Origin: Pseudomonas nunensis
GTDB taxonomy: Bacteria; Pseudomonadota; Gammaproteobacteria; Pseudomonadales; Pseudomonadaceae
Direction of reading: 5' to 3'
Assembly: GCF_024296925.1 (NCBI RefSeq)
Contig: NZ_CP101125.1
Coordinates: 6,450,501-6,514,500, forward strand
Length of the DNA stretch: 64,000 bases
Part shown: positions 1 to 64,000 of the stretch, piece by piece
Numbering within the stretch: the stretch's first letter is position 1
Layout: every line of letters begins with the position of its first letter
Translations under genes and position numbers: made by a program
The notes under the pieces: generated by a model
Seen by the model: the letters and a program-made list of their open reading frames with translations, nothing else
The model's database searches: none
Told to the model about the DNA's origin: nothing

Positions 1-558
1 CGGTGTTGCAGCGACAGGTCGAACAAGCGGCCCATGGTCCGCGTCACGCCGGTGCTGCGGCCCAAGTGCAACGGGTTGAATAGACGAATCTGAATCTGTG
101 GATGGGCCGCCAGGGTGGCGATGACCTGGTCGAGGCCATCGCTGGTGGTGTCATCGAGCAGGATCCGCACTCGCACGCCGCGATCGGCAGCCTTGAGCAA
201 TTCTTCCACCAGCATCCGCGTGCTGATGCCGTCATGGACGATGTAGTACTGCAAGTCGAGACTGGTTTGCGCGTTGCGGATCAGCTCGGCCCGGGCCATG
301 AAGGCTTCGGTGCTGTTGGAGAGCAGGCGAAAGCCCGATTGCCCCTGATGGGGCGCGGCCTGTGCCTGGATCGAGCGACCGAACGCCGAGCTCGCCGCCG
401 GCAATGCCTGGCTGGGCTCACGGGGGACGTCGAGGCTCGCACAGCCATTGAGCAGCAAGGCGAGCAACAGAGCGAAGGGCAGGGCCGGGCTGACTCTCAA
501 ATCGGATCGTCTCAGGTGATTGCAAAGGCCGAAGTATGGCACGTCACAGGGATTCATC
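1..558 (-). CDS. Phospholipase D-like lipoprotein (partial, 5' part)
   Basis: The reading frame runs from an ATG at 558 off the left edge of the window, so about 186 codons of the amino-terminal part are visible. The start is followed by a hydrophobic stretch ending in a lipobox (LLNGC, Cys about residue 39), so an envelope lipoprotein is likely. From residue 90 the protein reads like the first half of a phospholipase D/cardiolipin-synthase-like domain (SLDLQYYIVHDG, then RVRILLDD). The catalytic HxK motifs would lie beyond the edge and cannot be checked. The Shine-Dalgarno sequence in front of the ATG is poor, so the start could be further in. Substrate is unknown; members may act as phospholipase, nuclease or lipid synthase. 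Confidence 0.75.
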
Positions 559-649
559 GCGTTTGCAGGGCGTGAAGTCTCCTGGTTGTCGGACGGTTCT
601 CCATGAAGCTTCAGGAACTACAAAGCCTGTAGATAAAACCCGTCGATTT

Positions 650-680
650 GCCTTCTTTTCCTACATAAAAGTCCTACAAA
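650..680 (+). promoter_or_regulatory. TCCTACA direct repeats upstream of the fimbrial locus
   Basis: TCCTACA occurs twice (659-665 and 672-678, the second inside GTCCTACAA), and an inverted CTACA...TGTAG pair lies just upstream at about 617-632. The repeats sit about 100 bp before the DUF1120 start. Repeats of this kind could be regulator boxes. The -10 and -35 elements were not identified with confidence. Confidence 0.35.
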
Positions 681-782
681 ACCCGGAATGATGGCGGGGA
701 ATTGGACCCGTTGGCAGGCTGTGGCTTTTTCCTGGCACAGCCTGGGCGTCCATGTTTCCAACAATTTCACAGGTACGTGATT

Positions 783-1433
783 ATGAATAAGTTGTATTGG
801 GTAAGCGTTTTCGCCGCTGCACTGACACCGATGGCGGTGCAGGCAGCGAGCGTTGATCTGACAGTCTCCGGCACGGTTATACCGACCTCATGCATTCCGG
901 CCTTTGCCGGCGGCAGTAATGTCGATCTGGGGCGAATCTTTTCCGCCACCTTAAGCCCCGCCGCGCAAAACAACCTGCCTACAAGGGACATCACCCTGAA
1001 GATTGCGTGCGATGCGCCGGCAGCGGTGGAAATCGCCGTCACTGATAATCGTGGCGCGACCAAGGTGCCCGGTCTCGCGTTCAATGGCCGGAACAATGAT
1101 GCGCTTTACTTCGGCTTGGGCAGTACCCAGGGCGTCGGCATCGGTGGTTTCGGCCTGTTGACCGGTCAACCATTGACCGATGGCAACCCGCAAATGTTCC
1201 TGGTGCGTTCGCCGAACAATCCGGCATGGCGTGTTCCGGTAAGCGGATTGGTATCCAATGCGCCGATCTCTTACTCATGGGGGCCAAACGCGTCAGCAGG
1301 CCCGGCCGCAGCACGTCTGCACACTTTCCCGATGAAAGTGGCAGCGGCCATTCGCGCCACCTCCGAGCTGCCACCGACCACCGATGAGTTCCTGCTCGAT
1401 GGTTCGGTCACGTTTGACGTGTACTACCTCTGA
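783..1433 (+). CDS. DUF1120 fimbrial subunit-like protein
   Basis: A 216-residue exported protein. The ATG at 783 is preferred over an upstream start at 702 because it is followed directly by a clean signal peptide (MNKLYWVSVFAAALTPMAVQA). The mature part begins with a typical subunit strand (VDLTVSGTVIPTSCIPAF) with one Cys there and a second in LKIACDAP, probably a disulfide. It ends in the beta-zipper-like FDVYYL. This pattern fits the DUF1120 family, which in Pseudomonas accompanies chaperone-usher genes. It is first in a three-gene plus-strand locus with chaperone and usher. It is probably the major or only pilin; adhesive function is inferred. Confidence 0.8.
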   Translation: MNKLYWVSVFAAALTPMAVQAASVDLTVSGTVIPTSCIPAFAGGSNVDLGRIFSATLSPAAQNNLPTRDITLKIACDAPAAVEIAVTDNRGATKVPGLAFNGRNNDALYFGLGSTQGVGIGGFGLLTGQPLTDGNPQMFLVRSPNNPAWRVPVSGLVSNAPISYSWGPNASAGPAAARLHTFPMKVAAAIRATSELPPTTDEFLLDGSVTFDVYYL

Positions 1434-1561
1434 GCCGGCGCAACCCCTGCGTCACTGTGCTCTGAACCTGCCTGATTGACGGGGTTTGCCTGGTGCAAAT
1501 CCGGGCGGCGGCTCGCCTGAAAAACCGTCATCAACAGACGTCATTGCATCACCGGGTATTG

Positions 1562-1588
1562 GCCGACGCTGACTGCAACAGCGTCGGC
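1562..1588 (+). other. Hairpin between subunit and chaperone genes
   Basis: A perfect 10-bp inverted repeat (GCCGACGCTG / CAGCGTCGGC) with a 7-nt loop lies 22 bases before the chaperone ATG. No T-tract follows, so it is not a standard terminator. It could stabilise the upstream subunit mRNA or lower expression of chaperone and usher relative to the subunit. Confidence 0.6.
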
Positions 1589-1609
1589 CGCTGCCTTCTG
1601 GAGCCTTTC

Positions 1610-2314
1610 ATGTATCCCTTCAAATCTTTCAAGGCGCTTGGCGCTGTCGCTGCTGTGTGCCTGTCGTTCACGATTCCGAGCGCGCAGGCCGCCGGGATGA
1701 TCCCCGAAACCCCCGTGGTAGTGGTCGACCAGGCGTTGGGCGAGTCGACCCTGAACGTCAGGAATTCCGACGATCAGCCCGCGCTGTTGTACAGCTCCAT
1801 CGAGCATATCGCCGAGGACGACGAGCCACTGTTGTTTCTGAACCCGCCAGTGGCACGGGTCGAACCGGGCCAGAGCCAGCAAGTGCGATTCATCCTGCAC
1901 AGCGCCAAACCCCTGAAAACCGAGCGGCTCAAGCGTGTGGTGCTGGAAGGCATCAAGCCCGTACAGGATACGAGTGGCGCACACGTCAACCTGGGGATCC
2001 GGCAGAACATTCCGGTCATCCTGCGTCCGGCCAATCTTCCGGTTGAACGCATGCCCTGGAAGCGCTTGGTCTGGACGGGGGCCGGCAACCAGGTACAGGT
2101 CAGTAATCCCAGCCCCTATGTGGTACGGCTGGCCAGGTCGGTGAACCTGATTCCCGGTGGGGCGACGCTGGACCTGGGACGCACTTATATCCTGCCGGGG
2201 GAAGTGCTGAGCCTCCCTGCGCCGTCGCTCCTGGCCACCCATGTACGGTTGTTTCCCGCGACAACCTACGGCTTTGCCGTCGGTAACTACGATGCGCCGC
2301 TGAGCTTGCAGTAG
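1610..2314 (+). CDS. Periplasmic pilus assembly chaperone
   Basis: A 234-residue PapD-like chaperone. The ATG at 1610 is chosen because a CTGGAG ribosome site lies 7 bases upstream and a signal peptide follows (cleavage near SAQA-AG, residue 26). The immunoglobulin-like domain shows TLNVRNSDDQPALLYSS, a proline-containing FLNPPVARVEPGQSQQVRF block and a G1-like strand (QNIPVILRP), as in pili assembly chaperones. It would bind the DUF1120 subunit in the periplasm and deliver it to the usher. Its TAG stop shares a base with the usher GTG start, so translational coupling is expected. Confidence 0.88.
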   Translation: MYPFKSFKALGAVAAVCLSFTIPSAQAAGMIPETPVVVVDQALGESTLNVRNSDDQPALLYSSIEHIAEDDEPLLFLNPPVARVEPGQSQQVRFILHSAKPLKTERLKRVVLEGIKPVQDTSGAHVNLGIRQNIPVILRPANLPVERMPWKRLVWTGAGNQVQVSNPSPYVVRLARSVNLIPGGATLDLGRTYILPGEVLSLPAPSLLATHVRLFPATTYGFAVGNYDAPLSLQ

Positions 2315-4734
2315 TGAGTCATAGCCGCGGTTGGAATCAGGCCGGCGGCTTTGCGCTGGTCATGTTGGCGATGGAAACTACCTGGGGCGAGGCGCTCACC
2401 GAGTTCGATCAATCAGTGCTCAAGGCGCGTGGCATCGATCCGAAAGTCGCCAGGCATTTTGCTCACGCGCCACGCTTTGCTGCGGGACGAACTCGCGTGG
2501 CGTTGCAGGTTAATGGCGCACCTTCAGGGCTCGTCATGGCGACGTTCGATGAAGCGGGACAGTTGTGCTTCGATGCGAATCTGCTTGATCAGGCCGCGAT
2601 TGCCGCGCCATCGGAGTTGCCCGCGATTGCTGACGCTGCGCAGTGCGTAAGGAGCATCGAAGGTCTGGAGGGTGCACAGGTGCAGCTCGACCCGGGCAAG
2701 CAACAAGTGAAATTGTTGGTGCCAACCGACCTGTTGCTGCCGTCAGTGCCACACCCGCGAACCTGGTCCACGGGCGGAATGGCCGGGTTGTTCAACTACG
2801 ACGCGCTGCTGCTCGCCAGTTCTGCTGCCGGACAATCCAGCCAATTCCGCAGCCTCGGCACCGAACTGGGTTTCAACGCCGGCGACTGGGTGGTGCGCAG
2901 CCGACACAACTACACCTCGTTTCAGGGCGTGGAGCGTTTCGAAACGCTGTACACCCAGGCCTCGCGTACCTGGGAGCGTTTTCAGGCCAACGTGCAACTG
3001 GGCCAACTCAACATGCATTCATCGCTGTTTGCCGGGGAAGCCTTCACCGGCTTGCAGATACTCCCGGAAATGGCCCTCGCATTGCGCAACGGCGAAGGCC
3101 TGGGCGCCGGGACGGCGGTGCAAGGGGTGGCTTATTCTCCGGCGCGGGTCGAGGTGCGCCAGAGTGGCATGGTGATCTACACCACGCTCGTCCCCAGCGG
3201 GCCGTTCACCCTGCGCGACCTGCCGTTGCTCAGCAATCGACTGGATCTTGAAGTCAGCGTCTTTGAAGAGAACGGCGAGCAGCGTGATTTTCGCGTACCG
3301 GCGGCCAACGTACGCCCGATCAGTATCGGAGCGTTACCGGGTTATGGAATTGCCGCAGGCAAGGTGCGGCGGTTTGACGGGGACGAGCGCGAGGCGCCGT
3401 CATTCTTTGCGGTGAGCAAGGACTGGCAGTGGGGAGCTGCGACTCAGTTGAGCAGCGGATTGATGGGGGCTGGTCAATACCAATCCTTGGGCTGGGGTTT
3501 GCAGCAAGCCTTGACGCGAAGCTCGGCGGTGAGTTTCCAGCAACTGAGTTCGCGTACGCCACAAAGTGCTCATGGCCGCGAACTGCAAGCCACGTTCAGC
3601 ACGGCATTGAGCCTAGGATTAGCCGCCAGCCTGACGGCGAGTCAGCGCAGTCGAGGGTTTCGCCACTTGGCTGATACTGGATTGGAGGCGATTGCCGATG
3701 AGTCCGGTAGTCGTTCTGAACGTCAGTGGGGCGCGTCGTTGAGCCATTCGGACCTGCGATGGGGAGCGCTTTTCGGCTCGTTGACACGCTACACCGTGGC
3801 AGGCGGGCAGGACCGCTCGCGCATCAGCACCTCGTGGTCACGTGCGTTCAGTGGTGCGAACCTTTCGTTGAGTGTGCAGCGCGACAGCGGTGATATCGCC
3901 CGTGGCACGGGCCTGTATGCCAACCTCAGCGTGCCCCTTGGGCGTAACCGAAGCCTCAATACTTACGCGCGCCATGATCAGCGAAGCGGACTGCGCAGTG
4001 GCGCTCGATACACCGAACAGCTCAGCGACACCTTGGGCTACAGCCTCGGCGCAGACCGTTCAGACACGGGCCAGACTGATTTCAACGGGCGGCTCAATGC
4101 CTTGCCCCGTTACACCAGTGTTGATCTTGGTTATTCACGCAGCGGTTCGGGCGCCAGCAGTTACGACCTCACCCTGCGCGGCGGCGTGGCGATCCATGAA
4201 AAAGGGCTGACGGCATCGCCTTATCCGCTGCGCGACACCTTCGGCCTGCTCAAGGTGGGCGAGGCGGCCGGGGTCAAGGTCAGCACGCCCCAAGGCCCGG
4301 TCTGGACCGATGGCGGTGGGCGGGCGGTGGCGGCGAGCCTGCCGGCCTACCAGACCAGCCGGATCGAAATCGACACCGTCAGCCTGCCGCGCCACCTGGA
4401 CGTGCTCAACGGTTATCAGGAAGTCGAAGCCGGACGCGGCGCAGTGCCGCGACTCGATTTCAGCGTGGGCTCGGTGCGCCGGTTGATGCTGCATGTGCGC
4501 ACGGCCGAGGGCGATTGGGTGCCCAAAGGCGCTTCGGTGCATGACTCTCAGGGCGAGTACCTGACCAGCGTGGTGGACGCCGGCCTGGTCTACTTGGCCG
4601 ATGCGCCGGATGACGTTCGACTGCAGGTGATGCTGCCGGATAATCGGCCCTGTCAGCTTGAACTCGACGCTACCCGGCTGCCCGGATCGTCCCTGTCTTA
4701 CGCCACCGCTGAGGTGGTTTGTCGGGCGGGTTAG
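2314..4734 (+). CDS. Outer membrane usher protein
   Basis: An 806-residue protein, normal for the FimD/PapC usher superfamily. It starts with GTG overlapping the chaperone stop (TAGTG). The amino-terminal signal is weak, with a Met-Glu-Thr interruption. It continues with an usher N-domain (QVNGAPSGLVMATF), the central beta-barrel with the usual plug and strand segments (PARVEVRQSGMVIYTT..GPFTLRDLP), and a carboxy-terminal domain with paired Cys (CQLEL...AEVVCRAG). It should form the pore that exports and assembles chaperone-bound subunits. The divergent N-domain suggests a non-classical usher clade. No adhesin gene follows; the stop overlaps the end of the convergent regulator gene by 4 bases. 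Confidence 0.9.
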   Translation: MSHSRGWNQAGGFALVMLAMETTWGEALTEFDQSVLKARGIDPKVARHFAHAPRFAAGRTRVALQVNGAPSGLVMATFDEAGQLCFDANLLDQAAIAAPSELPAIADAAQCVRSIEGLEGAQVQLDPGKQQVKLLVPTDLLLPSVPHPRTWSTGGMAGLFNYDALLLASSAAGQSSQFRSLGTELGFNAGDWVVRSRHNYTSFQGVERFETLYTQASRTWERFQANVQLGQLNMHSSLFAGEAFTGLQILPEMALALRNGEGLGAGTAVQGVAYSPARVEVRQSGMVIYTTLVPSGPFTLRDLPLLSNRLDLEVSVFEENGEQRDFRVPAANVRPISIGALPGYGIAAGKVRRFDGDEREAPSFFAVSKDWQWGAATQLSSGLMGAGQYQSLGWGLQQALTRSSAVSFQQLSSRTPQSAHGRELQATFSTALSLGLAASLTASQRSRGFRHLADTGLEAIADESGSRSERQWGASLSHSDLRWGALFGSLTRYTVAGGQDRSRISTSWSRAFSGANLSLSVQRDSGDIARGTGLYANLSVPLGRNRSLNTYARHDQRSGLRSGARYTEQLSDTLGYSLGADRSDTGQTDFNGRLNALPRYTSVDLGYSRSGSGASSYDLTLRGGVAIHEKGLTASPYPLRDTFGLLKVGEAAGVKVSTPQGPVWTDGGGRAVAASLPAYQTSRIEIDTVSLPRHLDVLNGYQEVEAGRGAVPRLDFSVGSVRRLMLHVRTAEGDWVPKGASVHDSQGEYLTSVVDAGLVYLADAPDDVRLQVMLPDNRPCQLELDATRLPGSSLSYATAEVVCRAG

Positions 4735-6161
4735 CGGTCGCTTTCCGTCTCTGCCAACAGTTTGATTGCCGCCGCGCCGACCTTGCGCACCGCCTCTTCA
4801 ATTTGTGCCGTTGGCTTGGCAGCGTAGTTCATCCGCAGGCAATTACGATACTTGCCCGAGGCCGAAAAGATGCTGCCCACGGCAATCTGTACGCCCTGGT
4901 CGTGCAAGGCACGATTCAGTTTCAAGGTATCGAAGCCTTCTGGCAGCTCGACCCACAACATGAAACTGCCTTGAGGACGACTGGCACGGGTGCCGGCCGG
5001 GAAGTAGCGCGTTACCCAGTCGATCATCATGTCGCGATTGCGCTGGTACTGGGTGCGCATCCGCCGCAAATGCGGTTCGAAGTGCCCGCCCTTGAGGAAG
5101 TCGGCGATGGCGATCTGCGCTTGCGGCGCGGTGGAGCCGGTGCTGATGTATTTCATGTGCAGCACCCTTTCCAGATAGCGGCCCGGCGCTACCCAGCCGA
5201 TGCGCAGCCCCGGTGCCAGGGTCTTGGAAAAGGAACTGCAGAGCAGCACGCGGCCGTCTTCGTCGAAGGATTTGATCGTGCGCGGACGCGGGTAGGTGTA
5301 GGCCAGTTCGCCATACACATCGTCCTCGATGATCGCCACGTCGAAGCGCTGTGCCAGGTTCAATAACGCGCGTTTGCGCGCCTCCGGCATGATGTAGCCC
5401 AAGGGATTGTTGCAGTTGGGGGTCAACTGTATGGCCTTGATCGGCCATTGTTCCAGGGCCAGTTCGAGCGCATCGAGGCTGATGCCGGTGATCGGATCGG
5501 TAGGAATTTCCAGGGCTTTCAGGCCCAGGCCCTTGAGGGTCTGCATGGCGCCGTGAAAGCTCGGCGAGTCCACGGCGACGATGTCACCGGGTTCGCAGAT
5601 GGAGCGGATGCTGGTGGACAGCGCTTCGTGGCAACCGGTGGTCACCACCAGATCGGCGGCGCTCAACTGGCAGCCGGAATCGAGCATCAGCCGGGCGATC
5701 TGTTCGCGCAGTTCGAGGTTGCCGTGGATGTTGTCGTAATACAGGCCGGGCATGTCCTGGCGCCGACTGATCTGCGCCAGCCCGCGCAGCAGCGGTTTCA
5801 TGGTCGGCGTGGTGACATCCGGCATGCCGCGACCCAGTTGCACCACGTCTTTGCGTGGCACGGCGCGAATCAGCTCCAGCACCTGATCCCACTGGGAAAT
5901 ATCCACCGGGCGCTGCGCAGGCCGGCCGACGGCGGGCAGCTCCGGCAGCTCGCGGCTGACCGGCACGAAGTAGCCGGATTTCGGTTTCGGCGTGGCCAAT
6001 CCGCTGTCTTCCAGCACCCGATAAGCCTGCTGCACGGTGCTCAGGCTGACGCCGTGTTCGACACTCAACGCCCGCACTGACGGCAGCCGATCACCTGGGC
6101 GATAGAAGCCCTGTTCGATACGCGTGCCGAGCAATTCGGCGAGATTGACGTAAAGGGTCAT
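4731..6161 (-). CDS. MocR-type PLP-dependent transcriptional regulator (GntR/aminotransferase)
   Basis: A 476-residue fusion of a GntR winged helix (residues about 8-70, GDRLPSVRALSVEHGVSLSTVQQAYRVLE) with a fold-type I aminotransferase domain. The domain shows NCNNPLGYI, the IIEDDVYGEL aspartate block and a PLP-lysine motif (SSFSKTLAPGLRIGW). This is the MocR/GabR architecture: the domain binds PLP and senses an amino-acid or amine effector instead of acting as an enzyme. It is divergent from the DUF1127 gene at 6341, which is its most likely target, as MocR regulators often control a divergent neighbour. The effector cannot be read from sequence. Confidence 0.88.
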   Translation of the reverse strand: MTLYVNLAELLGTRIEQGFYRPGDRLPSVRALSVEHGVSLSTVQQAYRVLEDSGLATPKPKSGYFVPVSRELPELPAVGRPAQRPVDISQWDQVLELIRAVPRKDVVQLGRGMPDVTTPTMKPLLRGLAQISRRQDMPGLYYDNIHGNLELREQIARLMLDSGCQLSAADLVVTTGCHEALSTSIRSICEPGDIVAVDSPSFHGAMQTLKGLGLKALEIPTDPITGISLDALELALEQWPIKAIQLTPNCNNPLGYIMPEARKRALLNLAQRFDVAIIEDDVYGELAYTYPRPRTIKSFDEDGRVLLCSSFSKTLAPGLRIGWVAPGRYLERVLHMKYISTGSTAPQAQIAIADFLKGGHFEPHLRRMRTQYQRNRDMMIDWVTRYFPAGTRASRPQGSFMLWVELPEGFDTLKLNRALHDQGVQIAVGSIFSASGKYRNCLRMNYAAKPTAQIEEAVRKVGAAAIKLLAETESDR

Positions 6162-6340
6162 GAAGCTGCCTCGGTGCAGGTGATTCGGTTAACCAGTACA
6201 GATGGGGCAAAAATACAGGATTCAGAGCTTTTGGCGGTGAATCTGTATGGAAATAATACATTCTGTTTGAATCTGTAATGCTTTTCGCCGTCCGCGCATG
6301 ATGAAACCTCTGGCTACCCAAGTAAACAGGAGCAATCAAA

Positions 6341-6586
6341 ATGAACGGCTTGAGCGATGTGCGGCTGACGTTACACAGTCAGGAACTGGCAGCAGGGCAG
6401 AACCACGGCACCCGTGAGGCGCGCATGCGTAACGCGCCGTCCTGCCTGAATCGCTGGGATCTGTTCTGGCATCGTCTGCACACGCGCAAGGCGTTGCTGA
6501 ACCTGACCCCGGAGCAACTGCGGGATGTGGGGTTGAGTCGGGAGGACGCGCTGGAGGAGGGGCTTAAACCTTTCTGGCGGATCTGA
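6341..6586 (+). CDS. DUF1127 small protein
   Basis: An 81-residue protein with an AGGAG ribosome site (6329-6333) before the ATG. The carboxy-terminal half carries the DUF1127 signature (LLNLTPEQLRDVGLSREDAL). Members are short, Arg/Leu-rich bacterial proteins. Some family members elsewhere have been linked to RNA or phosphate-related regulation, but no function is assigned here. The 179-bp divergent region shared with the MocR-type gene suggests co-regulation. Confidence 0.82.
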   Translation: MNGLSDVRLTLHSQELAAGQNHGTREARMRNAPSCLNRWDLFWHRLHTRKALLNLTPEQLRDVGLSREDALEEGLKPFWRI

Positions 6587-6610
6587 AGTCTGTGGTGTTC
6601 TTTAGGTCCA

Positions 6611-6693
6611 TTCGCGGGCAAGCCTCGCTCCTACAGGTTAGCGTTGATCCAACGAACGACGCGTGACCTGTAGGAGCGAGGCTTGCCCGCGAA
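6611..6693. repeat. REPIN, GTAGGAGCGAGGC type
   Basis: Two perfectly complementary 28-base arms (6611-6638 and 6666-6693) are built on the REP core CCTGTAGGAGCGAGGCTTG. The element lies between the DUF1127 gene and the convergent oxidoreductase gene. Confidence 0.9.
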
Positions 6694-6720
6694 GGCGTCC
6701 CCACAGACGCCAAAAATCCT

Positions 6721-8013
6721 TCAAACCAACTCCTTAAGCCGATGCCACAACATCCCCAATGCCAACAACGGCGAACGCAAATGCCGGCCACCGGGGAAGG
6801 TGATGTGCGGCACCTGTGCAAACAGATCAAACCCACCACTGTGCTGCCCACTGATGGCCTCGGCCAACAACTTGCCCGCCAGGTGCGTGGCATTCACCCC
6901 GTGACCTGAATACGCCTGGGCGTAATACACATTCGGCTGGTCCTTGAGCCGGCCGATCTGCGGCAAGCGGTTAGCGCCGATGCCGATCATGCCGCCCCAT
7001 TGATAGTCGATTTTCACCCCGGCCAGTTGCGGGAACACTTCCAGCATCTTCGGCCGCATATACGCGGCGATGTCTTTCGGGTCCCGGCCTGAATAGTGGC
7101 AAGCGCCCCCGAACAGCAAGCGCCGATCCGCCGAGAGCCGGTAGTAATCCAGGGCCACGCGCTGGTCGCAGACCGCCATGTTCTGCGGCAACAGGGTGTG
7201 GGCCTGTTCTTCGCTCAACGGCTCGGTGGCGATGATGTAGCTGCCGGCGGGCAGCACTTTGCCGCTGAGTTCGGGATTGAGGTTATTGAGATAAGCGTTG
7301 CAACCCAGCACCAGGGTCTTGGCGCGGACCGTGCCCTGGGCGGTATGGACCTTCACTTCGGTACCGTAATCGATGCGGGTGACCGCCGACTGTTCGAACA
7401 GCTTCACACCCAGTTGCTGCGCGGCCGCCGCTTCACCCAGCGCCAGGTTCAGCGGATGCAAATGCCCGGAGCCCATGTCGATCAAGCCGCCGACGTAACG
7501 GTCGGAGCCGACCACCGAATGCATTTCGTTGGCTTGCAGCAGGCGGGTTTCGTAGCGATAACCGAGGCCGCGCAGTTCTTCGGCGTCTTCGGCGAAACCT
7601 TCGAGATCCCGAGGTTTGTTGGCGAGGTCGCAATAACCCCAGGTCAGGTCGCAGGCAATCTGAAAACGCTCAACTCGCTGTCGGACGATTTCCACCGCTT
7701 CCAGACCCATGAGTTTCATCTGATGCACGCCGTCGGCACCGATGACATTGGCGAACTGATCGAGGCCATGACCGACCCCGCGAATCAATTGCCCGCCATT
7801 GCGACCGCTGGCGCCCCAACCGATCTTGTGCGCTTCCAGCAGCACCACGCTGAGTCCGCGCTCAGCCAGTTCGAGCGCCGTGTTCAACCCGGAAAACCCG
7901 CCACCGACCACGCACACGTCCGCAATCAATTCGCCCCGGAGCACCGGGTGATCGGGCTGCGGCAAGCTGCTGGCGGCGTAGTAAGAGTCGGTGTGCCGGG
8001 CAGGGGCATTCAT
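6721..8013 (-). CDS. pauB4: PauB/PuuB-like FAD-dependent gamma-glutamylpolyamine oxidoreductase
   Basis: A 430-residue DAO-family flavoprotein. The ATG at 8013 has AGGAA upstream and gives the normal family length. The FAD-binding Rossmann motif is visible at residues 37-42 (GGGFSG), followed by the ASGRNGGQLIRGVG block and a carboxy-terminal GIGANRLPQIG / GHGVNATHLAGKL segment. This is the PuuB/OrdL pattern of enzymes that oxidise gamma-glutamyl-putrescine and related amines. The order with dadR, dadA, dadX and pauR resembles the pauB4 neighbourhood of P. aeruginosa as I recall it, so the symbol rests partly on context. Paralogues cannot be excluded. Confidence 0.75.
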   Translation of the reverse strand: MNAPARHTDSYYAASSLPQPDHPVLRGELIADVCVVGGGFSGLNTALELAERGLSVVLLEAHKIGWGASGRNGGQLIRGVGHGLDQFANVIGADGVHQMKLMGLEAVEIVRQRVERFQIACDLTWGYCDLANKPRDLEGFAEDAEELRGLGYRYETRLLQANEMHSVVGSDRYVGGLIDMGSGHLHPLNLALGEAAAAQQLGVKLFEQSAVTRIDYGTEVKVHTAQGTVRAKTLVLGCNAYLNNLNPELSGKVLPAGSYIIATEPLSEEQAHTLLPQNMAVCDQRVALDYYRLSADRRLLFGGACHYSGRDPKDIAAYMRPKMLEVFPQLAGVKIDYQWGGMIGIGANRLPQIGRLKDQPNVYYAQAYSGHGVNATHLAGKLLAEAISGQHSGGFDLFAQVPHITFPGGRHLRSPLLALGMLWHRLKELV

Positions 8014-8160
8014 GCGTGAGTTCCTGATTCTGGTGTTTGAAAAAGTTGACGGAGCATAAGCCGGACCTTCCGGCGCGGGCAACATTGGTCGGGCGGCGCT
8101 GTCTGGATCGCGGCTTTTGCGTCAGAATCGCGCTCTATTCCGCTTTTGGTCACCGCTTCG

Positions 8161-8514
8161 ATGAGCTGCAACAGTCAGAAAATTCGCACCCTGCGGCAGC
8201 AGATTCCCTCGTTCGAGTGCGTGCCCGGCTGCCATGACTGCTGCGGTCCGGTGACGACTTCGCCGGAAGAAATGTCGCGCCTGCCGCGCAAGACCCGCGC
8301 CGAGCAGGATGCGGCGATGGACGAGCTCAATTGCGTACACCTGGGGCCCAATGGCTGCACCGTGTATGACGAGCGGCCGCTGATCTGTCGGCTGTTCGGC
8401 ACCACCAAAACCTTGCCATGCCCCAACGGGCGCGGGCCGGTGGAGCTGATTCATCCGCGGGTGGAGAAGCAGATTCATGAGTACATGGCTTCGACCCGGC
8501 AGGTGTTGGTTTAA
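8161..8514 (+). CDS. YkgJ-type cysteine-cluster protein
   Basis: A 117-residue protein with the pattern of the UPF0153/YkgJ family: CVPGCHDCCGP near the start, then C of NCVHL, NGCTVYDERPLICRLFG and a later Cys. These cysteines are expected to bind Zn or an Fe-S cluster. The ATG at 8161 is preferred; a TTG five codons upstream (8146) is also possible, and neither has a good ribosome site. It is divergent from pauB4. The molecular role of the family is not settled. Confidence 0.78.
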   Translation: MSCNSQKIRTLRQQIPSFECVPGCHDCCGPVTTSPEEMSRLPRKTRAEQDAAMDELNCVHLGPNGCTVYDERPLICRLFGTTKTLPCPNGRGPVELIHPRVEKQIHEYMASTRQVLV

Positions 8515-8548
8515 ATCCGGTATTCATTCAGTTGGACCGAGGCGCGGC

Positions 8549-8614
8549 CTTCGCGAGCAAGCCCGCTCCCACAGGGGAACGCATTTCAATGTGGGAGCGG
8601 GCTTGCTCGCGAAG
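8549..8614. repeat. REPIN, GTGGGAGCGGGC type
   Basis: Perfect 24-base inverted arms (8549-8572, 8591-8614) of the REP with core GTGGGAGCGGGCTTGCTCGC are separated by 18 bases. It sits between the convergent YkgJ-type and dadR genes. Confidence 0.92.
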
Positions 8615-8638
8615 ACGTCCGCCCAGGCACCGCTGAAC

Positions 8639-9127
8639 TCAATCCGGAATCGGCAGACTCAAGCTCTCTTTCACTTCTTCCATCACGATATAGCTCTTGG
8701 ATTCGCGCACATGCGGCAGTTTGAGCAAAATATCGCCGAGCAATTTGCGATATGAAGCCATCTCGGAAATCCGCGCCTTCACCAGGTAGTCGAAATCCCC
8801 TGACACCAAATGGCACTCCAGCACGTGGGGCAGTTTCAGCACCGCGCGTCGGAACTCTTCAAAAGTATCGCCGGATTTGTAGTCGAGGCTGATCTCGACG
8901 AACACCAGCAGACTACCCTTGAGATGCTGCGGGTTGAGCCGGGCGTTGTAACCCATGATGATCCCTTCGCGTTCCAGGCGCCGGACCCGCTCAGTGCAAG
9001 GCGTGGTCGACAGACCGACCTTTTCCCCCAGCTCGGTGAAGGAGATGCGCCCGTCCGCTTGCAGGATCCGCAGGATGTTGCGGTCGATCTTGTCCAGCTC
9101 ACGTTTGGTCTGAGTGTTGGTACGCAT
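8639..9127 (-). CDS. dadR: Lrp/AsnC-family regulator (DadR-like)
   Basis: A 162-residue Lrp protein with GGAGG upstream of the ATG at 9127. The helix-turn-helix occupies about residues 12-60 (LDKIDRNILRILQADGRISF, then LGEKVGLSTTPCTERVRRLE). A RAM ligand-binding/oligomerisation domain follows (HVLECHLVSGDFDYLVKARI). It is divergent from dadA with 156 bp between the starts. In Pseudomonas a regulator in this position activates the dadAX genes in response to alanine, so DadR is the likely identity. Global Lrp roles cannot be ruled out. Confidence 0.88.
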   Translation of the reverse strand: MRTNTQTKRELDKIDRNILRILQADGRISFTELGEKVGLSTTPCTERVRRLEREGIIMGYNARLNPQHLKGSLLVFVEISLDYKSGDTFEEFRRAVLKLPHVLECHLVSGDFDYLVKARISEMASYRKLLGDILLKLPHVRESKSYIVMEEVKESLSLPIPD

Positions 9128-9283
9128 AGTGGATGCGCCTCCGTGAAAAGGGTTTTTGCCGAGAATTGTCGCCAAATATAGGCACTTATATAGTGAAATG
9201 CACTGGCTAATCTTTTTTAAACTGCCCACATCTTCGGTCTGCACAACACACGTCAGCGGTAAGCCGCGATGAGGGATATGAAA

Positions 9284-10588
9284 ATGCGCGTTATGGTCTT
9301 GGGTAGCGGCGTCATCGGTACCGCCAGTGCTTACTATCTGGCGCGTGCCGGGTTTGAAGTGGTGGTCGTGGACCGGCAGCCGGCTGCGGCCATGGAGACC
9401 AGTTTCGCCAACGCCGGGCAAGTGTCGCCGGGCTATGCCTCACCGTGGGCGGCGCCGGGTGTGCCGCTCAAGGCCATCAAGTGGCTGCTGCAACGCCACG
9501 CGCCGCTGGCGATCAAGGCCACCGCCGACATCGACCAATACCTGTGGATGGCGCAGATGCTGCGCAACTGCACCGCCAACCGCTATGCAGTGAACAAAGA
9601 GCGCATGGTCCGTCTGTCCGAGTACAGCCGTGACTGCCTCGACGAATTGCGCGCCGAAACCGGGATTGCCTACGAAGGCCGCAGCCTCGGTACTACGCAG
9701 CTCTTCCGCACTCAGGCTCAACTCGATGGCGCCGCGAAAGACATCGCCGTGCTGAAAGAGTCTGGCGTGCCGTTCGAACTGCTCGACCGCGCCGGCATTG
9801 CTCGGGTTGAACCGGCCCTGGCCGCTGTCACCGACATCCTCGCCGGTGCCCTGCGCCTGCCAAACGACCAGACTGGTGACTGCCAGATCTTCACCACTCG
9901 CCTGGCTGAAATGGCGGTGAAACTGGGTGTGGAATTCCGTTACGGCCAGGACATCCAGAAACTCGACTTCGCCGGTGATCGCATCAACGGCGTGTGGATC
10001 GACGGCAAGCTGGAAACCGCTGACCGTTACGTCCTGGCACTCGGCAGCTACTCACCACAATTGCTCAAGCCGCTGGGCATCAAGGCCCCGGTGTATCCGC
10101 TCAAGGGTTACTCCCTGACGGTGCCGATCACCAACCCGGCGATGGCCCCGACATCGACCATTCTCGACGAAACCTACAAGGTCGCGATCACCCGTTTCGA
10201 CAACCGCATCCGCGTTGGCGGCATGGCTGAAATAGCCGGTTTTGACCTGTCGCTGAACCCGCGTCGGCGCGAAACCCTGGAGATGATCGTCAACGACCTT
10301 TATCCTCAGGGCGGTGATCTGGCCCAGGCGAGTTTCTGGACCGGCCTGCGTCCGACCACCCCGGACGGCACGCCGATCGTTGGCGCAACCAAATTCAGCA
10401 ACCTGTTCTTGAACACTGGCCACGGCACGCTCGGTTGGACCATGGCTTGTGGTTCCGGTCGCTTGCTGGCTGACCTAATGGCGAAGAAAACCCCGCAGAT
10501 CAGCGCCGAAGGCCTCGATATTTCCCGTTATGGCCGCAAAATCCAGGAGTCCGCAAAACATGGCAATCCAGCGCCAGCTCACCAATGA
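9284..10588 (+). CDS. dadA: D-amino acid dehydrogenase small subunit DadA
   Basis: A 434-residue flavoprotein very close to Pseudomonas DadA. The ATG at 9284 gives the usual amino terminus ([12 protein letters not shown]) and has GAGGG 8 bases upstream; ATGs at 9269 and 9278 have worse spacing. The FAD-binding GSGVIG is at residues 7-12. Further blocks are [28 protein letters not shown] and [14 protein letters not shown]. The enzyme deaminates D-alanine and other D-amino acids at the membrane and passes electrons to the respiratory chain, giving pyruvate and ammonia. It heads a group with ridA (overlapping) and dadX. Confidence 0.95.
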
Positions 10589-10913
10589 GCGCATGAGTCA
10601 GATCGTCGCTCACAACGGAACGGTGTATCTGGCAGGGCAGGTCGGCGATGACATGAGCGCCGGGATTGAACAGCAGACCCGTGAAACGCTTGCCAACATC
10701 GAGCGTTTGCTCGATCTGGCCGGCACCGACAAGCACCACTTGCTGTCGGTGACGATTTACCTGAAAGACATCGACGCGCATTTCGAAGGCATGAATGCGG
10801 TCTGGGACAAGTGGCTGCCAAAAGGCGTCGCGCCAGCCCGTGCCACCGTCGAGTCGAAGTTGTGCGAACCGGAAATCCTGGTTGAGTTGTCGGTAGTTGC
10901 CGCGCTGCCGTAA
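10560..10913 (+). CDS. RidA-family enamine/imine deaminase
   Basis: A 117-residue RidA/YjgF/UK114 protein. The ATG at 10560 lies inside the end of dadA (29-base overlap) and has AGGAG 10 bases upstream, so translation is coupled. The family signature is present at the end ([22 protein letters not shown]). RidA proteins hydrolyse reactive imine/enamine intermediates. Beside DadA, whose product is an imino acid, a role in clearing 2-iminopropionate or related imines is a reasonable inference. Whether this paralogue or another is the main RidA is unknown. Confidence 0.88.
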
Positions 10914-10948
10914 AGCGCCGCAACGACCTGTTGGAAACGATCCCTCTC

Positions 10949-10994
10949 CCGGTGCTGTTGGCGGTTCACGCCGTCAGCCAGCGCCGGTTTTTTA
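10949..10994 (+). terminator. Rho-independent terminator/attenuator inside the dad locus
   Basis: A long GC-rich hairpin (CCGGTGCTG ... CAGCGCCGG, with a nested GGCGG/CCGTC part) is followed by a run of six T. It lies between ridA and dadX, so it should cut part of the dadA-ridA transcript before dadX. Confidence 0.8.
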
Positions 10995-11023
10995 TTCCCA
11001 TGACCGCCTAGAAGTCTGCCGCC

Positions 11024-12100
11024 ATGCGTCCTGCCCGTGCCCTGATTGACCTTCAAGCCCTGCGTCACAACTACCAAGTCGCCCGTGAAGTCACGGCGGG
11101 GGCCAAGGCCCTTGCGGTGATCAAGGCCGATGCCTACGGCCATGGTGCGGTGCGATGCGCCCAGGCGCTGGAAGCCGAGGCGGACGGGTTTGCAGTGGCC
11201 TGCATCGAAGAGGCCTTGGAACTGCGCGCCGCAGGCATTCGGGCGCCGGTGTTGCTGCTGGAAGGGTTTTTCGAAGCCGATGAACTGTCGCTGATCGTCG
11301 AACATGACTTCTGGTGCGTGGTGCATTCGCTGTGGCAGCTCGAAGCGATCGAGAAGGCTACGCTGAGCAAGCCGATCACGGTCTGGCTCAAGCTCGATTC
11401 CGGTATGCACCGGGTTGGCTTGCATCCGAAGGATTATCAGGCGGCCTATCAACGGCTGCTGGCCAGCGGCAAAGTGGCGAAAATCGTCTTGATGAGCCAC
11501 TTCGCCCGGGCCGATGAGCTGCACGAGCAGGCCAGCGCCGAGCAGGTGGCGGTGTTCGAAGCGGCGCGCCAGGGCTTGGCCGCCGAGGTCAGCCTGCGCA
11601 ACTCGCCAGCGGTGCTCGGTTGGCCGCAGATCCCGAGCGATTGGGTGCGTCCGGGCATCATGCTCTACGGCGCAACGCCTTTCGAAGAAGCCAACGCCGT
11701 GGCCTCGCGACTGCAACCGGTGATGACCCTCGAATCCAAAGTGATTTGCGTGCGCGAACTGCCGGCCGGCGAGCCTGTTGGCTATGGTGCGAAGTTCATC
11801 ACCCAAAAGCCGATGCGCATTGGCGTGGTGGCGATGGGGTATGCCGACGGCTACCCGCGTCACGCGCCGACCGGTACGCCAGTGTTGGTCGCCGGTCAGC
11901 GCAGCCAATTGCTCGGCCGGGTGTCGATGGACATGCTCTGCATTGACCTGACCGATGTGCCGCAAGCCGGCCTCGGTTCGACCGTCGAGTTGTGGGGTAA
12001 AAACGTGCTGGCCAGCGAAGTGGCCATGGCTGCGGACACGATTCCTTACCAGATCTTCTGCAACCTGCGCCGGGTGCCGCTGCTCTATTCCGGGGCTTGA
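11024..12100 (+). CDS. dadX: Catabolic alanine racemase DadX
   Basis: A 358-residue fold-type III alanine racemase of normal length. The PLP-binding lysine is at residue 34 ([11 protein letters not shown]) and the second catalytic base is Tyr254 (VGYGAKF). The carboxy-terminal beta domain has the [14 protein letters not shown] block. It interconverts L- and D-alanine, feeding DadA; the location behind dadA and ridA points to the catabolic DadX instead of the biosynthetic Alr. The ATG at 11024 gives the usual amino terminus, without a strong ribosome site. The hairpin just upstream may limit read-through from dadA. Confidence 0.94.
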
Positions 12101-12228
12101 CCCGGAACACCCTGTGCCGGAAGTCGCCTCGCTGAACAGGATTCAGGCCAAAGTGTTGTAAATACTGAACGCTGTCGCCATGATAACGCTCAATATTCCT
12201 ACAACCTGAATCCCTGGAGGCTCCAGCA

Positions 12229-12777
12229 TTGGACGTCGGTGAACGACTGCAATCCATCCGTAAGCTCAAAGGTCTTTCGCAGCGTGAACTCGCCAAGCGC
12301 GCGGGCGTCACCAACAGCACCATTTCGATGATCGAGAAGAACAGCGTCAGCCCCTCGATCAGTTCGCTGCGCAAGGTTCTGGGCGGGATTCCCATGTCCA
12401 TGGTCGAGTTCTTTTCCGAAGAGATCCTGCAGGAAAAACCGACTCAGATCGTCTACAAAGCCAACGAGCTGATCGATATTTCCGATGGTGCCGTGACCAT
12501 GAAACTGGTCGGTCGGGCGCACCCGAGCCGGGCCATCGCATTCCTCAATGAAATCTACCCGCCGGGCGCCGATACCGGTGACGAGATGCTCACCCATGAG
12601 GGCGAGGAAACCGGGATTTTGGTCGAAGGGCGACTGGAGTTGGTGGTCGGCGCAGAAACTTTTGTGCTCGAAGCCGGCGACAGCTACTACTTTGAAAGTA
12701 CCAAGCCGCACCGTTTCCGGAATCCGTTCGACGCACCGGCGCGACTAATCAGCGCAGCCACGCCGGCGAATTTCTAA
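12229..12777 (+). CDS. pauR: PauR-like HTH/cupin transcriptional repressor
   Basis: A 182-residue regulator starting with TTG, supported by CTGGAGG at the right spacing (12214-12220); no better ATG exists upstream. An XRE helix-turn-helix spans about residues 6-60 (GLSQRELAKRAGVTNSTISM). A cupin domain fills the rest (EEETGILVEGRLELVVGAE is split by the effector pocket strands). The arrangement next to dadX and cycB matches PauR of P. aeruginosa, a repressor of gamma-glutamylation polyamine genes. The TTG start probably keeps its level low. Confidence 0.85.
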   Translation: MDVGERLQSIRKLKGLSQRELAKRAGVTNSTISMIEKNSVSPSISSLRKVLGGIPMSMVEFFSEEILQEKPTQIVYKANELIDISDGAVTMKLVGRAHPSRAIAFLNEIYPPGADTGDEMLTHEGEETGILVEGRLELVVGAETFVLEAGDSYYFESTKPHRFRNPFDAPARLISAATPANF

Positions 12778-12946
12778 GAAAAGAGGCGTCCTGCCAGTAC
12801 CGCCGAGGCGCCCGAGCTGTTTTCCACCGCACAACAAGACCCCTTCGACTTTGGGGTTGTTTCAGTGTGGCGGGCTTGCCGTTATACTTGCGCCCGCCTG
12901 CGAACCGTGGCCGCGGGCGTGAATAGCCACCATTGAGGGTGAACGC

Positions 12947-13372
12947 GTGAACCTAATTATGAAAATGCTGGCTGCACCAGCAACTGTATTGGCCCTTTGG
13001 GCTGTGAGCGCACAAGCTGCGACGAACGACGATATTGCCAAACGCCTTGAGCCAGTCGGCCAGGTTTGTGTAACGGGTCAGGAATGCAAGGGGATGGAAG
13101 TCGCTGCTTCGGCTGGCGGCGGTGGAGCCAAGACCCCGGATGAAGTGATTGCAAAACATTGCAACGCTTGCCACGGTACCGGCCTGCTGGGCTCGCCGAA
13201 AATCGGCGACGCGGCTGACTGGGGCAAACGTGCCAAAGAACAAGGTGGTGTTGACGGCCTGCTCGCCAAAGCGATCTCGGGCATCAACTCCATGCCGCCA
13301 AAAGGCACCTGTGCCGACTGCTCGGATGACGAGCTGAAAGGCGCGATCTCGAAGATGTCCGGCCTGAAATAA
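12947..13372 (+). CDS. cycB: Cytochrome c5
   Basis: A 141-residue exported monohaem cytochrome. The GTG at 12947 follows a GAGGG ribosome site; an in-frame ATG at 12959 is the alternative. A signal peptide ends near AQA-AT (residue 25). The haem-binding CNACH is at residues 72-76 and Met116 (NSMPPKG) is the likely sixth ligand. Cys122 and Cys125 form the extra disulfide typical of cytochrome c5. The 40-residue spacer before the haem domain contains two further Cys. It should carry electrons in the periplasm. Confidence 0.9.
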   Translation: MNLIMKMLAAPATVLALWAVSAQAATNDDIAKRLEPVGQVCVTGQECKGMEVAASAGGGGAKTPDEVIAKHCNACHGTGLLGSPKIGDAADWGKRAKEQGGVDGLLAKAISGINSMPPKGTCADCSDDELKGAISKMSGLK

Positions 13373-13388
13373 GCCTTCATCTTCAGCG

Positions 13389-13416
13389 AAAAAGCCGCTT
13401 GCGAGCGGCTTTTTTG
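13389..13416 (+). terminator. Rho-independent terminator of cycB
   Basis: A 10-bp stem (AAAAGCCGCT / AGCGGCTTTT) with a 4-base loop is followed by T residues, 16 bases after the cycB stop. Confidence 0.9.
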
Positions 13417-13507
13417 TGCCTGCGATTTGCCTGCGCGACTATTCTTTGCAGCAAAGACCCGGCAAGCTCGGTCCAACCCCAATTCACGGAACGTGCGGGA
13501 GGATCAG

Positions 13508-15430
13508 ATGGTGCAGTTGTGTTCAATCGAACAAGCGGTCGATGACGTACTGGCGCGGTTGCCGGCGCATATTCACATGGGCCTGCCCCTGGGCCTGGGC
13601 AAACCCAACCACTTCGTCAACGCGCTGTTCCAACGCATCGCGCAACTGCCCGAGCGGCGGCTGACGATCTACACCGCTCTGTGCCTTGGCCGTCCGTCCT
13701 TGGGCGATGGTTTGCAAAAGCGCTTCCTCGAACCCTTCATCGAGCGGGTCTTCGGCGATTATCCGGAACTGGAATTTCTCGCCGAACTGCAAAAAGACAA
13801 CCTGCCGCCGAACATCCACATCCAGCAATTCTTCATGCAGCCCGGCAGTCTGTTGCACAGCGCCCAGGCTCAGCAGGATTACGTCAGCAGCAACTACAGC
13901 CATGCTGCGCGGGACATCAATGCCGCAGGCTTGAATCTTGTTGCGCAACTGGTGGCCAGCCATGCCGATCACCCGGATCGCCTGAGCCTGAGTTGCAACC
14001 CGGACATCACCCTCGACCTGTTCCCGATGATCGCCAAGCGCCGCGAAGCAGGGGAGACCATTCTGGTCGTCGGCCAAGTGCACAACGATTTGCCCTACAT
14101 GCCCGGCGATGCGGAAGTCGGCATGGACGCGTTCGACCTGCTGATCGACGCGAAGGACAACACCACGCTGTTTTCCACGCCGAATATGCCAGTGGGTTTC
14201 CAGGATCATTTCATCGGCCTGCACGCCAGCACTCTTGTGCGCGATGGCGGCACGTTGCAGATCGGCATCGGCTCCATGGGCGACGCGTTGACCGCGGCAT
14301 TGCTGGCGCGCCAGGCGGATAACGCCGGCTACAAAGCGTTGTTGGCGGACTTGAATCTGAGCCAGTGGGCGCAGTTGATCGAGCGCGAAGGTGGCGTCGA
14401 ACCGTTCGCCAAGGGCCTGTACGGTTGCAGCGAAATGTTCGTCAACGGGTTGCTGGTGCTGGCGGATGCCGGGATCGTGCGGCGCAAGGTCTACCCGGAC
14501 GTACCGACCCAGCAGCAGGCCAACGACGGCACCCTCGACGAGGCGGCGCAAACCGACGGCATCTCGGTGCACGGCGGGTTTTTCCTCGGGCCGCGCAGTT
14601 TCTATGAGCGCCTGCGCGAGTTGCCCCAGAGCAAGCGGCTCGAATTCAACATGACCCGCATCAGCTACATCAACGAGCTCTACGGCCAGGAAGAGCTCAA
14701 GCGTTTGCAGCGCCTCGATGCACGGTTTATCAACACCGTGTTCACCATGACTCTGATGGGCGCTGGTGTGGCGGATCAACTGGAAGACGGGCGTGTGCTC
14801 AGTGGCGTGGGCGGGCAATACAACTTCGTCGCCCAGGGCCATGCGCTGGAAGGCGCGCGTTCGGTGCTGATCCTGCGTAGCTGGCGCGAGGCGGGCGGTG
14901 AAGTCAGTTCGAACATCGTCTGGGAATATGGCCACTGTACGATTCCACGGCATTTGCGGGACATCGTGGTCACCGAATACGGCATCGCCGACTTGCGGGG
15001 CAAGACCGATGCGGCGGTGATCGAGGCTTTGCTGAACATCAGCGATTCACGCTTCCAGCCGGGACTGATCGAACAGGCTCAGGCGGTCGGCAAGTTGCCG
15101 AAGAGTTTCCGCATTGATCCACGGTTTGCCGACAACCATCCACAGCGTTTGCAGGACATCAAGGCGCGGCACCCGAACCTGTTTCCGGAGTATCCGTTGG
15201 GTTGTGATTTCACCGAGGTGGAGCGGGACGTGTTGCGAGCGCTGAACTGGTTGAAGAGCAAGTTCAAGCTGAGCGAGATTCTGGAACTGGGCAAGGCTGC
15301 GCTGGATGCACCGGAGGCTGCGCAATACCCGGAACATCTGGAGCGGATGCAACTGACCAATCCGGAAGGGCTGAAGGAGGATTTATTTCAGCGGTTGTTG
15401 CTCGCCGGCCTCAAAGCCACCGCCATTTAA
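13508..15430 (+). CDS. Acetyl-CoA hydrolase/transferase family protein
   Basis: A 640-residue protein. The ATG at 13508 is chosen because GGGAGG lies 6 bases upstream; starts further 5' would run into the region behind the cycB terminator. The amino-terminal half resembles the CoA-transferase domain, and the carboxy half carries the family block (GGQYNFVAQGHALEGARSVL, then YGIADLRGKTDAAVIEAL). Members move CoA between acetyl/propionyl-CoA and small acids or hydrolyse the thioester. It is longer than the usual ~500-residue succinate/acetate CoA-transferases because of extra amino-terminal sequence. The substrate is unknown. Confidence 0.82.
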   Translation: MVQLCSIEQAVDDVLARLPAHIHMGLPLGLGKPNHFVNALFQRIAQLPERRLTIYTALCLGRPSLGDGLQKRFLEPFIERVFGDYPELEFLAELQKDNLPPNIHIQQFFMQPGSLLHSAQAQQDYVSSNYSHAARDINAAGLNLVAQLVASHADHPDRLSLSCNPDITLDLFPMIAKRREAGETILVVGQVHNDLPYMPGDAEVGMDAFDLLIDAKDNTTLFSTPNMPVGFQDHFIGLHASTLVRDGGTLQIGIGSMGDALTAALLARQADNAGYKALLADLNLSQWAQLIEREGGVEPFAKGLYGCSEMFVNGLLVLADAGIVRRKVYPDVPTQQQANDGTLDEAAQTDGISVHGGFFLGPRSFYERLRELPQSKRLEFNMTRISYINELYGQEELKRLQRLDARFINTVFTMTLMGAGVADQLEDGRVLSGVGGQYNFVAQGHALEGARSVLILRSWREAGGEVSSNIVWEYGHCTIPRHLRDIVVTEYGIADLRGKTDAAVIEALLNISDSRFQPGLIEQAQAVGKLPKSFRIDPRFADNHPQRLQDIKARHPNLFPEYPLGCDFTEVERDVLRALNWLKSKFKLSEILELGKAALDAPEAAQYPEHLERMQLTNPEGLKEDLFQRLLLAGLKATAI

Positions 15431-15448
15431 TTGCCAACAGAATCAACT

Positions 15449-15536
15449 GTGGGAGCGGGCTTGCTCGCGAAGACGGTGTGTCAGTCGACATCAACAGTGA
15501 CTGACACACCGTCTTCGCGAGCAAGCCCGCTCCCAC
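15449..15536. repeat. Perfect REPIN with 38-bp arms
   Basis: The arms 15449-15486 and 15499-15536 are exactly complementary over 38 bases and enclose a 12-base loop. The outer 24 bases are the GTGGGAGCGGGC-type REP; the inner 14 continue with GTGTGTCAGTC. It lies between the convergent CoA-transferase and xpt genes and may serve as a two-way terminator or mRNA end. Confidence 0.95.
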
Positions 15537-15558
15537 ATTGGTTTTGCGGTGTTGCGGG

Positions 15559-16170
<612 letters not shown>

Positions 16171-16187
16171 TTAAAAAGTAGTCGATT

Positions 16188-18197
16188 CTAGCGCTTTAAC
16201 ATCGCGCGTATATCCGCCAATGCGGTATTGCCGCGAACGGCTTTGACTTCAACGGGTGTGTCGTCGTTGCCTTCCCACGCCAAGTCGTCCGGCGGCAGTT
16301 CATCGAGGAAGCGGCTGGGCGCGCAGTCGATGATCTCGCCGTATTGCTTGCGCTTGGCGGCGAAGGTGAACGCCAGAGTCTGACGCGCGCGGGTAATCCC
16401 GACGTAGGCCAGGCGGCGTTCTTCTTCGATGGTGTCGGCTTCGATGCTGGAACGGTGCGGGAGGATTTCCTCTTCCATGCCCATGATGAACACGTAGGGG
16501 AATTCCAGGCCCTTGGAGGCGTGCAAGGTCATCATCTGCACACCTTCGGCGCCGTCTTCCTCTTCCTGTTGACGTTCCAGCATGTCGCGCAAGACGAGTT
16601 TGCCGATGGCGTCTTCGACGGTCATCTCGCCTTCTTCGTCTTTCTCCAGGGTGTTTTTCAACGCCTCGATCAGGAACCAGACGTTACCCATGCGGTAATC
16701 GGCGGCCTTGTCGCTGGAGCTGTTGGTGCGCAGCCAGTTCTCGTAATCGATGTCCATGACCATGCTGCGCAGGGCCGAGATCGGGTCTTCGCCGGCGCAC
16801 TGCTCGCGGACCTTGTCCATGAAGCGCTTGAAGCGCGACAGGCGATCGGTGAAGCGCGTGTCCAGATGCTCGCCCAGGCCGATTTCGTCGGTGGCGGCGT
16901 ACATCGAGATTTTGCGTTCAGTGGCGTAGTTGCCGAGCTTTTCCAGGGTTGTCGAGCCGATTTCCCGGCGCGGCACGTTGATCACCCGCAGGAAGGCGTT
17001 GTCGTCGTCCGGGTTCACGATCAAGCGGAAGTAAGCCATCAGGTCTTTCACTTCCTGACGTCCGAAAAAGCTGTTGCCGCCGGAAAGTCGGTAAGGAATC
17101 TGATGGTGTTGCAGCTTCAGCTCGATCAGCTTGGCCTGGTAGTTGCCGCGATACAGGATCGCAAAGTCACTGTACGGCCGGTCGGTGCGCAAGTGCAGGG
17201 TCAGCAGTTCCACGGCCACGCGCTCGGCTTCGGCGTCTTCGTTGCGGCAGCGGATCACGCGGATTTCATCGCCGTGACCCATCTCGCTCCACAGTTGTTT
17301 TTCAAACTCGTGGGGATTGTTCGAGATCAGCACGTTGGCGCAACGCAGGATGCGGCTGGTGGAGCGGTAGTTTTGTTCGAGCATGACGACTTTCAGGGAC
17401 GGGTAATCGTCCTTGAGCAGCATCAGGTTTTCCGGCCGGGCGCCGCGCCAGGCGTAGATCGACTGGTCATCGTCGCCTACCACGGTGAACTGGTTCCGCG
17501 TGCCGATCAGCAGTTTCACCAGCAAATACTGGCTGGCGTTGGTGTCCTGGTATTCGTCCACCAGCAGGTAGCGGACTTTGTTCTGCCACTTTTCGAGGAT
17601 GTCGGCGTGTTCCTGGAACAGCTTCACCGGCAGCAGGATCAGGTCGTCGAAGTCCACCGCGTTGAACGCTTTAAGCGTGCGCTGATAGTGGGTGTAGACG
17701 ATGGCTGCGGTCTGTTCCTTGGGATTGCGCGCGTTTTCCAGGGCTTCGGGCGGCAGGATCAGGTCGTTTTTCCAGGAGCCGATCATGTTCTTGATCTCGT
17801 CGACGCCGTCGTCGCCCGAGTATTCCTTCTGCATGATGTCGGTCATCAAGGCTTTGACGTCGGTCTCGTCGAAGATCGAGAAGCCCGGTTTGTAGCCCAG
17901 CCGCACGTGTTCCTTGCGGATGATGTTCAGGCCCAGGTTGTGGAAGGTGCACACCGTCAGGCCACGGCCTTCGCCGCCCTTGAGCAGGGTGCCGACCCGC
18001 TCCTTCATCTCGCGCGCGGCCTTGTTGGTAAAGGTCATGGCGACGATGTACTGGGCACGGATGCCGCAGTTCTGGATCAAGTGCGCGATCTTGCGCGTGA
18101 TCACGCTGGTCTTGCCGGAGCCTGCACCGGCGAGCACCAATAGAGGGCCGCCGACGTAGTTCACGGCTTCTTGCTGCCGGGGATTGAGTCGGGACAT
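16188..18197 (-). CDS. rep: ATP-dependent DNA helicase Rep
   Basis: A 669-residue superfamily 1A helicase. Walker A is AGAGSGKT at residues 23-30, the Walker B DEYQDTN at about 215, then GDDDQSIYAWRGA, QNYRSTSRIL, TLHASKGLEFPYVF and YVGITRARQTL, in the UvrD/Rep order. Rep unwinds DNA 3'-5' and helps replication forks past protein blocks. UvrD is the main alternative, but length and block wording favour Rep. It is the first gene of a minus-strand pair with xpt. Confidence 0.93.
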   Translation of the reverse strand: MSRLNPRQQEAVNYVGGPLLVLAGAGSGKTSVITRKIAHLIQNCGIRAQYIVAMTFTNKAAREMKERVGTLLKGGEGRGLTVCTFHNLGLNIIRKEHVRLGYKPGFSIFDETDVKALMTDIMQKEYSGDDGVDEIKNMIGSWKNDLILPPEALENARNPKEQTAAIVYTHYQRTLKAFNAVDFDDLILLPVKLFQEHADILEKWQNKVRYLLVDEYQDTNASQYLLVKLLIGTRNQFTVVGDDDQSIYAWRGARPENLMLLKDDYPSLKVVMLEQNYRSTSRILRCANVLISNNPHEFEKQLWSEMGHGDEIRVIRCRNEDAEAERVAVELLTLHLRTDRPYSDFAILYRGNYQAKLIELKLQHHQIPYRLSGGNSFFGRQEVKDLMAYFRLIVNPDDDNAFLRVINVPRREIGSTTLEKLGNYATERKISMYAATDEIGLGEHLDTRFTDRLSRFKRFMDKVREQCAGEDPISALRSMVMDIDYENWLRTNSSSDKAADYRMGNVWFLIEALKNTLEKDEEGEMTVEDAIGKLVLRDMLERQQEEEDGAEGVQMMTLHASKGLEFPYVFIMGMEEEILPHRSSIEADTIEEERRLAYVGITRARQTLAFTFAAKRKQYGEIIDCAPSRFLDELPPDDLAWEGNDDTPVEVKAVRGNTALADIRAMLKR

Positions 18198-18460
18198 ACA
18201 GGATCAGGGAGTCATTTGCGAAATGGGCCGGCATTTTAACAGGCTCAGCGAATTGTGCTGCTCTCTCCGACTTGTGACGCAGCACGCGATCTCTAATTGC
18301 CGGTTTTGTTACTTTCACGCAGGATGCGCGGAGAATTTGCGGCTAATGTACGTAATTCCGGATACACAGCCGTGTTTGATAACCGATGTCATTTGGTCAT
18401 TGGTTACCGGCGCGGCATAATGCCCGCCGCCTACATCATTGCAGAGTCTAGGGAGCTAGC

Positions 18461-20134
18461 TTGTCTACGCCTGTCGAACCCTTGCGTTTGCTGCTACTGG
18501 CCGAAGAGCCGGCGTGGGCAGCGTTGTTGCGCGAGTGTCTGGCTCCAATGGGGAGCTCGGCAGTGCTGATCAGCGCGCCGAGCTGGGAGTCGGTCAGCAG
18601 TCTGTTCGAAGACAACCGCAGCGCGGTGTTGTTGACGATCCCGGCCCTTCAGCCGGCGCCTGGCCGTTGCAGCCTGCCGACGGTGTTGCTGCTCGAACAT
18701 GAGCCGCCGACCCCGCCCGACGGTGTGAGTGACTGGTTGGTGCGCGATGTGCTCGACCCCGGCATGCTACGCCGCTGCCTGCGCCATGTGCGCGAGCGCG
18801 GCGTGCTGGAAAACACCCTGCAACGCCTGGCCGAGCAAGACCCGCTGACCGGCATCGCCAACCGCCAGGGTTTTCAGACCCTGCTGGCGGCGCGCCTGGC
18901 GGAACACGACGGCCGTGGCCTGGCTCTCGGTCACCTCGACCTCGACAACTTCCGGCACGCCAACGATGCCCTCGGCCATCAGGCCGGCGACCGCTTGATC
19001 CTGCAAGTGGTCGCGCGGCTGAAAAGCCAGCTCGAGGCCGGCGATCAACTGGCGCGCCTCGGCAGCGATGAGTTCGCCCTGCTGATCGACACCCGCCGCG
19101 CGCCGCAACGCGCCGAATGGATGGCCGAACGCATTACCGAAGCGCTGTCCGAGCCTTACTGGGTCGATGGCGAAAGCCTGTTGATCGGCTCCAGCCTCGG
19201 GATTGCCCATGCGCGGGCCCAGGCCGGCGCCGACCCGTTGATGTGGCACGCGCACATCGCCATGCAGCAGGCCAAAAGCACCCAGGGCTGCACCTTTCAC
19301 ATCTTCAACGAACGCATCAACCGCAATGCCCGCAGCGTCGCCGATCTGGAAAGCGAACTGCGCCGGGCCTTGCGCCGTGATGAGCTGGAACTGCATTACC
19401 AGCCGCGCCTGAACCTTGAAGACGGCAAGATCGTCGGCCTCGAAGCGCTGGTGCGTTGGCGCCATGCCGAGCGCGGCTTGCTGCCGCCGAGCGAGTTCGT
19501 GCCGCTGGCCGAGCAAAGCGGCTTGATCGTGCCGTTGGGTTACTGGGTGATTTCCCGGGCCCTGCGCGACATGCAGGCGTTGCGCGAACGGGGTTTGCCG
19601 GCGTTGCACATGGCGATCAACCTGTCGTTCCGCCAATTTCAGGACAGCCAGTTGCTTTCGACCCTGAGTCGTCTGATTGCCGAACGTGGCGTCGAAGCGC
19701 AATGGCTGGAGTTCGAACTGACCGAAACTGCCGTGATGCGCCGCAGCGACCTGGTCAAGCAGACCATGGACGCCCTCGGTCGCCTCGGGGTGCGCTTCTC
19801 TCTCGACGATTTCGGCACCGGCTTCTCATCGTTCGTGCACCTCAACAGCCTGCCGATTACCTTGCTCAAGGTCGACAAGAGCTTCGTCGGCGGCATGGAA
19901 GAGCGCGAAGAGAACCGCAAACTGGTGCACGCCATGATCAACCTGGCGCACAACCTCAATCTGGAAGTGGTGGCCGAAGGCGTGGAAACCCCGGAGCAGC
20001 TGGATTTGTTGCGTGGGTTTGGCTGTGATCAGGTGCAGGGATATTTGATCAGCAGGCCGTTGCCGTTGCCGGGGCTGGTTGAATATTTGACGTTTGGCAG
20101 CAGCCAACAGCCTGCCATGGAAGTCGTGAGCTAA
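18461..20134 (+). CDS. EAL phosphodiesterase with degenerate GGDEF (ProE-like)
   Basis: A 557-residue cytosolic protein starting with TTG after AGGGAG. Residues 1-115 look like a receiver-like domain without the usual acidic pocket. A GGDEF domain follows with the signature changed to GSDEF (about 199-203), so diguanylate cyclase activity is doubtful. The EAL domain is complete (GLEALVRW near 325, then NLSFRQFQ, LDDFGTGFSS and VVAEGVET). It probably hydrolyses c-di-GMP, with the GGDEF part as a regulatory site. Its position between rep and a MATE gene parallels PA5295 (ProE) of P. aeruginosa as I recall it. Confidence 0.87.
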   Translation: MSTPVEPLRLLLLAEEPAWAALLRECLAPMGSSAVLISAPSWESVSSLFEDNRSAVLLTIPALQPAPGRCSLPTVLLLEHEPPTPPDGVSDWLVRDVLDPGMLRRCLRHVRERGVLENTLQRLAEQDPLTGIANRQGFQTLLAARLAEHDGRGLALGHLDLDNFRHANDALGHQAGDRLILQVVARLKSQLEAGDQLARLGSDEFALLIDTRRAPQRAEWMAERITEALSEPYWVDGESLLIGSSLGIAHARAQAGADPLMWHAHIAMQQAKSTQGCTFHIFNERINRNARSVADLESELRRALRRDELELHYQPRLNLEDGKIVGLEALVRWRHAERGLLPPSEFVPLAEQSGLIVPLGYWVISRALRDMQALRERGLPALHMAINLSFRQFQDSQLLSTLSRLIAERGVEAQWLEFELTETAVMRRSDLVKQTMDALGRLGVRFSLDDFGTGFSSFVHLNSLPITLLKVDKSFVGGMEEREENRKLVHAMINLAHNLNLEVVAEGVETPEQLDLLRGFGCDQVQGYLISRPLPLPGLVEYLTFGSSQQPAMEVVS

Positions 20135-20165
20135 CCCAGAACCACAATGTGGAACTGGGCTTTTT

Positions 20166-20280
20166 GTGGCGAGGGAGCTTGCTCCCGTTGGGTCGCGAAG
20201 CGGCCCCAAAATCTTTGCGACTGCTTCACAGCCGAGCGGGAGCAAGCTCCCTCGCCACACAAGCCTCGCTCCTACAGGGG
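20166..20280. repeat. REPIN, GTGGCGAGGGAGC type, with an adjoining half element
   Basis: Arms GTGGCGAGGGAGCTTGCTCC (20166 on) and its complement ending at 20258 enclose a GAAGCGGCC/GACTGCTTC-type interior. A single truncated copy of the other REP type (AAGCCTCGCTCCTACAG, 20261-20277) is attached. It lies between the convergent EAL and MATE genes. Confidence 0.88.
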
Positions 20281-20283
20281 ATC

Positions 20284-21684
20284 TCAGTCGGTCTGAGGAA
20301 TCTGGAAGCTTTTCCCTGACGGCTCCCGCCGAATCACCCGCTTCATCTTCCACTCAAACGCCAGCGTCAGACTCACCGCCGCGCACGCCAGCCCCAGCGC
20401 CAAACCCCACCAGACGCCCGTCGGCCCCAAATTCAAGTTGAAGGCCATCATCCACGCGGCCGGCGCGCCGATCAGCCAGTAGCAACCGAGCCCGACCAGG
20501 AACGTGGTCTTGGCATCCTTGAGCCCGCGAATGCAGCCCATGGCGATGGTTTGCGTGCCGTCGAACAGCTCGAACCATGCGGCCACCGCCAACAGGCTTA
20601 CAGCCAAGTCGATGACCGGGCGAAACGCCGGGTCGTTATGGTCCAGGAACAAGCCGATCAACTGATTCGGCAGCAACCAGAAGACCATGGCGAACGCCAG
20701 CATCGAAGCGCCGCCAAACGCGATCCCGACCCGACCGGACAGACGTGCATCGAGCAACTGCCCGGCACCGTAGTGCTTGCCGATGCGCATGGTGATCGCA
20801 TACGAAAGCCCCGCCGGCACCATGAACGCCACCGAAACGATCTGCAGGGCAATCTGATGCGCCGCCAATTGCGTGCTGCCCATGGTGCCCATGCACAGCG
20901 CCGCGAAGGCGAACAACCCGACTTCCACCGCATAGGTGCCGCCAATCGGCAGGCCCAGCCGCCACAGTTCTTTCAGGTATTGGCGATTTGGCCGCGACAG
21001 GCCCTGGCGCAATGGGTAAGCGTCATAAGCCGGATGCCGCCGAATGTGCAGCGCCAGCGCCACGGCCATCAGGTTGGCGACAATCGCGGTGACCAGACCA
21101 ATCCCCACCAGGCCCATTTTGGGCAAGCCGAACATCCCGGTGATGAACGCGTAGTTGAGGACGAAGTTGGCCACGGTGCCGCCCAGGCTGATCACCATCA
21201 CTGGCGTCGCCCGGCCGATCGCACTGGTGAAACCGCGCAGGGCCATGAAACTCAGGTAGCCGGGCAGGGCGAACGGCAGGAACGTCAAGAACAGCCCGGC
21301 AGAGTGGACGTTGGTTTCGGTCTGGCCAAACATCAACAACACCGGTTTGAGGTTCCACAACAGCAACCCCGCCACCAGCGCCATCAACCAGGCCAGCCAC
21401 AATCCGGCCTGGGTCAGCCGCGCCGCGCCGACGATATCGCCCGCGCCCTGACGGATCGCGACCAACGTGCCGACCGCCGCAATCACGCCGATGCAGAAAA
21501 TTGACACAAACGAGTAAGTCGCCGCGCCCAGGCCGCCGCCGGCCAGCGCCTCGGGGCTCAGGCGCGCCATCATCAAGGTGTCGGTGAGGACCATCAACAT
21601 GTGCGCCAACTGCGAGGCAATCAACGGCCCCGCCAGCCGCAGGATGGCCCAGAGTTCGGTACGTGCTGGATGCTGCATGGTCAT
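20284..21684 (-). CDS. MATE-family multidrug/Na+ efflux transporter
   Basis: A 466-residue membrane protein with about twelve hydrophobic segments in two similar halves. It has the MATE opening (LAGPLIASQLAHMLMVLTDTLMMARLSPEALA is spread over helix 1-2) and LALPIGGTY-like start of the second half. It would export cationic compounds in exchange for Na+ or H+. Three starts are close together (GTG 21687, ATG 21684, ATG 21678); GGAGC lies just upstream, so the choice is uncertain. A divergent LysR gene begins 153 bp away and may control it. Confidence 0.87.
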   Translation of the reverse strand: MTMQHPARTELWAILRLAGPLIASQLAHMLMVLTDTLMMARLSPEALAGGGLGAATYSFVSIFCIGVIAAVGTLVAIRQGAGDIVGAARLTQAGLWLAWLMALVAGLLLWNLKPVLLMFGQTETNVHSAGLFLTFLPFALPGYLSFMALRGFTSAIGRATPVMVISLGGTVANFVLNYAFITGMFGLPKMGLVGIGLVTAIVANLMAVALALHIRRHPAYDAYPLRQGLSRPNRQYLKELWRLGLPIGGTYAVEVGLFAFAALCMGTMGSTQLAAHQIALQIVSVAFMVPAGLSYAITMRIGKHYGAGQLLDARLSGRVGIAFGGASMLAFAMVFWLLPNQLIGLFLDHNDPAFRPVIDLAVSLLAVAAWFELFDGTQTIAMGCIRGLKDAKTTFLVGLGCYWLIGAPAAWMMAFNLNLGPTGVWWGLALGLACAAVSLTLAFEWKMKRVIRREPSGKSFQIPQTD

Positions 21685-21836
21685 CACGCTCCATGATCAG
21701 AGTGAACGGGAAAGGCTCGATTCTCGGCGCTTGGCGGGGTTTGCACAAAGGGATAAAAAGGATGGGTGGCATGATTAAAACTCATCCAGCGGACTTTCTG
21801 ATAAGTTGGCCTCATCCCGCTATAGGAGCTTTGCGC

Positions 21837-22757
21837 ATGTCTCGTCGGCTTCCTCCGTTGTATGCCCTGCGCGCATTTGAAGCGGCGGCGCGGCACAGCT
21901 CCTTTACCCGTGCCGCGGAAGAACTGTCGATTACCCAAAGTGCGGTCAGTCGGCATATTCGTACGCTCGAAGAGCATTTCGCCTGTCGGCTGTTTCACCG
22001 CAGCGGGCGCAACCTGCAACTAACTGATTCGGCGCGGTTGATCCTGCCCGGCATCCGCGAGGGGTTTACGGCCCTGGAACGTGCCTGCAACACGCTGCGC
22101 GCCGAAGACGACATCCTGCGCATGAAAGCCCCGTCGACCCTGACCATGCGCTGGTTGCTGGCGCGACTCAGCCGCTTTCGCCACTTGCAACCGGGCAACG
22201 AGGTGCAACTGACCAGTGCCTGGATGGACATCGACACCGTGGACTTCAACCACGAACCGTTTGATTGCGCGGTGATCCTCAGCAACGGAAATTTCCCACC
22301 GGACTGGGAGACGACCTTGTTGTTTCCGGAAGAGTTGATTCCGGTGGGCGCCCCCAACCTGCTGGACGACCAGCCCTGGGATGTTGCGCGACTCGCAAGC
22401 ACTGAGCTGCTGCACCCGGCACCGGATCGCCGCGACTGGCGCAGTTGGCTGGAACGCATGGGGTTGGCTGATCAGATATCGCTCAAGGGCGGGCAGGTCT
22501 TCGACACGCTGGAGCTGGGGATGATCGCGGCCGCCCGAGGTTACGGCGTGTCGATGGGGGATTTGCTGATGGTGGCGGAAGACGTGGCGCAGGGTCGTCT
22601 GAGTTTGCCGTGGCCGACTGCCGTCGCCAGCGGTGAGAAATATTACCTGGTCTGGCCGAAAACCCGTCCCGGCGGTGAGCGCATGCGCCGGCTCAGCGAT
22701 TTCCTGCAAGGGGAAGTCCGGGCCATGGAACTGCCGGATGTTGAACGTCTGAGCTGA
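21837..22757 (+). CDS. LysR-family regulator (GcvA-like)
   Basis: A 306-residue LysR protein with AGGAG upstream of the ATG at 21837. The winged helix is at residues about 5-62 (ALRAFEAAARHSSFTRAAEEL, SITQSAVSRHIRTLE). The carboxy part has the GcvA/AmpR-like TMRWLLARLSRFR and DIDTVDFNHEPFDCAV blocks of a periplasmic-binding-like effector domain. It is divergent from the MATE transporter. The effector and targets are not evident. Confidence 0.88.
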   Translation: MSRRLPPLYALRAFEAAARHSSFTRAAEELSITQSAVSRHIRTLEEHFACRLFHRSGRNLQLTDSARLILPGIREGFTALERACNTLRAEDDILRMKAPSTLTMRWLLARLSRFRHLQPGNEVQLTSAWMDIDTVDFNHEPFDCAVILSNGNFPPDWETTLLFPEELIPVGAPNLLDDQPWDVARLASTELLHPAPDRRDWRSWLERMGLADQISLKGGQVFDTLELGMIAAARGYGVSMGDLLMVAEDVAQGRLSLPWPTAVASGEKYYLVWPKTRPGGERMRRLSDFLQGEVRAMELPDVERLS

Positions 22758-22931
22758 AACGATATAGTGGCCATGCGCTATAACCGGGTTAATAACTCAA
22801 GTATTCAGGTTTGCCGCCGAAAATCTGCAGGTGGAACCTTCGTGCAGGTTTCATGTGAGTCCCATTATTCGAAATTTTGCTGAGCGTCGAGCCGGATCAA
22901 GGAGGATCCGGTCGCTCGGCCAGGAGCTGTC

Positions 22932-24908
22932 ATGTCTCAACCCCGTGCCCGGATCGCCTCACAGCTTGGTCTTGCGCTTGCCGTGATACTGGCGATTGTC
23001 ATCAGCGGCAGCACAGTGTTCGCCTTGCGCTCGCTGGACACCGCCAACCTCGCCACCCGCGAAGAGCATCTGGCGAGTGAGGCCAGGTTGCTGGCGGATC
23101 AGCTCAGTACATTCCACGGCACGCTGCGGGAAAGTACCCAGCGCCTCAGTGGTCTGTTCGAGAAGCGCTTCAGCGCGGGCATCAGCGTGCACCCGGACGA
23201 GCCGGTGACGGTGGCGGGCGTGCAGACCCCGGGCCTGCACTTGGGCAGCGAAGTGTTGAACAACAACTTCAAGGAAGTCGACGAGTTCAAGCAGATGACC
23301 GCCGGCGTGGCCACGTTGTTTGTGCGCAGCGGCGAAGACTTTGTGCGTGTCAGCACGTCCCTGAGTAAACAGGACGGCAGCCGCGCCATCGGCACCATGC
23401 TCGATCACGCCCACCCGGCCTATGCGCGCTTGATCGCGGGGCAGAGCTACGTCGGGCGCGCGTTGCTGTTCGAACGTTCCTACATGACCCAGTACACCCC
23501 CGTACGCGATAGCAGCGGCAAGGTGATTGCCGTGCTGTTCGTAGGATTCGATTACACCGACGCGCAGAACGCGCAGTTCGAGAACTTGAAACGCTTCCGC
23601 ATCGGCAAGACCGGTTCTTTGGCGTTGCTGGATGAGCAAAGCAAATGGCTGGTGCCGATTGCTGGCGTACAAGCGCTGGACAAGGCAGTCCCGACCATTG
23701 CTGCGTTGGCGAAGAAGCCGGGTAAAGGCGAGTTCTGGAGCGACACCTCGGAAGACTTCTACAGCCTGGCCGTACCCTTCGAAGGCGGGCCGTGGTCGGT
23801 GGTCGCGAGCATGCCGAAAGCGGAAATCAGCGCAGTGACCTGGAGCGTCGGCATTCAACTGGCCATCGGCAGTCTGCTGGCGATGTTGATCGCAGTGGGT
23901 TCGGCGGTCTGGTTGCTGCGTAGCAAACTGGCGCCGTTGGGCGATCTGGTGCGTCAGGCCGAAGCCTTGGGCGCCGGTGATTTGAGCGTGCGCCTGAACG
24001 TGTCGAGCAATGATGAAATCGGTCAGTTGGCCCGGGCTTTCAACCAGATGAGCCAGGCCCTGTCGACCATGGTCGAGCACATTCGCAAGGCTTCTGCCGA
24101 GGTCAACAGCCGTGCCCAAGCCTTATCCGGTCTGTCCGGCGGTGCTTATGAAGGGATGGAGCAGCAGTCCGGCGAAATCACCAGCATGGCCGGCGCCGTA
24201 GAAGAATTCAGCGCCACCTCGCTGAACATTGCTGACAACATGAGCAATACCCAGCGCATGGCGCAGGAAAACGCACAGCAAACTCAGATCGGTCGTACAT
24301 CGATGCAGGAAGCGTCCTCCTCGCTGGAGCAGATCGCCGGCGCGTTGAACAGCACCGCGACCGTGATCAACACCCTCGGCCAGCGCTCCCAGGAAATCGG
24401 CGGCATTGTCGGGGTGATTACCGCGATTGCCGATCAGACCAACTTGCTGGCGCTGAACGCCGCCATCGAAGCCGCCCGTGCCGGCGAGCAGGGCCGCGGT
24501 TTTGCGGTGGTGGCCGATGAAGTGCGCAACCTCGCTTCGCGTACCCGTGAAGCGACGGATGAAATCTCCGGGATGATCCAGAGCATCCAGCAGGAAACCG
24601 GCAACGCCATCAGCACCATGGAGCAGGGCAACGTGCTGATGCAGGAAGGCTTGTCGCGCAATGCCAACGTTGCTTCGGCATTGGCGCGGATCGATGAGCA
24701 GAGTCGTTCGGCGGGCCAGCAATTTGCGGCGATCACCACCGCGACTCAGGAGCAGAGCAGCACGGCGACGTTGCTCAGCAGCAACCTGCAAAGCATTGCG
24801 CTGGCCAACAGCGAACAGCGTGAAGTTGTTTCCAATCTGGCCATCACCGCCAAAGAACTGGAATCGCTGGCGGCGGACCTGCGGCATGAGGTTGACCGGT
24901 TTCGTTGA
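22932..24908 (+). CDS. Methyl-accepting chemotaxis protein with Cache-type sensor
   Basis: A 658-residue chemoreceptor. One transmembrane helix lies at about 13-32, a large periplasmic sensor at 33-300 and a second helix at 303-327. A HAMP domain follows ([21 protein letters not shown]). The signalling tip is intact ([20 protein letters not shown], then [20 protein letters not shown]). The sensor contains [24 protein letters not shown] and [11 protein letters not shown] segments, as in Cache_3-Cache_2 receptors. There is no CheB/CheR pentapeptide at the end. The ligand is unknown; it stands alone, with AGGAGCTGTC before the ATG. Confidence 0.88.
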
Positions 24909-24925
24909 GGCGCCGCTGAAATAGC

Positions 24926-25020
24926 CTTCGCGAGCAAGCCCGCTCCCACATGTGATCTCGGGTGTTCACAAAATCTGGGTTCACCGCCGAACTCATGTGG
25001 GAGCGGGCTTGCTCGCGAAG
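24926..25020. repeat. REPIN, GTGGGAGCGGGC type
   Basis: Perfect 27-base arms (24926-24952, 24994-25020) are separated by 41 bases. It starts 17 bases after the chemoreceptor stop. Confidence 0.93.
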
Positions 25021-25172
25021 GGATCACCCTGATTTTCGTTTTAATCCCCTCCTTCGCATCAACCCACTCCTAGCCCCACAGCAGCAATTCTTGCGATATC
25101 TCCATTTTTAAGCTTGATGAATCGTTTCAGCAAGACTATAAAAATGACACAACTCCAAGAAAGGCTTCTCCC

Positions 25173-26387
25173 ATGACTCCGCTCAAACTCCTCGTTGCCC
25201 TCAGCGCACTGTCCGCTGCCTCCCACGCCATGGCTTGGGATTACGTCCTGCTCGACACCGACAAAGCTGCTCAGAACTGGCAAATCACCAGCCAACAACT
25301 GGGCGTGAAGACCGACCAACCTTTCTCCGTGACCCTGCGCACCCTGCACGGCGGTCGGCAGGAGGGTGTCAGCATCGTCGACATCGATAACGGCAAGATG
25401 AAACTCTCGGTGGTGCCGACCCGTGGGATGAACGTCCTACAAGCGTCTGTAGGCAATGTGCGCATGGGTTGGGATTCGCCGGTCAAGGACGTGGTCAATC
25501 CGTCCTTCATCGAACTCAACGGTCGCGGTGGCCTGGGTTGGCTTGAAGGCTTCAACGAACTCGTCGCCCGCTGCGGTTACGAATGGGTCGGCCATCCGGG
25601 CATGGACAACGGCGAACTGCTGACACTCCACGGTCGCGCTGCCAACATCCCGGCCAGCAAAGTCACCCTGCACATCGACGAAAAACCACCGTACGCCATC
25701 AGCCTGCGCGGCGAGCTGAAAGAGCAAGCGTTTAAGAAAGTCGACTTCTCGGTGCAGACTGAATTGGTCACCGAACCCGGCAGCGTCGCGTTCGCCCTCA
25801 ACGATATGCTGACCAACAACGGCGACTATCCGAAGGAATACCAAGCGCTGTACCACAGCAACTTCAGCACCCCGTTCCTGGAACAGGGCGCCCGTTTTGC
25901 TGCACCGGTGAAACAGGTTTCGCCGTTCAACGATAAAGCCAAGGGCGACTTGCCGGACTGGCAGACCTACCGCGCACCAACCAAGGATTACGACGAGACC
26001 GTTTACAACGTCGTGCCATATGGCGACGCCAAGGGCGATACGCTGACCGTGCTGCATAACAAGGCGGGCAGCCTCGGGGTTTCGGTCGGTTTCAACACCC
26101 AGCAATTGCCGGTGTTCTCGTTGTGGAAAAACACCGATACCCAAGGTCAGGGCTATGTCACCGGTCTGGAGCCAGGGACGAGTTTTTCCTACAACCGCCG
26201 GTATCAACGGCCACTCGGCTTGGTGCCGACGATTGGGGTGAAAGAGCAGAAGCAGTTCCAGATCCACTACAGCTTGTTGGCAGATAAAGGGGCTGTGGAT
26301 AAGGCGTTGGCGCGGGTCAGTGAGATTCAGGGTGGGCGGGCGACTGAGGTTAGGCAGGCGCCGTTGGTGGATTTGACCAAGGAGTAA
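25173..26387 (+). CDS. Exported DUF4432 / aldose 1-epimerase-like protein
   Basis: A 404-residue protein with a signal peptide (ALSALSAASHAMA-WD, cleavage near residue 21). The rest follows the DUF4432 pattern: VVPTRGMNVLQASVG, GWDSPVKDVVNP, GWLEGFNELVARCGYEWVG, LLTLHGRAANIPAS and TGLEPGTSFSYNRRY. The family shares the galactose mutarotase fold, so binding or epimerising a sugar is plausible. Most relatives I know of are cytosolic; the export signal is unusual. AGAAAGG lies 10 bases before the ATG. No sugar transport or catabolic gene is adjacent. Confidence 0.82.
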   Translation: MTPLKLLVALSALSAASHAMAWDYVLLDTDKAAQNWQITSQQLGVKTDQPFSVTLRTLHGGRQEGVSIVDIDNGKMKLSVVPTRGMNVLQASVGNVRMGWDSPVKDVVNPSFIELNGRGGLGWLEGFNELVARCGYEWVGHPGMDNGELLTLHGRAANIPASKVTLHIDEKPPYAISLRGELKEQAFKKVDFSVQTELVTEPGSVAFALNDMLTNNGDYPKEYQALYHSNFSTPFLEQGARFAAPVKQVSPFNDKAKGDLPDWQTYRAPTKDYDETVYNVVPYGDAKGDTLTVLHNKAGSLGVSVGFNTQQLPVFSLWKNTDTQGQGYVTGLEPGTSFSYNRRYQRPLGLVPTIGVKEQKQFQIHYSLLADKGAVDKALARVSEIQGGRATEVRQAPLVDLTKE

Positions 26388-26439
26388 GCAGCCTTACGAA
26401 ATGAGCAGTGGAAGTCTTTGTTCACTGCTCATCAGAAGG

Positions 26440-26742
26440 CTAAAAGGGAAGTCTCATTTCTGATGCTTGGGCCGCATCAAATAAACGCCGGATGAAATCG
26501 AAGTCGTTCCAGGTTTGGTTGGTATAAAACCGGTGTTCCTTATTTCCGATCTCATCTATGTAATAGATGACGTACTCCGCATATTTCTCATCGGCATTGA
26601 AGCTGTAACGCAATGAAAGAGAAAATTCCTTCTCCTTGAGTTTCACAAACGAGTTGTTGTCGTCGTAACTCCAGGAAAATTCACCCCGCTCGGTTCTCGC
26701 GGTGAGTGCTTTGATGAAATCGAAAAATCTAGGCGGTAGCAT
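26440..26742 (-). CDS. Hypothetical protein, 100 residues
   Basis: An isolated 100-residue frame starting at ATG 26742. It is acidic and aromatic-rich (SWSYDDNNSFVKLKEKEFSL, YAEYVIYYIDEIGNKEHRF), with no signal peptide or membrane helix. The base composition is more AT-rich than its neighbours. I do not recognise the family. Size and isolation would fit an orphan immunity-like protein or a transferred gene, but nothing in the sequence shows that. It lies between the DUF4432 gene (convergent) and comM (same strand). Confidence 0.65.
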   Translation of the reverse strand: MLPPRFFDFIKALTARTERGEFSWSYDDNNSFVKLKEKEFSLSLRYSFNADEKYAEYVIYYIDEIGNKEHRFYTNQTWNDFDFIRRLFDAAQASEMRLPF

Positions 26743-26792
26743 ATTGGCGCCCTCTGGCTGGGTTAACCTTTTCTAGGTTTTCTTTGATGTTT

Positions 26793-28286
26793 TCATGCTG
26801 AGGCAGGGCGATATTGCAACGCCTCTGCCAGATGCTCGCGGGTGATCCCGTCGACCTGCTCGAGATCCGCCAAGGTACGGGCAACTTTCAGCAGTCGATG
26901 GGCTGCTCGCAATGACAGCGTCAGCCGTTCGCAGGCGGATTCGAGCCAGCTTTCATCGGCTGTGGATAACTTGCAGTGCCGACGCAGTCCTGGCAGATCA
27001 AGGAATGCGTTGGCGCAGCCTTGGCGTTTGTGTTGCCGCTCCCTTGCGTCGGCAACCAGTGCAGCGGCGGTGGTTGTGTCGTCGCCGGGTTTGGGCAAAG
27101 GATTCAACGCTGTGGCTTCCCGGGCGACGGTCAGGTGCAGGTCGATGCGATCGAGCAGCGGCCCGGAGAGTTTGTTGCGGTAACGCTGGACCATGTCCGG
27201 TGTACAACTGCATTTGCCGCTGGGTTCGCCAAGATATCCACAGGGGCACGGGTTCATCGCGGCGACCAGTTGGAAGCGTGCCGGGAAACGCACGCGGTCC
27301 TTGGCGCGGGATATCACAATGTGGCCGGATTCCATCGGCTCTCGCAAAACTTCCAGGACCTTTCGATCAAATTCCGGTAGTTCATCAAGGAACAGCACGC
27401 CGTGGTGGGCGAGGGTGATTTCTCCGGGTTGCGGTTTTGAGCCACCGCCCACCAATGCCGGACCGGATGCAGAGTGGTGGGGTTGGCGAAACGGTCGTTG
27501 TGGCCAGTGGCTCAGCGGCACGCAACTGGAGACCGATTGAATCGCCGCTACTTCCAGTGCCTCATTCTCGGCCAGCGGTGGCAAGAGCCCGGGCAATCGG
27601 CTCGCCAGCAGGGTTTTCCCTGTCCCCGGTGGTCCGCTGAACAACAAATTGTGTGCGCCTGCTGCCGCAATCAGCAGCGCACGCTTAGCTGACATTTGGC
27701 CCTGCACCTCATTCAAATCGGGATAAGGCATGCTGGCGTACAGCAAGCCATTGGATACGTAAGGCTCGATAGGTGTGTGTCCGTTGAAGTGCGCGACCGC
27801 CTGAAGCAAATGATCCACTGCAATCACCTTCAACCCTGACGCCAGGCACGCCTCCTCGGCATTCTCTCGCGGCACCACCAGTATCCGACCGGCCTTGCGT
27901 GCTGCCAGCGCTGCGGGGAGTACACCGCGAACGGCCCGGACCGCGCCGGATAACGCCAGTTCGCCAAGGCATTCCACATCATCCAGGGTCAACGTCGGCA
28001 CCTGCACGCTGGCGGACAAAATCCCCAATGCAATCGCCAGATCGAACCGCCCGCCGTCCTTCGGCAAATCCGCAGGCGCGAGATTCAACGTGATGCGCCG
28101 CGCCGGAAATTGCAGGCCGGAATTGATGATCGCGCTGCGTACCCGGTCCTTGCTTTCTTTCACCGCAGCCTCCGGCAAACCGACCATGGTCAGGGAGGGA
28201 AGACCGTTGGCCAGATGGACTTCGACGGTAACGGCGGGCGCATCTACACCAATCTGGGCGCGGCTATGGACGATGGAGAGGGACAT
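26793..28286 (-). CDS. comM: ComM/YifB-family Mg-chelatase-like AAA ATPase
   Basis: A 497-residue protein of normal ComM length. The amino-terminal ChlI-type domain starts with SIVHSRAQIGVDAPAVTVEV. Walker A (GPPGTGKT) is near residues 218-225, followed by LFLDELPEFDRKVLEVLREP. A zinc-like CPCGYLGEPSGKCSC segment lies near 345. ComM is a hexameric helicase that drives branch migration during natural transformation. The ATG at 28286 is the only good start, although its ribosome site is weak. Confidence 0.93.
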   Translation of the reverse strand: MSLSIVHSRAQIGVDAPAVTVEVHLANGLPSLTMVGLPEAAVKESKDRVRSAIINSGLQFPARRITLNLAPADLPKDGGRFDLAIALGILSASVQVPTLTLDDVECLGELALSGAVRAVRGVLPAALAARKAGRILVVPRENAEEACLASGLKVIAVDHLLQAVAHFNGHTPIEPYVSNGLLYASMPYPDLNEVQGQMSAKRALLIAAAGAHNLLFSGPPGTGKTLLASRLPGLLPPLAENEALEVAAIQSVSSCVPLSHWPQRPFRQPHHSASGPALVGGGSKPQPGEITLAHHGVLFLDELPEFDRKVLEVLREPMESGHIVISRAKDRVRFPARFQLVAAMNPCPCGYLGEPSGKCSCTPDMVQRYRNKLSGPLLDRIDLHLTVAREATALNPLPKPGDDTTTAAALVADARERQHKRQGCANAFLDLPGLRRHCKLSTADESWLESACERLTLSLRAAHRLLKVARTLADLEQVDGITREHLAEALQYRPASA

Positions 28287-28512
28287 GTTCGTTCCTTGAG
28301 CTTCACGGGAACCGCTTCCTGCGGTTTGTGAAGGGTAGCCGGGTCGTGCGGCGGCGCAGGTGCCAAACTTTCGCAGGATGTTGCGAGTGTCTTTCAGGTG
28401 GGGGAAAGCTTAAGGGCGTGGGGATTGCCGACGTAATCAGTCGCGGGATGAGGTTGTTGTAGGACGTTGCCTAGAGTGATGAAGGATGTCGGCGAAAGCT
28501 GAATCGGAGGCG
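28287..28512. other. Intergenic region upstream of comM
   Basis: This holds the comM promoter region and one copy of TTGTAGGACGTTGCC at 28457-28471. No protein-coding frame with support was seen. Gaps of this size elsewhere in the window usually hold a REPIN; this one does not. Confidence 0.5.
28457..28471 (+). repeat. 15-bp repeat TTGTAGGACGTTGCC, left copy
   Basis: The identical 15-mer recurs in the same orientation at 30555-30569. The two copies bracket the accessory patch between comM and ubiK. It contains the complement of GTCCTACAA, found at three other intergenic sites. Confidence 0.6.
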
Positions 28513-28545
28513 AAAAAAAACCGCCTTGAGGAGGCGGTTTTTTGT
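28513..28545 (-). terminator. Rho-independent terminator (likely bidirectional)
   Basis: A stem ACCGCC/GGCGGT with a 7-base loop is flanked by eight A on the left and six T on the right. Read on the minus strand it ends with eight T, so it best fits a leftward transcript coming from the small gene at 28832. No plus-strand gene lies directly upstream. Confidence 0.8.
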
Positions 28546-28661
28546 TTGCAGGCTTCGGTCAGGCCGAGGCCTGCACTTCCTCAATGAACACACTCACGGT
28601 GGGAAGCCTATTCAAATTTGATCAGCCAGGCAAGCGTGGACTCTGCCCGGCGCAGCGGGGC

Positions 28662-28832
28662 TCAGGCTCTCACACCGGCAAGCAGGCCCGGAGGCTCAAG
28701 TTCTTTGCCGCGAGCTGTGCCTACTTCAAGAAAGCGCCGTTGATTCGCAGACACGTTACCGGCTAAACGGCGCGCCTCAGCATGAAATCCAGCGATGAGT
28801 ACCAGTTTGGTTTTTCGATTGCCGGGTTTCAT
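28662..28832 (-). CDS. Small hypothetical protein, 56 residues
   Basis: A 56-codon frame (MKPGNRKTKLVLIAGFHAEA at the start, ending GLLAGVRA). It is supported by a strong ribosome site (AGAGGT 4 bases before the ATG) and by a good minus-strand terminator about 120 bases after the stop. The protein is basic with no clear membrane segment. A competing plus-strand frame covers the same DNA (28542-28766) but lacks a comparable start. I cannot name a family. The transcript could also work as an RNA. It belongs to the accessory patch between comM and ubiK. Confidence 0.5.
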   Translation of the reverse strand: MKPGNRKTKLVLIAGFHAEARRLAGNVSANQRRFLEVGTARGKELEPPGLLAGVRA

Positions 28833-29021
28833 AGCGACCTCTTTTGGATCTGAAGTTTGTTTTTCAGGTCGGTCAGCTTAAGAGGTGAGTGCGGTAGTGA
28901 TGCAATGAGAAATGGTGCTTCTTTTTGTAGGAAACGTCTGTGTTTTGAAGGCGTCTTGAAAGCCCTGGGTAGTCCTTTTCCTAAAATTTTGAAGGGATGC
29001 CAAAGAGTCACCCTGGCGCAT

Positions 29022-29075
29022 TTGCGCAAGTGAGTTCAGGCTATACACTCAAGCTTAATGCATAACGTTAAGCTT
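29022..29075 (+). promoter_or_regulatory. higBA promoter and operator
   Basis: A -35-like TTGCGC (29022-29027) and -10-like TACACT (29044-29049) are 16 bases apart. A perfect inverted repeat follows: AAGCTTAA (29051-29058), 9 bases, TTAAGCTT (29068-29075), ending 6 bases before the toxin ATG. A further CGTTAGCTTTAA at 29087-29098 repeats part of it inside the gene. This fits autorepression by HigA. Confidence 0.7.
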
Positions 29076-29081
29076 TAAATT

Positions 29082-29360
29082 ATGATCGTTAGCTTTAAGT
29101 GTTCTGAGACCGAGTACCTGTTTCGCAACGGTAAGACCCGTATGTGGTCAGCCCTTCTGAATGTCGTGGAACGAAAGCTGACGATGCTTGATGCTGCTGC
29201 CGTTCTGATGGACCTTCGATCACCGCCGGGCAATCGCTTGGAGGCGTTGGAGGGGAGTCGAAAAGGTCAGTACAGCATCCGAATCAACGCTCAATGGCGA
29301 ATTTGCTTTGTATGGGGTCTTAGCGGGCCAGAGAATGTCGAAATCGTCGATTATCACTGA
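29082..29360 (+). CDS. higB: HigB-type toxin (RelE superfamily)
   Basis: A 92-residue toxin of the host-inhibition-of-growth family. It shows the characteristic DLRSPPGNRLEALEG, KGQYSIRINAQWRICF and VEIVDYH blocks. HigB proteins cleave mRNA at the ribosome. The toxin-first order with the antitoxin 8 bases downstream is typical of higBA. The codon use is less GC-rich than in the core genes around it. The ATG overlaps no clear ribosome site, which may keep toxin translation low. Confidence 0.92.
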   Translation: MIVSFKCSETEYLFRNGKTRMWSALLNVVERKLTMLDAAAVLMDLRSPPGNRLEALEGSRKGQYSIRINAQWRICFVWGLSGPENVEIVDYH

Positions 29361-29368
29361 GGTGAGTA

Positions 29369-29674
29369 ATGACTAAAAACGGTATGCGCCCGGTCCACCC
29401 CGGCGAGATCCTCAAAGAGGAATACCTTGAGCCACTGAGCCTTACAGCGGCGGCTTTGGCCAGGGCATTGAGCGTTTCGACACCGACGGTGAATGACATC
29501 GTGCTTCAGCGTCGAGGCGTCAGTGCTGATATGGCTCTCAGATTATCTATCTGCCTGGACACGACTCCCGAGTTCTGGCTGAACCTGCAATCGACTTACG
29601 ATTTACGCAAAGCCGAAATTGAACGAGGAGCTGCGATTCGGGATCAGGTTGAGCGTCTTGCGCACTGCGCCTGA
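29369..29674 (+). CDS. higA: HigA-type antitoxin
   Basis: A 101-residue XRE-family antitoxin. It opens with the HigA signature MRPVHPGEILKEEYLEPL and has a helix-turn-helix at about 27-70 (LARALSVSTPTVNDIVLQRR), followed by TTPEFWLNLQSTYDL. It would neutralise HigB and bind the inverted repeat in front of higB. GAGGTGAGT lies before the ATG. A terminator follows 18 bases after the stop. Confidence 0.93.
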   Translation: MTKNGMRPVHPGEILKEEYLEPLSLTAAALARALSVSTPTVNDIVLQRRGVSADMALRLSICLDTTPEFWLNLQSTYDLRKAEIERGAAIRDQVERLAHCA

Positions 29675-29691
29675 TTCTCTGCTCTAGAACG

Positions 29692-29720
29692 AACCCCACG
29701 CTGCAAACGTGGGGTTTTTT
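29692..29720 (+). terminator. Terminator after higA (shared with the BRO-N gene)
   Basis: The stem AACCCCACG / CGTGGGGTT with a 7-base loop is followed by six T. On the other strand it has A/T flanks and could also end the convergent BRO-N transcript. Confidence 0.9.
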
Positions 29721-29727
29721 GTGTCGT

Positions 29728-30255
29728 TCAGAATGCCTGGAGCATTCGCGATGCACGCTTCCACCAAGGCGCATTCACCGCACGCCTTGGCTGTTCACCC
29801 TCCAACAGCATATGCGGCACATCCTGTAACCGAATCCACGGCTGGTTATTCCAGTGCAGCAAGCTCAACGACATCTCTGGCCAGTTCAGCAGGCTCAATA
29901 TCGGGCGTTCGGTCGAGGTCGGTTGCTGGGCGTCTCTGAGGGCTGGCACCACGTCGTGGGTCAGCCATTCGCGCAGGCCTCGGTATTCGGGGCAGTAGTG
30001 GTAGACCAATAGGGCGTAGACGCCGGATTCGCTGATGAGCAGGGTGTTTTCCACGCTGCCGTGGATGAGCATCTGCGCAGTTTGATGTTGGTCGGGGTCG
30101 AGTTTGCGGACGGCGCGCTCGTCGAGGAACAGGCGCAGGAGTCGGCCCAGGTCACGGGCGCTGAACCAGGGTTGGTTCTCGAGGAGGAGGGCGTGGAGGT
30201 AGAGTTTGTGGCGGGTGAAGATGTGTGGAATTAGATATGTGTCATCGCTATTCAT
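29728..30255 (-). CDS. BRO-N (phage antirepressor-like) domain protein
   Basis: A 175-residue protein. The ATG at 30255 is chosen because AAGGAG lies 9 bases upstream; a longer frame to 30507 runs through the structured leader and is rejected. The BRO amino-terminal domain is visible (LENQPWFSARDLGRLLRLF, then LLISESGVYALLVYHYCPEY and RGLREWLTHDVVPALR). A second, divergent copy of the QPWIRLQDVPHML motif near residue 135 hints at an internal duplication. BRO-N proteins often bind DNA in phages. No other phage gene is near. Function here is unknown. Confidence 0.8.
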   Translation of the reverse strand: MNSDDTYLIPHIFTRHKLYLHALLLENQPWFSARDLGRLLRLFLDERAVRKLDPDQHQTAQMLIHGSVENTLLISESGVYALLVYHYCPEYRGLREWLTHDVVPALRDAQQPTSTERPILSLLNWPEMSLSLLHWNNQPWIRLQDVPHMLLEGEQPRRAVNAPWWKRASRMLQAF

Positions 30256-30280
30256 TGATACAGCTCCTTTTGCTAAAGAG

Positions 30281-30403
30281 GCTGCCGTCAATCGTCGCCA
30301 AACAATTGGGTGGCAGCTGTACGCGGGTTGGCGAACCGGAGCAAAAGGAACCCGGCAGACCCGAAGGTCTCCCACGCACAGCCGCCATGATTCGATGTGG
30401 CGG
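30281..30403 (-). ncRNA. Structured 5' leader of the BRO-N gene (candidate RNA element)
   Basis: Read on the minus strand, the leader ends about 13 bases before the AAGGAG of the BRO-N gene. Helices seen: CCGCCA/TGGCGG (30398-30403 with 30382-30387); an eight-pair closing helix GCUGUGCG (30382-30375) with CGUACAGC (30323-30316), containing one G-U pair. Inside it are AGACC-UUCG-GGUCU (30370-30357) and CGGGUU/AACCCG (30354-30349 with 30329-30324). A last stem GCUGCC/GGCAGC pairs 30317-30312 with 30286-30281. The UUCG tetraloop and the G-U pair exist only on the minus strand, which agrees with the gene orientation. Confidence 0.6.
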
Positions 30404-30554
30404 AGGTGAACCCGCCGTCGATGGTCGTCGTACGCCTTAAGCTTCCAGGTCGCCAAACCCAGTGCTGAACATTCAGCAGAAGGTGAGCTTAGGAGCCTGG
30501 ACTTCACGGCGCTATCGGACGGCGGTGGTGATCTTTGTAGGACGTTGCCGAGAT

Positions 30555-30569
30555 GTTTGCAGGGCTGAG
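30555..30569 (+). repeat. 15-bp repeat TTGTAGGACGTTGCC, right copy
   Basis: Identical to 28457-28471. Together the copies flank the HigBA/BRO-N patch. Confidence 0.6.
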
Positions 30570-30577
30570 GATCAAAA

Positions 30578-30680
30578 GATCGCAGCCTTCGGCAGCTCCT
30601 ACAGGAGGTGGTCTTTACAGTGTGGGAGGGCTGGGTGACCGAGGCGACTCATTCGCGGGCAAGCCTTGCTCCTACAGGGG
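30578..30680. repeat. Two single REP sequences
   Basis: One copy is GATCGCAGCCTTCGGCAGCT plus CCTACAG (30578-30604). A second, TTCGCGGGCAAGCCTTGCTC plus CTACAGGGG (30652-30680), belongs to the type seen at 6611. They do not pair with each other. Confidence 0.75.
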
Positions 30681-30698
30681 ATCGCATTTTTAGCAGGG

Positions 30699-30959
30699 TT
30701 ACTCGGTCGGCGGATTGAGCTTTGCTTCCAGCTCCGCGACCTTCGCCTCAAGGCTTTCCAGCCGTGCCCGAGTGCGTGCGAGCACGACCATCTGGCTATC
30801 AAACTCTTCCCGGCTCACCAGATCCAGCTTGCTGAAGCCGCTTTGCAGCAAAGCCTTGAACTGGCTTTCGATTTCGCTTTTCGGCAGCGGGGTTTCGCCG
30901 CTGAAGAGGCGGGAGGCGGTGCCGCTCAGGGCGTCGAGGAAGTCTTTGGGCGCGAGCAT
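30699..30959 (-). CDS. ubiK: Ubiquinone biosynthesis accessory factor UbiK
   Basis: An 86-residue BMFP-domain protein. It starts MLAPKDFLDALSG and ends in a long coiled coil (ARTRARLESLEAKVAELEAK). UbiK helps assemble the ubiquinone synthesis complex with UbiJ and is membrane-associated through an amphipathic helix. It is divergent from glnK, with 415 bp between the starts. Confidence 0.92.
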   Translation of the reverse strand: MLAPKDFLDALSGTASRLFSGETPLPKSEIESQFKALLQSGFSKLDLVSREEFDSQMVVLARTRARLESLEAKVAELEAKLNPPTE

Positions 30960-31062
30960 GGGAAAGGTCCTGGAAACAATGGCGGGCAGTGTATCACGCA
31001 GTGTCTATAGTCAAATCCGCAGGCACGGATGCACGCTTTTCGCGCAGGCGGACGGACGGCCG

Positions 31063-31079
31063 CGCACTGTTGTTGTGCG
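31063..31079 (+). promoter_or_regulatory. Candidate NtrC binding site
   Basis: CGCAC-N7-GTGCG matches the GCAC-N7-GTGC spacing of NtrC sites. It lies 76 bp upstream of the -24 element of the sigma54-like promoter, a normal enhancer distance. Confidence 0.55.
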
Positions 31080-31153
31080 TAATGTCATCGGCAGATGTGG
31101 GAAGTGGCTTGCAGCAGCGGCCAAAGGATTGAATTCAGTGGGTTTTGGCGAGA

Positions 31154-31169
31154 TGGCAAGCTTTCTGCT
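31154..31169 (+). promoter_or_regulatory. Candidate sigma54 promoter for glnK-amtB
   Basis: TGGCAAG (31154-31160) and CTGCT (31165-31169) give GG and GC exactly 10 bases apart, close to the consensus TGGCACG-N4-TTGCW. The start site would be near 31180, leaving a leader of about 195 bases before glnK. The distance is longer than usual, so confirmation is needed. Confidence 0.55.
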
Positions 31170-31281
31170 TAGTCGCTAGTGACCCATGCACTGATGCAGT
31201 CGCTGTGACGAATGCAGTGCGCCACGCGGAACGGGGAAGTTTCGCACGGAGTGGTTAGCTGGCGTCGGACGGGCAGGTTAG

Positions 31282-31713
<432 letters not shown>

Positions 31714-31748
31714 GCCGCCACAAACCCAACGCCCCAGGAGAAAACAAT

Positions 31749-33086
31749 ATGACTCTGCGTAAATTCGCAGGGCTAGGAGCCCTGTTGTCCCTCGTAATGC
31801 CCAGCCTGGCTATGGCGGCAGACGAAGTGGCGGCCCCAGTCCTCAATTCCGGCGATACCGCCTGGATGCTGACCTCGACAGCCCTCGTGCTGTTCATGAC
31901 CATTCCCGGCCTCGCGCTGTTCTACGGCGGCATGGTTCGCTCCAAAAACATTCTTTCCGTGATGATGCAGTGCTTCGCCATTACCGGTCTGATCAGCATC
32001 CTGTGGGTCATTTATGGCTACAGCATTGCGTTCGACACCACGGGCATGGAACAGGGCGTCATCAACTTCAACTCGTTCTTCGGCGGCATGGGCAAGGCGT
32101 TCCTCGCCGGCATCACGCCAGCCAGCCTGACCGGTCCGGCCGCGCTGTTTCCTGAAGCGGTGTTCGTGACCTTCCAGATGACCTTCGCCATCATCACCCC
32201 GGCGCTGATCGTCGGTGCCTTCGCCGAGCGCATGAAGTTCTCCGCGATGCTGGTGTTCATGGGCATCTGGTTCACCCTGGTTTACGCACCGATTGCGCAC
32301 ATGGTCTGGTCCGGTAACGGCGGCCTGTTGTGGGACTGGGGCGTGCTGGACTTCGCGGGCGGCACCGTGGTGCACATCAACGCCGGTGTGGCTGGCTTGA
32401 TCTGCTGCCTGGTACTGGGCAAACGCAAAGGCTTCCCGACCACCCCGATGGCACCGCATAACCTCGGTTATACCCTGATGGGCGCGGCCATGCTGTGGGT
32501 CGGCTGGTTCGGCTTCAACGCCGGTTCCGCCGCTGCGGCCAACGGCACTGCCGGTATGGCGATGCTGGTCACCCAGATTGCAACCGCCGCCGCTGCACTG
32601 GGCTGGATGTTCGCCGAGTGGATCACTCACGGCAAACCAAGTGCACTGGGTATCGCGTCTGGTGTGGTCGCCGGTCTGGTGGCAATTACCCCGGCTGCTG
32701 GCACCGTGGGCCCGATGGGCGCGCTGGTTATCGGCCTGGCGGCTGGCGTGGTGTGCTTCTTCTGCGCCACCACCCTGAAACGCAAACTCGGTTATGACGA
32801 TTCCCTGGACGCCTTCGGCGTACACGGTATCGGCGGTATCCTCGGCGCGATCCTGACCGGTGTGTTCGCAGCACCGTCCCTGGGTGGCTTCGGCACCGTC
32901 ACCGACATCGCCGCACAAGTCTGGATTCAAACCAAAGGCGTGGGCTTCACGGTGATCTACACCGCGATCGTCACCTTCATCATCCTCAAGGTTCTGGACG
33001 CCGTCATGGGTCTGCGTGTGACCGAGGAAGAAGAAGCGGTTGGCCTCGATCTGGCACAACACAACGAACGCGGCTACAACTTGTAA
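31749..33086 (+). CDS. amtB: Ammonium transporter AmtB
   Basis: A 445-residue membrane protein with a cleavable signal peptide (to MAMA, residue 23) and about eleven transmembrane helices. The signature DFAGGTVVHINAGVAGL carries the first pore histidine; DAFGVHGIGGILGAILTGVF carries the second. It imports ammonium and is blocked by unmodified GlnK. AGGAGAAAACAAT precedes the ATG. A terminator follows. Confidence 0.96.
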   Translation: MTLRKFAGLGALLSLVMPSLAMAADEVAAPVLNSGDTAWMLTSTALVLFMTIPGLALFYGGMVRSKNILSVMMQCFAITGLISILWVIYGYSIAFDTTGMEQGVINFNSFFGGMGKAFLAGITPASLTGPAALFPEAVFVTFQMTFAIITPALIVGAFAERMKFSAMLVFMGIWFTLVYAPIAHMVWSGNGGLLWDWGVLDFAGGTVVHINAGVAGLICCLVLGKRKGFPTTPMAPHNLGYTLMGAAMLWVGWFGFNAGSAAAANGTAGMAMLVTQIATAAAALGWMFAEWITHGKPSALGIASGVVAGLVAITPAAGTVGPMGALVIGLAAGVVCFFCATTLKRKLGYDDSLDAFGVHGIGGILGAILTGVFAAPSLGGFGTVTDIAAQVWIQTKGVGFTVIYTAIVTFIILKVLDAVMGLRVTEEEEAVGLDLAQHNERGYNL

Positions 33087-33103
33087 GACGCGCAGAAAAA
33101 ACT

Positions 33104-33128
33104 TGCCCGGCTCGCCGGGCATTTTTTT
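33104..33128 (+). terminator. Terminator of glnK-amtB
   Basis: The stem GCCCGG-CTCG-CCGGGC is followed by A and seven T, 18 bases after the amtB stop. Confidence 0.92.
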
Positions 33129-33299
33129 GTCCGGGTTTTGTCATTTAAGCGGTAGCTGAAAGGTTTTTTCCTACGGCTTTTGTCGTGTTTACGGCGAGCG
33201 TTTTTCTGAGGCGAAAAACTTACAGCAATGCAGGAATATTAGGGCCTTTGTTTTTTCCCAGAGCGCGCTAGAATGCGCCCCGAACGTGCGGAGAACTGT

Positions 33300-33725
33300 A
33301 TGTGGCAACAGACTCTGATTACCCTGCGGGCAAGGCCCCGGGGCTTTCATCTGGTAACGGACGAGTTACTCGCTGGTCTGCCTGAACTCAAGGCGTGCCG
33401 GGTCGGTCTGTTGCATTTGTGGCTGCAGCATACCTCGGCGTCGTTGACCATCAACGAGAACGCCGATCCGGCGGTACGTCGCGACTTCGAACGATTTTTC
33501 AATCGTCTGATCCCACAAGGAACAGATGACTATGAGCATAACGACGAAGGCCTGGACGACCTCCCGGCGCACTTCAAGGCCAGCGTGCTTGGCTGTCAGC
33601 TCAGTTTGCCGATTTCGGCAGGCCGACTGGCGTTAGGGACCTGGCAAGGCGTTTATCTGGGCGAGCACCGTGATTTTGGCGGTGCCCGTAAAGTCCTCGC
33701 CACCGTGCACGGTGAAGGGGCATAA
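33300..33725 (+). CDS. YjbQ/UPF0047 family protein
   Basis: A 141-residue protein of the YjbQ family. It has the conserved HTSASLTINENADPAVRRDF and HFKASVLGCQLSLPI blocks and ends with GTWQGVYLGEHRDFGG. Relatives have been reported to have weak thiamine-phosphate synthase activity; the main role is unsettled. The ATG at 33300 follows GCGGAGAACTGT. No thiamine gene is next to it. Confidence 0.88.
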   Translation: MWQQTLITLRARPRGFHLVTDELLAGLPELKACRVGLLHLWLQHTSASLTINENADPAVRRDFERFFNRLIPQGTDDYEHNDEGLDDLPAHFKASVLGCQLSLPISAGRLALGTWQGVYLGEHRDFGGARKVLATVHGEGA

Positions 33726-33827
33726 GTCGCTGGTTGCCAGCGGCTGTTGATTTTTTTCCGGCGGCCTTCGACAGATGGCGAAGCTGGGCTATAACTAATC
33801 TGCTTTTCGCAAGTCATGAGGTAGAAC

Positions 33828-34151
33828 ATGAGCGACGATGATCTGGAAAACGACGACCTCGAAGTAGGCGACGAAGACGAGGCCGAAGAGGGCCTGGAAG
33901 CAGCAGCGGAAGACGTTGCTGACGACGACGGCGGTGAAACGCCGGTTCCGACCGCTAAAGGCAAGGCCAAGGCTGCTGTGTCAGTCGATGAGCTGCCAAG
34001 CGTCGAAGCCAAAAACAAGGAGCGCGACGCCCTGGCCAAGGCCATGGAAGAGTTCCTGGCCAAAGGTGGCAAGGTGCAGGAAGTGGAGGCTAATGTGGTC
34101 GCCGATCCGCCCAAGAAGCCTGACAACAAGTACGGCAGCCGGCCTATCTAA
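33828..34151 (+). CDS. sutA: Transcriptional regulator SutA
   Basis: A 107-residue, very acidic protein. Residues 1-37 are mostly Asp/Glu and probably disordered (DDLENDDLEVGDEDEAEEGL). The second half has a helical NKERDALAKAMEEFLAKGG segment and a basic end (PPKKPDNKYGSRPI). This matches SutA of Pseudomonas, which binds RNA polymerase and raises transcription of ribosomal and other genes during slow growth. GAGGTAGAAC precedes the ATG. Confidence 0.9.
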   Translation: MSDDDLENDDLEVGDEDEAEEGLEAAAEDVADDDGGETPVPTAKGKAKAAVSVDELPSVEAKNKERDALAKAMEEFLAKGGKVQEVEANVVADPPKKPDNKYGSRPI

Positions 34152-34172
34152 GCGCCTGTTACTGGCTTGCTG

Positions 34173-34201
34173 AAAAAGCCCGCCGTCGCTGCGGGCTTTT
34201 T
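34173..34201 (+). terminator. Terminator of sutA
   Basis: The stem AAAAAGCCCGC / GCGGGCTTTTT with a 7-base loop lies 21 bases after the sutA stop. Confidence 0.93.
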
Positions 34202-34240
34202 CATGGGCGTAATAAAAGTCGCCTGCACAACACAACCCCT

Positions 34241-34328
34241 GTGGGAGCGGGCTTGCTCGCGAAAGAGGTGTGTCAGTCGATATCAATGTTGACGGATACG
34301 GCCTCTTCGCGAGCAAGCCCGCTCCCAC
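34241..34328. repeat. REPIN, GTGGGAGCGGGC type
   Basis: Arms 34241-34263 and 34306-34328 are perfect over 23 bases. The interior (GTGTGTCAGTCGATATCAA) resembles the one at 15449, but its right half has diverged and no longer pairs well. Confidence 0.92.
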
Positions 34329-34374
34329 ATTTGATTGTTGGCGTTCACAAAATCTGTGTTCGAAACAGGTCCCC

Positions 34375-34467
34375 CTGTAGGAGCGAGGCTTGCCCGCGAA
34401 GAGGCCACAACATTCAGCATATGTGGTGGCTGACACCCCGCTTTCGCGAGCAGGCTCACTCCCATAG
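34375..34467. repeat. Mixed REP pair
   Basis: CTGTAGGAGCGAGGCTTGCC plus CGCGAAG (34375-34401) faces a decayed TTCGCGAGCAGGCTCACTCC plus CATAG (34443-34467), a copy of another REP type. They fill most of the gap before yigB. Confidence 0.8.
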
Positions 34468-34475
34468 GGTTTGTG

Positions 34476-35183
34476 TCAGGCCGAGGCCGCGTTCCAACGG
34501 GCTAAAAGCGCCGGCAGATCGGTCAGGCTGCGAATCTCCGCATCCGGCAGACGATCCGCTTCCCAGGCCTTGCCCGTCGGGTTGAACCAGATTGCGCGCA
34601 AGCCTGCCTGTTGGGCGCCAGCGATGTCATCGCCGGGATGATCGCCAATGTGCACCGCCGTCTCGGCCGTCGCACCGCCACGCTGCAAGGCCTCGTGAAA
34701 CAGCCGCGCATCGGGTTTGGCGATGCCGATGTCTTCGGCGCACAGCGCAAACTTGAAGTAATCCGCCAGGCCCAAACGACGGACATCGGCGTTGCCATTG
34801 GTGACCACGCCGAGGGCGTAATGGTTGGCCAGGGTTTCCAGGGTCGGCTGCACTTCCGGGAAGATTTGCAATTGATGCCGGGCATGCAAAAACACTTCGA
34901 AGCTCTGATCCGCCAGGTCTGAAGCCTGGCCGTGGTCGTAACCGGCCTCTTCCAACGCATGGAACAGCACCCGCCGGCGCAGAGCACTGATGCGGTGCTT
35001 GAGGCCCGGTTCGTTGTTCAGCACCCGCTCACGAATGGCCCACAAATGCTCCACCGGCACCGCGCCCAGGTTCGGTGCATGCTCGGTAAGCCATTCACGC
35101 AAGGTCGCTTCGGCACTGACGATCACCGGGGCGGTGTCCCACAGGGTGTCGTCGAGGTCGAAGGTGATCAACTGGATTCTCAT
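34476..35183 (-). CDS. yigB: YigB-like HAD phosphatase
   Basis: A 235-residue HAD hydrolase. Motif I is [10 protein letters not shown] (residues 8-17), motif II VVTNGN, motif III K with [10 protein letters not shown], motif [15 protein letters not shown]. Class I helical cap. YigB dephosphorylates 5-amino-6-(5-phosphoribitylamino)uracil in riboflavin synthesis and other small phosphates. Its start overlaps the xerC stop by 4 bases, ending the minus-strand cluster that begins with lptM. Confidence 0.87.
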
Positions 35184-36079
35184 GACTCATCGCCTTTGAT
35201 TCGTTTGGCCCGCGGATGGGCACTGTCGTAGACCGTTGCCAGGTGCTGGAAGTCCAGGTGGGTGTAGATCTGGGTGGTCTTGATGTCCGAGTGGCCGAGC
35301 AGTTCCTGCACTGCGCGCAGGTCTTGGGAAGATTCGAGCAAGTGGCTGGCGAAGGAGTGCCGCAGCATGTGCGGGTGCAGGTTTTGCCCCAGTTCGCGCT
35401 CACCGGCGGCTTTGACCCGCACCTGAATCGCCCGTGGGCCAAGGCGCCGGCCTTGCTGGCTGACAAACACTGCGTCGTCTGCCGGGTTGGTCATGGCGCG
35501 CATTGGCAGCCACAGCTCCAGGGCTTCGCGGGCCTTTTTGCCGACCGGCAGCAGACGCGTTTTGCTGCCCTTGCCGAGCACCTGGACCATGCCGTCAGCC
35601 AGGTCGAGTTGATCCAGATTCAGCCCGGTCAGCTCCGAAAGCCGCAAGCCCGAGGAATAAAACAGCTCCAAAATCGCCTGATCCCGGCGCGCCAGGAAGT
35701 CATCCTCGACCGCGCCTTCCAGCAGTTGCAGCGCGCGGTCGGTGTCGAGGGTTTTCGGCAAGCGACGTTCGCCTTTGGGCGGCGCGAGGCCGTTGGCCGG
35801 GTCGTGATCGCACAGGCCTTCGCGATTCAGGTAGTGATAGAGCCCACGCACCGCCGACAGCAGACGCGCCAGGCTGCGGGACGATTGACCTTGTGAATGC
35901 AGGCGCGCGATCAGGCTGCGCAGGCGCTGGATATCCAGCGCGGCCCAACTGCTGATGTTCTGTTTGACGCACCAGCCCAGCACTTTATCGAGGTCGCGGC
36001 GGTAGGCGTACAGCGTGTGCGGCGACACCTGCCGCTCACTGCGCAGGTGTTCGCAGTAAGCGTCCAGTTGCCGTTCCAC
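35180..36079 (-). CDS. xerC: Tyrosine recombinase XerC
   Basis: A 299-residue recombinase with all catalytic residues: Arg146 (SSGLRLSEL), Lys170 (GKGSK), His237-x-x-Arg240 (HMLRH), His263 (LGHSD) and Tyr272 (TQIYTHL). The SAM-like amino-terminal domain covers residues 1-90. With XerD it resolves chromosome dimers at dif. The stop overlaps yigB and the start is 2 bases from the DUF484 stop. This order (dapF, DUF484, xerC, HAD) is common in gammaproteobacteria. Confidence 0.95.
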
Positions 36080-36081
36080 GA

Positions 36082-36807
36082 TCAGCGTACCGAGCGCAGG
36101 GAGTTATTGACCCGTGGCAGCACTCGGCCCATGACTTCGGCGATGTAGCTCAAGAACAGCGTGCCCACCGAACTCTTGTAGTGCTGCGGGTCGCGACTGG
36201 CGATGGCCAAAACACCGTGGATGCCTTGATGGCTGATGGCGACAACGGCGGTGGAGCCGATCTGTTTGCGTTGTTCTTCGCCGAACAGGAAGTCGAGTTC
36301 GTGCTCACGCAGGCTGCCACTGACGCTTTTGTCTTCCGAAAGCAGGCCGCCAATCGCCGTTTGCGCTTCGGCGTGAGTGGCCCAGCGACCCACCGGCATG
36401 GGGTTGTCGCCCAGCAGGATGAGGCTGACGAAAGGCACCTGGAAGTCCTGGCGCAGGCTGTCTTCGACGCTGATTACCACGTCTTCCAGGCTGGCGGCAT
36501 CCATCAGCGCGAGAATCAGGCGGCGGGTCTTGTCGAACAGGCGATCGTTATCGCGAGCGACGTCCATCAAGTGCGACAAACGATGACGCAACTCGATGTT
36601 GCGGTCGCGCAGGATGGTCATCTGGCGTTCCACCAGCGACACGGTATCGCCGCGCTGGTGGGGGATGCGCAAGGCCGGGAGCAATTCTTCGTGCTCGACG
36701 AAGAAATCCGGATGAGCCTCCAGGTACGCGGCAATCGCCGCCGCCTCAAGGCTTTCGGAAGGGGATTCGTCGGGCTGTAGGGCGGGGACCTGGGGCTTAT
36801 CTTTCAT
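36082..36807 (-). CDS. DUF484 family protein
   Basis: A 241-residue protein with an amino-terminal helix pair ([20 protein letters not shown]) and a GAF-like domain ([39 protein letters not shown]). The ATG at 36807 follows GAGAGAG and avoids an overlap with dapF; a longer start at 36843 would overlap it. The family is always found between dapF and xerC in related bacteria. The GAF-like part may bind a small molecule. Function is unknown. Confidence 0.87.
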
Positions 36808-36820
36808 GGATTTGGCTCTC

Positions 36821-37651
36821 TCAAAGACGCACTTGTCCTTCATATACGCGCACTGCCGGGCCGGTCATCATGACCGGTTGGCCTGGGCCTGCCCATTCAA
36901 TGGACAGGCGCCCGCCGGGCAGGTCGATCAATAGCGGCGAATCCATCCACCCCTGGCTGATCGCGGCCACTGCAGCAGCGCAGGCGCCGGTGCCGCAGGC
37001 CTGGGTTTCCCCGGCTCCACGTTCCCAGACGCGTAGCTGCGCACGGTTCCGGTCGATGACCTGCAGAAAACCGACATTGACCCGCGCCGGGAAGCGCGGG
37101 TGGTGTTCGATTTTCGGGCCCAGTTCATGCACCGGTGCGTTATTGATGTCGTTGACCCGCAGCACGGCATGGGGGTTGCCCATGGACACTGCCGCCAGTT
37201 CCACCGTGGAGCCGTCGACTTCGAGCTGATAGCTCAGGGCCTGGCCTTCGGCTTCGAACGGGATGTCGGCCGGCACCAGGCGCGGAGCGCCCATATCGAC
37301 GCTGATCTGGCCGTCGCTGCGGATATCCAGCTCGATGATGCCGCTTTTGGTCTCGACGCGAATCTGCCGCTTGGCGGTCAGGCGCTTGTCGAGCACGAAG
37401 CGGGCGAAGCAGCGCGCACCGTTGCCGCACTGCTCCACTTCGGAACCGTCGGAGTTGAAGATCCGGTAACGGAAATCCACGTCCGGGTTGCTCGGCGCTT
37501 CGACGATCAGCAACTGGTCGAAACCGATGCCAGTGTGCCGATCGCCCCATTGCTTGGCGTGCTTGGGCAGGATGTGCGCGTGCTGGCTGACCAGGTCGAG
37601 GACCATGAAGTCATTGCCCAGGCCGTGCATCTTGGTAAAACGCAGCAGCAT
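36821..37651 (-). CDS. dapF: Diaminopimelate epimerase
   Basis: A 276-residue enzyme of normal length, starting [15 protein letters not shown]. The two catalytic cysteines are visible: Cys75 ([11 protein letters not shown]) and a second in [12 protein letters not shown] near residue 219. It converts LL- to meso-diaminopimelate for lysine and peptidoglycan. It starts 4 bases after the lysA stop, so coupling is likely. Confidence 0.96.
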
Positions 37652-37655
37652 GGTT

Positions 37656-38903
37656 TTACTCCGGCAGCAGGCTTTCGCCAGCAAACAACTCGGCTACCGT
37701 CTCACGGCGACGCACTTCAAATGCCTGATCACCGTCCACCAACACTTCGGCGGTACGACCGCGGGTGTTGTAGTTGGAACTCATGACAAACCCGTAGGCA
37801 CCGGCCGAATGCACGGCCAGCAGGTCGCCTTCTTTCAGGGCCAGTTGACGCTCCTTGGCCAGGAAATCGCCGGTTTCGCAGATCGGCCCGACGATGTCGT
37901 AGGCGCGAGCTTCGGTATCACGCGGGCGCACGGCGGAGACGTCCATCCAGGCCTGGTACAGCGCCGGGCGGATCAGGTCGTTCATGGCCGCATCGACGAT
38001 GGCGAAGTCTTTGTATTCGGTGTGCTTGAGGTACTCGACCTGGGTCAGCAGTACGCCGGCATTGGCAACGATGTAGCGACCCGGCTCGAATACCAGCGTC
38101 AGGTCGCGACCGTCGCAGCGCTCGCGCACAGCTTTGATGTAGTCGGCCACCAGCGGCGGCTCTTCATCGCGATAACGTACGCCGACGCCGCCACCGAGGT
38201 CGATGTGACGCAGGTAAATGCCGCATTCGCCAAGACGATCGATCAAGCCCAGCAGGCGATCGAGGGCGTCGAGGAAGGGTGGCAGGCTGGTCAGTTGCGA
38301 ACCGATGTGGCAATCGACGCCGAGCACTTCCAGGTTTGGCAGTTGCGCGGCGCGGATGTACACGTCTTCGGCGTCGGCGATGGCGATGCCGAACTTGTTC
38401 TCTTTAAGACCGGTGGAGATGTACGGGTGGGTGCCGGCATCGACGTCCGGGTTCACGCGCAACGAGATCGGGGCACGAACGCCCAGCTCGGCGGCGACCA
38501 CCTGCAAGCGTTCCAGCTCATCGGTGGACTCGACGTTGAAGCAATGCACGCCGACTTCCAGGGCGCGACGCATGTCTTCACGGGTCTTGCCGACACCGGA
38601 GAACACGATCTTGTCGGCACTGCCGCCAGCGGCCAGGACGCGTTCCAGTTCGCCACGGGAGACGATGTCGAAACCGGCGCCGAGACGGGCCAGGACATTC
38701 AGTACACCCAGGTTGGAGTTGGCCTTGACTGCAAAGCACACCAGGTGCGGCACGCCGGCCAGCGCATCGGCATACGCCAGGTACTGGGCTTCGATGTGGG
38801 CGCGGGAGTAGACGTAGGTCGGTGTACCAAAGCGTTCAGCGATGGCGGACAGGGCAACACCTTCCGCGAACAGCTCACCGTCACGGTAATTAAAAGCGTC
38901 CAT
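37656..38903 (-). CDS. lysA: Diaminopimelate decarboxylase
   Basis: A 415-residue fold-type III decarboxylase. The PLP lysine is Lys60 ([10 protein letters not shown]). [16 protein letters not shown] and [12 protein letters not shown] follow, then [14 protein letters not shown] near the end. It makes L-lysine from meso-diaminopimelate. The gene follows lptM and precedes dapF, the common lptM-lysA-dapF order. A GGGAACGCC ribosome site precedes the ATG. Confidence 0.96.
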
Positions 38904-38915
38904 GGCGTTCCCTTA

Positions 38916-39089
38916 TTATTGGTAGACGTCGTGCTTGTGTGCTTTGGACGGCTGCTTTTGCGAGGACTGAGCCTGCTCGGCAGGATCCTGAGAGTCGTCA
39001 GGCAGGTACAACGGGCCTTTTTGACCACAGGCCGACACAAGACAGGCAACCGCGACGAGCGCGGCAAGGGAAGAGATCAGGCGCTTCAT
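38916..39089 (-). CDS. lptM: LPS translocon maturation lipoprotein LptM
   Basis: A 57-residue lipoprotein directly upstream of lysA. The signal peptide ends in the lipobox LVSAC (Cys21), followed by the family signature [12 protein letters not shown]. The rest is Gln/Ser-rich. LptM (YifL) binds the LptD-LptE translocon and helps LptD reach its native disulfide state. Translated by hand, with start ATG 39089 and stop TAA 38916-38918. GGATTTCGCC upstream gives a moderate ribosome site. Confidence 0.92.
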
Positions 39090-39213
39090 GGCGAAATCCT
39101 TGAAAATGCGTTAATTGCGCCGGAGTATACCGGCCACCCGGCAGCTTGCCTATGTAACGCGGCTCCCGTCCGGCGGGCCTTGGATGACGCCGGTAAGTTG
39201 GGCGCGATCCATT

Positions 39214-39301
39214 GTGGGAGCGGGCTTGCTCGCGAAGGCGGTGGTTCAGTCGACAAAAATGTCGGATGGGCCGGCCCCTTCGCGAGCAAGCCCGCTCCCA
39301 C
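39214..39301. repeat. REPIN, GTGGGAGCGGGC type
   Basis: Perfect 24-base arms (39214-39237, 39278-39301). The interior keeps a TTCAGTCGACAAAAATGTCG relic of the one at 15449. It lies between the divergent lptM and cyaY genes, so promoter regions flank it. Confidence 0.93.
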
Positions 39302-39417
39302 AGGGCCGCGTTTGATGTATCGATATCGACGCTTGGTCGTTATCCTTTGCAATCACCGGGGCTCGCCCGTATCTTGCGGCGCTTGAGCGTGATCAGACAC
39401 TTTTTGAGGTTCCTGCA

Positions 39418-39750
39418 ATGAGTTTGACCGAAGCCCGTTTCCACGACCTGGTCGATGCCACCCAGCAATCGCTGGAAGATATTTTCGACGAGAGTGACCT
39501 GGATATCGATCTGGAGAGCTCGGCCGGTGTGCTCACCGTCAAGTTCGAAAATGGCAGCCAGTTGATCTTCAGCCGCCAGGAGCCGTTGCGTCAGCTGTGG
39601 CTGGCCGCTGTGTCCGGCGGCTTCCACTTCGACTATGACGAAGAGAGCGAGCGCTGGATGTGCGACAAGAGCGAAGAGCAACTGGGTGAAATGCTTGAGC
39701 GCATCGTCAAGCAGCAAGCCGGCGCAGAATTCGATTTCGAAGGCCTGTGA
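39418..39750 (+). CDS. cyaY: Frataxin-like iron donor CyaY
   Basis: A 110-residue frataxin homologue. The acidic first helix (DLVDATQQSLEDIFDESDLD) and the strand with LTVKFENGSQLIFSRQEPLR are typical, as is QLWLAAVSGGFHFDYD. CyaY binds iron and regulates Fe-S cluster assembly on IscS. It is next to cyaA, as in many gammaproteobacteria. TGAGGTTCCTGCA precedes the ATG. Confidence 0.94.
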   Translation: MSLTEARFHDLVDATQQSLEDIFDESDLDIDLESSAGVLTVKFENGSQLIFSRQEPLRQLWLAAVSGGFHFDYDEESERWMCDKSEEQLGEMLERIVKQQAGAEFDFEGL

Positions 39751-39754
39751 GATC

Positions 39755-39973
39755 GTGACCGAGCCTGCACCTGTTCGTCCGCCCAAGCCGCTCTACAGCA
39801 ATGTCAGCCCGGCGGTACCTTCGCCGTGCAGCGGCGTGTGCCGGCTGGATGAGCAGAAGGTGTGCCTGGGCTGCTTTCGCCATGTCGAAGACATCCGCGA
39901 ATGGCGCTCGGCGGACGATGAGCGACGGCGGGTGATCTGCGTCCAGGCTGCACAACGCAAGACAGTCACCTGA
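39755..39973 (+). CDS. DUF1289 small Fe-S/zinc-like protein
   Basis: A 72-residue protein starting with GTG 4 bases after the cyaY stop. The DUF1289 cysteines are clear: SPCSGVCRLDEQKVCLGCFR, then VEDIREWRSADDERRR. These probably bind a metal or an Fe-S cluster. The tight spacing behind cyaY suggests co-translation and a possible link with iron metabolism. No function is proven for the family. Confidence 0.87.
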   Translation: MTEPAPVRPPKPLYSNVSPAVPSPCSGVCRLDEQKVCLGCFRHVEDIREWRSADDERRRVICVQAAQRKTVT

Positions 39974-39987
39974 GACTTCACACGACC

Positions 39988-40120
39988 TGTAGCAGCTGGC
40001 GAAGCCTGCGTCCGGCTGCGCAGCAGTCGTGAAATCAGGCGCCGAGACGTATCAGGAATACCGAGCACTCAGGTTTTACGACTGCTGCGCAGCCGGACGC
40101 AGGCTTCGCCAGCTGCTACA
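39988..40120. repeat. Large REPIN with perfect 43-bp arms
   Basis: The arms 39988-40030 and 40078-40120 are exactly complementary over 43 bases, with a 47-base loop. The core is TGTAGCAGCTGGCGAAGCCT, a REP type different from GTGGGAGCGGGC. Confidence 0.95.
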
Positions 40121-40164
40121 ACGGTGCGTGGTCGGTGCTGGCTTGTATATTTATTGAGCTGTGA

Positions 40165-40239
40165 TAGTGTCCGGGAACGCCTCAACCCATCGAGGCTCGT
40201 GAAAACCCCGCCTTTTTCTGGCGGGGTTTTGCTTTTTTT
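40165..40239 (+). ncRNA. Short leader or small RNA ending in a terminator, upstream of rnk
   Basis: A possible promoter (TTGTAT 40143, GATAGT 40163 with extended TG) is followed by a small hairpin GCCTC/GAGGC (40179-40195). A strong terminator comes next: AAAACCCCGCC / GGCGGGGTTTT (40203-40231) plus T7. rnk begins only 29 bases later. It could be an attenuated rnk leader or a free small RNA. Confidence 0.5.
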
Positions 40240-40267
40240 GTGCAGAAGAAAGGAGTCTGCCCGGATC

Positions 40268-40678
40268 ATGACCGTACCTTCCATCACCCTTACCCGTCTG
40301 GACGTACAACGTCTGGAGCGCCTGATCGACAGCCTGGATGACACGCTGCCGGGCGTTATCGCGCTGCAAACCGAACTGGATCGCGCCGATACACTGGTCG
40401 GTCACGATGAAGTGCCCGCCGATGTCGTGACCATGAATTCGCGCGTACATTGCCGCGAAGAAATCAGCGGCAAGGACTACCACCTGACGCTGGTTTATCC
40501 CAAGGATGCCAATGCCGACGAAGGCAAGATTTCTATTCTCGCGCCAGTGGGCAGTGCCTTGCTCGGCCTGAAAGTCGGTCAGCACATAGACTGGCCGGCA
40601 CCGGGTGGCAAGACCCTGAAACTGACCCTGCTGGAAGTTGAATCGCAGCCGGCCCATGGCGGCGATTTCCCGGAATAA
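40268..40678 (+). CDS. rnk: Nucleoside diphosphate kinase regulator Rnk
   Basis: A 136-residue protein of the Rnk/GreA-C family. An amino-terminal helical hairpin (RLERLIDSLDDTLPG) precedes the FKBP-like GreA-C domain (LTLVYPKDANADEGKISILA, PVGSALLGLKVGQHIDW). Rnk binds RNA polymerase and affects nucleoside diphosphate kinase and alginate in P. aeruginosa. AAGGAG lies 12 bases before the ATG, rather far. The terminator just upstream may regulate its expression. Confidence 0.9.
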   Translation: MTVPSITLTRLDVQRLERLIDSLDDTLPGVIALQTELDRADTLVGHDEVPADVVTMNSRVHCREEISGKDYHLTLVYPKDANADEGKISILAPVGSALLGLKVGQHIDWPAPGGKTLKLTLLEVESQPAHGGDFPE

Positions 40679-40684
40679 ACCCCC

Positions 40685-43531
40685 TCAGACCTGCTCGAGC
40701 GCTTCGTTCAATGCGCGCTCCAGGTCAGCCTTGTAGCGCAAATACAGATTGCTTGAACTCTGTCCATCACCGAGCAGGCCCGAGAGGTCCAGGTCGGTGA
40801 TGTAGCAGCGGTAGCGTTCCGTCTCGCGGCGCTGATCGATGATCTCCCGGGCGACCACGCTAAACAGCTGATCGCCAAACTCCAGCTCCGAAAACTCCCG
40901 CTGATTGCAATACAACGTGACCTGCACCTGGCCCGGTGCGGCTTTGCCGATGATCGCCTGAACGTCGTAGAACGGTTTGTTGACCGGTGTTTGCGGCGCT
41001 GGCCGCGCTTCGACCCGACGTGCGCGCCCGGGGCCGGACGGCAATAGTTGGTAATACAAAGTATCGAGGCTCAACGGCTGGGCAGCTTCCATCGGCAGCA
41101 AGGCGTCCCGGCGATACAGGATCGATTGCAGGAAACGTTGCAGCGGCACCAGCAGGCTTTGTTCGTCGTGATACGGCAGGCGCTGCTGCCACAGCGCGTT
41201 GAATTCATCCAGCACATACAGATCAGCCTGTTGCTCGGTGATCCGGTAGAACACCTGAATGCACTCGGGCTGGCCCATCGGCAACAGCAACGCGAGGTCC
41301 TGCTCTTCGAGGGCCATCGGGTCCAGGTGCAGCGGGCTGTAGCTGGCCTGCTCTTCGCCCAGGTAATCGAACAGTGCCGGCAGGGTAGCGAGGGCGATAT
41401 GGTTGACCTGACCGGGCACCAGTTCCAGCACGTGGTAATGCTGCTGCACCTGAATCAGATAGCGATGGTTGAGTTTGCTCAACAGCAGGTTCTGCGCGGT
41501 ATCGATGATTTCTTCGACCCGCCGGGCGATGAACTGTGCGCGGTTGTGGCAGAAGCAGCGCACTCGCAAGCGCGGCTGATCCAAGCCCTTTGGCAGGTTG
41601 TTGAGGTAGTCGCGCAGGCAATCGAGCAGCGCATGCGGCCCGTCGTAACGGCTGACCAGCACTTCGTTCCAACTGTTGAGCGTGACCTGATCCAGGGTCA
41701 GCACGAGGTTTTCCCGCACGCCGGCGTAACTCAGTGAATCGGTGCGCTCGGTGGTCATCAGAATGTTCAGGTCGCGATGATGCTTGAGCGGATCGACGCC
41801 GACGTTCACCAGGATCAGCACTTCGCCGGGCATGGCGGCGCGCAGTAATGGCTCCTCGGCAACGGTGGTCAGGGGCAGGGCGACGGTTTGTTGCAGGCTG
41901 CCGAGCAGATTGAACAGTTCGAACTCGCTCAAGTCGCTGCTGCCGGGGTGCAAAGCCAGGCGAGTGCTGCTGTCGATCACGCCGTTGCGGTGGCTCCAGG
42001 TCAGCAGTTCGAGCAATTGGCGGCTGCGTTTGATCGGCGCGAAATGCTCCCATTCGTGGGCGTTCAGGCTACCGTTGTACAAACCCCATTGGGTTTGCCC
42101 GGGTTCTTTCTTGTTTGGCGCCTGCACCAGGGTCAGGGTGTCTTCGGCCAAGTCCGGGGCGATGCCGGGGTTGATGAACTCGACCTTGTCGGCCTTGCGC
42201 TCGAACGCCGCGTACAGCCGCCGGCCAAGCACGTTGAGGTCGCGCTTGTTGATCAGGCTGACGGTTTGTTCGGTGCGGGCGAACTGGGTCAGGAAGCGAT
42301 AGCTGTAATTCAGTTCGTTGACCAAGGCCCGGCGCTCGGCGCTGACCTGACGGACTTTCCACTGGCTGCGGCTGTCGAGCAGCGCCAGTTGCCGCTGATC
42401 CCAGTGCCATTCGCTGGCCAGGCGTTCCAGCAGCGAGCGCTGCCAACTCACGGTGCGACTGTTGCTGCCGGTGAGCTTGCGATTGACCTTCAGGTACAGC
42501 GCGCGGCGTACCAGTTCCAGGCGCTCCGGTTCGCCACGGGCGGTCAGGTATTCCTCGATGCGCCGGTAGACCACGATGTACGGGTCCAGCTCATCGAGGT
42601 CCAGCTGATTGGCGAAAACGGCCTGTTTGAAGCGCAGGCTCAGGCAGTGGACCTTGGGGTGTTCGCTGGCGTAGACCTCGATCAGCAACAGCTTGAGCAC
42701 CGACTTGTAGGGCGATTCGATGCCCTTGAACAACTGCCAGAGCCCGGCACCGATAAACTCTCCCGGCGGAATGTGCGCCAGGTGTCCCAGGTCCAGGGTT
42801 TCGTCGGCGCGGATGAAGCGCTTGGAAATCAGCGTGTGGGTGTACTGAAGGTAACCGGCTTCTTCGTAGGTTGGCACCAGCCACCAGATCGGTGTGCGCC
42901 CGGCCAGCCAGATCGCAGTGCGATAAAACTCATCCAGCAGCAAATAATGCTGCGTGGTCCCGCAGTCCTCCGAACTCAGTTGCGTATCGCGCTCGCCGTG
43001 CATGAAGCGGGTCGGGTCGATCAGGAAGAAATGCGCCTCGGCACCCTGGCTCGCGGCCCAGGTTTCGAGCAACTGACACTTCTTGCGCAACTCGCTGAGT
43101 TCGCTTTCGCTCAAGTCCGGACCGTGGCACACCCACACGTCCATATCGCTCTGGTCGGCCTGGGCCAAGGTGCCGAGGCTGCCCATCAGGAACAGGCCAT
43201 GAATCGGTCGCGGCGGATTGCTGCCGTGGCGTGGCTTGTAGGAAAACGAACGGGTCAGGCGCTGAGCTTCAGCGAGGGTGTTGGTGTCGGGTTCGTAATT
43301 CGACAGCCCGGCCGGCGTGCTGCCGGAAACATAGCCCGGCAGAAGCGGATGATTGACGTGGAAAAACAGCGGCAGCAGGGTCAACACCCCTTGCTGGCGC
43401 GTTGACAAACCTTCCATGGCGCGGGCCATGCGGCCTTCGTTGAGTTTCAGAAAACGGGCGCGCAGCTGACTGAGAACCTTGCGGTCGATTCCCTCGTCCA
43501 GATCGGGGCGGATTTCATGGGTGCGGGTCAT
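40685..43531 (-). CDS. cyaA: Class I adenylate cyclase
   Basis: A 948-residue cytosolic cyclase, longer than the E. coli enzyme (848). The amino-terminal catalytic domain carries the nucleotidyltransferase motif FLMGSLGTLAQADQSDMDVW (about residues 114-133). GQSSSNLYLRYKADLERALN forms the end. It makes cAMP from ATP, which activates the Vfr/CRP regulator. It is convergent with rnk (6 bases between stops). The start ATG at 43531 lacks a strong ribosome site. Confidence 0.95.
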   Translation of the reverse strand: MTRTHEIRPDLDEGIDRKVLSQLRARFLKLNEGRMARAMEGLSTRQQGVLTLLPLFFHVNHPLLPGYVSGSTPAGLSNYEPDTNTLAEAQRLTRSFSYKPRHGSNPPRPIHGLFLMGSLGTLAQADQSDMDVWVCHGPDLSESELSELRKKCQLLETWAASQGAEAHFFLIDPTRFMHGERDTQLSSEDCGTTQHYLLLDEFYRTAIWLAGRTPIWWLVPTYEEAGYLQYTHTLISKRFIRADETLDLGHLAHIPPGEFIGAGLWQLFKGIESPYKSVLKLLLIEVYASEHPKVHCLSLRFKQAVFANQLDLDELDPYIVVYRRIEEYLTARGEPERLELVRRALYLKVNRKLTGSNSRTVSWQRSLLERLASEWHWDQRQLALLDSRSQWKVRQVSAERRALVNELNYSYRFLTQFARTEQTVSLINKRDLNVLGRRLYAAFERKADKVEFINPGIAPDLAEDTLTLVQAPNKKEPGQTQWGLYNGSLNAHEWEHFAPIKRSRQLLELLTWSHRNGVIDSSTRLALHPGSSDLSEFELFNLLGSLQQTVALPLTTVAEEPLLRAAMPGEVLILVNVGVDPLKHHRDLNILMTTERTDSLSYAGVRENLVLTLDQVTLNSWNEVLVSRYDGPHALLDCLRDYLNNLPKGLDQPRLRVRCFCHNRAQFIARRVEEIIDTAQNLLLSKLNHRYLIQVQQHYHVLELVPGQVNHIALATLPALFDYLGEEQASYSPLHLDPMALEEQDLALLLPMGQPECIQVFYRITEQQADLYVLDEFNALWQQRLPYHDEQSLLVPLQRFLQSILYRRDALLPMEAAQPLSLDTLYYQLLPSGPGRARRVEARPAPQTPVNKPFYDVQAIIGKAAPGQVQVTLYCNQREFSELEFGDQLFSVVAREIIDQRRETERYRCYITDLDLSGLLGDGQSSSNLYLRYKADLERALNEALEQV

Positions 43532-43724
43532 GTCAGCTCAAACCGGCTCGCGAAGCTCGGACGTGGGGTCTGCGGATGAGGGGCAGTTTAGCGCCTCGGC
43601 CCCGGGACTTTTAAGCTGTATTTGTATTTCTGGCGTCAGATTTCTATCACCAGGCGACGGCAGGCAGCCAAGAGTGCCCGCGGAAATCCCGTAACAGGGG
43701 TTTCCGTGGGCGATGCAGGGGGAT

Positions 43725-43970
43725 TCAGGCTGTTTCTTGTACGGTCAGAATGGTCAGCACGGTTTGCACATTTTGCGCGGCGTCACGGCCCAGGCTGGTC
43801 AGATAACCGCCATCGGGCTGGGTGATCAGTTCTTTGTCGAACAGGCGTTGGGCGGCGGCAATGGCCTTAGGGGCAGCGGTCTGATGAATTTTCAAACCTT
43901 CCTGGGAACTGTCCAGGTTGAAGAGGGCAAGGATTTCCAGTTCGGCAACCAACTCAGGGGTAAGCGACAT
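43725..43970 (-). CDS. TIGR02647-family small protein
   Basis: An 81-residue protein with the TIGR02647 pattern (SLTPELVAELEILALFNLDS, then GLKIHQTAAPKAIAAAQRLF and ITQPDGGYLTSLGRDAAQ). The LTSLG end resembles a winged-helix-like wing, so DNA or nucleic acid binding is possible. No function is known. It is alone, with AGGAGTCC-like sequence (TGGAGTCCT) before the ATG. Confidence 0.85.
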   Translation of the reverse strand: MSLTPELVAELEILALFNLDSSQEGLKIHQTAAPKAIAAAQRLFDKELITQPDGGYLTSLGRDAAQNVQTVLTILTVQETA

Positions 43971-44163
43971 AAGGACTCCAGACTTTCTAGGAATTAGACG
44001 ACAGCGTCCCTAAGGTGAGCCCACTCGTGCGGCATGTCCAGTGCTGGCAGCAGGGTTTTTTCGCCTCGGGAAACATTCCCCGGCGGGTGGAGCGGCGGCG
44101 GGGTGTTACCAGTGTAGACAGGGTCTGGAGAAAGGCAGGAAGGATGGGTGACAAATTGTGTTT

Positions 44164-44256
44164 GTGGCGAGGGAGCTTGCTCCCGTTCGGCTGCGAAGCA
44201 GTCGCAAAGTTTTTGGGGCCGCTGCGCGACCCAGCGGGAGCAAGCTCCCTCGCCAC
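44164..44256. repeat. REPIN, GTGGCGAGGGAGC type
   Basis: Arms GTGGCGAGGGAGCTTGCTCC (44164 on) and its complement ending at 44256, with a GAAGCAGTC/GCTGCGCGAC interior like the one at 20166. Confidence 0.9.
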
Positions 44257-44283
44257 AGAAGCCCCCGCCCATCGGGTTTGGGC

Positions 44284-44568
44284 TTACTTCTTCTCTGGCG
44301 GCAACTCTGGTAATGCGCGCAACGCGGTTTCGTACCATTCGGTGTTGAACGCACGGTCTTCTTCGAGGATCGCGTCGATTTCCACTGCCAGCACGTGGGC
44401 CATCAGGTTGAGGATTTCTTCACGCTCGTAACCCACCAGGGTCAGCTTGTTGAACGTCGCTTTGGCGGCCGGCGGGTTGTCGCTTTCGATCTGGTTTTCA
44501 ATCGCTTCGATCAGGGTGTTCTCGGCGAATTCTTCTTCGTCGATCTCGATGTCTGTTGGCTCGCTCAT
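44284..44568 (-). CDS. Conserved hypothetical acidic protein, 94 residues
   Basis: A 94-residue acidic, helical protein (EEEFAENTLIEAIENQIESD at the start; EEILNLMAHVLAVEIDAILE later). Codon use is like that of core genes, and GGAGCCTGCC precedes the ATG. I recall similar proteins in Pseudomonas near cyaA/argH, but I cannot name a function. No motif, signal or membrane segment. Confidence 0.75.
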   Translation of the reverse strand: MSEPTDIEIDEEEFAENTLIEAIENQIESDNPPAAKATFNKLTLVGYEREEILNLMAHVLAVEIDAILEEDRAFNTEWYETALRALPELPPEKK

Positions 44569-44692
44569 GGCAGGCTCCTCAAGTTAAGGCGGCCAGTTTA
44601 CCTGCATTCAGCGCTGTGATGCTGCTGGCAAGAAACGCCCGGGCGTTCTATAAACAGGCACTGCCCACCCCGCACGGCCTGGAGGCTTTGTG

Positions 44693-45352
44693 ATGCTCAA
44701 GCTTTATGGATTTTCCGTCAGCAACTACTACAACATGGTGAAACTGGCGTTGCTGGAAAAGGGACTGCCATTCGAAGAAGTGGTGTTTTACCCGGGGCCG
44801 AGCCCCGAAGCATTGGCCATCAGCCCGCGCGGCAAGGTGCCGGTGCTGGGCGTCGATCAAGGCTTTATCAACGAAACCAGCGTGATCCTCGAATACCTCG
44901 AGCAAAGCCAGAAAGGCACGCCGCTGCTGTCGAGCGAGCCCTTTGAGCGAGCGCAGGCCCTGGCGCTGGCCAAGGAAATCGAGCTGTACATCGAACTGCC
45001 GGGCCGCGCCTGCTACGCCGAAGCCTTCTTCGGCATGACCTTGCCGGACGCGATCAAGGACAAGACTAAAGCCGAGTTGCTGCTGGGTTTTGCCTCGCTG
45101 GGCCGGCACGGCAAATTCGCCCCGTATGTCGCGGGTGACAGCCTGAGCATTGCGGATCTGTATTTCCTCTACAGCGTGCCACTGGCCTGTGCGGTCGGGC
45201 AGAAGCTGTTCGGGATCGATCTGTTGGCCGAGATGCCGGCGGCCAAGGCGTTGCTGGAACGTCTGGAGCAGAACCCGCATGTGCAGCGGATTGCAGCGGA
45301 CAAGGAAGCGGCGATGCCAGCGTTTTTGGCGATGGTCGCTTCCAAGAAGTGA
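44693..45352 (+). CDS. Glutathione S-transferase family protein
   Basis: A 219-residue GST. The thioredoxin-like domain occupies residues 1-77 (YGFSVSNYYNMVKLALLEKG, then SPRGKVPVLG and NETSVILEYLE), and an alpha-helical domain follows (GDSLSIADLYFLYS). GGAGG is 7 bases before the ATG at 44693; a GTG three bases earlier is possible. It conjugates or reduces with glutathione; the substrate is not evident. Confidence 0.88.
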   Translation: MLKLYGFSVSNYYNMVKLALLEKGLPFEEVVFYPGPSPEALAISPRGKVPVLGVDQGFINETSVILEYLEQSQKGTPLLSSEPFERAQALALAKEIELYIELPGRACYAEAFFGMTLPDAIKDKTKAELLLGFASLGRHGKFAPYVAGDSLSIADLYFLYSVPLACAVGQKLFGIDLLAEMPAAKALLERLEQNPHVQRIAADKEAAMPAFLAMVASKK

Positions 45353-45376
45353 GTTTTGTAGTGTTCTGAAGTCAGT

Positions 45377-45442
45377 CATCGCGAGCAAGCTCGCTCCCAC
45401 AGGGTTAGCGCAATCCTTGTGGGAGCGAGCTTGCTCGCGATG
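45377..45442. repeat. REPIN, GTGGGAGCGAGC variant
   Basis: CATCGCGAGCAAGCTCGCTC plus CCAC (45377-45400) and its complement (45419-45442), 18 bases apart. It lies between the convergent GST and argH genes, 3 bases from the argH stop. Confidence 0.9.
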
Positions 45443-45445
45443 CTT

Positions 45446-46840
45446 TTAGCGGCTGGCGAGCAGCGCCTGACCGCGAGCCACTGCCTGCTTGACCTGTGCC
45501 GGCGCAGTCCCGCCGATATGGTCACGGGCATTCACCGAGCCTTCCAGGGTCAGCACGGCAAACACGTCCTGATCGATCTGGTCGCTGAATTTGCGCAGTT
45601 CTTCCAGGCTCATTTCCGCCAGGTCCTTGCCGCTTTCCACGCCGTACTTCACCGCGTGGCCAACGATTTCGTGGCAGTCACGGAACGGCAGGCCACGGCG
45701 CACCAGGTAGTCCGCCAGGTCGGTGGCGGTGGAGAAACCGCGCAGCGCCGCTTCGCGCATCATCGCGTGCTTTGGCTTGATCGCCGGGATCATGTCGGCA
45801 AAGGCGCGCAGCGAGTCGCGCAGAGTATCGGCGGCGTCGAACAGCGGCTCTTTGTCTTCCTGGTTGTCCTTGTTGTAGGCCAGCGGTTGGCCCTTCATCA
45901 AGGTCAGCAGCCCCATCAATGCGCCGAAAACACGACCGGTCTTGCCGCGAACCAGCTCAGGCACGTCCGGGTTTTTCTTTTGCGGCATGATCGAGCTGCC
46001 GGTGCAGAAGCGGTCCGGCAGATCGATGAACTGGAATTGCGCGCTGGTCCACAGCACCAGTTCTTCGGAGAAACGCGACAAGTGCATCATCGCGATGCTC
46101 GCGGCCGAGCAGAATTCGATAGCGAAGTCACGATCGGACACGTTGTCCAGGGAGTTGCCGCCGACGGCGTCGAAGCCCAGCAACTGCGCGGTGAACTCGC
46201 GGTCGATCGGGTAAGTGGTGCCCGCCAGCGCGGCGCTGCCCAGTGGCATGCGGTTGGTGCGCTTGCGGCAGTCCACCAGGCGCTCATAGTCGCGGCTGAG
46301 CATTTCGAACCAGGCCAGCATGTGGTGCCCGAAGGTCACCGGCTGCGCGGTTTGCAGGTGGGTGAAGCCCGGCATGATGCTGCCGGCTTCGCGCTCGGCC
46401 TGCTCCAGCAGACCTTTTTGCAGGCGGGTGATTTCCGCCAGGATCAAGTCGATCTCGTCACGCAGCCACAGGCGGATGTCGGTGGCCACCTGGTCGTTAC
46501 GGCTACGCCCGGTGTGCAGCTTTTTGCCGGTCACGCCGATGCGGTCGGTCAGGCGCGCCTCGATGTTCATGTGCACGTCTTCGAGGTCGATGCGCCAGTC
46601 GAACTGGCCGGCCTCGATTTCACCCTGGATGGTCTTCAGGCCATCGGTGATGCTGTCGCGCTCGGCATCGGTCAGCACGCCGACCTTGGCCAGCATGGTG
46701 GCGTGGGCGATCGAGCCCATGATGTCGTGGCGATACAGGCGCTGGTCGAAAGTGACGGAGGCGGTGAAGCGGGCGACGAAGGCGTCGACGGGTTCACTGA
46801 AGCGGCCGCCCCAGGACTGATTGGTCTTGTCAGTGCTCAT
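45446..46840 (-). CDS. argH: Argininosuccinate lyase
   Basis: A 464-residue enzyme of the fumarase/aspartase superfamily. The start is ATG 46840 ([20 protein letters not shown]), giving the normal family length; the frame stays open further up but is not family-like. [13 protein letters not shown] and the signature [20 protein letters not shown] are present. It makes arginine and fumarate. It lies upstream of and divergent from algR. Confidence 0.96.
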
Positions 46841-47300
46841 GAATTCGCTCGTATCGGCTTGAAGAAAGTTGGCGTTGAACGCTGGGGCGGATAATAACAG
46901 GGTTGCCAATCCTGTCGCTGACACTGGTCGATACGTTTTTTTCTCATGTGCCGGCCCATACTTGCGGCAATGTCAGAAGTGATTGCGCAACGATATTTTT
47001 CATTTGAGCAATATCGCGCCGCCAACCGTCTACAGTTGGACAGTAGGAACAACGCACTTCTGTGCGTTGCCGCTGCCTATAAAAAGAGGGGGTGTTCATA
47101 TTGTGTATCAGCAAACCCTACGGCGATGCCTCGCCAACGCGGGCCTGGGCCGCCAATCGCCCCGCAGATGAAAATTTAGCCGCCGGTCTCGCGGCACTTT
47201 TTGGCCCTCGCGCCAGTCTTAGCGTGGATCGCGGTGACGGATGTCACTTCACCTGTCTACGCTATCCTTGTGCGAGACTCACGCAGGAATCCAGCGCAAT
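46841..47300. other. 460-bp region between argH and algR with no gene
   Basis: No supported reading frame was found, and none resembling the sensor kinase FimS/AlgZ, which occupies this place in P. aeruginosa. It must hold divergent promoters for argH and algR. The clearest feature is the inverted repeat at 47050. A stretch at 47080-47100 is purine-rich (AAAAAGAGGGGGTG). Confidence 0.65.
47050..47069. promoter_or_regulatory. Inverted repeat CAACGCAC-N4-GTGCGTTG
   Basis: A perfect 8-bp inverted repeat with a 4-base spacer, about 230 bp before algR. It could be an operator or a small hairpin. It does not match a REP type. No T-tract follows. Confidence 0.45.
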
Positions 47301-48047
47301 ATGAATGTCCTGATCGTTGATGACGAACCCCTAGCCCGCGAGCGCCTGAGCCGAATGGTCGGCGAACTCGAGGGATACAGTGTCATGGAGCCCGGCGCCA
47401 CGAACGGCGAAGAGGCGTTGGCGCTGATCGACAGCCACAAGCCGGATATCGTGTTACTCGATGTCCGCATGCCGGGCCTCGATGGCCTGCAAGTGGCTGC
47501 ACGATTGTGCGAGCGCGAAACACCGCCCGCCGTGGTGTTTTGTACTGGCCCCGATGAATTCGCCGTGGAAGCCTTGCAGGCCAGCGGTGTGGGTTATCTG
47601 GTCAAGCCGGTGCGCACCGAGCTGTTGCTCGAAGCCTTGAAGAAGGCCGAGCGGCCCAATCGGGTCCAGCTCGCCGCCCTGACTCGCCCGGCTGCCGAAA
47701 CCGGCAGCGGCCCACGCAGCCACATCAGTGCCCGTACCCGTAAAGGTATTGAGCTGATCCCGTTGGGTCAGGTGGTCTACTTCATTGCCGACCACAAATA
47801 CGTGACCTTGCGCCACGAAGGCGGCGAAGTGCTGCTGGACGAACCGCTCAAGGCCCTTGAAGACGAATTCGGCGACCGTTTCGTGCGGATCCACCGCAAC
47901 GCCCTGGTCGCCCGCGAACGCATCGAACGCCTGCAACGCACGCCGCTGGGGCATTTCCAACTGTTCCTCAAAGGCCTGAATGGCGATGCGCTGATTGTCA
48001 GCCGCCGTCATGTGGCGGGCGTGCGCAAGATGATGCAACAGCTTTAA
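47301..48047 (+). CDS. algR: Response regulator AlgR
   Basis: A 248-residue LytTR-type response regulator. The receiver is at residues 1-120, with acidic pocket DDE (7-9) and the phosphoacceptor Asp54 (IVLLDVRMPGLDG). The LytTR domain at about 140-248 has VVYFIADHKYVTLRHEGGEV and FVRIHRNALVA. AlgR controls alginate and twitching genes in P. aeruginosa. The start ATG 47301 follows AGGAA. hemC follows on the same strand 138 bp downstream. Confidence 0.94.
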   Translation: MNVLIVDDEPLARERLSRMVGELEGYSVMEPGATNGEEALALIDSHKPDIVLLDVRMPGLDGLQVAARLCERETPPAVVFCTGPDEFAVEALQASGVGYLVKPVRTELLLEALKKAERPNRVQLAALTRPAAETGSGPRSHISARTRKGIELIPLGQVVYFIADHKYVTLRHEGGEVLLDEPLKALEDEFGDRFVRIHRNALVARERIERLQRTPLGHFQLFLKGLNGDALIVSRRHVAGVRKMMQQL

Positions 48048-48185
48048 TCCGCCGTTCACAGGCGGATCCCGCACCCGATTGCCGGACGTTGAAGGCCAGG
48101 GAGGCCGAGCAGTTCCTGATACAAGTCAAAGTGGATTTGGCTGAGCTGTTATTATCCGCCGTATCTATTCAGTACGGATTGATCC

Positions 48186-49127
48186 ATGTCCTCTCGCGAA
48201 ATCCGCATCGCCACCCGTAAAAGTGCGTTGGCCCTCTGGCAGGCCGAATACGTCAAAGCTCGCCTGGAACAAGCCCATCCGGGCTTGCTGGTAACGCTGG
48301 TGCCCATGGTCAGTCGCGGCGACAAGCTGCTCGACTCGCCACTCTCGAAAATCGGCGGCAAGGGCCTGTTCGTCAAGGAACTGGAAACCGCGCTGCTGGA
48401 AAACGAAGCCGACATCGCCGTGCACTCGATGAAAGACGTGCCGATGGATTTCCCCGAAGGCCTCGGTCTGTTCTGCATCTGCGAGCGTGAAGACCCGCGT
48501 GATGCTTTCGTTTCCAACAACTACGCCAGCCTCGATGAGTTGCCCCAAGGCAGCATCGTCGGCACGTCCAGCCTGCGCCGTCAGGCCCAGTTGCTAACCC
48601 GTCGCCCGGACCTGGAAATCCGTTTCCTGCGTGGCAACGTCAACACGCGCCTGGCCAAGCTCGACGCCGGCGAATACGACGCCATCATCCTCGCGGCGGC
48701 GGGTTTGATTCGCCTGGGCTTCGAAGACCGCATCACCTCGGCGATCAGCGTTGATGACAGCCTGCCGGCCGGTGGCCAGGGCGCGGTCGGGATCGAATGC
48801 CGCAGCGTCGACAGCGAAATCCACGCCTTGCTGGCGCCACTGCATCACCAGGACACCGCCACCCGTGTCACCGCCGAACGTGCCCTCAACAAACATCTGA
48901 ATGGCGGCTGCCAGGTGCCGATCGCTTGCTACGCCGTGCTTGAAGGCGAGCAGATCTGGTTGCGTGGTCTGGTAGGCGATCCGAGCGGCGGCCTGCTGCT
49001 CAATGCCGAAGCCCGCGCGCCGCGCAGTGACGCCGAATCCCTGGGTGTGCAGGTCGCCGAAGACCTGTTGAACCAGGGCGCCGGTGACATTCTGAAAGCG
49101 GTCTACGGCGAGGCAGGTCACGAGTGA
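48186..49127 (+). CDS. hemC: Hydroxymethylbilane synthase
   Basis: A 313-residue porphobilinogen deaminase of normal length. It has the [17 protein letters not shown] block and the dipyrromethane cofactor Cys242 ([12 protein letters not shown]). It polymerises four porphobilinogen units to hydroxymethylbilane. First gene of hemCDXY. The hemD GTG overlaps its stop by 4 bases. Confidence 0.96.
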
Positions 49128-49891
49128 CTGGCTGGCGACTGCTGCTGACGCGCCCCGCAGATGAGTCGGCGGCGCTGAGCAGTGTGTTGGCCGAGAGCGG
49201 GATTTTCAGCAGCTGCCTGCCGCTTTTGGAGATCGAGCCAATTGCCGCCTCTGACACAATGCGTGGAGTGATCCGGGAACTGGATCGCTACTGTGCGGTG
49301 ATTGTGGTGAGCAAACCGGCTGCACGGTTCGGCATCGATCTGCTCCGCCAGCAATGGCCGCAGCCTCCGTCGTTGAAATGGTTCACTGTGGGCGCCGCGA
49401 CCGCGCAAATCCTCGAGGATTTCGGGCTCGATGTGAGCTTCCCGGTGGATGGCGATGACAGCGAAGCCTTGCTTGATCTTCCCGTGTTGCGCGAGGCTAT
49501 CGCCCGGCCTGATCCGCGCGTATTGATCATGCGCGGGGAGGGCGGCCGCGAGTTGCTGGCTGAGCGTTTGCGTGAGCTTGGTGCTAGTGTCGAGTATCTG
49601 GAGTTATACCGTCGCGCACTGCCGCAGTACGCGACAACTGCACTGCCGGACCGGATTGAAGCGGAACGCTTGAACGGGCTGGTGGTCAGCAGTGGACAGG
49701 GTTTCGAGCACCTGCACCAGTTGGCCGGCGATGCCTGGCCGCGTTTGGCGCAGTTGCCGTTGTTTGTTCCAAGCCCAAGGGTCGCCGAGCTGGCACGTGC
49801 CGCCGGGGCTCAAACAGTTGTGGATTGTCGTGGCGCGAATGCCACGGCTTTGCTGACGGCGTTACGGGAGCAACCCGTACCCGTTCTCTAA
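49124..49891 (+). CDS. hemD: Uroporphyrinogen-III synthase
   Basis: A 255-residue enzyme of the fast-evolving HemD family. [18 protein letters not shown] opens it; [20 protein letters not shown] and [15 protein letters not shown] elements of the two-domain fold follow. It closes hydroxymethylbilane to uroporphyrinogen III. It begins with GTG inside the hemC stop and ends 16 bases before hemX. Confidence 0.93.
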
Positions 49892-49907
49892 TGCAAAGGA
49901 TGGATAC

Positions 49908-51050
49908 GTGAGCGAAACAGTCTTGCCTAAAGATGACGTGCAACCGGTGCTCGATGCACCTGTTGAAACTCCACCACCTGCTGCTGTGCAGCGCAGAGGC
50001 AATGGACTCGCAATCGTCGCCCTGTTGCTGGGCGCTGCCGGCGTTGCCGTCGGCGGTTGGGGTGTCTGGCAGGTGCGTCACCTGCAGGCCAGTACCCAGC
50101 AGCAATTGAGCGAAGTCCAGGCGCTGAACGATCAGGCGCAGAGCCTCAAGCTCAATGATCAACGCCTGACCGCGCGCCTCGAACAACTGCCGGCCGCCGA
50201 TGAGCTGGAAGACCGTCGCCGTCTGGTGACGCAGTTGCAGGGCGATCAGCAACGCTTGAATCAGAAACTGGAAACCGTCCTCGGCGCCAGCCGCAAGGAT
50301 TGGCGTCTGGCCGAGGCCGAGCATCTGCTGCGTCTGGCCAGCCTGCGTCTGTCGGCGCTGCAAGACATCAGCAGCGCTCAAGCCCTGGTGCAGGGCGCCG
50401 ACGAGATTCTGCGTGAACAGAACGACCCCGGCGCTTTCGCCGCTCGCGAGCAAGTGGCCAAGACCCTGCTGGCCTTGCGTAGCACCGCGCAGCCGGACCG
50501 TACCGGGTTGTTCCTGAAACTGGGTGCCTTGCGCGACCAAGTGATCAACCTCACCGAGCTGGCGCCGGAGTACAAGGACCGTGGCGAATCCCTGCTGGGC
50601 CTGACCGCCGATGGCGATGGCGCCAGTCGCTGGGCGCAATGGTGGGACGAGGTCTCGCGCTACATCCGCATCGACTTCAATGCCGATAAGAATGTTCGTC
50701 CGTTGTTGGCCGGGCAGAGCCTGAGCCAGGTGCGTCTGGCCTTGAGCCTGGCGCTGGAGCAGGCGCAGTGGGCCGCGCTGAATGGCCAGGCGTCGGTGTA
50801 TACCCAAGCGCTGACCGAGGCGCGGGATGTGCTCAAGGGTAATTTCAACCCGGACAACCCGCAGAGCAAAGTGATGCTTGAACAGGTTGCCGATCTGGGC
50901 ACGCAACCGGTCACCGTCGTCACGCCGGACCTGACTGGCACGTTGAGCGCGGTCCAGGCGTATCTGGAGCGGCGCAATGTCAGCGCCGAGGATTCGATCA
51001 AACCGCTGGCCAAACCTGCCGCGAACACTGCGCAGGAGGCCACGCCATGA
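49908..51050 (+). CDS. hemX: HemX, uroporphyrinogen-III C-methyltransferase-like membrane protein
   Basis: A 380-residue protein. A short Pro-rich cytosolic start is followed by a transmembrane helix at about 35-54 (GLAIVALLLGAAGVAVGGWG) and a long coiled coil (QAQSLKLNDQRLTARLEQL). The rest is a helical periplasmic-type domain. No methyltransferase motif is visible, so the enzyme name often applied is not supported. It lies between hemD and hemY and starts with GTG. Probably a scaffold for haem synthesis at the membrane. Confidence 0.88.
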   Translation: MSETVLPKDDVQPVLDAPVETPPPAAVQRRGNGLAIVALLLGAAGVAVGGWGVWQVRHLQASTQQQLSEVQALNDQAQSLKLNDQRLTARLEQLPAADELEDRRRLVTQLQGDQQRLNQKLETVLGASRKDWRLAEAEHLLRLASLRLSALQDISSAQALVQGADEILREQNDPGAFAAREQVAKTLLALRSTAQPDRTGLFLKLGALRDQVINLTELAPEYKDRGESLLGLTADGDGASRWAQWWDEVSRYIRIDFNADKNVRPLLAGQSLSQVRLALSLALEQAQWAALNGQASVYTQALTEARDVLKGNFNPDNPQSKVMLEQVADLGTQPVTVVTPDLTGTLSAVQAYLERRNVSAEDSIKPLAKPAANTAQEATP

Positions 51051-52285
51051 AACGCCTCTATGTGATCCTGTTCCTGGTCATCGCTGCCGCCGCAGTGCTG
51101 GGGCTGGCGATTGCCGAGCATTCCGGCTACGTGCTGATCGCCTACAAGAGCTTCCGCTACGAGTCGAGCCTGTGGGCGACCCTGGCCTTGGTGGCGGTGC
51201 TATGGCTTGTGTTCTGGGGCATCAAGGCGTTGATCGAGTTGGTCACGACGTCCGGCGGTGTGGTCAATCCGTGGTCCCGACGCAATCGCAGTCGCCGGGT
51301 GCAAGTGGCGATCGAGCATGGTCAGTTGGATTTGGCCGAGGGCCGTTGGGCCAGTGCCCAGCGTCATTTGCATCGGGCGGCTGAAGCCGAGCGCCAGCCG
51401 CTGCTGTACTACCTCGGCGCGGCCCGCGCTGCCAACGAACAAGGTCACTACGAGGAATGCGACAAGTTGCTGGAGCGTGCGCTTGATCGCCAGCCTCAGG
51501 CCGAGTTGGCGATTGCCCTGAGTCACGCGCAGTTGCAGACCGATCGCGGCGATACAGACGGCGCCCTGGCGACCCTGGAAGCCATGCACGAGCGTCATCC
51601 GCACAACGTGCAGACTCTGCGTCAATTGCAGCGCCTGCATCAGCAGCGGGGCGACTGGTCGGCAGTGATTCGCCTGCTCCCGGAGCTGCGCAAGGACAAG
51701 GTCCTGCCTGCGGCGGAACTGATTGAACTGGAGCGTCGCGCCTGGGGCGAAAACCTCAGTCTGGCGGCGCATCGCGAAGAAGACGGCACGGTCGGGTTGC
51801 AGTCACTCACCCGCGCCTGGCAGCAACTCAGCAATGCGCAGCGCCAGGAACCACAACTGGTGTTGGCCTATGCCGAGCAACTGCGGCAGTTGGGAGCGCA
51901 GGCCGAAGCCGAAGAAATTCTGCGTGCAGCGCTCAAGCGCAAGTACGACAGTCATCTTGCGCGCCTTTACGGCCTGGTACGCGGCAGCGATCCGGCGCGG
52001 CAGCTGCAAACCGCCGAGGGCTGGCTCAAGGATCACCCGGCTGATCCGAGTCTGCTCCTGACCCTGGGTCGCCTGTGCCTGCAAAGCAGCCTGTGGGGCA
52101 AGGCCCGGGATTATCTGGAAAGCAGCCTGCGGCTGCAGCGCAACCCGGAAGCCTGTGCGGAGCTGGCCAGGTTGCTGGCGCAACTGGGCGATACCGAGCG
52201 CAGTAACCAGTTGTTCCAGGAAGGCCTTGGCCTGCTGGACGAACGCCTGTTGGCGGCGCCGTTGCCGGTACCCGCCCGAGTCTGA
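51047..52285 (+). CDS. hemY: HemY, TPR membrane protein of haem biosynthesis
   Basis: A 412-residue protein. Two transmembrane helices at residues 5-22 and 41-62 form the HemY_N domain. The rest is tetratricopeptide-like repeats (LYYLGAARAANEQGHYEECD, then ELAIALSHAQLQTDRGDTDG). ATGA overlap with hemX. It is the tetrapyrrole-pathway HemY of proteobacteria, not the Bacillus protoporphyrinogen oxidase of the same name. It probably binds partner enzymes. Confidence 0.92.
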   Translation: MKRLYVILFLVIAAAAVLGLAIAEHSGYVLIAYKSFRYESSLWATLALVAVLWLVFWGIKALIELVTTSGGVVNPWSRRNRSRRVQVAIEHGQLDLAEGRWASAQRHLHRAAEAERQPLLYYLGAARAANEQGHYEECDKLLERALDRQPQAELAIALSHAQLQTDRGDTDGALATLEAMHERHPHNVQTLRQLQRLHQQRGDWSAVIRLLPELRKDKVLPAAELIELERRAWGENLSLAAHREEDGTVGLQSLTRAWQQLSNAQRQEPQLVLAYAEQLRQLGAQAEAEEILRAALKRKYDSHLARLYGLVRGSDPARQLQTAEGWLKDHPADPSLLLTLGRLCLQSSLWGKARDYLESSLRLQRNPEACAELARLLAQLGDTERSNQLFQEGLGLLDERLLAAPLPVPARV

Positions 52286-52307
52286 GCCGACTTTTGAGGC
52301 CTGGGTT

Positions 52308-52454
52308 TGTAGCAACTGCCGAGCCTGCGAGGCTGCGTTCGGCTGCGAAGCAGTCGTCAAACCTGAACACGCGGTCTTCCTGAAACACCGCGTCGGCTGA
52401 TTTCACGACTGCTGCGCAGCCGAACGCAGCCTCGCAGGCTCGGCAGCTGCTACA
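52308..52454. repeat. Large REPIN, TGTAGCAACTGCC type
   Basis: Arms starting TGTAGCAACTGCCGAGCCTG (52308) and ending with its near complement at 52454 are almost perfect over 50 bases, with an ACGCGGT/ACCGCGT hairpin in the middle. Same class as 39988. Confidence 0.9.
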
Positions 52455-52546
52455 AGCCTGGCGCGGGCTTCGGCAGCTGTAGTTTTAGCGGTGAGCCGGT
52501 CGGCTAACTTGCTGAATGTTTAGCTTTGTAGTCCCTGGTCGGCATA

Positions 52547-52555
52547 GTCCTACAA
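52547..52555 (+). promoter_or_regulatory. GTCCTACAA motif upstream of dsbB
   Basis: One of five intergenic copies. A TTTGTAG 23 bases upstream and GGCTACA 2 bases downstream add related half-sites. Confidence 0.4.
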
Positions 52556-52690
52556 GGGGCTACATCGAATCCTCTCGCTCCTGTCGGGAATTCCCTACAC
52601 TTCTGGTGAAGTGTCCGTGGTGGGCCGTCTTGAAAGGCTGGCGCGCTTTCCTCTACCGTAACCGCCTGTCTCTACTGTTACGGATTAGCC

Positions 52691-53242
52691 ATGTCTTTGG
52701 CCTGCTCACGCTCCTTGTTTTTCATGGCTTTCACCGCAGGTGCCCTGGCCTTGGGCGTTTCCTATTACCTGGAATATGCGGTCGGGCTCAAACCTTGCGG
52801 GTTGTGTTTATTGCAGCGGTTTTGCCTGGCGCTGCTCATGGTCGTCTGCCTGGCGGCTTCGATACATGGCCCGCGCCGATTCGGTTCTTTCGTCTATTGG
52901 CTATTGGGATTGTCCGCGAGCCTGGGCGGCACGGTCGCGGCGTGGCGGCAGGTGTTGTTGCAGAGCGATCCGCAGCTGCAACTCTCGGGCTGTTCGCCCA
53001 ATCTGGATGGCTTGTTCGAGAGCATGCCTTGGGCATGCGCCGTTCAACGGCTGTTCAAGGGCGCCGCCGACTGCGCCGAGATCTCCTGGACCCTGTTCGA
53101 CCTGAGCATCCCGGAATGGAGCCTGCTGTTCTTTGTCGCGATGCTGATCCTGGGGATTTATCAGTTGCTGCGCCATGTCTGGATCGCATGTCTGCGACCG
53201 CCCAGCGGCGAGTCGTCGCACCGGGCCATGGCCGGCGATTAA
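52691..53242 (+). CDS. dsbB: Disulfide bond formation protein DsbB
   Basis: A 183-residue membrane protein with four hydrophobic helices. The two redox pairs are Cys36-Cys39 (PCGLC) and Cys101-Cys116 (SGCSPN; PWACA). It reoxidises DsbA and passes electrons to ubiquinone. The paralogue next to algQ in P. aeruginosa is called DsbH, so this may be the second DsbB type. No strong ribosome site precedes the ATG. Confidence 0.9.
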   Translation: MSLACSRSLFFMAFTAGALALGVSYYLEYAVGLKPCGLCLLQRFCLALLMVVCLAASIHGPRRFGSFVYWLLGLSASLGGTVAAWRQVLLQSDPQLQLSGCSPNLDGLFESMPWACAVQRLFKGAADCAEISWTLFDLSIPEWSLLFFVAMLILGIYQLLRHVWIACLRPPSGESSHRAMAGD

Positions 53243-53419
53243 ACACTTGTATGAACTTTATCTCCTGCGTACCTTGAAGCCATTGTCGTGCGGGCATAAT
53301 CTGGCCCGCACGTGTCATTGGATTTATGTTGCTCGATGACGCTCTGCCTGGCCGATTCTTGACCTTCAAGGGTGCGACAGGTGTGGAGCAGCATGACCCA
53401 CAAGGGAAGAGAGATCACC

Positions 53420-53878
53420 ATGCTCGAAAGTTGTCAGAATGCTCAGGAACGCTGGGGTGGAGTGCATCTGCTGATCGACCGCTGGTTGCAGGAGCGTCAC
53501 GAACTGGTTCGGGCCTATGATGCTCTCGGCGCCAAGCCTGAGGCTCTGGGCGAGAATCGCAAACCGTTGCAGGAATTCTGCGGCGTGCTGGTCGATTACG
53601 TATCGGCGGGGCATTTCGAGATCTACGAACAACTCACTGGTGAAGCCAAAGCCTTTGGCGACACGCGTGGTCTTGAGCTGGCCGAGACGATCTACCCGCG
53701 CATCGACGTCATCACCGAGAAGCTGCTCGCGTTCAACGATCTGTGCGATGCCGGCAAGTGCGTTGCGGAAAAATTCAAGGAACTGGGCGGCCTGTTGCAT
53801 GAACGCTTCGAACTGGAAGATTGCCTGATCGAAGTACTGCACACCGCTCACAAGGAAGAGGATTCGGTGCAGGCCTGA
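53420..53878 (+). CDS. algQ: Anti-sigma70 factor AlgQ/Rsd
   Basis: A 152-residue helical protein of the Rsd/AlgQ family. [20 protein letters not shown] is near the start and [20 protein letters not shown] in the middle. It binds sigma70 region 4 and shifts RNA polymerase to other sigma factors; in P. aeruginosa it affects alginate. The ATG at 53420 follows GGGAAGAGAG. Confidence 0.93.
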
Positions 53879-53900
53879 GCCTCTCCTTCGCAAGACCCAA

Positions 53901-53928
53901 AAAACGGTGCGCTATGCGCGCCGTTTTT
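53901..53928. terminator. Bidirectional terminator between algQ and the FKBP gene
   Basis: The stem ACGGTGCGC / GCGCGCCGT with A-runs on the left and T-runs on the right lies between the two convergent stops. Confidence 0.85.
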
Positions 53929-53940
53929 CGTTTCCGCGAT

Positions 53941-54606
53941 TCAGCTTGTGGCACCACGCAATTCGACTTCGAACACCAGCGGTGTGAACGGCGCGATCAG
54001 GTCGCCGGCGCCATCGGCACCATAGGCCTGGGCCGATGGAATTACCAAGCGCCACTTCGCACCCACCGGCATGTTTTGCAGCGCAATGCGCCAGCCAGTG
54101 ATCACGCTATCGAGACTGAACCATTGCGGTTGGCTGTTCTGATCGAACACCGTGCCGTCGGGCAGGCGACCGATGTACAACACCTGGACCTTGCCGTTCG
54201 GTCCGGCCTTGGCACCGTTGCCAGGGGTCAGCTCCGTCAGCAAAATTCCATCGTCCAATTCGCGAACCCCGGGCCGGGATTTTTCCTGGGTAAGAAAACG
54301 CTGCTCTTTTTCCAGGGCTTCTTCGGTTTGCGGCGCCGGCGTTTGCAAGGCGACCTGGGCTTCGTGGTCGGCAAGGATCTGTTCGATCTGTGCGTCTTTC
54401 AGCGCGAGAGGTTTGCCTTGATAGGCTTGCTGCAATCCTTCAACCAGCGCCTGAAGTTGCAGGTCCGGAACCTCTTGGCGCAAGCGTTCGCCCAGGCTTG
54501 CCCCCAGGCTGTAAGCGAGATCGTGAGCGTCATTTCCAGCGGTTTTTTCCGCGGCTTGAGCAACGGAAAAACACACCAGCAAGGATAAAAAAAGGTAACG
54601 CGACAT
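53941..54606 (-). CDS. FKBP-type peptidyl-prolyl isomerase, periplasmic
   Basis: A 221-residue protein with signal peptide (cleavage near VAQA-AE, residue 19). An amino-terminal dimerisation domain (HDLAYSLGASLGERLRQEVP) precedes the FKBP domain (VQVLYIGRLPDGTVFDQNSQ, VITGWRIALQNMPVGAKWRL, IPSAQAYG). FkpA/MIP-like. ATG 54606 follows GGAGAG; a GTG two codons upstream is possible. It should fold exported proteins. Confidence 0.9.
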   Translation of the reverse strand: MSRYLFLSLLVCFSVAQAAEKTAGNDAHDLAYSLGASLGERLRQEVPDLQLQALVEGLQQAYQGKPLALKDAQIEQILADHEAQVALQTPAPQTEEALEKEQRFLTQEKSRPGVRELDDGILLTELTPGNGAKAGPNGKVQVLYIGRLPDGTVFDQNSQPQWFSLDSVITGWRIALQNMPVGAKWRLVIPSAQAYGADGAGDLIAPFTPLVFEVELRGATS

Positions 54607-54798
54607 GGGCACTCTCCGACCTGAGATGCGGAGGATTATGCCAGTGAGAATGCGTTAAACGGTGAACTGCTTTTGCGCAGATGCAGAACATTTTCGATTC
54701 GTTGCAACGTAGTGCTTTGGATACTGTCAACATGGCCTAGCGGCGGTGTCAGCAGAGGTCTAGTATGAGCCGCATTCACGTCAGCCAGGAGGTAAACC

Positions 54799-56016
54799 AT
54801 GTCGGCCACCAAGAAGCCTGTAAATACTCCGTTGCACTTACTCCAACAACTCTCGGGCAGCCTGCTCGAGCATTTGGAAACCGCTTGTTCCCAAGCCTTG
54901 GCTGATGCTGAAAAACTGCTCGCCAAACTGGAAAAGCAACGCGGAAAAGCGCAGGAAAAACTGCACAAATCCCGTACCAAATTGCAGGACGCTGCGTCCG
55001 CCGGTAAGGCCAAGGCACAAGCCAAGGCGAAGGACGGCGTCAAGCAACTCGAAGACCTGCTCGATGCCCTGAAGGATCGTCAGTCCGAGACCCGTGCTTA
55101 CATTCTGCAACTCAAGCGTGACGCTCAAGAAAGCCTGAAACTGGCCCAGGGCGTTGGTCGCGTACAAGAGGCTGTCAGCAAGGCGTTGTCCCTGCGTTCG
55201 GCCAAGCCTGCTGCGGCACCTGCCAAGAAAGCCGCTGCCAAACCGGTTGCCGCGAAAGCAGCCGCCAAGCCTGCTGCCAAACCGGCTGCTAAAGCGCCGG
55301 CCAAAGCCGCAGCAAAACCTGCAGCAAAACCTGCAGCGAAAAAACCAGTCGCGGCCAGTGCTGCGAAACCAGCTGCTAAAGCGACTGCTGCCAAGCCAGC
55401 TGCCGCCAAACCAGCCGCTGCAAAAACCGCTGCTGCCAAACCGGCTGCCGCGAAAACTGCCGCTGCAAAACCAGCTGCAAAAGCGGCCGCTAAACCAGCT
55501 GCCAAACCAGTCGCCAAAACCGCAGCAGCGAAACCGGCTGCCAAGCCAGCCGCGAAGCCAGTAGCTGCAAAAGCCGCTGCAAAACCAGCCGCCAAGTCGG
55601 CAGCAAAACCAGCAGCAAAACCGGCGGCTAAAACCGCAGCCGCCAAACCTGCTGCCAAGCCTGCCGCTGCAAAACCTGCTGCTGCAAAAACCGCTGCTGC
55701 TAAACCGGCCGCCAAACCTGCCGCTGCCAAACCAGCTGCCGCTAAACCGGCTACTGCGAGCGCTGCAAAACCTGCCGCTGCCAAGCCGGCTGCTGCAAAA
55801 CCAGCTGCCGCTAAACCAGCTGCAAAACCAGCGGTGAAAAAACCAGCCGCCGCAAAACCAGTCGCGGCTAAACCGGCAACCGCGCCAGTCGCCAAGCCTG
55901 CCACCCCGGCTCCGGCAGCATCGCCTGCCCCAGCCGCAACCGCTTCGACAGCGACCGCTGCGCCAACCCCGGCTGCCGTGTCGAGCACTGGCACCACCCC
56001 AACCAGCGCTTCCTAA
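54799..56016 (+). CDS. algP: AlgP histone-like regulator
   Basis: A 405-residue protein. Residues 1-130 are helical and charged (QALADAEKLLAKLEKQRGKA). From about 134 to 360 it consists of some 50 KPAA-type units (AAKPAAKPAA, AAAKPA), like the carboxy tail of histone H1. AlgP binds DNA in P. aeruginosa and affects algD. The repeat region is prone to length change. CAGGAGGTAAACC precedes the ATG; the stop overlaps the TIGR02444 gene by 4 bases. Confidence 0.94.
   Translation: MSATKKPVNTPLHLLQQLSGSLLEHLETACSQALADAEKLLAKLEKQRGKAQEKLHKSRTKLQDAASAGKAKAQAKAKDGVKQLEDLLDALKDRQSETRAYILQLKRDAQESLKLAQGVGRVQEAVSKALSLRSAKPAAAPAKKAAAKPVAAKAAAKPAAKPAAKAPAKAAAKPAAKPAAKKPVAASAAKPAAKATAAKPAAAKPAAAKTAAAKPAAAKTAAAKPAAKAAAKPAAKPVAKTAAAKPAAKPAAKPVAAKAAAKPAAKSAAKPAAKPAAKTAAAKPAAKPAAAKPAAAKTAAAKPAAKPAAAKPAAAKPATASAAKPAAAKPAAAKPAAAKPAAKPAVKKPAAAKPVAAKPATAPVAKPATPAPAASPAPAATASTATAAPTPAAVSSTGTTPTSAS
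55195..55880 (+). repeat. algP: KPAA-coding repeat region inside algP
   Basis: About 690 bases of degenerate 12-base units (AAA CCN GCN GCN and shifted forms). Single units vary in third positions, so exact slippage is limited, but several identical stretches of 15-20 bases remain. Confidence 0.9.
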
Positions 56017-56477
56017 GTGCCGGTTACCGCGACGCGCAGCTGATGCAGCGCGTCGCGGTCCAGGTTGGCGGCGCCTGCCGCCACACCTTCCAGCCAGGCC
56101 GATCGATCGGTCGTCTCGCCTTGCGGCCAACTTTGGGCCGTGCGCTCCAGTTGCAACAGCAGATGCCGTTCCGATTCCAGCTCCAGAGTTTTCACTTGCT
56201 CGCGTAATGCGTTAAGTCCGACGTCATCCGCAGCGGCGGCTTTCCACTGCTGACGCAATGTGCGCAACGGCCGCACGACGTTCACTTCCCACGGACCCGC
56301 CACCTGCAAAAGTTGCTGCAAGCGTTGCTCGTCGCAGCTTACCCCCCGTTGTTCCAGCCACAGCCCACACAGCAAAAGGCAGACATTCGCCCCTGCCGAC
56401 TGCATTTGCAGGCACAGATCTTCAACGCCAGGGTGGGCGTAAGTGCCAAGGGAAAAGCTCCACAGGTCAGAGGACAT
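56013..56477 (-). CDS. TIGR02444 family protein
   Basis: A 154-residue protein. It starts MSSDLWSFSLGTYAHPGVED and has CLQMQSAGANVCLLLCGLWL. This is the TIGR02444 signature, found in Pseudomonas between algP and an ABC-F gene. It is helical and contains several Cys. No known function. It is divergent from yheS (50 bp). Confidence 0.87.
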   Translation of the reverse strand: MSSDLWSFSLGTYAHPGVEDLCLQMQSAGANVCLLLCGLWLEQRGVSCDEQRLQQLLQVAGPWEVNVVRPLRTLRQQWKAAAADDVGLNALREQVKTLELESERHLLLQLERTAQSWPQGETTDRSAWLEGVAAGAANLDRDALHQLRVAVTGT

Positions 56478-56527
56478 AGTGCTACTCGCGCCAGTTGCGA
56501 GCGAAGCTGGTAGACTCCGCCGCCATT

Positions 56528-58438
56528 ATGATTCGACTTCAGAACCTGACTTTACAGCGTGGCCCGCAACGTCTGCTAGAAGACGCCGAGCTGACCCTGC
56601 ACGCCGGCCACAAAGCCGGCCTCATCGGTGCCAACGGCGCCGGCAAATCGAGCCTGTTCGCCTTGCTCCTGGGCGATCTGCACCCGGACTCGGGTGATTG
56701 CTTCTTGCCGGCGGACTGGCGCATCGCCCACATGCGCCAGGAGATCGACACCCTCGATCGCATCGCGGTCGACTACGTGCTCGATGGCGACCTGCGCCTG
56801 CGTGAGGTGCAACGAGACCTCGCTGCGGCCGAAGCGGCGCATGACGGTGCCGCTCAGGCCCGCCTGCACGCCGAACTCGACAGCGCCGACGGTTATACCG
56901 CCGATGCCCGGGCGCGCAAGTTGCTCGCGGGCCTGGGGTTCACCAACGATCAGATGGATCGTCAGGTAGGAGATTTCTCCGGTGGCTGGAGGATGCGTCT
57001 GAATCTGGCGCAGGCATTGATGTGCCCTTCGGATCTGTTGCTGCTCGACGAACCGACCAACCACTTGGACCTCGACGCCATCATCTGGCTGGAAGAATGG
57101 CTCAAGAGCTATCCCGGCACCTTGATGCTGATTTCCCACGACCGGGACTTCCTCGATGCCGTGGTCGATCACGTGGCTCACGTCGATCAGCGCAAGATCA
57201 CCCTGTATCGCGGTGGCTACAGCGCCTTCGAACGTGCGCGTGCCGAGCGTCTGGCCCAGCAACAGCAGGCTTACGAGAAGCAGCAGGCGCAACGTGCGCA
57301 CATGGAAAGCTACATCGCCCGCTTCAAGGCCCAGGCCACCAAGGCCCGTCAGGCCCAGAGCCGGATCAAGGCGCTGGAGCGGATGGAAGAACTGTCCGCC
57401 GCCCACGTCGATTCGCCGTTCGACTTCGTGTTCCGCGAATCGCACAAAATCTCCAGCCCGCTGATTGATATCTCCGACGCCCGATTGGGTTACGGCGAGC
57501 GCGCTGTGCTGGAGAAGGTCAAGCTGCAACTGACCCCCGGCGCACGCATCGGCTTGCTCGGTCCGAACGGCGCGGGTAAATCGACCCTGATCAAAAACCT
57601 CGCCGGTGAACTCGCGCCGTTGTCCGGTCGCCTGACCCGTGGCGAGAACACCGTGGTCGGCTACTTTGCCCAGCATCAGCTGGACTCGCTGGACTCCAAG
57701 GCCAGCCCGTTGCTGCACATGCAGCGCCTGGCGCCGACCGAGCGCGAGCAAACGTTGCGCGATTTCCTCGGTGGTTTCGACTTCCGTGGGGCGCGCATCG
57801 ATGAGCCAGTGCTGAATTTCTCCGGTGGCGAAAAGGCCCGACTGGCACTGGCGTTGATCGCCTGGGGCCGACCGAACCTGCTGCTGCTCGACGAACCGAC
57901 TAACCACCTGGACCTGGAAATGCGCCTGGCGCTGACCATGGCGTTGCAGGAGTTCAGCGGTGCGGTATTGGTGGTCTCCCACGATCGCCATTTGCTCAAG
58001 AGCACTACCGACAATTTCTATCTGGTGGCGGACGGCAAGGTCGAAGAGTTCGACGGCGACCTGGAAGACTACACCCGCTGGCTGGTGGACTATCGCCAGC
58101 GCAACGCCCCGGTCAGCAACACCCCGGTGAACCCGGACAAGACCGACAAGAAGGCTCAGCGTCAGGCCGCTGCTGCATTGCGTCAGCAACTGGCACCGCA
58201 CAAGCGCGAAGCCGACAAGCTCGAAGCCGAGCTGGGCAAGCTGCACGAGAAACTGGCGAAGATCGACGCCAGCCTCGGCGACAGCGATATCTACGAACCA
58301 GCGCGCAAGAACGAACTGCGTGACCTGCTGGCCGAGCAGGCCAAGCTCAAGGTGCGTGAAGCGGAGCTGGAAGAGTCCTGGATGGAAGCCCTGGAACTGC
58401 TGGAAAGCATGCAGGCGGAGCTGGAGGCGCTGTCCTGA
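56528..58438 (+). CDS. yheS: ABC-F family ATPase YheS
   Basis: A 636-residue cytosolic ABC-F protein with two ATPase domains: Walker A GANGAGKS near residue 37 and GPNGAGKS near 350. Signature sequences FSGGWRMRLNLAQAL and FSGGEKARLALAL, and LLLLDEPTNHLDLDA twice. A linker with YIARFKAQATKARQAQSRIK separates them. Length and wording match YheS. ABC-F proteins act on ribosomes. ATG 56528. Its TGA overlaps the next ATG (TGATG). Confidence 0.92.
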   Translation: MIRLQNLTLQRGPQRLLEDAELTLHAGHKAGLIGANGAGKSSLFALLLGDLHPDSGDCFLPADWRIAHMRQEIDTLDRIAVDYVLDGDLRLREVQRDLAAAEAAHDGAAQARLHAELDSADGYTADARARKLLAGLGFTNDQMDRQVGDFSGGWRMRLNLAQALMCPSDLLLLDEPTNHLDLDAIIWLEEWLKSYPGTLMLISHDRDFLDAVVDHVAHVDQRKITLYRGGYSAFERARAERLAQQQQAYEKQQAQRAHMESYIARFKAQATKARQAQSRIKALERMEELSAAHVDSPFDFVFRESHKISSPLIDISDARLGYGERAVLEKVKLQLTPGARIGLLGPNGAGKSTLIKNLAGELAPLSGRLTRGENTVVGYFAQHQLDSLDSKASPLLHMQRLAPTEREQTLRDFLGGFDFRGARIDEPVLNFSGGEKARLALALIAWGRPNLLLLDEPTNHLDLEMRLALTMALQEFSGAVLVVSHDRHLLKSTTDNFYLVADGKVEEFDGDLEDYTRWLVDYRQRNAPVSNTPVNPDKTDKKAQRQAAAALRQQLAPHKREADKLEAELGKLHEKLAKIDASLGDSDIYEPARKNELRDLLAEQAKLKVREAELEESWMEALELLESMQAELEALS

Positions 58439-59019
58439 TGGATGCCTTCAAGCTGCCGCTGCCGGCAATGTGGGCCGAGCCGATCTGGCTCGGCGTGCAA
58501 ATCCTGCTGATCCTGCTGGTCGGTTACCTCGCCCAACGCTTCGTTGCCAAAGGCCTGACGCGCCTGGGCGAGCGTTATCCGTTTCCGCCGCAACTGCTGA
58601 TGCCACTGCGCGGTGGCTTGCGCTGGCTGATCATGGGCAGCGCGTTGATCTTTGTGCTGGAACGCCTCGGCGTCTCGGCCACGGTGCTCTGGACCGCGTT
58701 GTCGGGGTTCGTGGCGGTGGCGGCGGTGGCGTTCTTCGCCATGTGGAGCGTGCTCTCCAACCTGCTGTGCGCGATTCTGATCTTCACTGTCGGTCCGTTC
58801 CGCATCGGTGATGTGGTCGAGTTGGTGGACACCCTCGACAAGCCTGGCGTCAAAGGCCGGGTGGTGGCGATCAATCTGCTGTTTACCACGCTGATCGAAG
58901 CCGAAGAGGCCGGGACTGGCAGTGCCATGGTGCAAGTGCCGAACAGCCTGTTCTTCCAGCGCTCGGTTCGGCGGTGGCGGGGGACTGATGTGTTTCCTTC
59001 CAGCGGGTTTGAAAAGTAA
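58438..59019 (+). CDS. MscS-family mechanosensitive channel
   Basis: A 193-residue membrane protein with three hydrophobic helices. The pore-lining helix has the LSGFVAVAAVAFFAMWSVLS sequence and an MscS beta domain follows (VGPFRIGDVVELVDTLDKPG). It lacks the large carboxy-terminal vestibule of E. coli MscS, so it is a short variant. The start overlaps the yheS stop; co-translation is likely. Confidence 0.87.
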   Translation: MDAFKLPLPAMWAEPIWLGVQILLILLVGYLAQRFVAKGLTRLGERYPFPPQLLMPLRGGLRWLIMGSALIFVLERLGVSATVLWTALSGFVAVAAVAFFAMWSVLSNLLCAILIFTVGPFRIGDVVELVDTLDKPGVKGRVVAINLLFTTLIEAEEAGTGSAMVQVPNSLFFQRSVRRWRGTDVFPSSGFEK

Positions 59020-59043
59020 GACTTCTGTTGCCTGACCCATTGC

Positions 59044-59138
59044 CTTCGCGAGCAAGCTCGCTCCCACAGTGGATCAATGTTGTTCACCTATTGGGTGTTC
59101 GCTGAAGATCCCATGTGGGAGCGGGCTTGCTCGCGAAG
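59044..59138. repeat. REPIN, GTGGGAGCGGGC type (one arm GAGC variant)
   Basis: CTTCGCGAGCAAGCTCGCTC plus CCAC (59044-59067) and GTGGGAGCGGGCTTGCTCGC plus GAAG (59115-59138) pair with one mismatch. Confidence 0.9.
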
Positions 59139-59177
59139 AGGCCCTCACAGCCGCAAACACTGGTCGCCTGTCCCCCT

Positions 59178-59186
59178 GTCCTACAA
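59178..59186 (+). promoter_or_regulatory. GTCCTACAA motif upstream of the LysE-type gene
   Basis: One of five intergenic copies; a CGGTAG half-site lies 6 bases downstream. About 70 bp before the ATG at 59258. Confidence 0.4.
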
Positions 59187-59257
59187 AAAATCGGTAGTCA
59201 TCCGCCCAAAGCCGCATTAGCTTAGACGTCTGTCACGAGTCTGAGTCGAGGTGTGCG

Positions 59258-59890
59258 ATGGTGCTTCAAACATGGCTGGCGTTTTTTGCCGCCTGCTGGG
59301 TGATCAGCTTGTCTCCCGGTGCCGGCGCGATTGCGTCGATGTCCAGCGGCTTGCGCTATGGTTTTTGGCGCGGTTACTGGAACGCCCTAGGCCTGCAACT
59401 GGGCCTGGCGGTGCAGATTGCGATTGTCGGCTTGGGCGTGGGAGCGATTCTCACGGCTTCGGCGACGGCGTTCTATGCGATCAAATGGTTCGGTGTGGCG
59501 TATCTGGTTTACCTGGCGGTCAAGCAATGGCGGGCACTGCCCAGCGACATGAGCGACGACGGGGCGGTGCGACAGATTGGCAAGCCGTTGGCCCTGGTGT
59601 TCCGGGGTTTCCTGGTGAACATCAGCAACCCCAAGGCATTGGTGTTCATGCTGGCGGTGTTGCCGCAGTTCATTGACCCCCATGCGCCGCTGCTGGCCCA
59701 GTACCTGATCATTGGCGTCACCATGGTCTGTGTCGACCTGATCGTCATGGCCGGTTACACCGGGCTGGCGGCCAAAGTGCTGCGACTGTTGCGCACGCCC
59801 AAACAGCAGAAACGCATGAACCGCACGTTTGCCGGGTTGTTCATTGGCGCTGCGGCGTTCATGGCGACGCTGCGTAAAGCGGTGGTGTAA
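59258..59890 (+). CDS. LysE/RhtB family amino-acid exporter
   Basis: A 210-residue membrane protein with about six helices. The LysE signature is visible (VISLSPGAGAIASMSSGLRY) and the second half has FLVNISNPKALVFMLAVLPQF. RhtB-type proteins export homoserine, threonine or other amino acids. GAGGTGTGCG precedes the ATG. No regulator is adjacent. Confidence 0.9.
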   Translation: MVLQTWLAFFAACWVISLSPGAGAIASMSSGLRYGFWRGYWNALGLQLGLAVQIAIVGLGVGAILTASATAFYAIKWFGVAYLVYLAVKQWRALPSDMSDDGAVRQIGKPLALVFRGFLVNISNPKALVFMLAVLPQFIDPHAPLLAQYLIIGVTMVCVDLIVMAGYTGLAAKVLRLLRTPKQQKRMNRTFAGLFIGAAAFMATLRKAVV

Positions 59891-59903
59891 AACCGCCAGG
59901 CAC

Positions 59904-59935
59904 AAAAAAGGCGACCTCTACAGGTCGCCTTTTTC
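59904..59935 (+). terminator. Terminator of the LysE-type gene
   Basis: The stem AAAAAGGCGACCT / AGGTCGCCTTTTT with a 4-base loop lies 14 bases after the stop. Confidence 0.93.
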
Positions 59936-59955
59936 ATTGCTGCGAGCGAACTCCC

Positions 59956-60044
59956 GTGGCGAGGGGGCTTGCCCCCGTTGAGGTGCGAAGCGCCTCCAAA
60001 ATGGGACCGCTACGCAGTCCAACGGGGGCAAGCCCCCTCACCAC
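59956..60044. repeat. REPIN, GTGGCGAGGGGGC type
   Basis: Arms GTGGCGAGGGGGCTTGCCCC and the complement ending at 60044 (one change), with a GAAGCGCCTCC / GACCGCTACGC interior. Third copy of the class seen at 20166 and 44164. Confidence 0.9.
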
Positions 60045-60067
60045 AGAAGCCCCTCACCACATTGGTA

Positions 60068-60811
60068 TCAGCGCAGAATTACCGGCGCCGTATCCCTTGG
60101 CAGGTTGTTGCGTTGCGGGGCTTGCCCCGGCTGTTCGTAGCTAGGACCACCCAGCTGTTGGCTCAGTTGCCCGGCCACGTCTTCGCCCAACGCCTTGGAC
60201 ACATCACGCACCACCCGAGGGCGGTTCAGCGAGATCTTGATGTCCCGGCCATTCACCAGTTTGGTGTCCTGGCCTTCACCCATCGCCGTGAAGGCCGAGG
60301 TGATTTCGAAGGTCTTGGTGTTGATCAGGCTGAAATCCGCCACCAGGGTCAGCGCCAGCACCGCCGAATAGCTGTCGGAGTTGGCCAGCTCGTTCATGTC
60401 CTGGGTGAAGTCGATGTCCGACACTGTGCCGAACAGCACATAGTCCGCGCCCTTGAAGTTGCCAGCCTTGATCCGCTTGATCACATCGTAGATGTCACCC
60501 TTGGATGAAGCCGTGTAAGGCGTGCCCTGAATCAGCTGGAACATGCCGGTGCGCAGGATTTCACCCTTGATGTCGCCGGTGAATTTACGCAGCTCGGCCT
60601 GTTCGATATAGCTGGTGGTGGCTTCGATCTCGTTGTAGTTCGACGAACCGCTGGAGCTGTAATAGCCCTCACGGTAATTGTTCTGCGCCGAGACGATGTG
60701 GATGTATTGCTCCACCCGCTCCTGGTACGCCAGATCCGTGACCGCAACTTTCGGGGCCGCTTGCACGCTGAACGCGCAAGCCAGAGCCATCATGCCAATC
60801 CATGTGCGCAT
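60068..60811 (-). CDS. Exported CsgG/LpoB-like protein
   Basis: A 247-residue protein with a signal peptide (MACAFSVQA-AP, residue 19) but no lipobox. It begins with a CsgG-like strand (KVAVTDLAYQERV), then LRTGMFQLIQG and GADYVLFGTVSDIDFTQDMN. A Tyr/Ser-rich insert near residue 50 (YYSSSGSSNYNE) is unusual. The tail is Gln/Pro-rich. It starts 3 bases after the LpoB stop, so it is the last gene of the lipoprotein cluster. A role with LpoB in the envelope is inferred only. Confidence 0.75.
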   Translation of the reverse strand: MRTWIGMMALACAFSVQAAPKVAVTDLAYQERVEQYIHIVSAQNNYREGYYSSSGSSNYNEIEATTSYIEQAELRKFTGDIKGEILRTGMFQLIQGTPYTASSKGDIYDVIKRIKAGNFKGADYVLFGTVSDIDFTQDMNELANSDSYSAVLALTLVADFSLINTKTFEITSAFTAMGEGQDTKLVNGRDIKISLNRPRVVRDVSKALGEDVAGQLSQQLGGPSYEQPGQAPQRNNLPRDTAPVILR

Positions 60812-60814
60812 TGA

Positions 60815-61402
60815 TTAACGCTCCGTGGTTTTGCGGATCTCTTTTTCGTCCATCCACTCGGCCAGACCGCTTTCAACGTCGATCAGTTGCAGGCTGAATT
60901 TGTAGAAGACGTCCTTGTAGTCGGCGCTGCGCTTGACGATCGAGCTGATCGAACCTTCGATGCGGTACTTGGCAGCAATCATGTTGCCGGTCTTGGCGAC
61001 AGTGCTTTTCTTGTACAGGCCGCTCTGGTTTTGCAGCTTGAGCTGGTCAACCTGGCTCTGCATCGCGTTGTTGTCGCTGGCGAAGCGCGCAACACCGGTT
61101 TTCATCAGCTGGGTCTTGATGCTGGTGGTGATTTCGCGGGTATCGATGTACTCGCTGGTCTTGTTCTTCACGTCGTAGACCTGAACCACCGGACGGCCCT
61201 GCATGATGCCGGACTGGGCCAGGGAGCGGGTCATGGACTCGGCGATCATCTGCAGGTCGGTGGAACCGAACTCGTTGGTCACGGTTTCTACAGCCTTGGT
61301 GTCACCGTAGCTGATGTTCTTGCTGCCCAGGGTCGGCGAAGTGTTGGCGCAGCCGCTGGCCAGGAGGGCGAGAACGGCGATGAACGAAAAGCGTGCAAAC
61401 AT
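60815..61402 (-). CDS. lpoB: LpoB-like penicillin-binding protein activator
   Basis: A 195-residue lipoprotein with lipobox LASGC (Cys18). The LpoB domain is visible: STDLQMIAESMTRSLAQSGI, RPVVQVYDVKNKTSEYIDTR, KYRIEGSISSIVKR and FYKFSLQLIDVESGLAEW. In E. coli LpoB reaches through peptidoglycan to activate PBP1B and lies next to ycfL, as here. In P. aeruginosa a different lipoprotein, LpoP, does this job, so the target of this homologue is open. Confidence 0.87.
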   Translation of the reverse strand: MFARFSFIAVLALLASGCANTSPTLGSKNISYGDTKAVETVTNEFGSTDLQMIAESMTRSLAQSGIMQGRPVVQVYDVKNKTSEYIDTREITTSIKTQLMKTGVARFASDNNAMQSQVDQLKLQNQSGLYKKSTVAKTGNMIAAKYRIEGSISSIVKRSADYKDVFYKFSLQLIDVESGLAEWMDEKEIRKTTER

Positions 61403-61438
61403 GGGAATGCTCTCTAGAACTGAACGAATAGGGTCGGG

Positions 61439-61810
61439 TTAAGGCGTCTTGATTTCGAGTCGGAAATCCACGGCTTTGGCGGTCGGTGCGATGGCCTGGA
61501 TGAAACTGGTCTGCTCGCCGTACATCATCTGGCTTTTCCAGGTTTCTTCTTCCGCGATCGGGAAGCCTTCAGGACCGAGCCAGGCAAAACGGTAGTAGAA
61601 GGTCTTGTTGTTGAAGCTGGTGTTGCTCAGCTGCACATTGACCGTCTGGAAGCCGTTTTCCCGGGCGACGCGCATGGCGCCGACCACGATGTTCTTGAGC
61701 TTGCCCATGGCCACGACTTTGCTGGCAGCGCTGCCCGGCTCTGGTGGTGGCGGGGTGGCGCACCCGGCCAACAAGGCCAGGGCGACAACGGCGATGAGTT
61801 TGAAGCGCAT
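61439..61810 (-). CDS. YcfL-family lipoprotein
   Basis: A 123-residue lipoprotein with lipobox LLAGC (Cys17). A Pro-rich linker (TPPPPEPGS) precedes a YcfL/DUF1425 beta domain (VNVQLSNTSFNNKTFYYRFA, WLGPEGFPIAEEETWKS). It lies between the COG3014 and LpoB genes, 15 bases after the COG3014 stop. Function unknown; YcfL is next to LpoB in E. coli too. Confidence 0.85.
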   Translation of the reverse strand: MRFKLIAVVALALLAGCATPPPPEPGSAASKVVAMGKLKNIVVGAMRVARENGFQTVNVQLSNTSFNNKTFYYRFAWLGPEGFPIAEEETWKSQMMYGEQTSFIQAIAPTAKAVDFRLEIKTP

Positions 61811-61825
61811 GCAAAGACTCCGTTC

Positions 61826-63220
61826 TTAAGGTTGTTTGAAGCTGGCCACGGCGGTCGGGTTGGCACTCGTGATCACGTGTGCAGCCAGGCCGCTGGCGAA
61901 TACCTGATTACCCACGGCGCGCAGGCTGATGACCTGATAACGCTGATCCACGGTGATCTTGACCACCGAGCCGCCCACGGCGCTCGGCAGGGTGACTTGG
62001 TGTTCACCTTTCTTCAAGCGCAGACGCACCACTTGGGTGTTGTCCGGCAGGGTGCGCCACGTACGGGTATCGGCACCTTCCAGAACAGCTGAAGAAATAC
62101 CCACCGCCAGGCCGGCCAGCGGGTTGGTTTCGTTGATCTTCTTCTGGGCCACGCCTTTGGTCACGGCGCGCACGGTGGTGCGCAGGATGATGCCCGGCAT
62201 GTCGTCACGCAATGCGCGGCGCGACATGGCAGTGGTGCTGTTGAGCTGGGTCAGGTTCAACTGCTGACCGTCCACGCCGATCTGGGCGAAGGCCGGGGTC
62301 GAGGTGTCCGGCTTGATGATCGGGAATGACAGCGGGGTGATCACGAGCTGATTGCTGATAGGCAATGGCAGCGGAATGCGGATCGAGTCACGGGACGGCG
62401 CCAGGCCGCTCTGCACCACGATCAGGATGTCGCTGTCGTCAGTCTTGGCCGGCTTGTCGAGGTTGACCAGTGCCTGTTCCAGCAGCGGGGTGTTTGGGCG
62501 CAGTTCAGCGGCTTTGCGGTAACCCGGCGCGGCGAGGTCTTTTTCACCCAGGGCTTCGTAGACGTAACCGGCCAGGTAATGGCTGAAGGCACTCTGGTAG
62601 CTGTTTTTCAGGCTGACCACGTCCGGCGCGTCGAGGCTGGCGACCGGATAACCCTGCAGGTCTTTGTACTGGGTCTTGATGCCTTCTTTCTCGGCCTCGT
62701 TTTCGCTCTTGAGGTATTCCTTGTCGCGCAGATCGGCGATCACCGCTTCGCGTTCGTGGGTCTTCTTGATCGACATGCGCGCGCCGTCGAAGTCGTTCAC
62801 CGCCAGCAGGTTCAGGGCCATCTGGGTTGTCAGCATGACTTTTTCGTAGTCGTAGCCTTCGTAGCGACGGACCTTGTCGTTGACCAGGAAGCTGCCGAAC
62901 TGCGCCAGGTACTTGTCGGTATCAAGCTTGACCGAGTCTTCCCACTTGCCCACCACCTGATCGGCGCTGGTCCAGGCATTCTGGCTGCCGGAGAGGTCGC
63001 CCTTGGCGCGCAGCAGTTCACCCTTCTCGAAGTAATAGAGCAGGTCTTTGTCCGGGCCGGAGTTGTTCTTTTCCAGCATCGTCAGCGCCGCGTCGACATT
63101 GCCGGCGGCCAGTTGCTGGTTGGTTTGCGCGAGTTCGGAGTCGTAGTTGCGAAAGGCGGAACAGCCGGAGAGCAAGGTGACTGCACTGAGTGCGATCGAG
63201 GTAAGGGCGCGAGAGGCCAT
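61826..63220 (-). CDS. COG3014-family lipoprotein
   Basis: A 464-residue lipoprotein with lipobox LLSGC (Cys20). Residues 25-240 look like TPR-type helices (YYFEKGELLRAKGDLSGSQN, SHYLAGYVYEALGEKDLAAP). The second half is beta-rich, with TSTPAFAQIGVDGQQLNLTQ, RRALRDDMPGIILRTTVRAV, TRTWRTLPDNTQVVRLRLKK. Only a COG number can be given. It starts the visible cluster with YcfL and LpoB. Its carboxy half is clearly homologous to the partial gene at 63426. Confidence 0.85.
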   Translation of the reverse strand: MASRALTSIALSAVTLLSGCSAFRNYDSELAQTNQQLAAGNVDAALTMLEKNNSGPDKDLLYYFEKGELLRAKGDLSGSQNAWTSADQVVGKWEDSVKLDTDKYLAQFGSFLVNDKVRRYEGYDYEKVMLTTQMALNLLAVNDFDGARMSIKKTHEREAVIADLRDKEYLKSENEAEKEGIKTQYKDLQGYPVASLDAPDVVSLKNSYQSAFSHYLAGYVYEALGEKDLAAPGYRKAAELRPNTPLLEQALVNLDKPAKTDDSDILIVVQSGLAPSRDSIRIPLPLPISNQLVITPLSFPIIKPDTSTPAFAQIGVDGQQLNLTQLNSTTAMSRRALRDDMPGIILRTTVRAVTKGVAQKKINETNPLAGLAVGISSAVLEGADTRTWRTLPDNTQVVRLRLKKGEHQVTLPSAVGGSVVKITVDQRYQVISLRAVGNQVFASGLAAHVITSANPTAVASFKQP

Positions 63221-63425
63221 AGGGGTACTTCTTCCCTGAGTAGAAGCAGCCGCGCGTGCTGGTCGGGCTGTTGGGACCTATCAGCAGGGAGACTGGCGTC
63301 CTGCCAATTCCTCAAAAAGAGGAGCTTAAAATGCCGCAGCGCAATCGCGAGGGCGCGGCATTATAAGCTCGGATGCTGGCGATGTAATGGCTTTTTAATT
63401 ACATATTTTCACAACGTGCCACTAC

Positions 63426-64000
63426 TTATTTCAGACCTGATACCACGGTGCTGTCTGGCGCAGAGGAAGGTTCGAAAGCCACGCCGTTGCTGAAGATCCG
63501 CCCACCCAGTGCTCGCAGGCCGATGACTTGATGGTTCTGATCGATGCGGATTTTCAGCGGCGCGGCGCCCGGAGCGTTGGGCAAGCTGATCAGGTGCTCG
63601 CCTTTTTTCAGGTGCAGACGCACCACTTGGGTGATGTTGGGCAAGGTGCGCCAAGTCCGGGTGTCCGCGTGCTCAAAGCCATCATGCTGCGTCACGTAGG
63701 AGGCTTTGCTTGGGTCGCGCCGGTTATCGGTACCCTGAACGTCAGCCGCCAGGAAGGCGCGATAGGCGGTGCGCTGAATAATGCCGGGCATGTCGTCGCG
63801 CAATGTCCGCAGCGACATGTCGGTGATGCTGTTGACGAGGATCAGTGGCTGTTTGCGTCCATCGACGGTTATCTGTGTGAATGCCGGGGTCGAGGTGTCG
63901 GGCACCATCACCGGAAACGAAACGTTGGCGACGATGACCTGGCCGTCTTGCAGGCGAACCGGATAGGGCACCCGAACCGAACTGCGCGCCGGCGCCAGGC
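63426..64000 (-). CDS. Second COG3014-family protein (partial, 3' part)
   Basis: The frame is open to the right edge (LAPARSSVRVPYPV at the edge), so only about 190 carboxy-terminal residues are seen. It matches the neighbour block by block (TSTPAFTQITVDGR, RTLRDDMPGIIQRT, ADTRTWRTLPNITQVVRLHL), with the AVGISSAVLEGAD part replaced by a shorter insert. A tandem duplication is likely. About 205 bases separate it from the next gene, so it may have its own promoter. Confidence 0.85.
   Translation of the reverse strand, partial: LAPARSSVRVPYPVRLQDGQVIVANVSFPVMVPDTSTPAFTQITVDGRKQPLILVNSITDMSLRTLRDDMPGIIQRTAYRAFLAADVQGTDNRRDPSKASYVTQHDGFEHADTRTWRTLPNITQVVRLHLKKGEHLISLPNAPGAAPLKIRIDQNHQVIGLRALGGRIFSNGVAFEPSSAPDSTVVSGLK

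Follow-up and report, generated by a model that had tools for sequence, protein, structure and literature searches.

What is the RNA that precedes the BRO-N gene of Pseudomonas nunensis, and how might it act on that gene? The initial annotation of the window (the whole 64,000-nucleotide stretch of chromosome analysed here) described a strongly structured leader at 30281-30403 and suggested a cis-regulatory RNA, a mobile RNA-like repeat or a processed small RNA. We ran the cmscan search against Rfam that it had proposed and found a known family: nucleotides 30306-30392 of the minus strand matched RF01695, the C4 antisense RNA, with 88.3 bits against a gathering score of 45. The match was full length (model positions 1-87 of 87), with an E-value of 3.1e-18 in the local search and 4e-16 in the search of the whole window, and the positive control, phage P1, scored 68.8 bits at its annotated c4. 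The window leader is a C4 antisense RNA. The earlier interpretation as a regulatory RNA is supported, probably, by family, in the form of a processed small RNA that acts on its own leader; the known family, the antisense targets and the position of most copies before genes other than BRO-N had gone unrecognised.

On the minus strand, the leader folded at -57.9 kcal/mol (z -4.06), and none of 200 shuffled sequences was equally stable. The plus strand was not unusually structured (z -0.82, 41 of 200 shuffles), so the structure was assigned to the strand of the BRO-N gene, in agreement with the original description. The UUCG hairpin and the three-way junction described there were present in the fold and in the Rfam consensus, and the eight-pair helix GCUGUGCG/CGUACAGC with its G-U pair proved to be the middle of a 17-bp closing helix. 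One described element did not hold: the 6-bp CGGGUU/AACCCG stem was absent from both the minimum-energy fold and the Rfam consensus. Since its AACCC half lies in the closing helix and its CGGGUU half in the second hairpin, this stem would exclude the closing helix.

The regulatory unit consists of the C4 core, a1 upstream, and a2 and b2 downstream (Table 1; element names follow P1 usage). The b' loop pairs with b2 over 12 nt, a' pairs with a2 over 7 nt, and the BRO-N start codon is located 50 nt downstream of C4. Upstream of the core, a1 is clear and b1 is poor; the c4-a1b1 model matched 30442-30492 weakly, with 18 bits, far below its gathering score of 46.7, and P1 itself obtained 51 bits with this model. 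A tentative promoter, chosen by eye, combines UAAGCU at 30486-30491 with a poor -35 element at 30509-30514, 17 nt apart, and a strict sigma-70 scan detected no consensus promoter.

Table 1. Parts of the C4 unit and its regulated gene, in positions of the window
Feature	Position	Strand	Basis
Regulated gene, 175-aa BRO-N protein	29728..30255	-	Pfam Bro-N, 43.4 bits (cut-off 25.6)
C4 antisense RNA core	30306..30392	-	full-length RF01695 match
Closing helix P1, 17 bp, 5' strand	30371..30387	-	fold and Rfam consensus
Closing helix P1, 3' strand, then tRNA-like ACC	30311..30327	-	fold and Rfam consensus
Probable RNase P cut (inferred), directly 5' of GG	30386-30385	-	GG in 35/35 copies
Hairpin 1, UUCG loop	30357..30370	-	fold and Rfam consensus
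Hairpin 2, b' in its loop	30335..30356	-	fold and Rfam consensus
b' GUUCCUUUUGCU, antisense to Shine-Dalgarno region, one G-U pair	30340..30351	-	pairing score
a' UCGCCAA	30328..30334	-	pairing score
Target a2 UUGGCGA, 4 nt 3' of C4	30295..30301	-	pairing score
Target b2 AGCAAAAGGAGC, over Shine-Dalgarno AAGGAG (30264-30269)	30263..30274	-	sequence and pairing score
Target a1 GGUUUGGCGA, 5' of C4	30450..30459	-	pairing score
Hairpin GCUGAAUGUUCAGC, immediately 5' of a1	30464..30477	-	sequence; consensus of 72 relatives
Putative b1 GGAAGCUUAAGG	30435..30446	-	poor match to b'; 4 nt pair for this loop type
Tentative promoter, by eye	30486..30514	-	conserved block in 72 relatives

This unit resembles immI (c4-icd-ant) of P1 in RNA family, in fold and in the order a1, b1 (weak here), C4, a2, b2, gene. 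In P1 the gene in this place is icd, which starts 51 nt after the annotated C4 end, compared with 50 nt to the first gene here, and in both the hairpin loop pairs with the ribosome-binding site. Unlike in P1, the window C4 is chromosomal, occupies a fixed core locus and lacks icd: there is no frame between C4 and the BRO-N gene. The BRO-N protein also differs from P1 Ant1, to which BLASTP found no similarity (best 10.8 bits). It matched 11 PHROG families, nine of them named anti-repressor, and searches of NCBIfam and PADLOC returned no match to it. By eye, the C-terminal part of the protein (about 130-152, SLLHWNNQPWIRLQDVPHML) resembles its N-terminal part (about 17-40, LHALLLENQPWFSARDLGRLL), as if duplicated.

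We then compared the locus among 80 relatives of the BRO-N protein, which come from named genomes, are all Pseudomonas and stand among the matches listed (100 confirmed). C4 was located upstream in 74 of the 80. The six others were L130 (truncated C4), L149 (contig starting too near), L170 and L174-L176, the last three at another locus and with 57-58% identity. No phage gene cluster surrounds the window C4; its neighbours are comM, HigBA, ubiK, glnK and amtB. Among the 80 listed relatives, GlnK, AmtB and UbiK were neighbours in 73 each and ComM in 74; all four were present in 70, every one of which carried C4. A HigA-like gene was near in 58 and HigB in 15 of the 80. In the window, a pair of HigB-like toxin and HTH_3 antitoxin genes lies at 29082-29674 (+), between the BRO-N gene and comM.

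The length of C4 was 86, 87, 88 or 89 nt in 17, 41, 11 and 5 of the 74 relatives, respectively. In 34 of the 69 relatives with an intact gene, the BRO-N frame extended upstream across C4 without a stop; the variation in length indicates that C4 is not conserved as coding sequence, contrary to the translated frame that the initial annotation had named as an argument against an RNA. By an automatic rule, the BRO-N frame was intact in 69 of the 74 relatives and not in the other five. Among 24 relatives of the same length, substitutions at codon positions 1, 2 and 3 numbered 591, 279 and 1407, and 1085 codon changes were synonymous versus 683 others.

The pairing between loop and target was retained while both changed. 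The 75 loci, including the window, fell into 23 loop types, of which one is set apart by an N alone. Loops scored on average 20.2 against their own Shine-Dalgarno region and 13.8 against foreign ones, and 16.0 versus 13.8 against upstream b1; none of 20000 permutations reached the observed preference in either case. By row, the own partner was unbeaten for 9 of the 23 loop types at the Shine-Dalgarno region and for 8 of 23 at b1.

The initial annotation held an impression that similar leaders recur in Pseudomonas, and this was borne out well beyond the BRO-N locus. The genome of the window (one contig of 7.33 Mb) contained at least 35 C4 matches at E <=0.001, 34 of them over the cut-off. Since 150 of 2124 candidates were scored, further copies may exist in this genome. 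In the 35 copies, 576 of 595 cells of the closing helix were standard pairs, whereas 2000 column-wise shuffles averaged 539.6 (sd 2.9) and never exceeded 551; 15 of the 17 positions showed two to four pair types. The compensatory change that had been put forward as a decisive check was thus found in the closing helix, as well as between C4 and its targets. The GG at the start of the helix was present in all 35 copies and the tRNA-like ACC tail in 33.

Across the genus, at least 275 of 298 sampled genomes, including the window's own, contained a C4 match with 14 candidates scored per genome. When 150 candidates were scored in nine further genomes, chosen because all 14 candidates had matched, we counted 36, 42, 32, 55, 47, 43, 37, 49 and 41 copies; three genomes chosen as low gave 2, 1 and 1, so that the twelve rescored genomes are a non-random sample. 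Elsewhere in the class, C4 was found in 17 of 273 other genomes, with 1 to 6 matches each (15 candidates scored), and 14 control genomes gave zero matches. By eye, some frames behind the class copies were phage-regulator-like (Rha-, BRO-N- or AntA-like) and others could not be assigned.

Most of the copies in the window's genome do not precede BRO-N genes. The 35 copies stand before 18 DUF6124 genes, 7 DUF3077 genes, 3 Bro-N genes and 7 genes of other small proteins. Whole-genome Pfam searches showed the association from the side of the genes: over the cut-off, a C4 directly preceded 18 of the 21 DUF6124 genes, 7 of the 8 DUF3077 matches and 3 of the 4 Bro-N genes. A gene that lacks C4 matched both DUF6124 and DUF3077, and the four genes of these three families without C4 gave no match to a model built from the 35 copies. 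In 34 of the 35 copies the chosen frame begins 43-60 nt after C4; at copy 4612064 the DUF3077 frame begins 42 or 48 nt after it (48 nt was used in the comparisons). Sampling from the protein side, with the best match per genome and hence with bias, gave an adjacent C4 at 19 of 30 DUF6124 loci, one of the 30 being the C4-less gene of the window's genome. In two C4 copies, L056:3219-3320 (+) and L039:2847-2960 (-), a frame of 34 or 38 aa lies between C4 and the DUF3077 gene, which begins about 150-160 nt after C4; in its placement this short frame recalls icd of P1.

The small proteins themselves gave few matches. Four of the seven other small proteins were searched against Pfam with none over the cut-off, and the remaining three resembled searched ones in alignment. 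NCBIfam and PADLOC left six small-protein representatives unmatched. The DUF6124 model was a two-helix hairpin (mean pLDDT 84.5, pTM 0.63); Foldseek found no PDB entry under E 0.001 (best 1.1), and for this reason no function was concluded from the fold. Homology between DUF6124 and DUF3077 was considered and rejected, the profile match being weak (E 7e-4, probability 27%), and comparison of either family with the group lacking Pfam matches gave nothing convincing. A recurrent short frame, mostly of 52-57 aa (MxALNPSKIRAxAHRxMALAALxANSSL...), was seen by eye behind C4 at about 14 of 29 genus loci (L012, L014-L017, L019, L020, L024, L025, L029, L030, L033, L034 and L037), and similar frames also occur behind C4 in some predicted viral contigs.

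For each of the 35 C4 RNAs, an ungapped score compared pairing with its own leader and pairing with the 34 foreign ones. For the element formed by b' and the Shine-Dalgarno region, the mean was 19.5 for own and 11.3 for foreign leaders, and for the second element (a'-a2) it was 18.1 versus 12.9; the upstream elements gave 19.4 versus 15.5 and 17.9 versus 14.0. None of 20000 permutations reached the observed preference for any of the four. The own partner was unbeaten in both directions for 14 of 35 copies at the Shine-Dalgarno element, for 9 of 35 at the other and for 24 of 35 when the two downstream elements were combined, showing that single elements are each not fully private. When the lowest own values were taken as thresholds, so that all own pairs necessarily qualified, both elements were passed by 30 of 1190 foreign pairs (2.5%).

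The same preference was found in other genomes of the genus (29 loci with 21 distinct loops) and outside it (26 loci with 25 distinct loops, several from one genome), with 0/20000 permutations for both elements in each set. Shared descent should work in the opposite direction, since related copies share loops and targets and so favour foreign pairs. Gapped duplex energies also supported the Shine-Dalgarno element, which beat 10000 of 10000 permutations, and gave a weak preference for a'-a2, reached by 295 of 10000; they were replaced by the ungapped scores because composition and long loops confounded them. The pairing patterns provide good support for the view that each C4 copy is matched to the gene behind it and that the copies form an insulated set.

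We therefore read the locus as a chromosomal C4 antisense module that works as in phage P1, with a probability of about 0.83. As we infer from P1, a single transcript would begin upstream of a1, cross C4 and enter the gene, and C4 would be excised from it, most likely by RNase P. The freed C4 would bind leaders transcribed afterwards, at a2 through a' and, through b', at b2, which spans the Shine-Dalgarno sequence; this pairing would block translation of BRO-N. The untranslated, C-rich start of the gene would then probably allow Rho to end the transcript. For P1, Biere and others reportedly found in 1992 that C4 acts by translation-coupled termination. In the 35 frames of this genome, the first 90 nt were C-rich and G-poor: the C minus G fraction was 0.234, compared with 0.033 for a background of 183 frames (p 2.7e-17), and 16 of the 35 exceeded the 95th percentile of that background; a C-rich start is common to related genes, so the 35 copies are not independent. 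Under this reading the gene would be silent by default and would open once C4 runs short. In this lineage dozens of such modules are present, with every C4 fitted to the gene behind it.

Complementarity by itself cannot distinguish action in trans from pairing within the leader. The leader might stay uncut and serve as an intramolecular attenuator, in which a ligand, a protein or pausing of the polymerase decides between two alternative states, the C4 fold and the Shine-Dalgarno pairing. It fits this idea that here a single transcript always carries both C4 and its targets and that the upstream a1 and b1, for both of which own means exceeded foreign ones, could compete as partners. We consider it quite unlikely, however, since the C4 of P1 acts as a separate RNA cut by RNase P, according to PMC5320573 (citing Hartmann 1995), and the features of the cut site are retained in nearly all copies as given above (GG, ACC); beyond the helices, no conserved core resembling a ligand pocket was noticed in passing. 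Very unlikely, in our judgement, is a guard against incoming phages, in which chromosomal C4 would silence the antirepressor leaders of phages and the gene behind would matter little. In favour of it, P1 C4 confers superinfection immunity, and the idea was put forward for Acinetobacter baumannii by Weiss and others (PMC5320573); blastn also detected C4-like leaders in records of Pseudomonas phages (32 of 50,697 phage records). When the C4 copies of this genome were combined with 25 leaders from IMG/VR contigs, a small set for which 26 of 96 contigs were hand-picked, both pairing thresholds were reached in 21 of 875 combinations (2.4%), which is no more than among foreign chromosomal pairs. In addition, the match between C4 and the gene behind it is maintained, as is the BRO-N frame.

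The least probable of these readings is that of a decaying prophage relic devoid of present function. BRO-N proteins are typical of phage antirepressors, and the five relatives lacking an intact frame and the one with a truncated C4 would agree with decay. Against it stand the same core neighbours in 70 of the 80 listed relatives, the excess of third-position and synonymous changes in the BRO-N gene and the target pairing retained through 23 loop types. Beyond the single module that works as in P1, the copies may belong to a chromosome-wide Pseudomonas system, derived from a phage immunity switch, of dozens of insulated, self-silenced small-protein genes that co-evolution holds to their individual antisense keys, that open when production or processing of C4 fails, for example on phage take-over, and that act as a standing stock of conflict or dormancy effectors. 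We regard this as a tentative and rather unlikely extension, in which the trigger and the roles of the DUF6124, DUF3077 and BRO-N proteins are speculation.

We also looked for traces of how the copies spread. Among the 35 copies, BLASTN showed shared blocks that begin roughly 175-230 nt upstream of C4 and reach into the gene, and in some pairs of copies the block stops soon past the start codon. DUF6124 proteins, a Bro-N protein and others have a common N-terminus similar to M-K-TPNPP. This pattern fits an exchange of the leader together with the first codons between genes, while five nearly identical DUF3077 copies point to whole units having been duplicated. Close pairs of similar C4 units also occur in L047 (two DUF3077 genes, 5.4 kb) and L054 (two DUF6124 genes, 3.7 kb), which suggests local duplication.

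In sequence records, blastn matched parts of the window leader to 32 phage records, always over less than 80% of its length, and to 31 of 72,556 plasmid records; in one leader-bearing phage record, AlpA- and Rha-like genes adjoin. A single DUF6124 query was found in 1 of 50,697 phage records. An exact C4 pattern matched 96 stretches of predicted viral contigs, which speaks against an exclusively host-borne module and suggests that it may still travel with prophages. Among 25 of these stretches, about 10 had a DUF6124-like frame behind C4, by eye, and about 8 a frame of 52 to 99 aa of another recurrent family; these frames may be prophage genes or host flanks.

The P4 CI RNA is a phage-born small RNA that controls phage genes in its own operon. 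We know of no dispersed chromosomal set of this RNA or of IsrK/AntQ. IsrK/AntQ of a Salmonella prophage is likewise phage-born and tied to phage genes of its own operon, according to the excerpted text of PMC12197685. Both are similar to C4 in this control of phage genes; they are other RNAs, for which no C4 fold is claimed.

Within the C4 family, the closest precedent of the Pseudomonas set is that of the C4-like sRNAs of A. baumannii, of whose Group 1 the excerpted text of PMC5320573 gives 21 similar sequences, 15 of them full length. These too exist as many chromosomal copies per genome and are apparently processed at the start of C4. The excerpted text assigns them no targets, whereas each copy here has a target leader directly downstream, recognised by its matching and co-varying elements, and the Pseudomonas leaders suggest a candidate target logic for the A. 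baumannii RNAs (PMC5320573). The C4 and c4-a1b1 motifs were listed for Proteobacteria and phages by Weinberg et al. 2010 (PMC2864571), and the excerpts of PMC5320573 include Pseudomonadales among the hosts of the C4 motif. The main text of Weinberg et al., as excerpted, contains no Pseudomonas copy numbers, target genes or comparison of own with foreign matching. In searches of the main texts of open-access papers we found neither a link between C4 and DUF6124 or DUF3077 nor any cis target of a chromosomal C4 RNA, and no C4 copy numbers for Pseudomonas; nothing was found there on DUF6124 and almost nothing on DUF3077. The RNA family and the presence of many chromosomal C4-like RNAs per genome (A. 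baumannii) are thus known, and what is unusual here, and different from P1, is the number of insulated copies, about 35 sisters in one genome, before uncharacterised proteins, mostly DUF6124 and DUF3077.

If the reading as a P1-like module is true, 30-55 antisense switches that share a fold, most of them individually keyed, coexist naturally in some Pseudomonas genomes, and such sets would offer a test bed for the separation of duplicated RNA regulators. They would also give a regulatory handle on DUF6124 and DUF3077 and an example of a host taking over a phage lysis-lysogeny switch, and the function of a unit could be tested directly through removal of a single C4.

Three minor observations concern other leaders and intergenic sequence. 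The BRO-N paralogues L180 (in the window's own genome, near 616000) and L174-L176 have no C4, and another conserved structured leader lies upstream of them. It follows a C4-like three-part logic, with ACGTAGA upstream, CTCTACGT in the middle and CGTAGAGG over the Shine-Dalgarno sequence, the elements sitting behind a long branched stem; the leaders of L180 and L175 matched no Rfam family at gathering score, and this leader is possibly an undescribed analogue of C4. Upstream of the window leader, at 30569-30610, lies a short repeat-like stretch, GATCAAAAGATCGCAGCCTTCGGCAGCTCCTACAGG, which is near-identical in several relatives and probably represents a dispersed intergenic repeat. The window also contains the Pseudomonas rnk leader RF01772 at 40133-40238 (+), with 88.9 bits.
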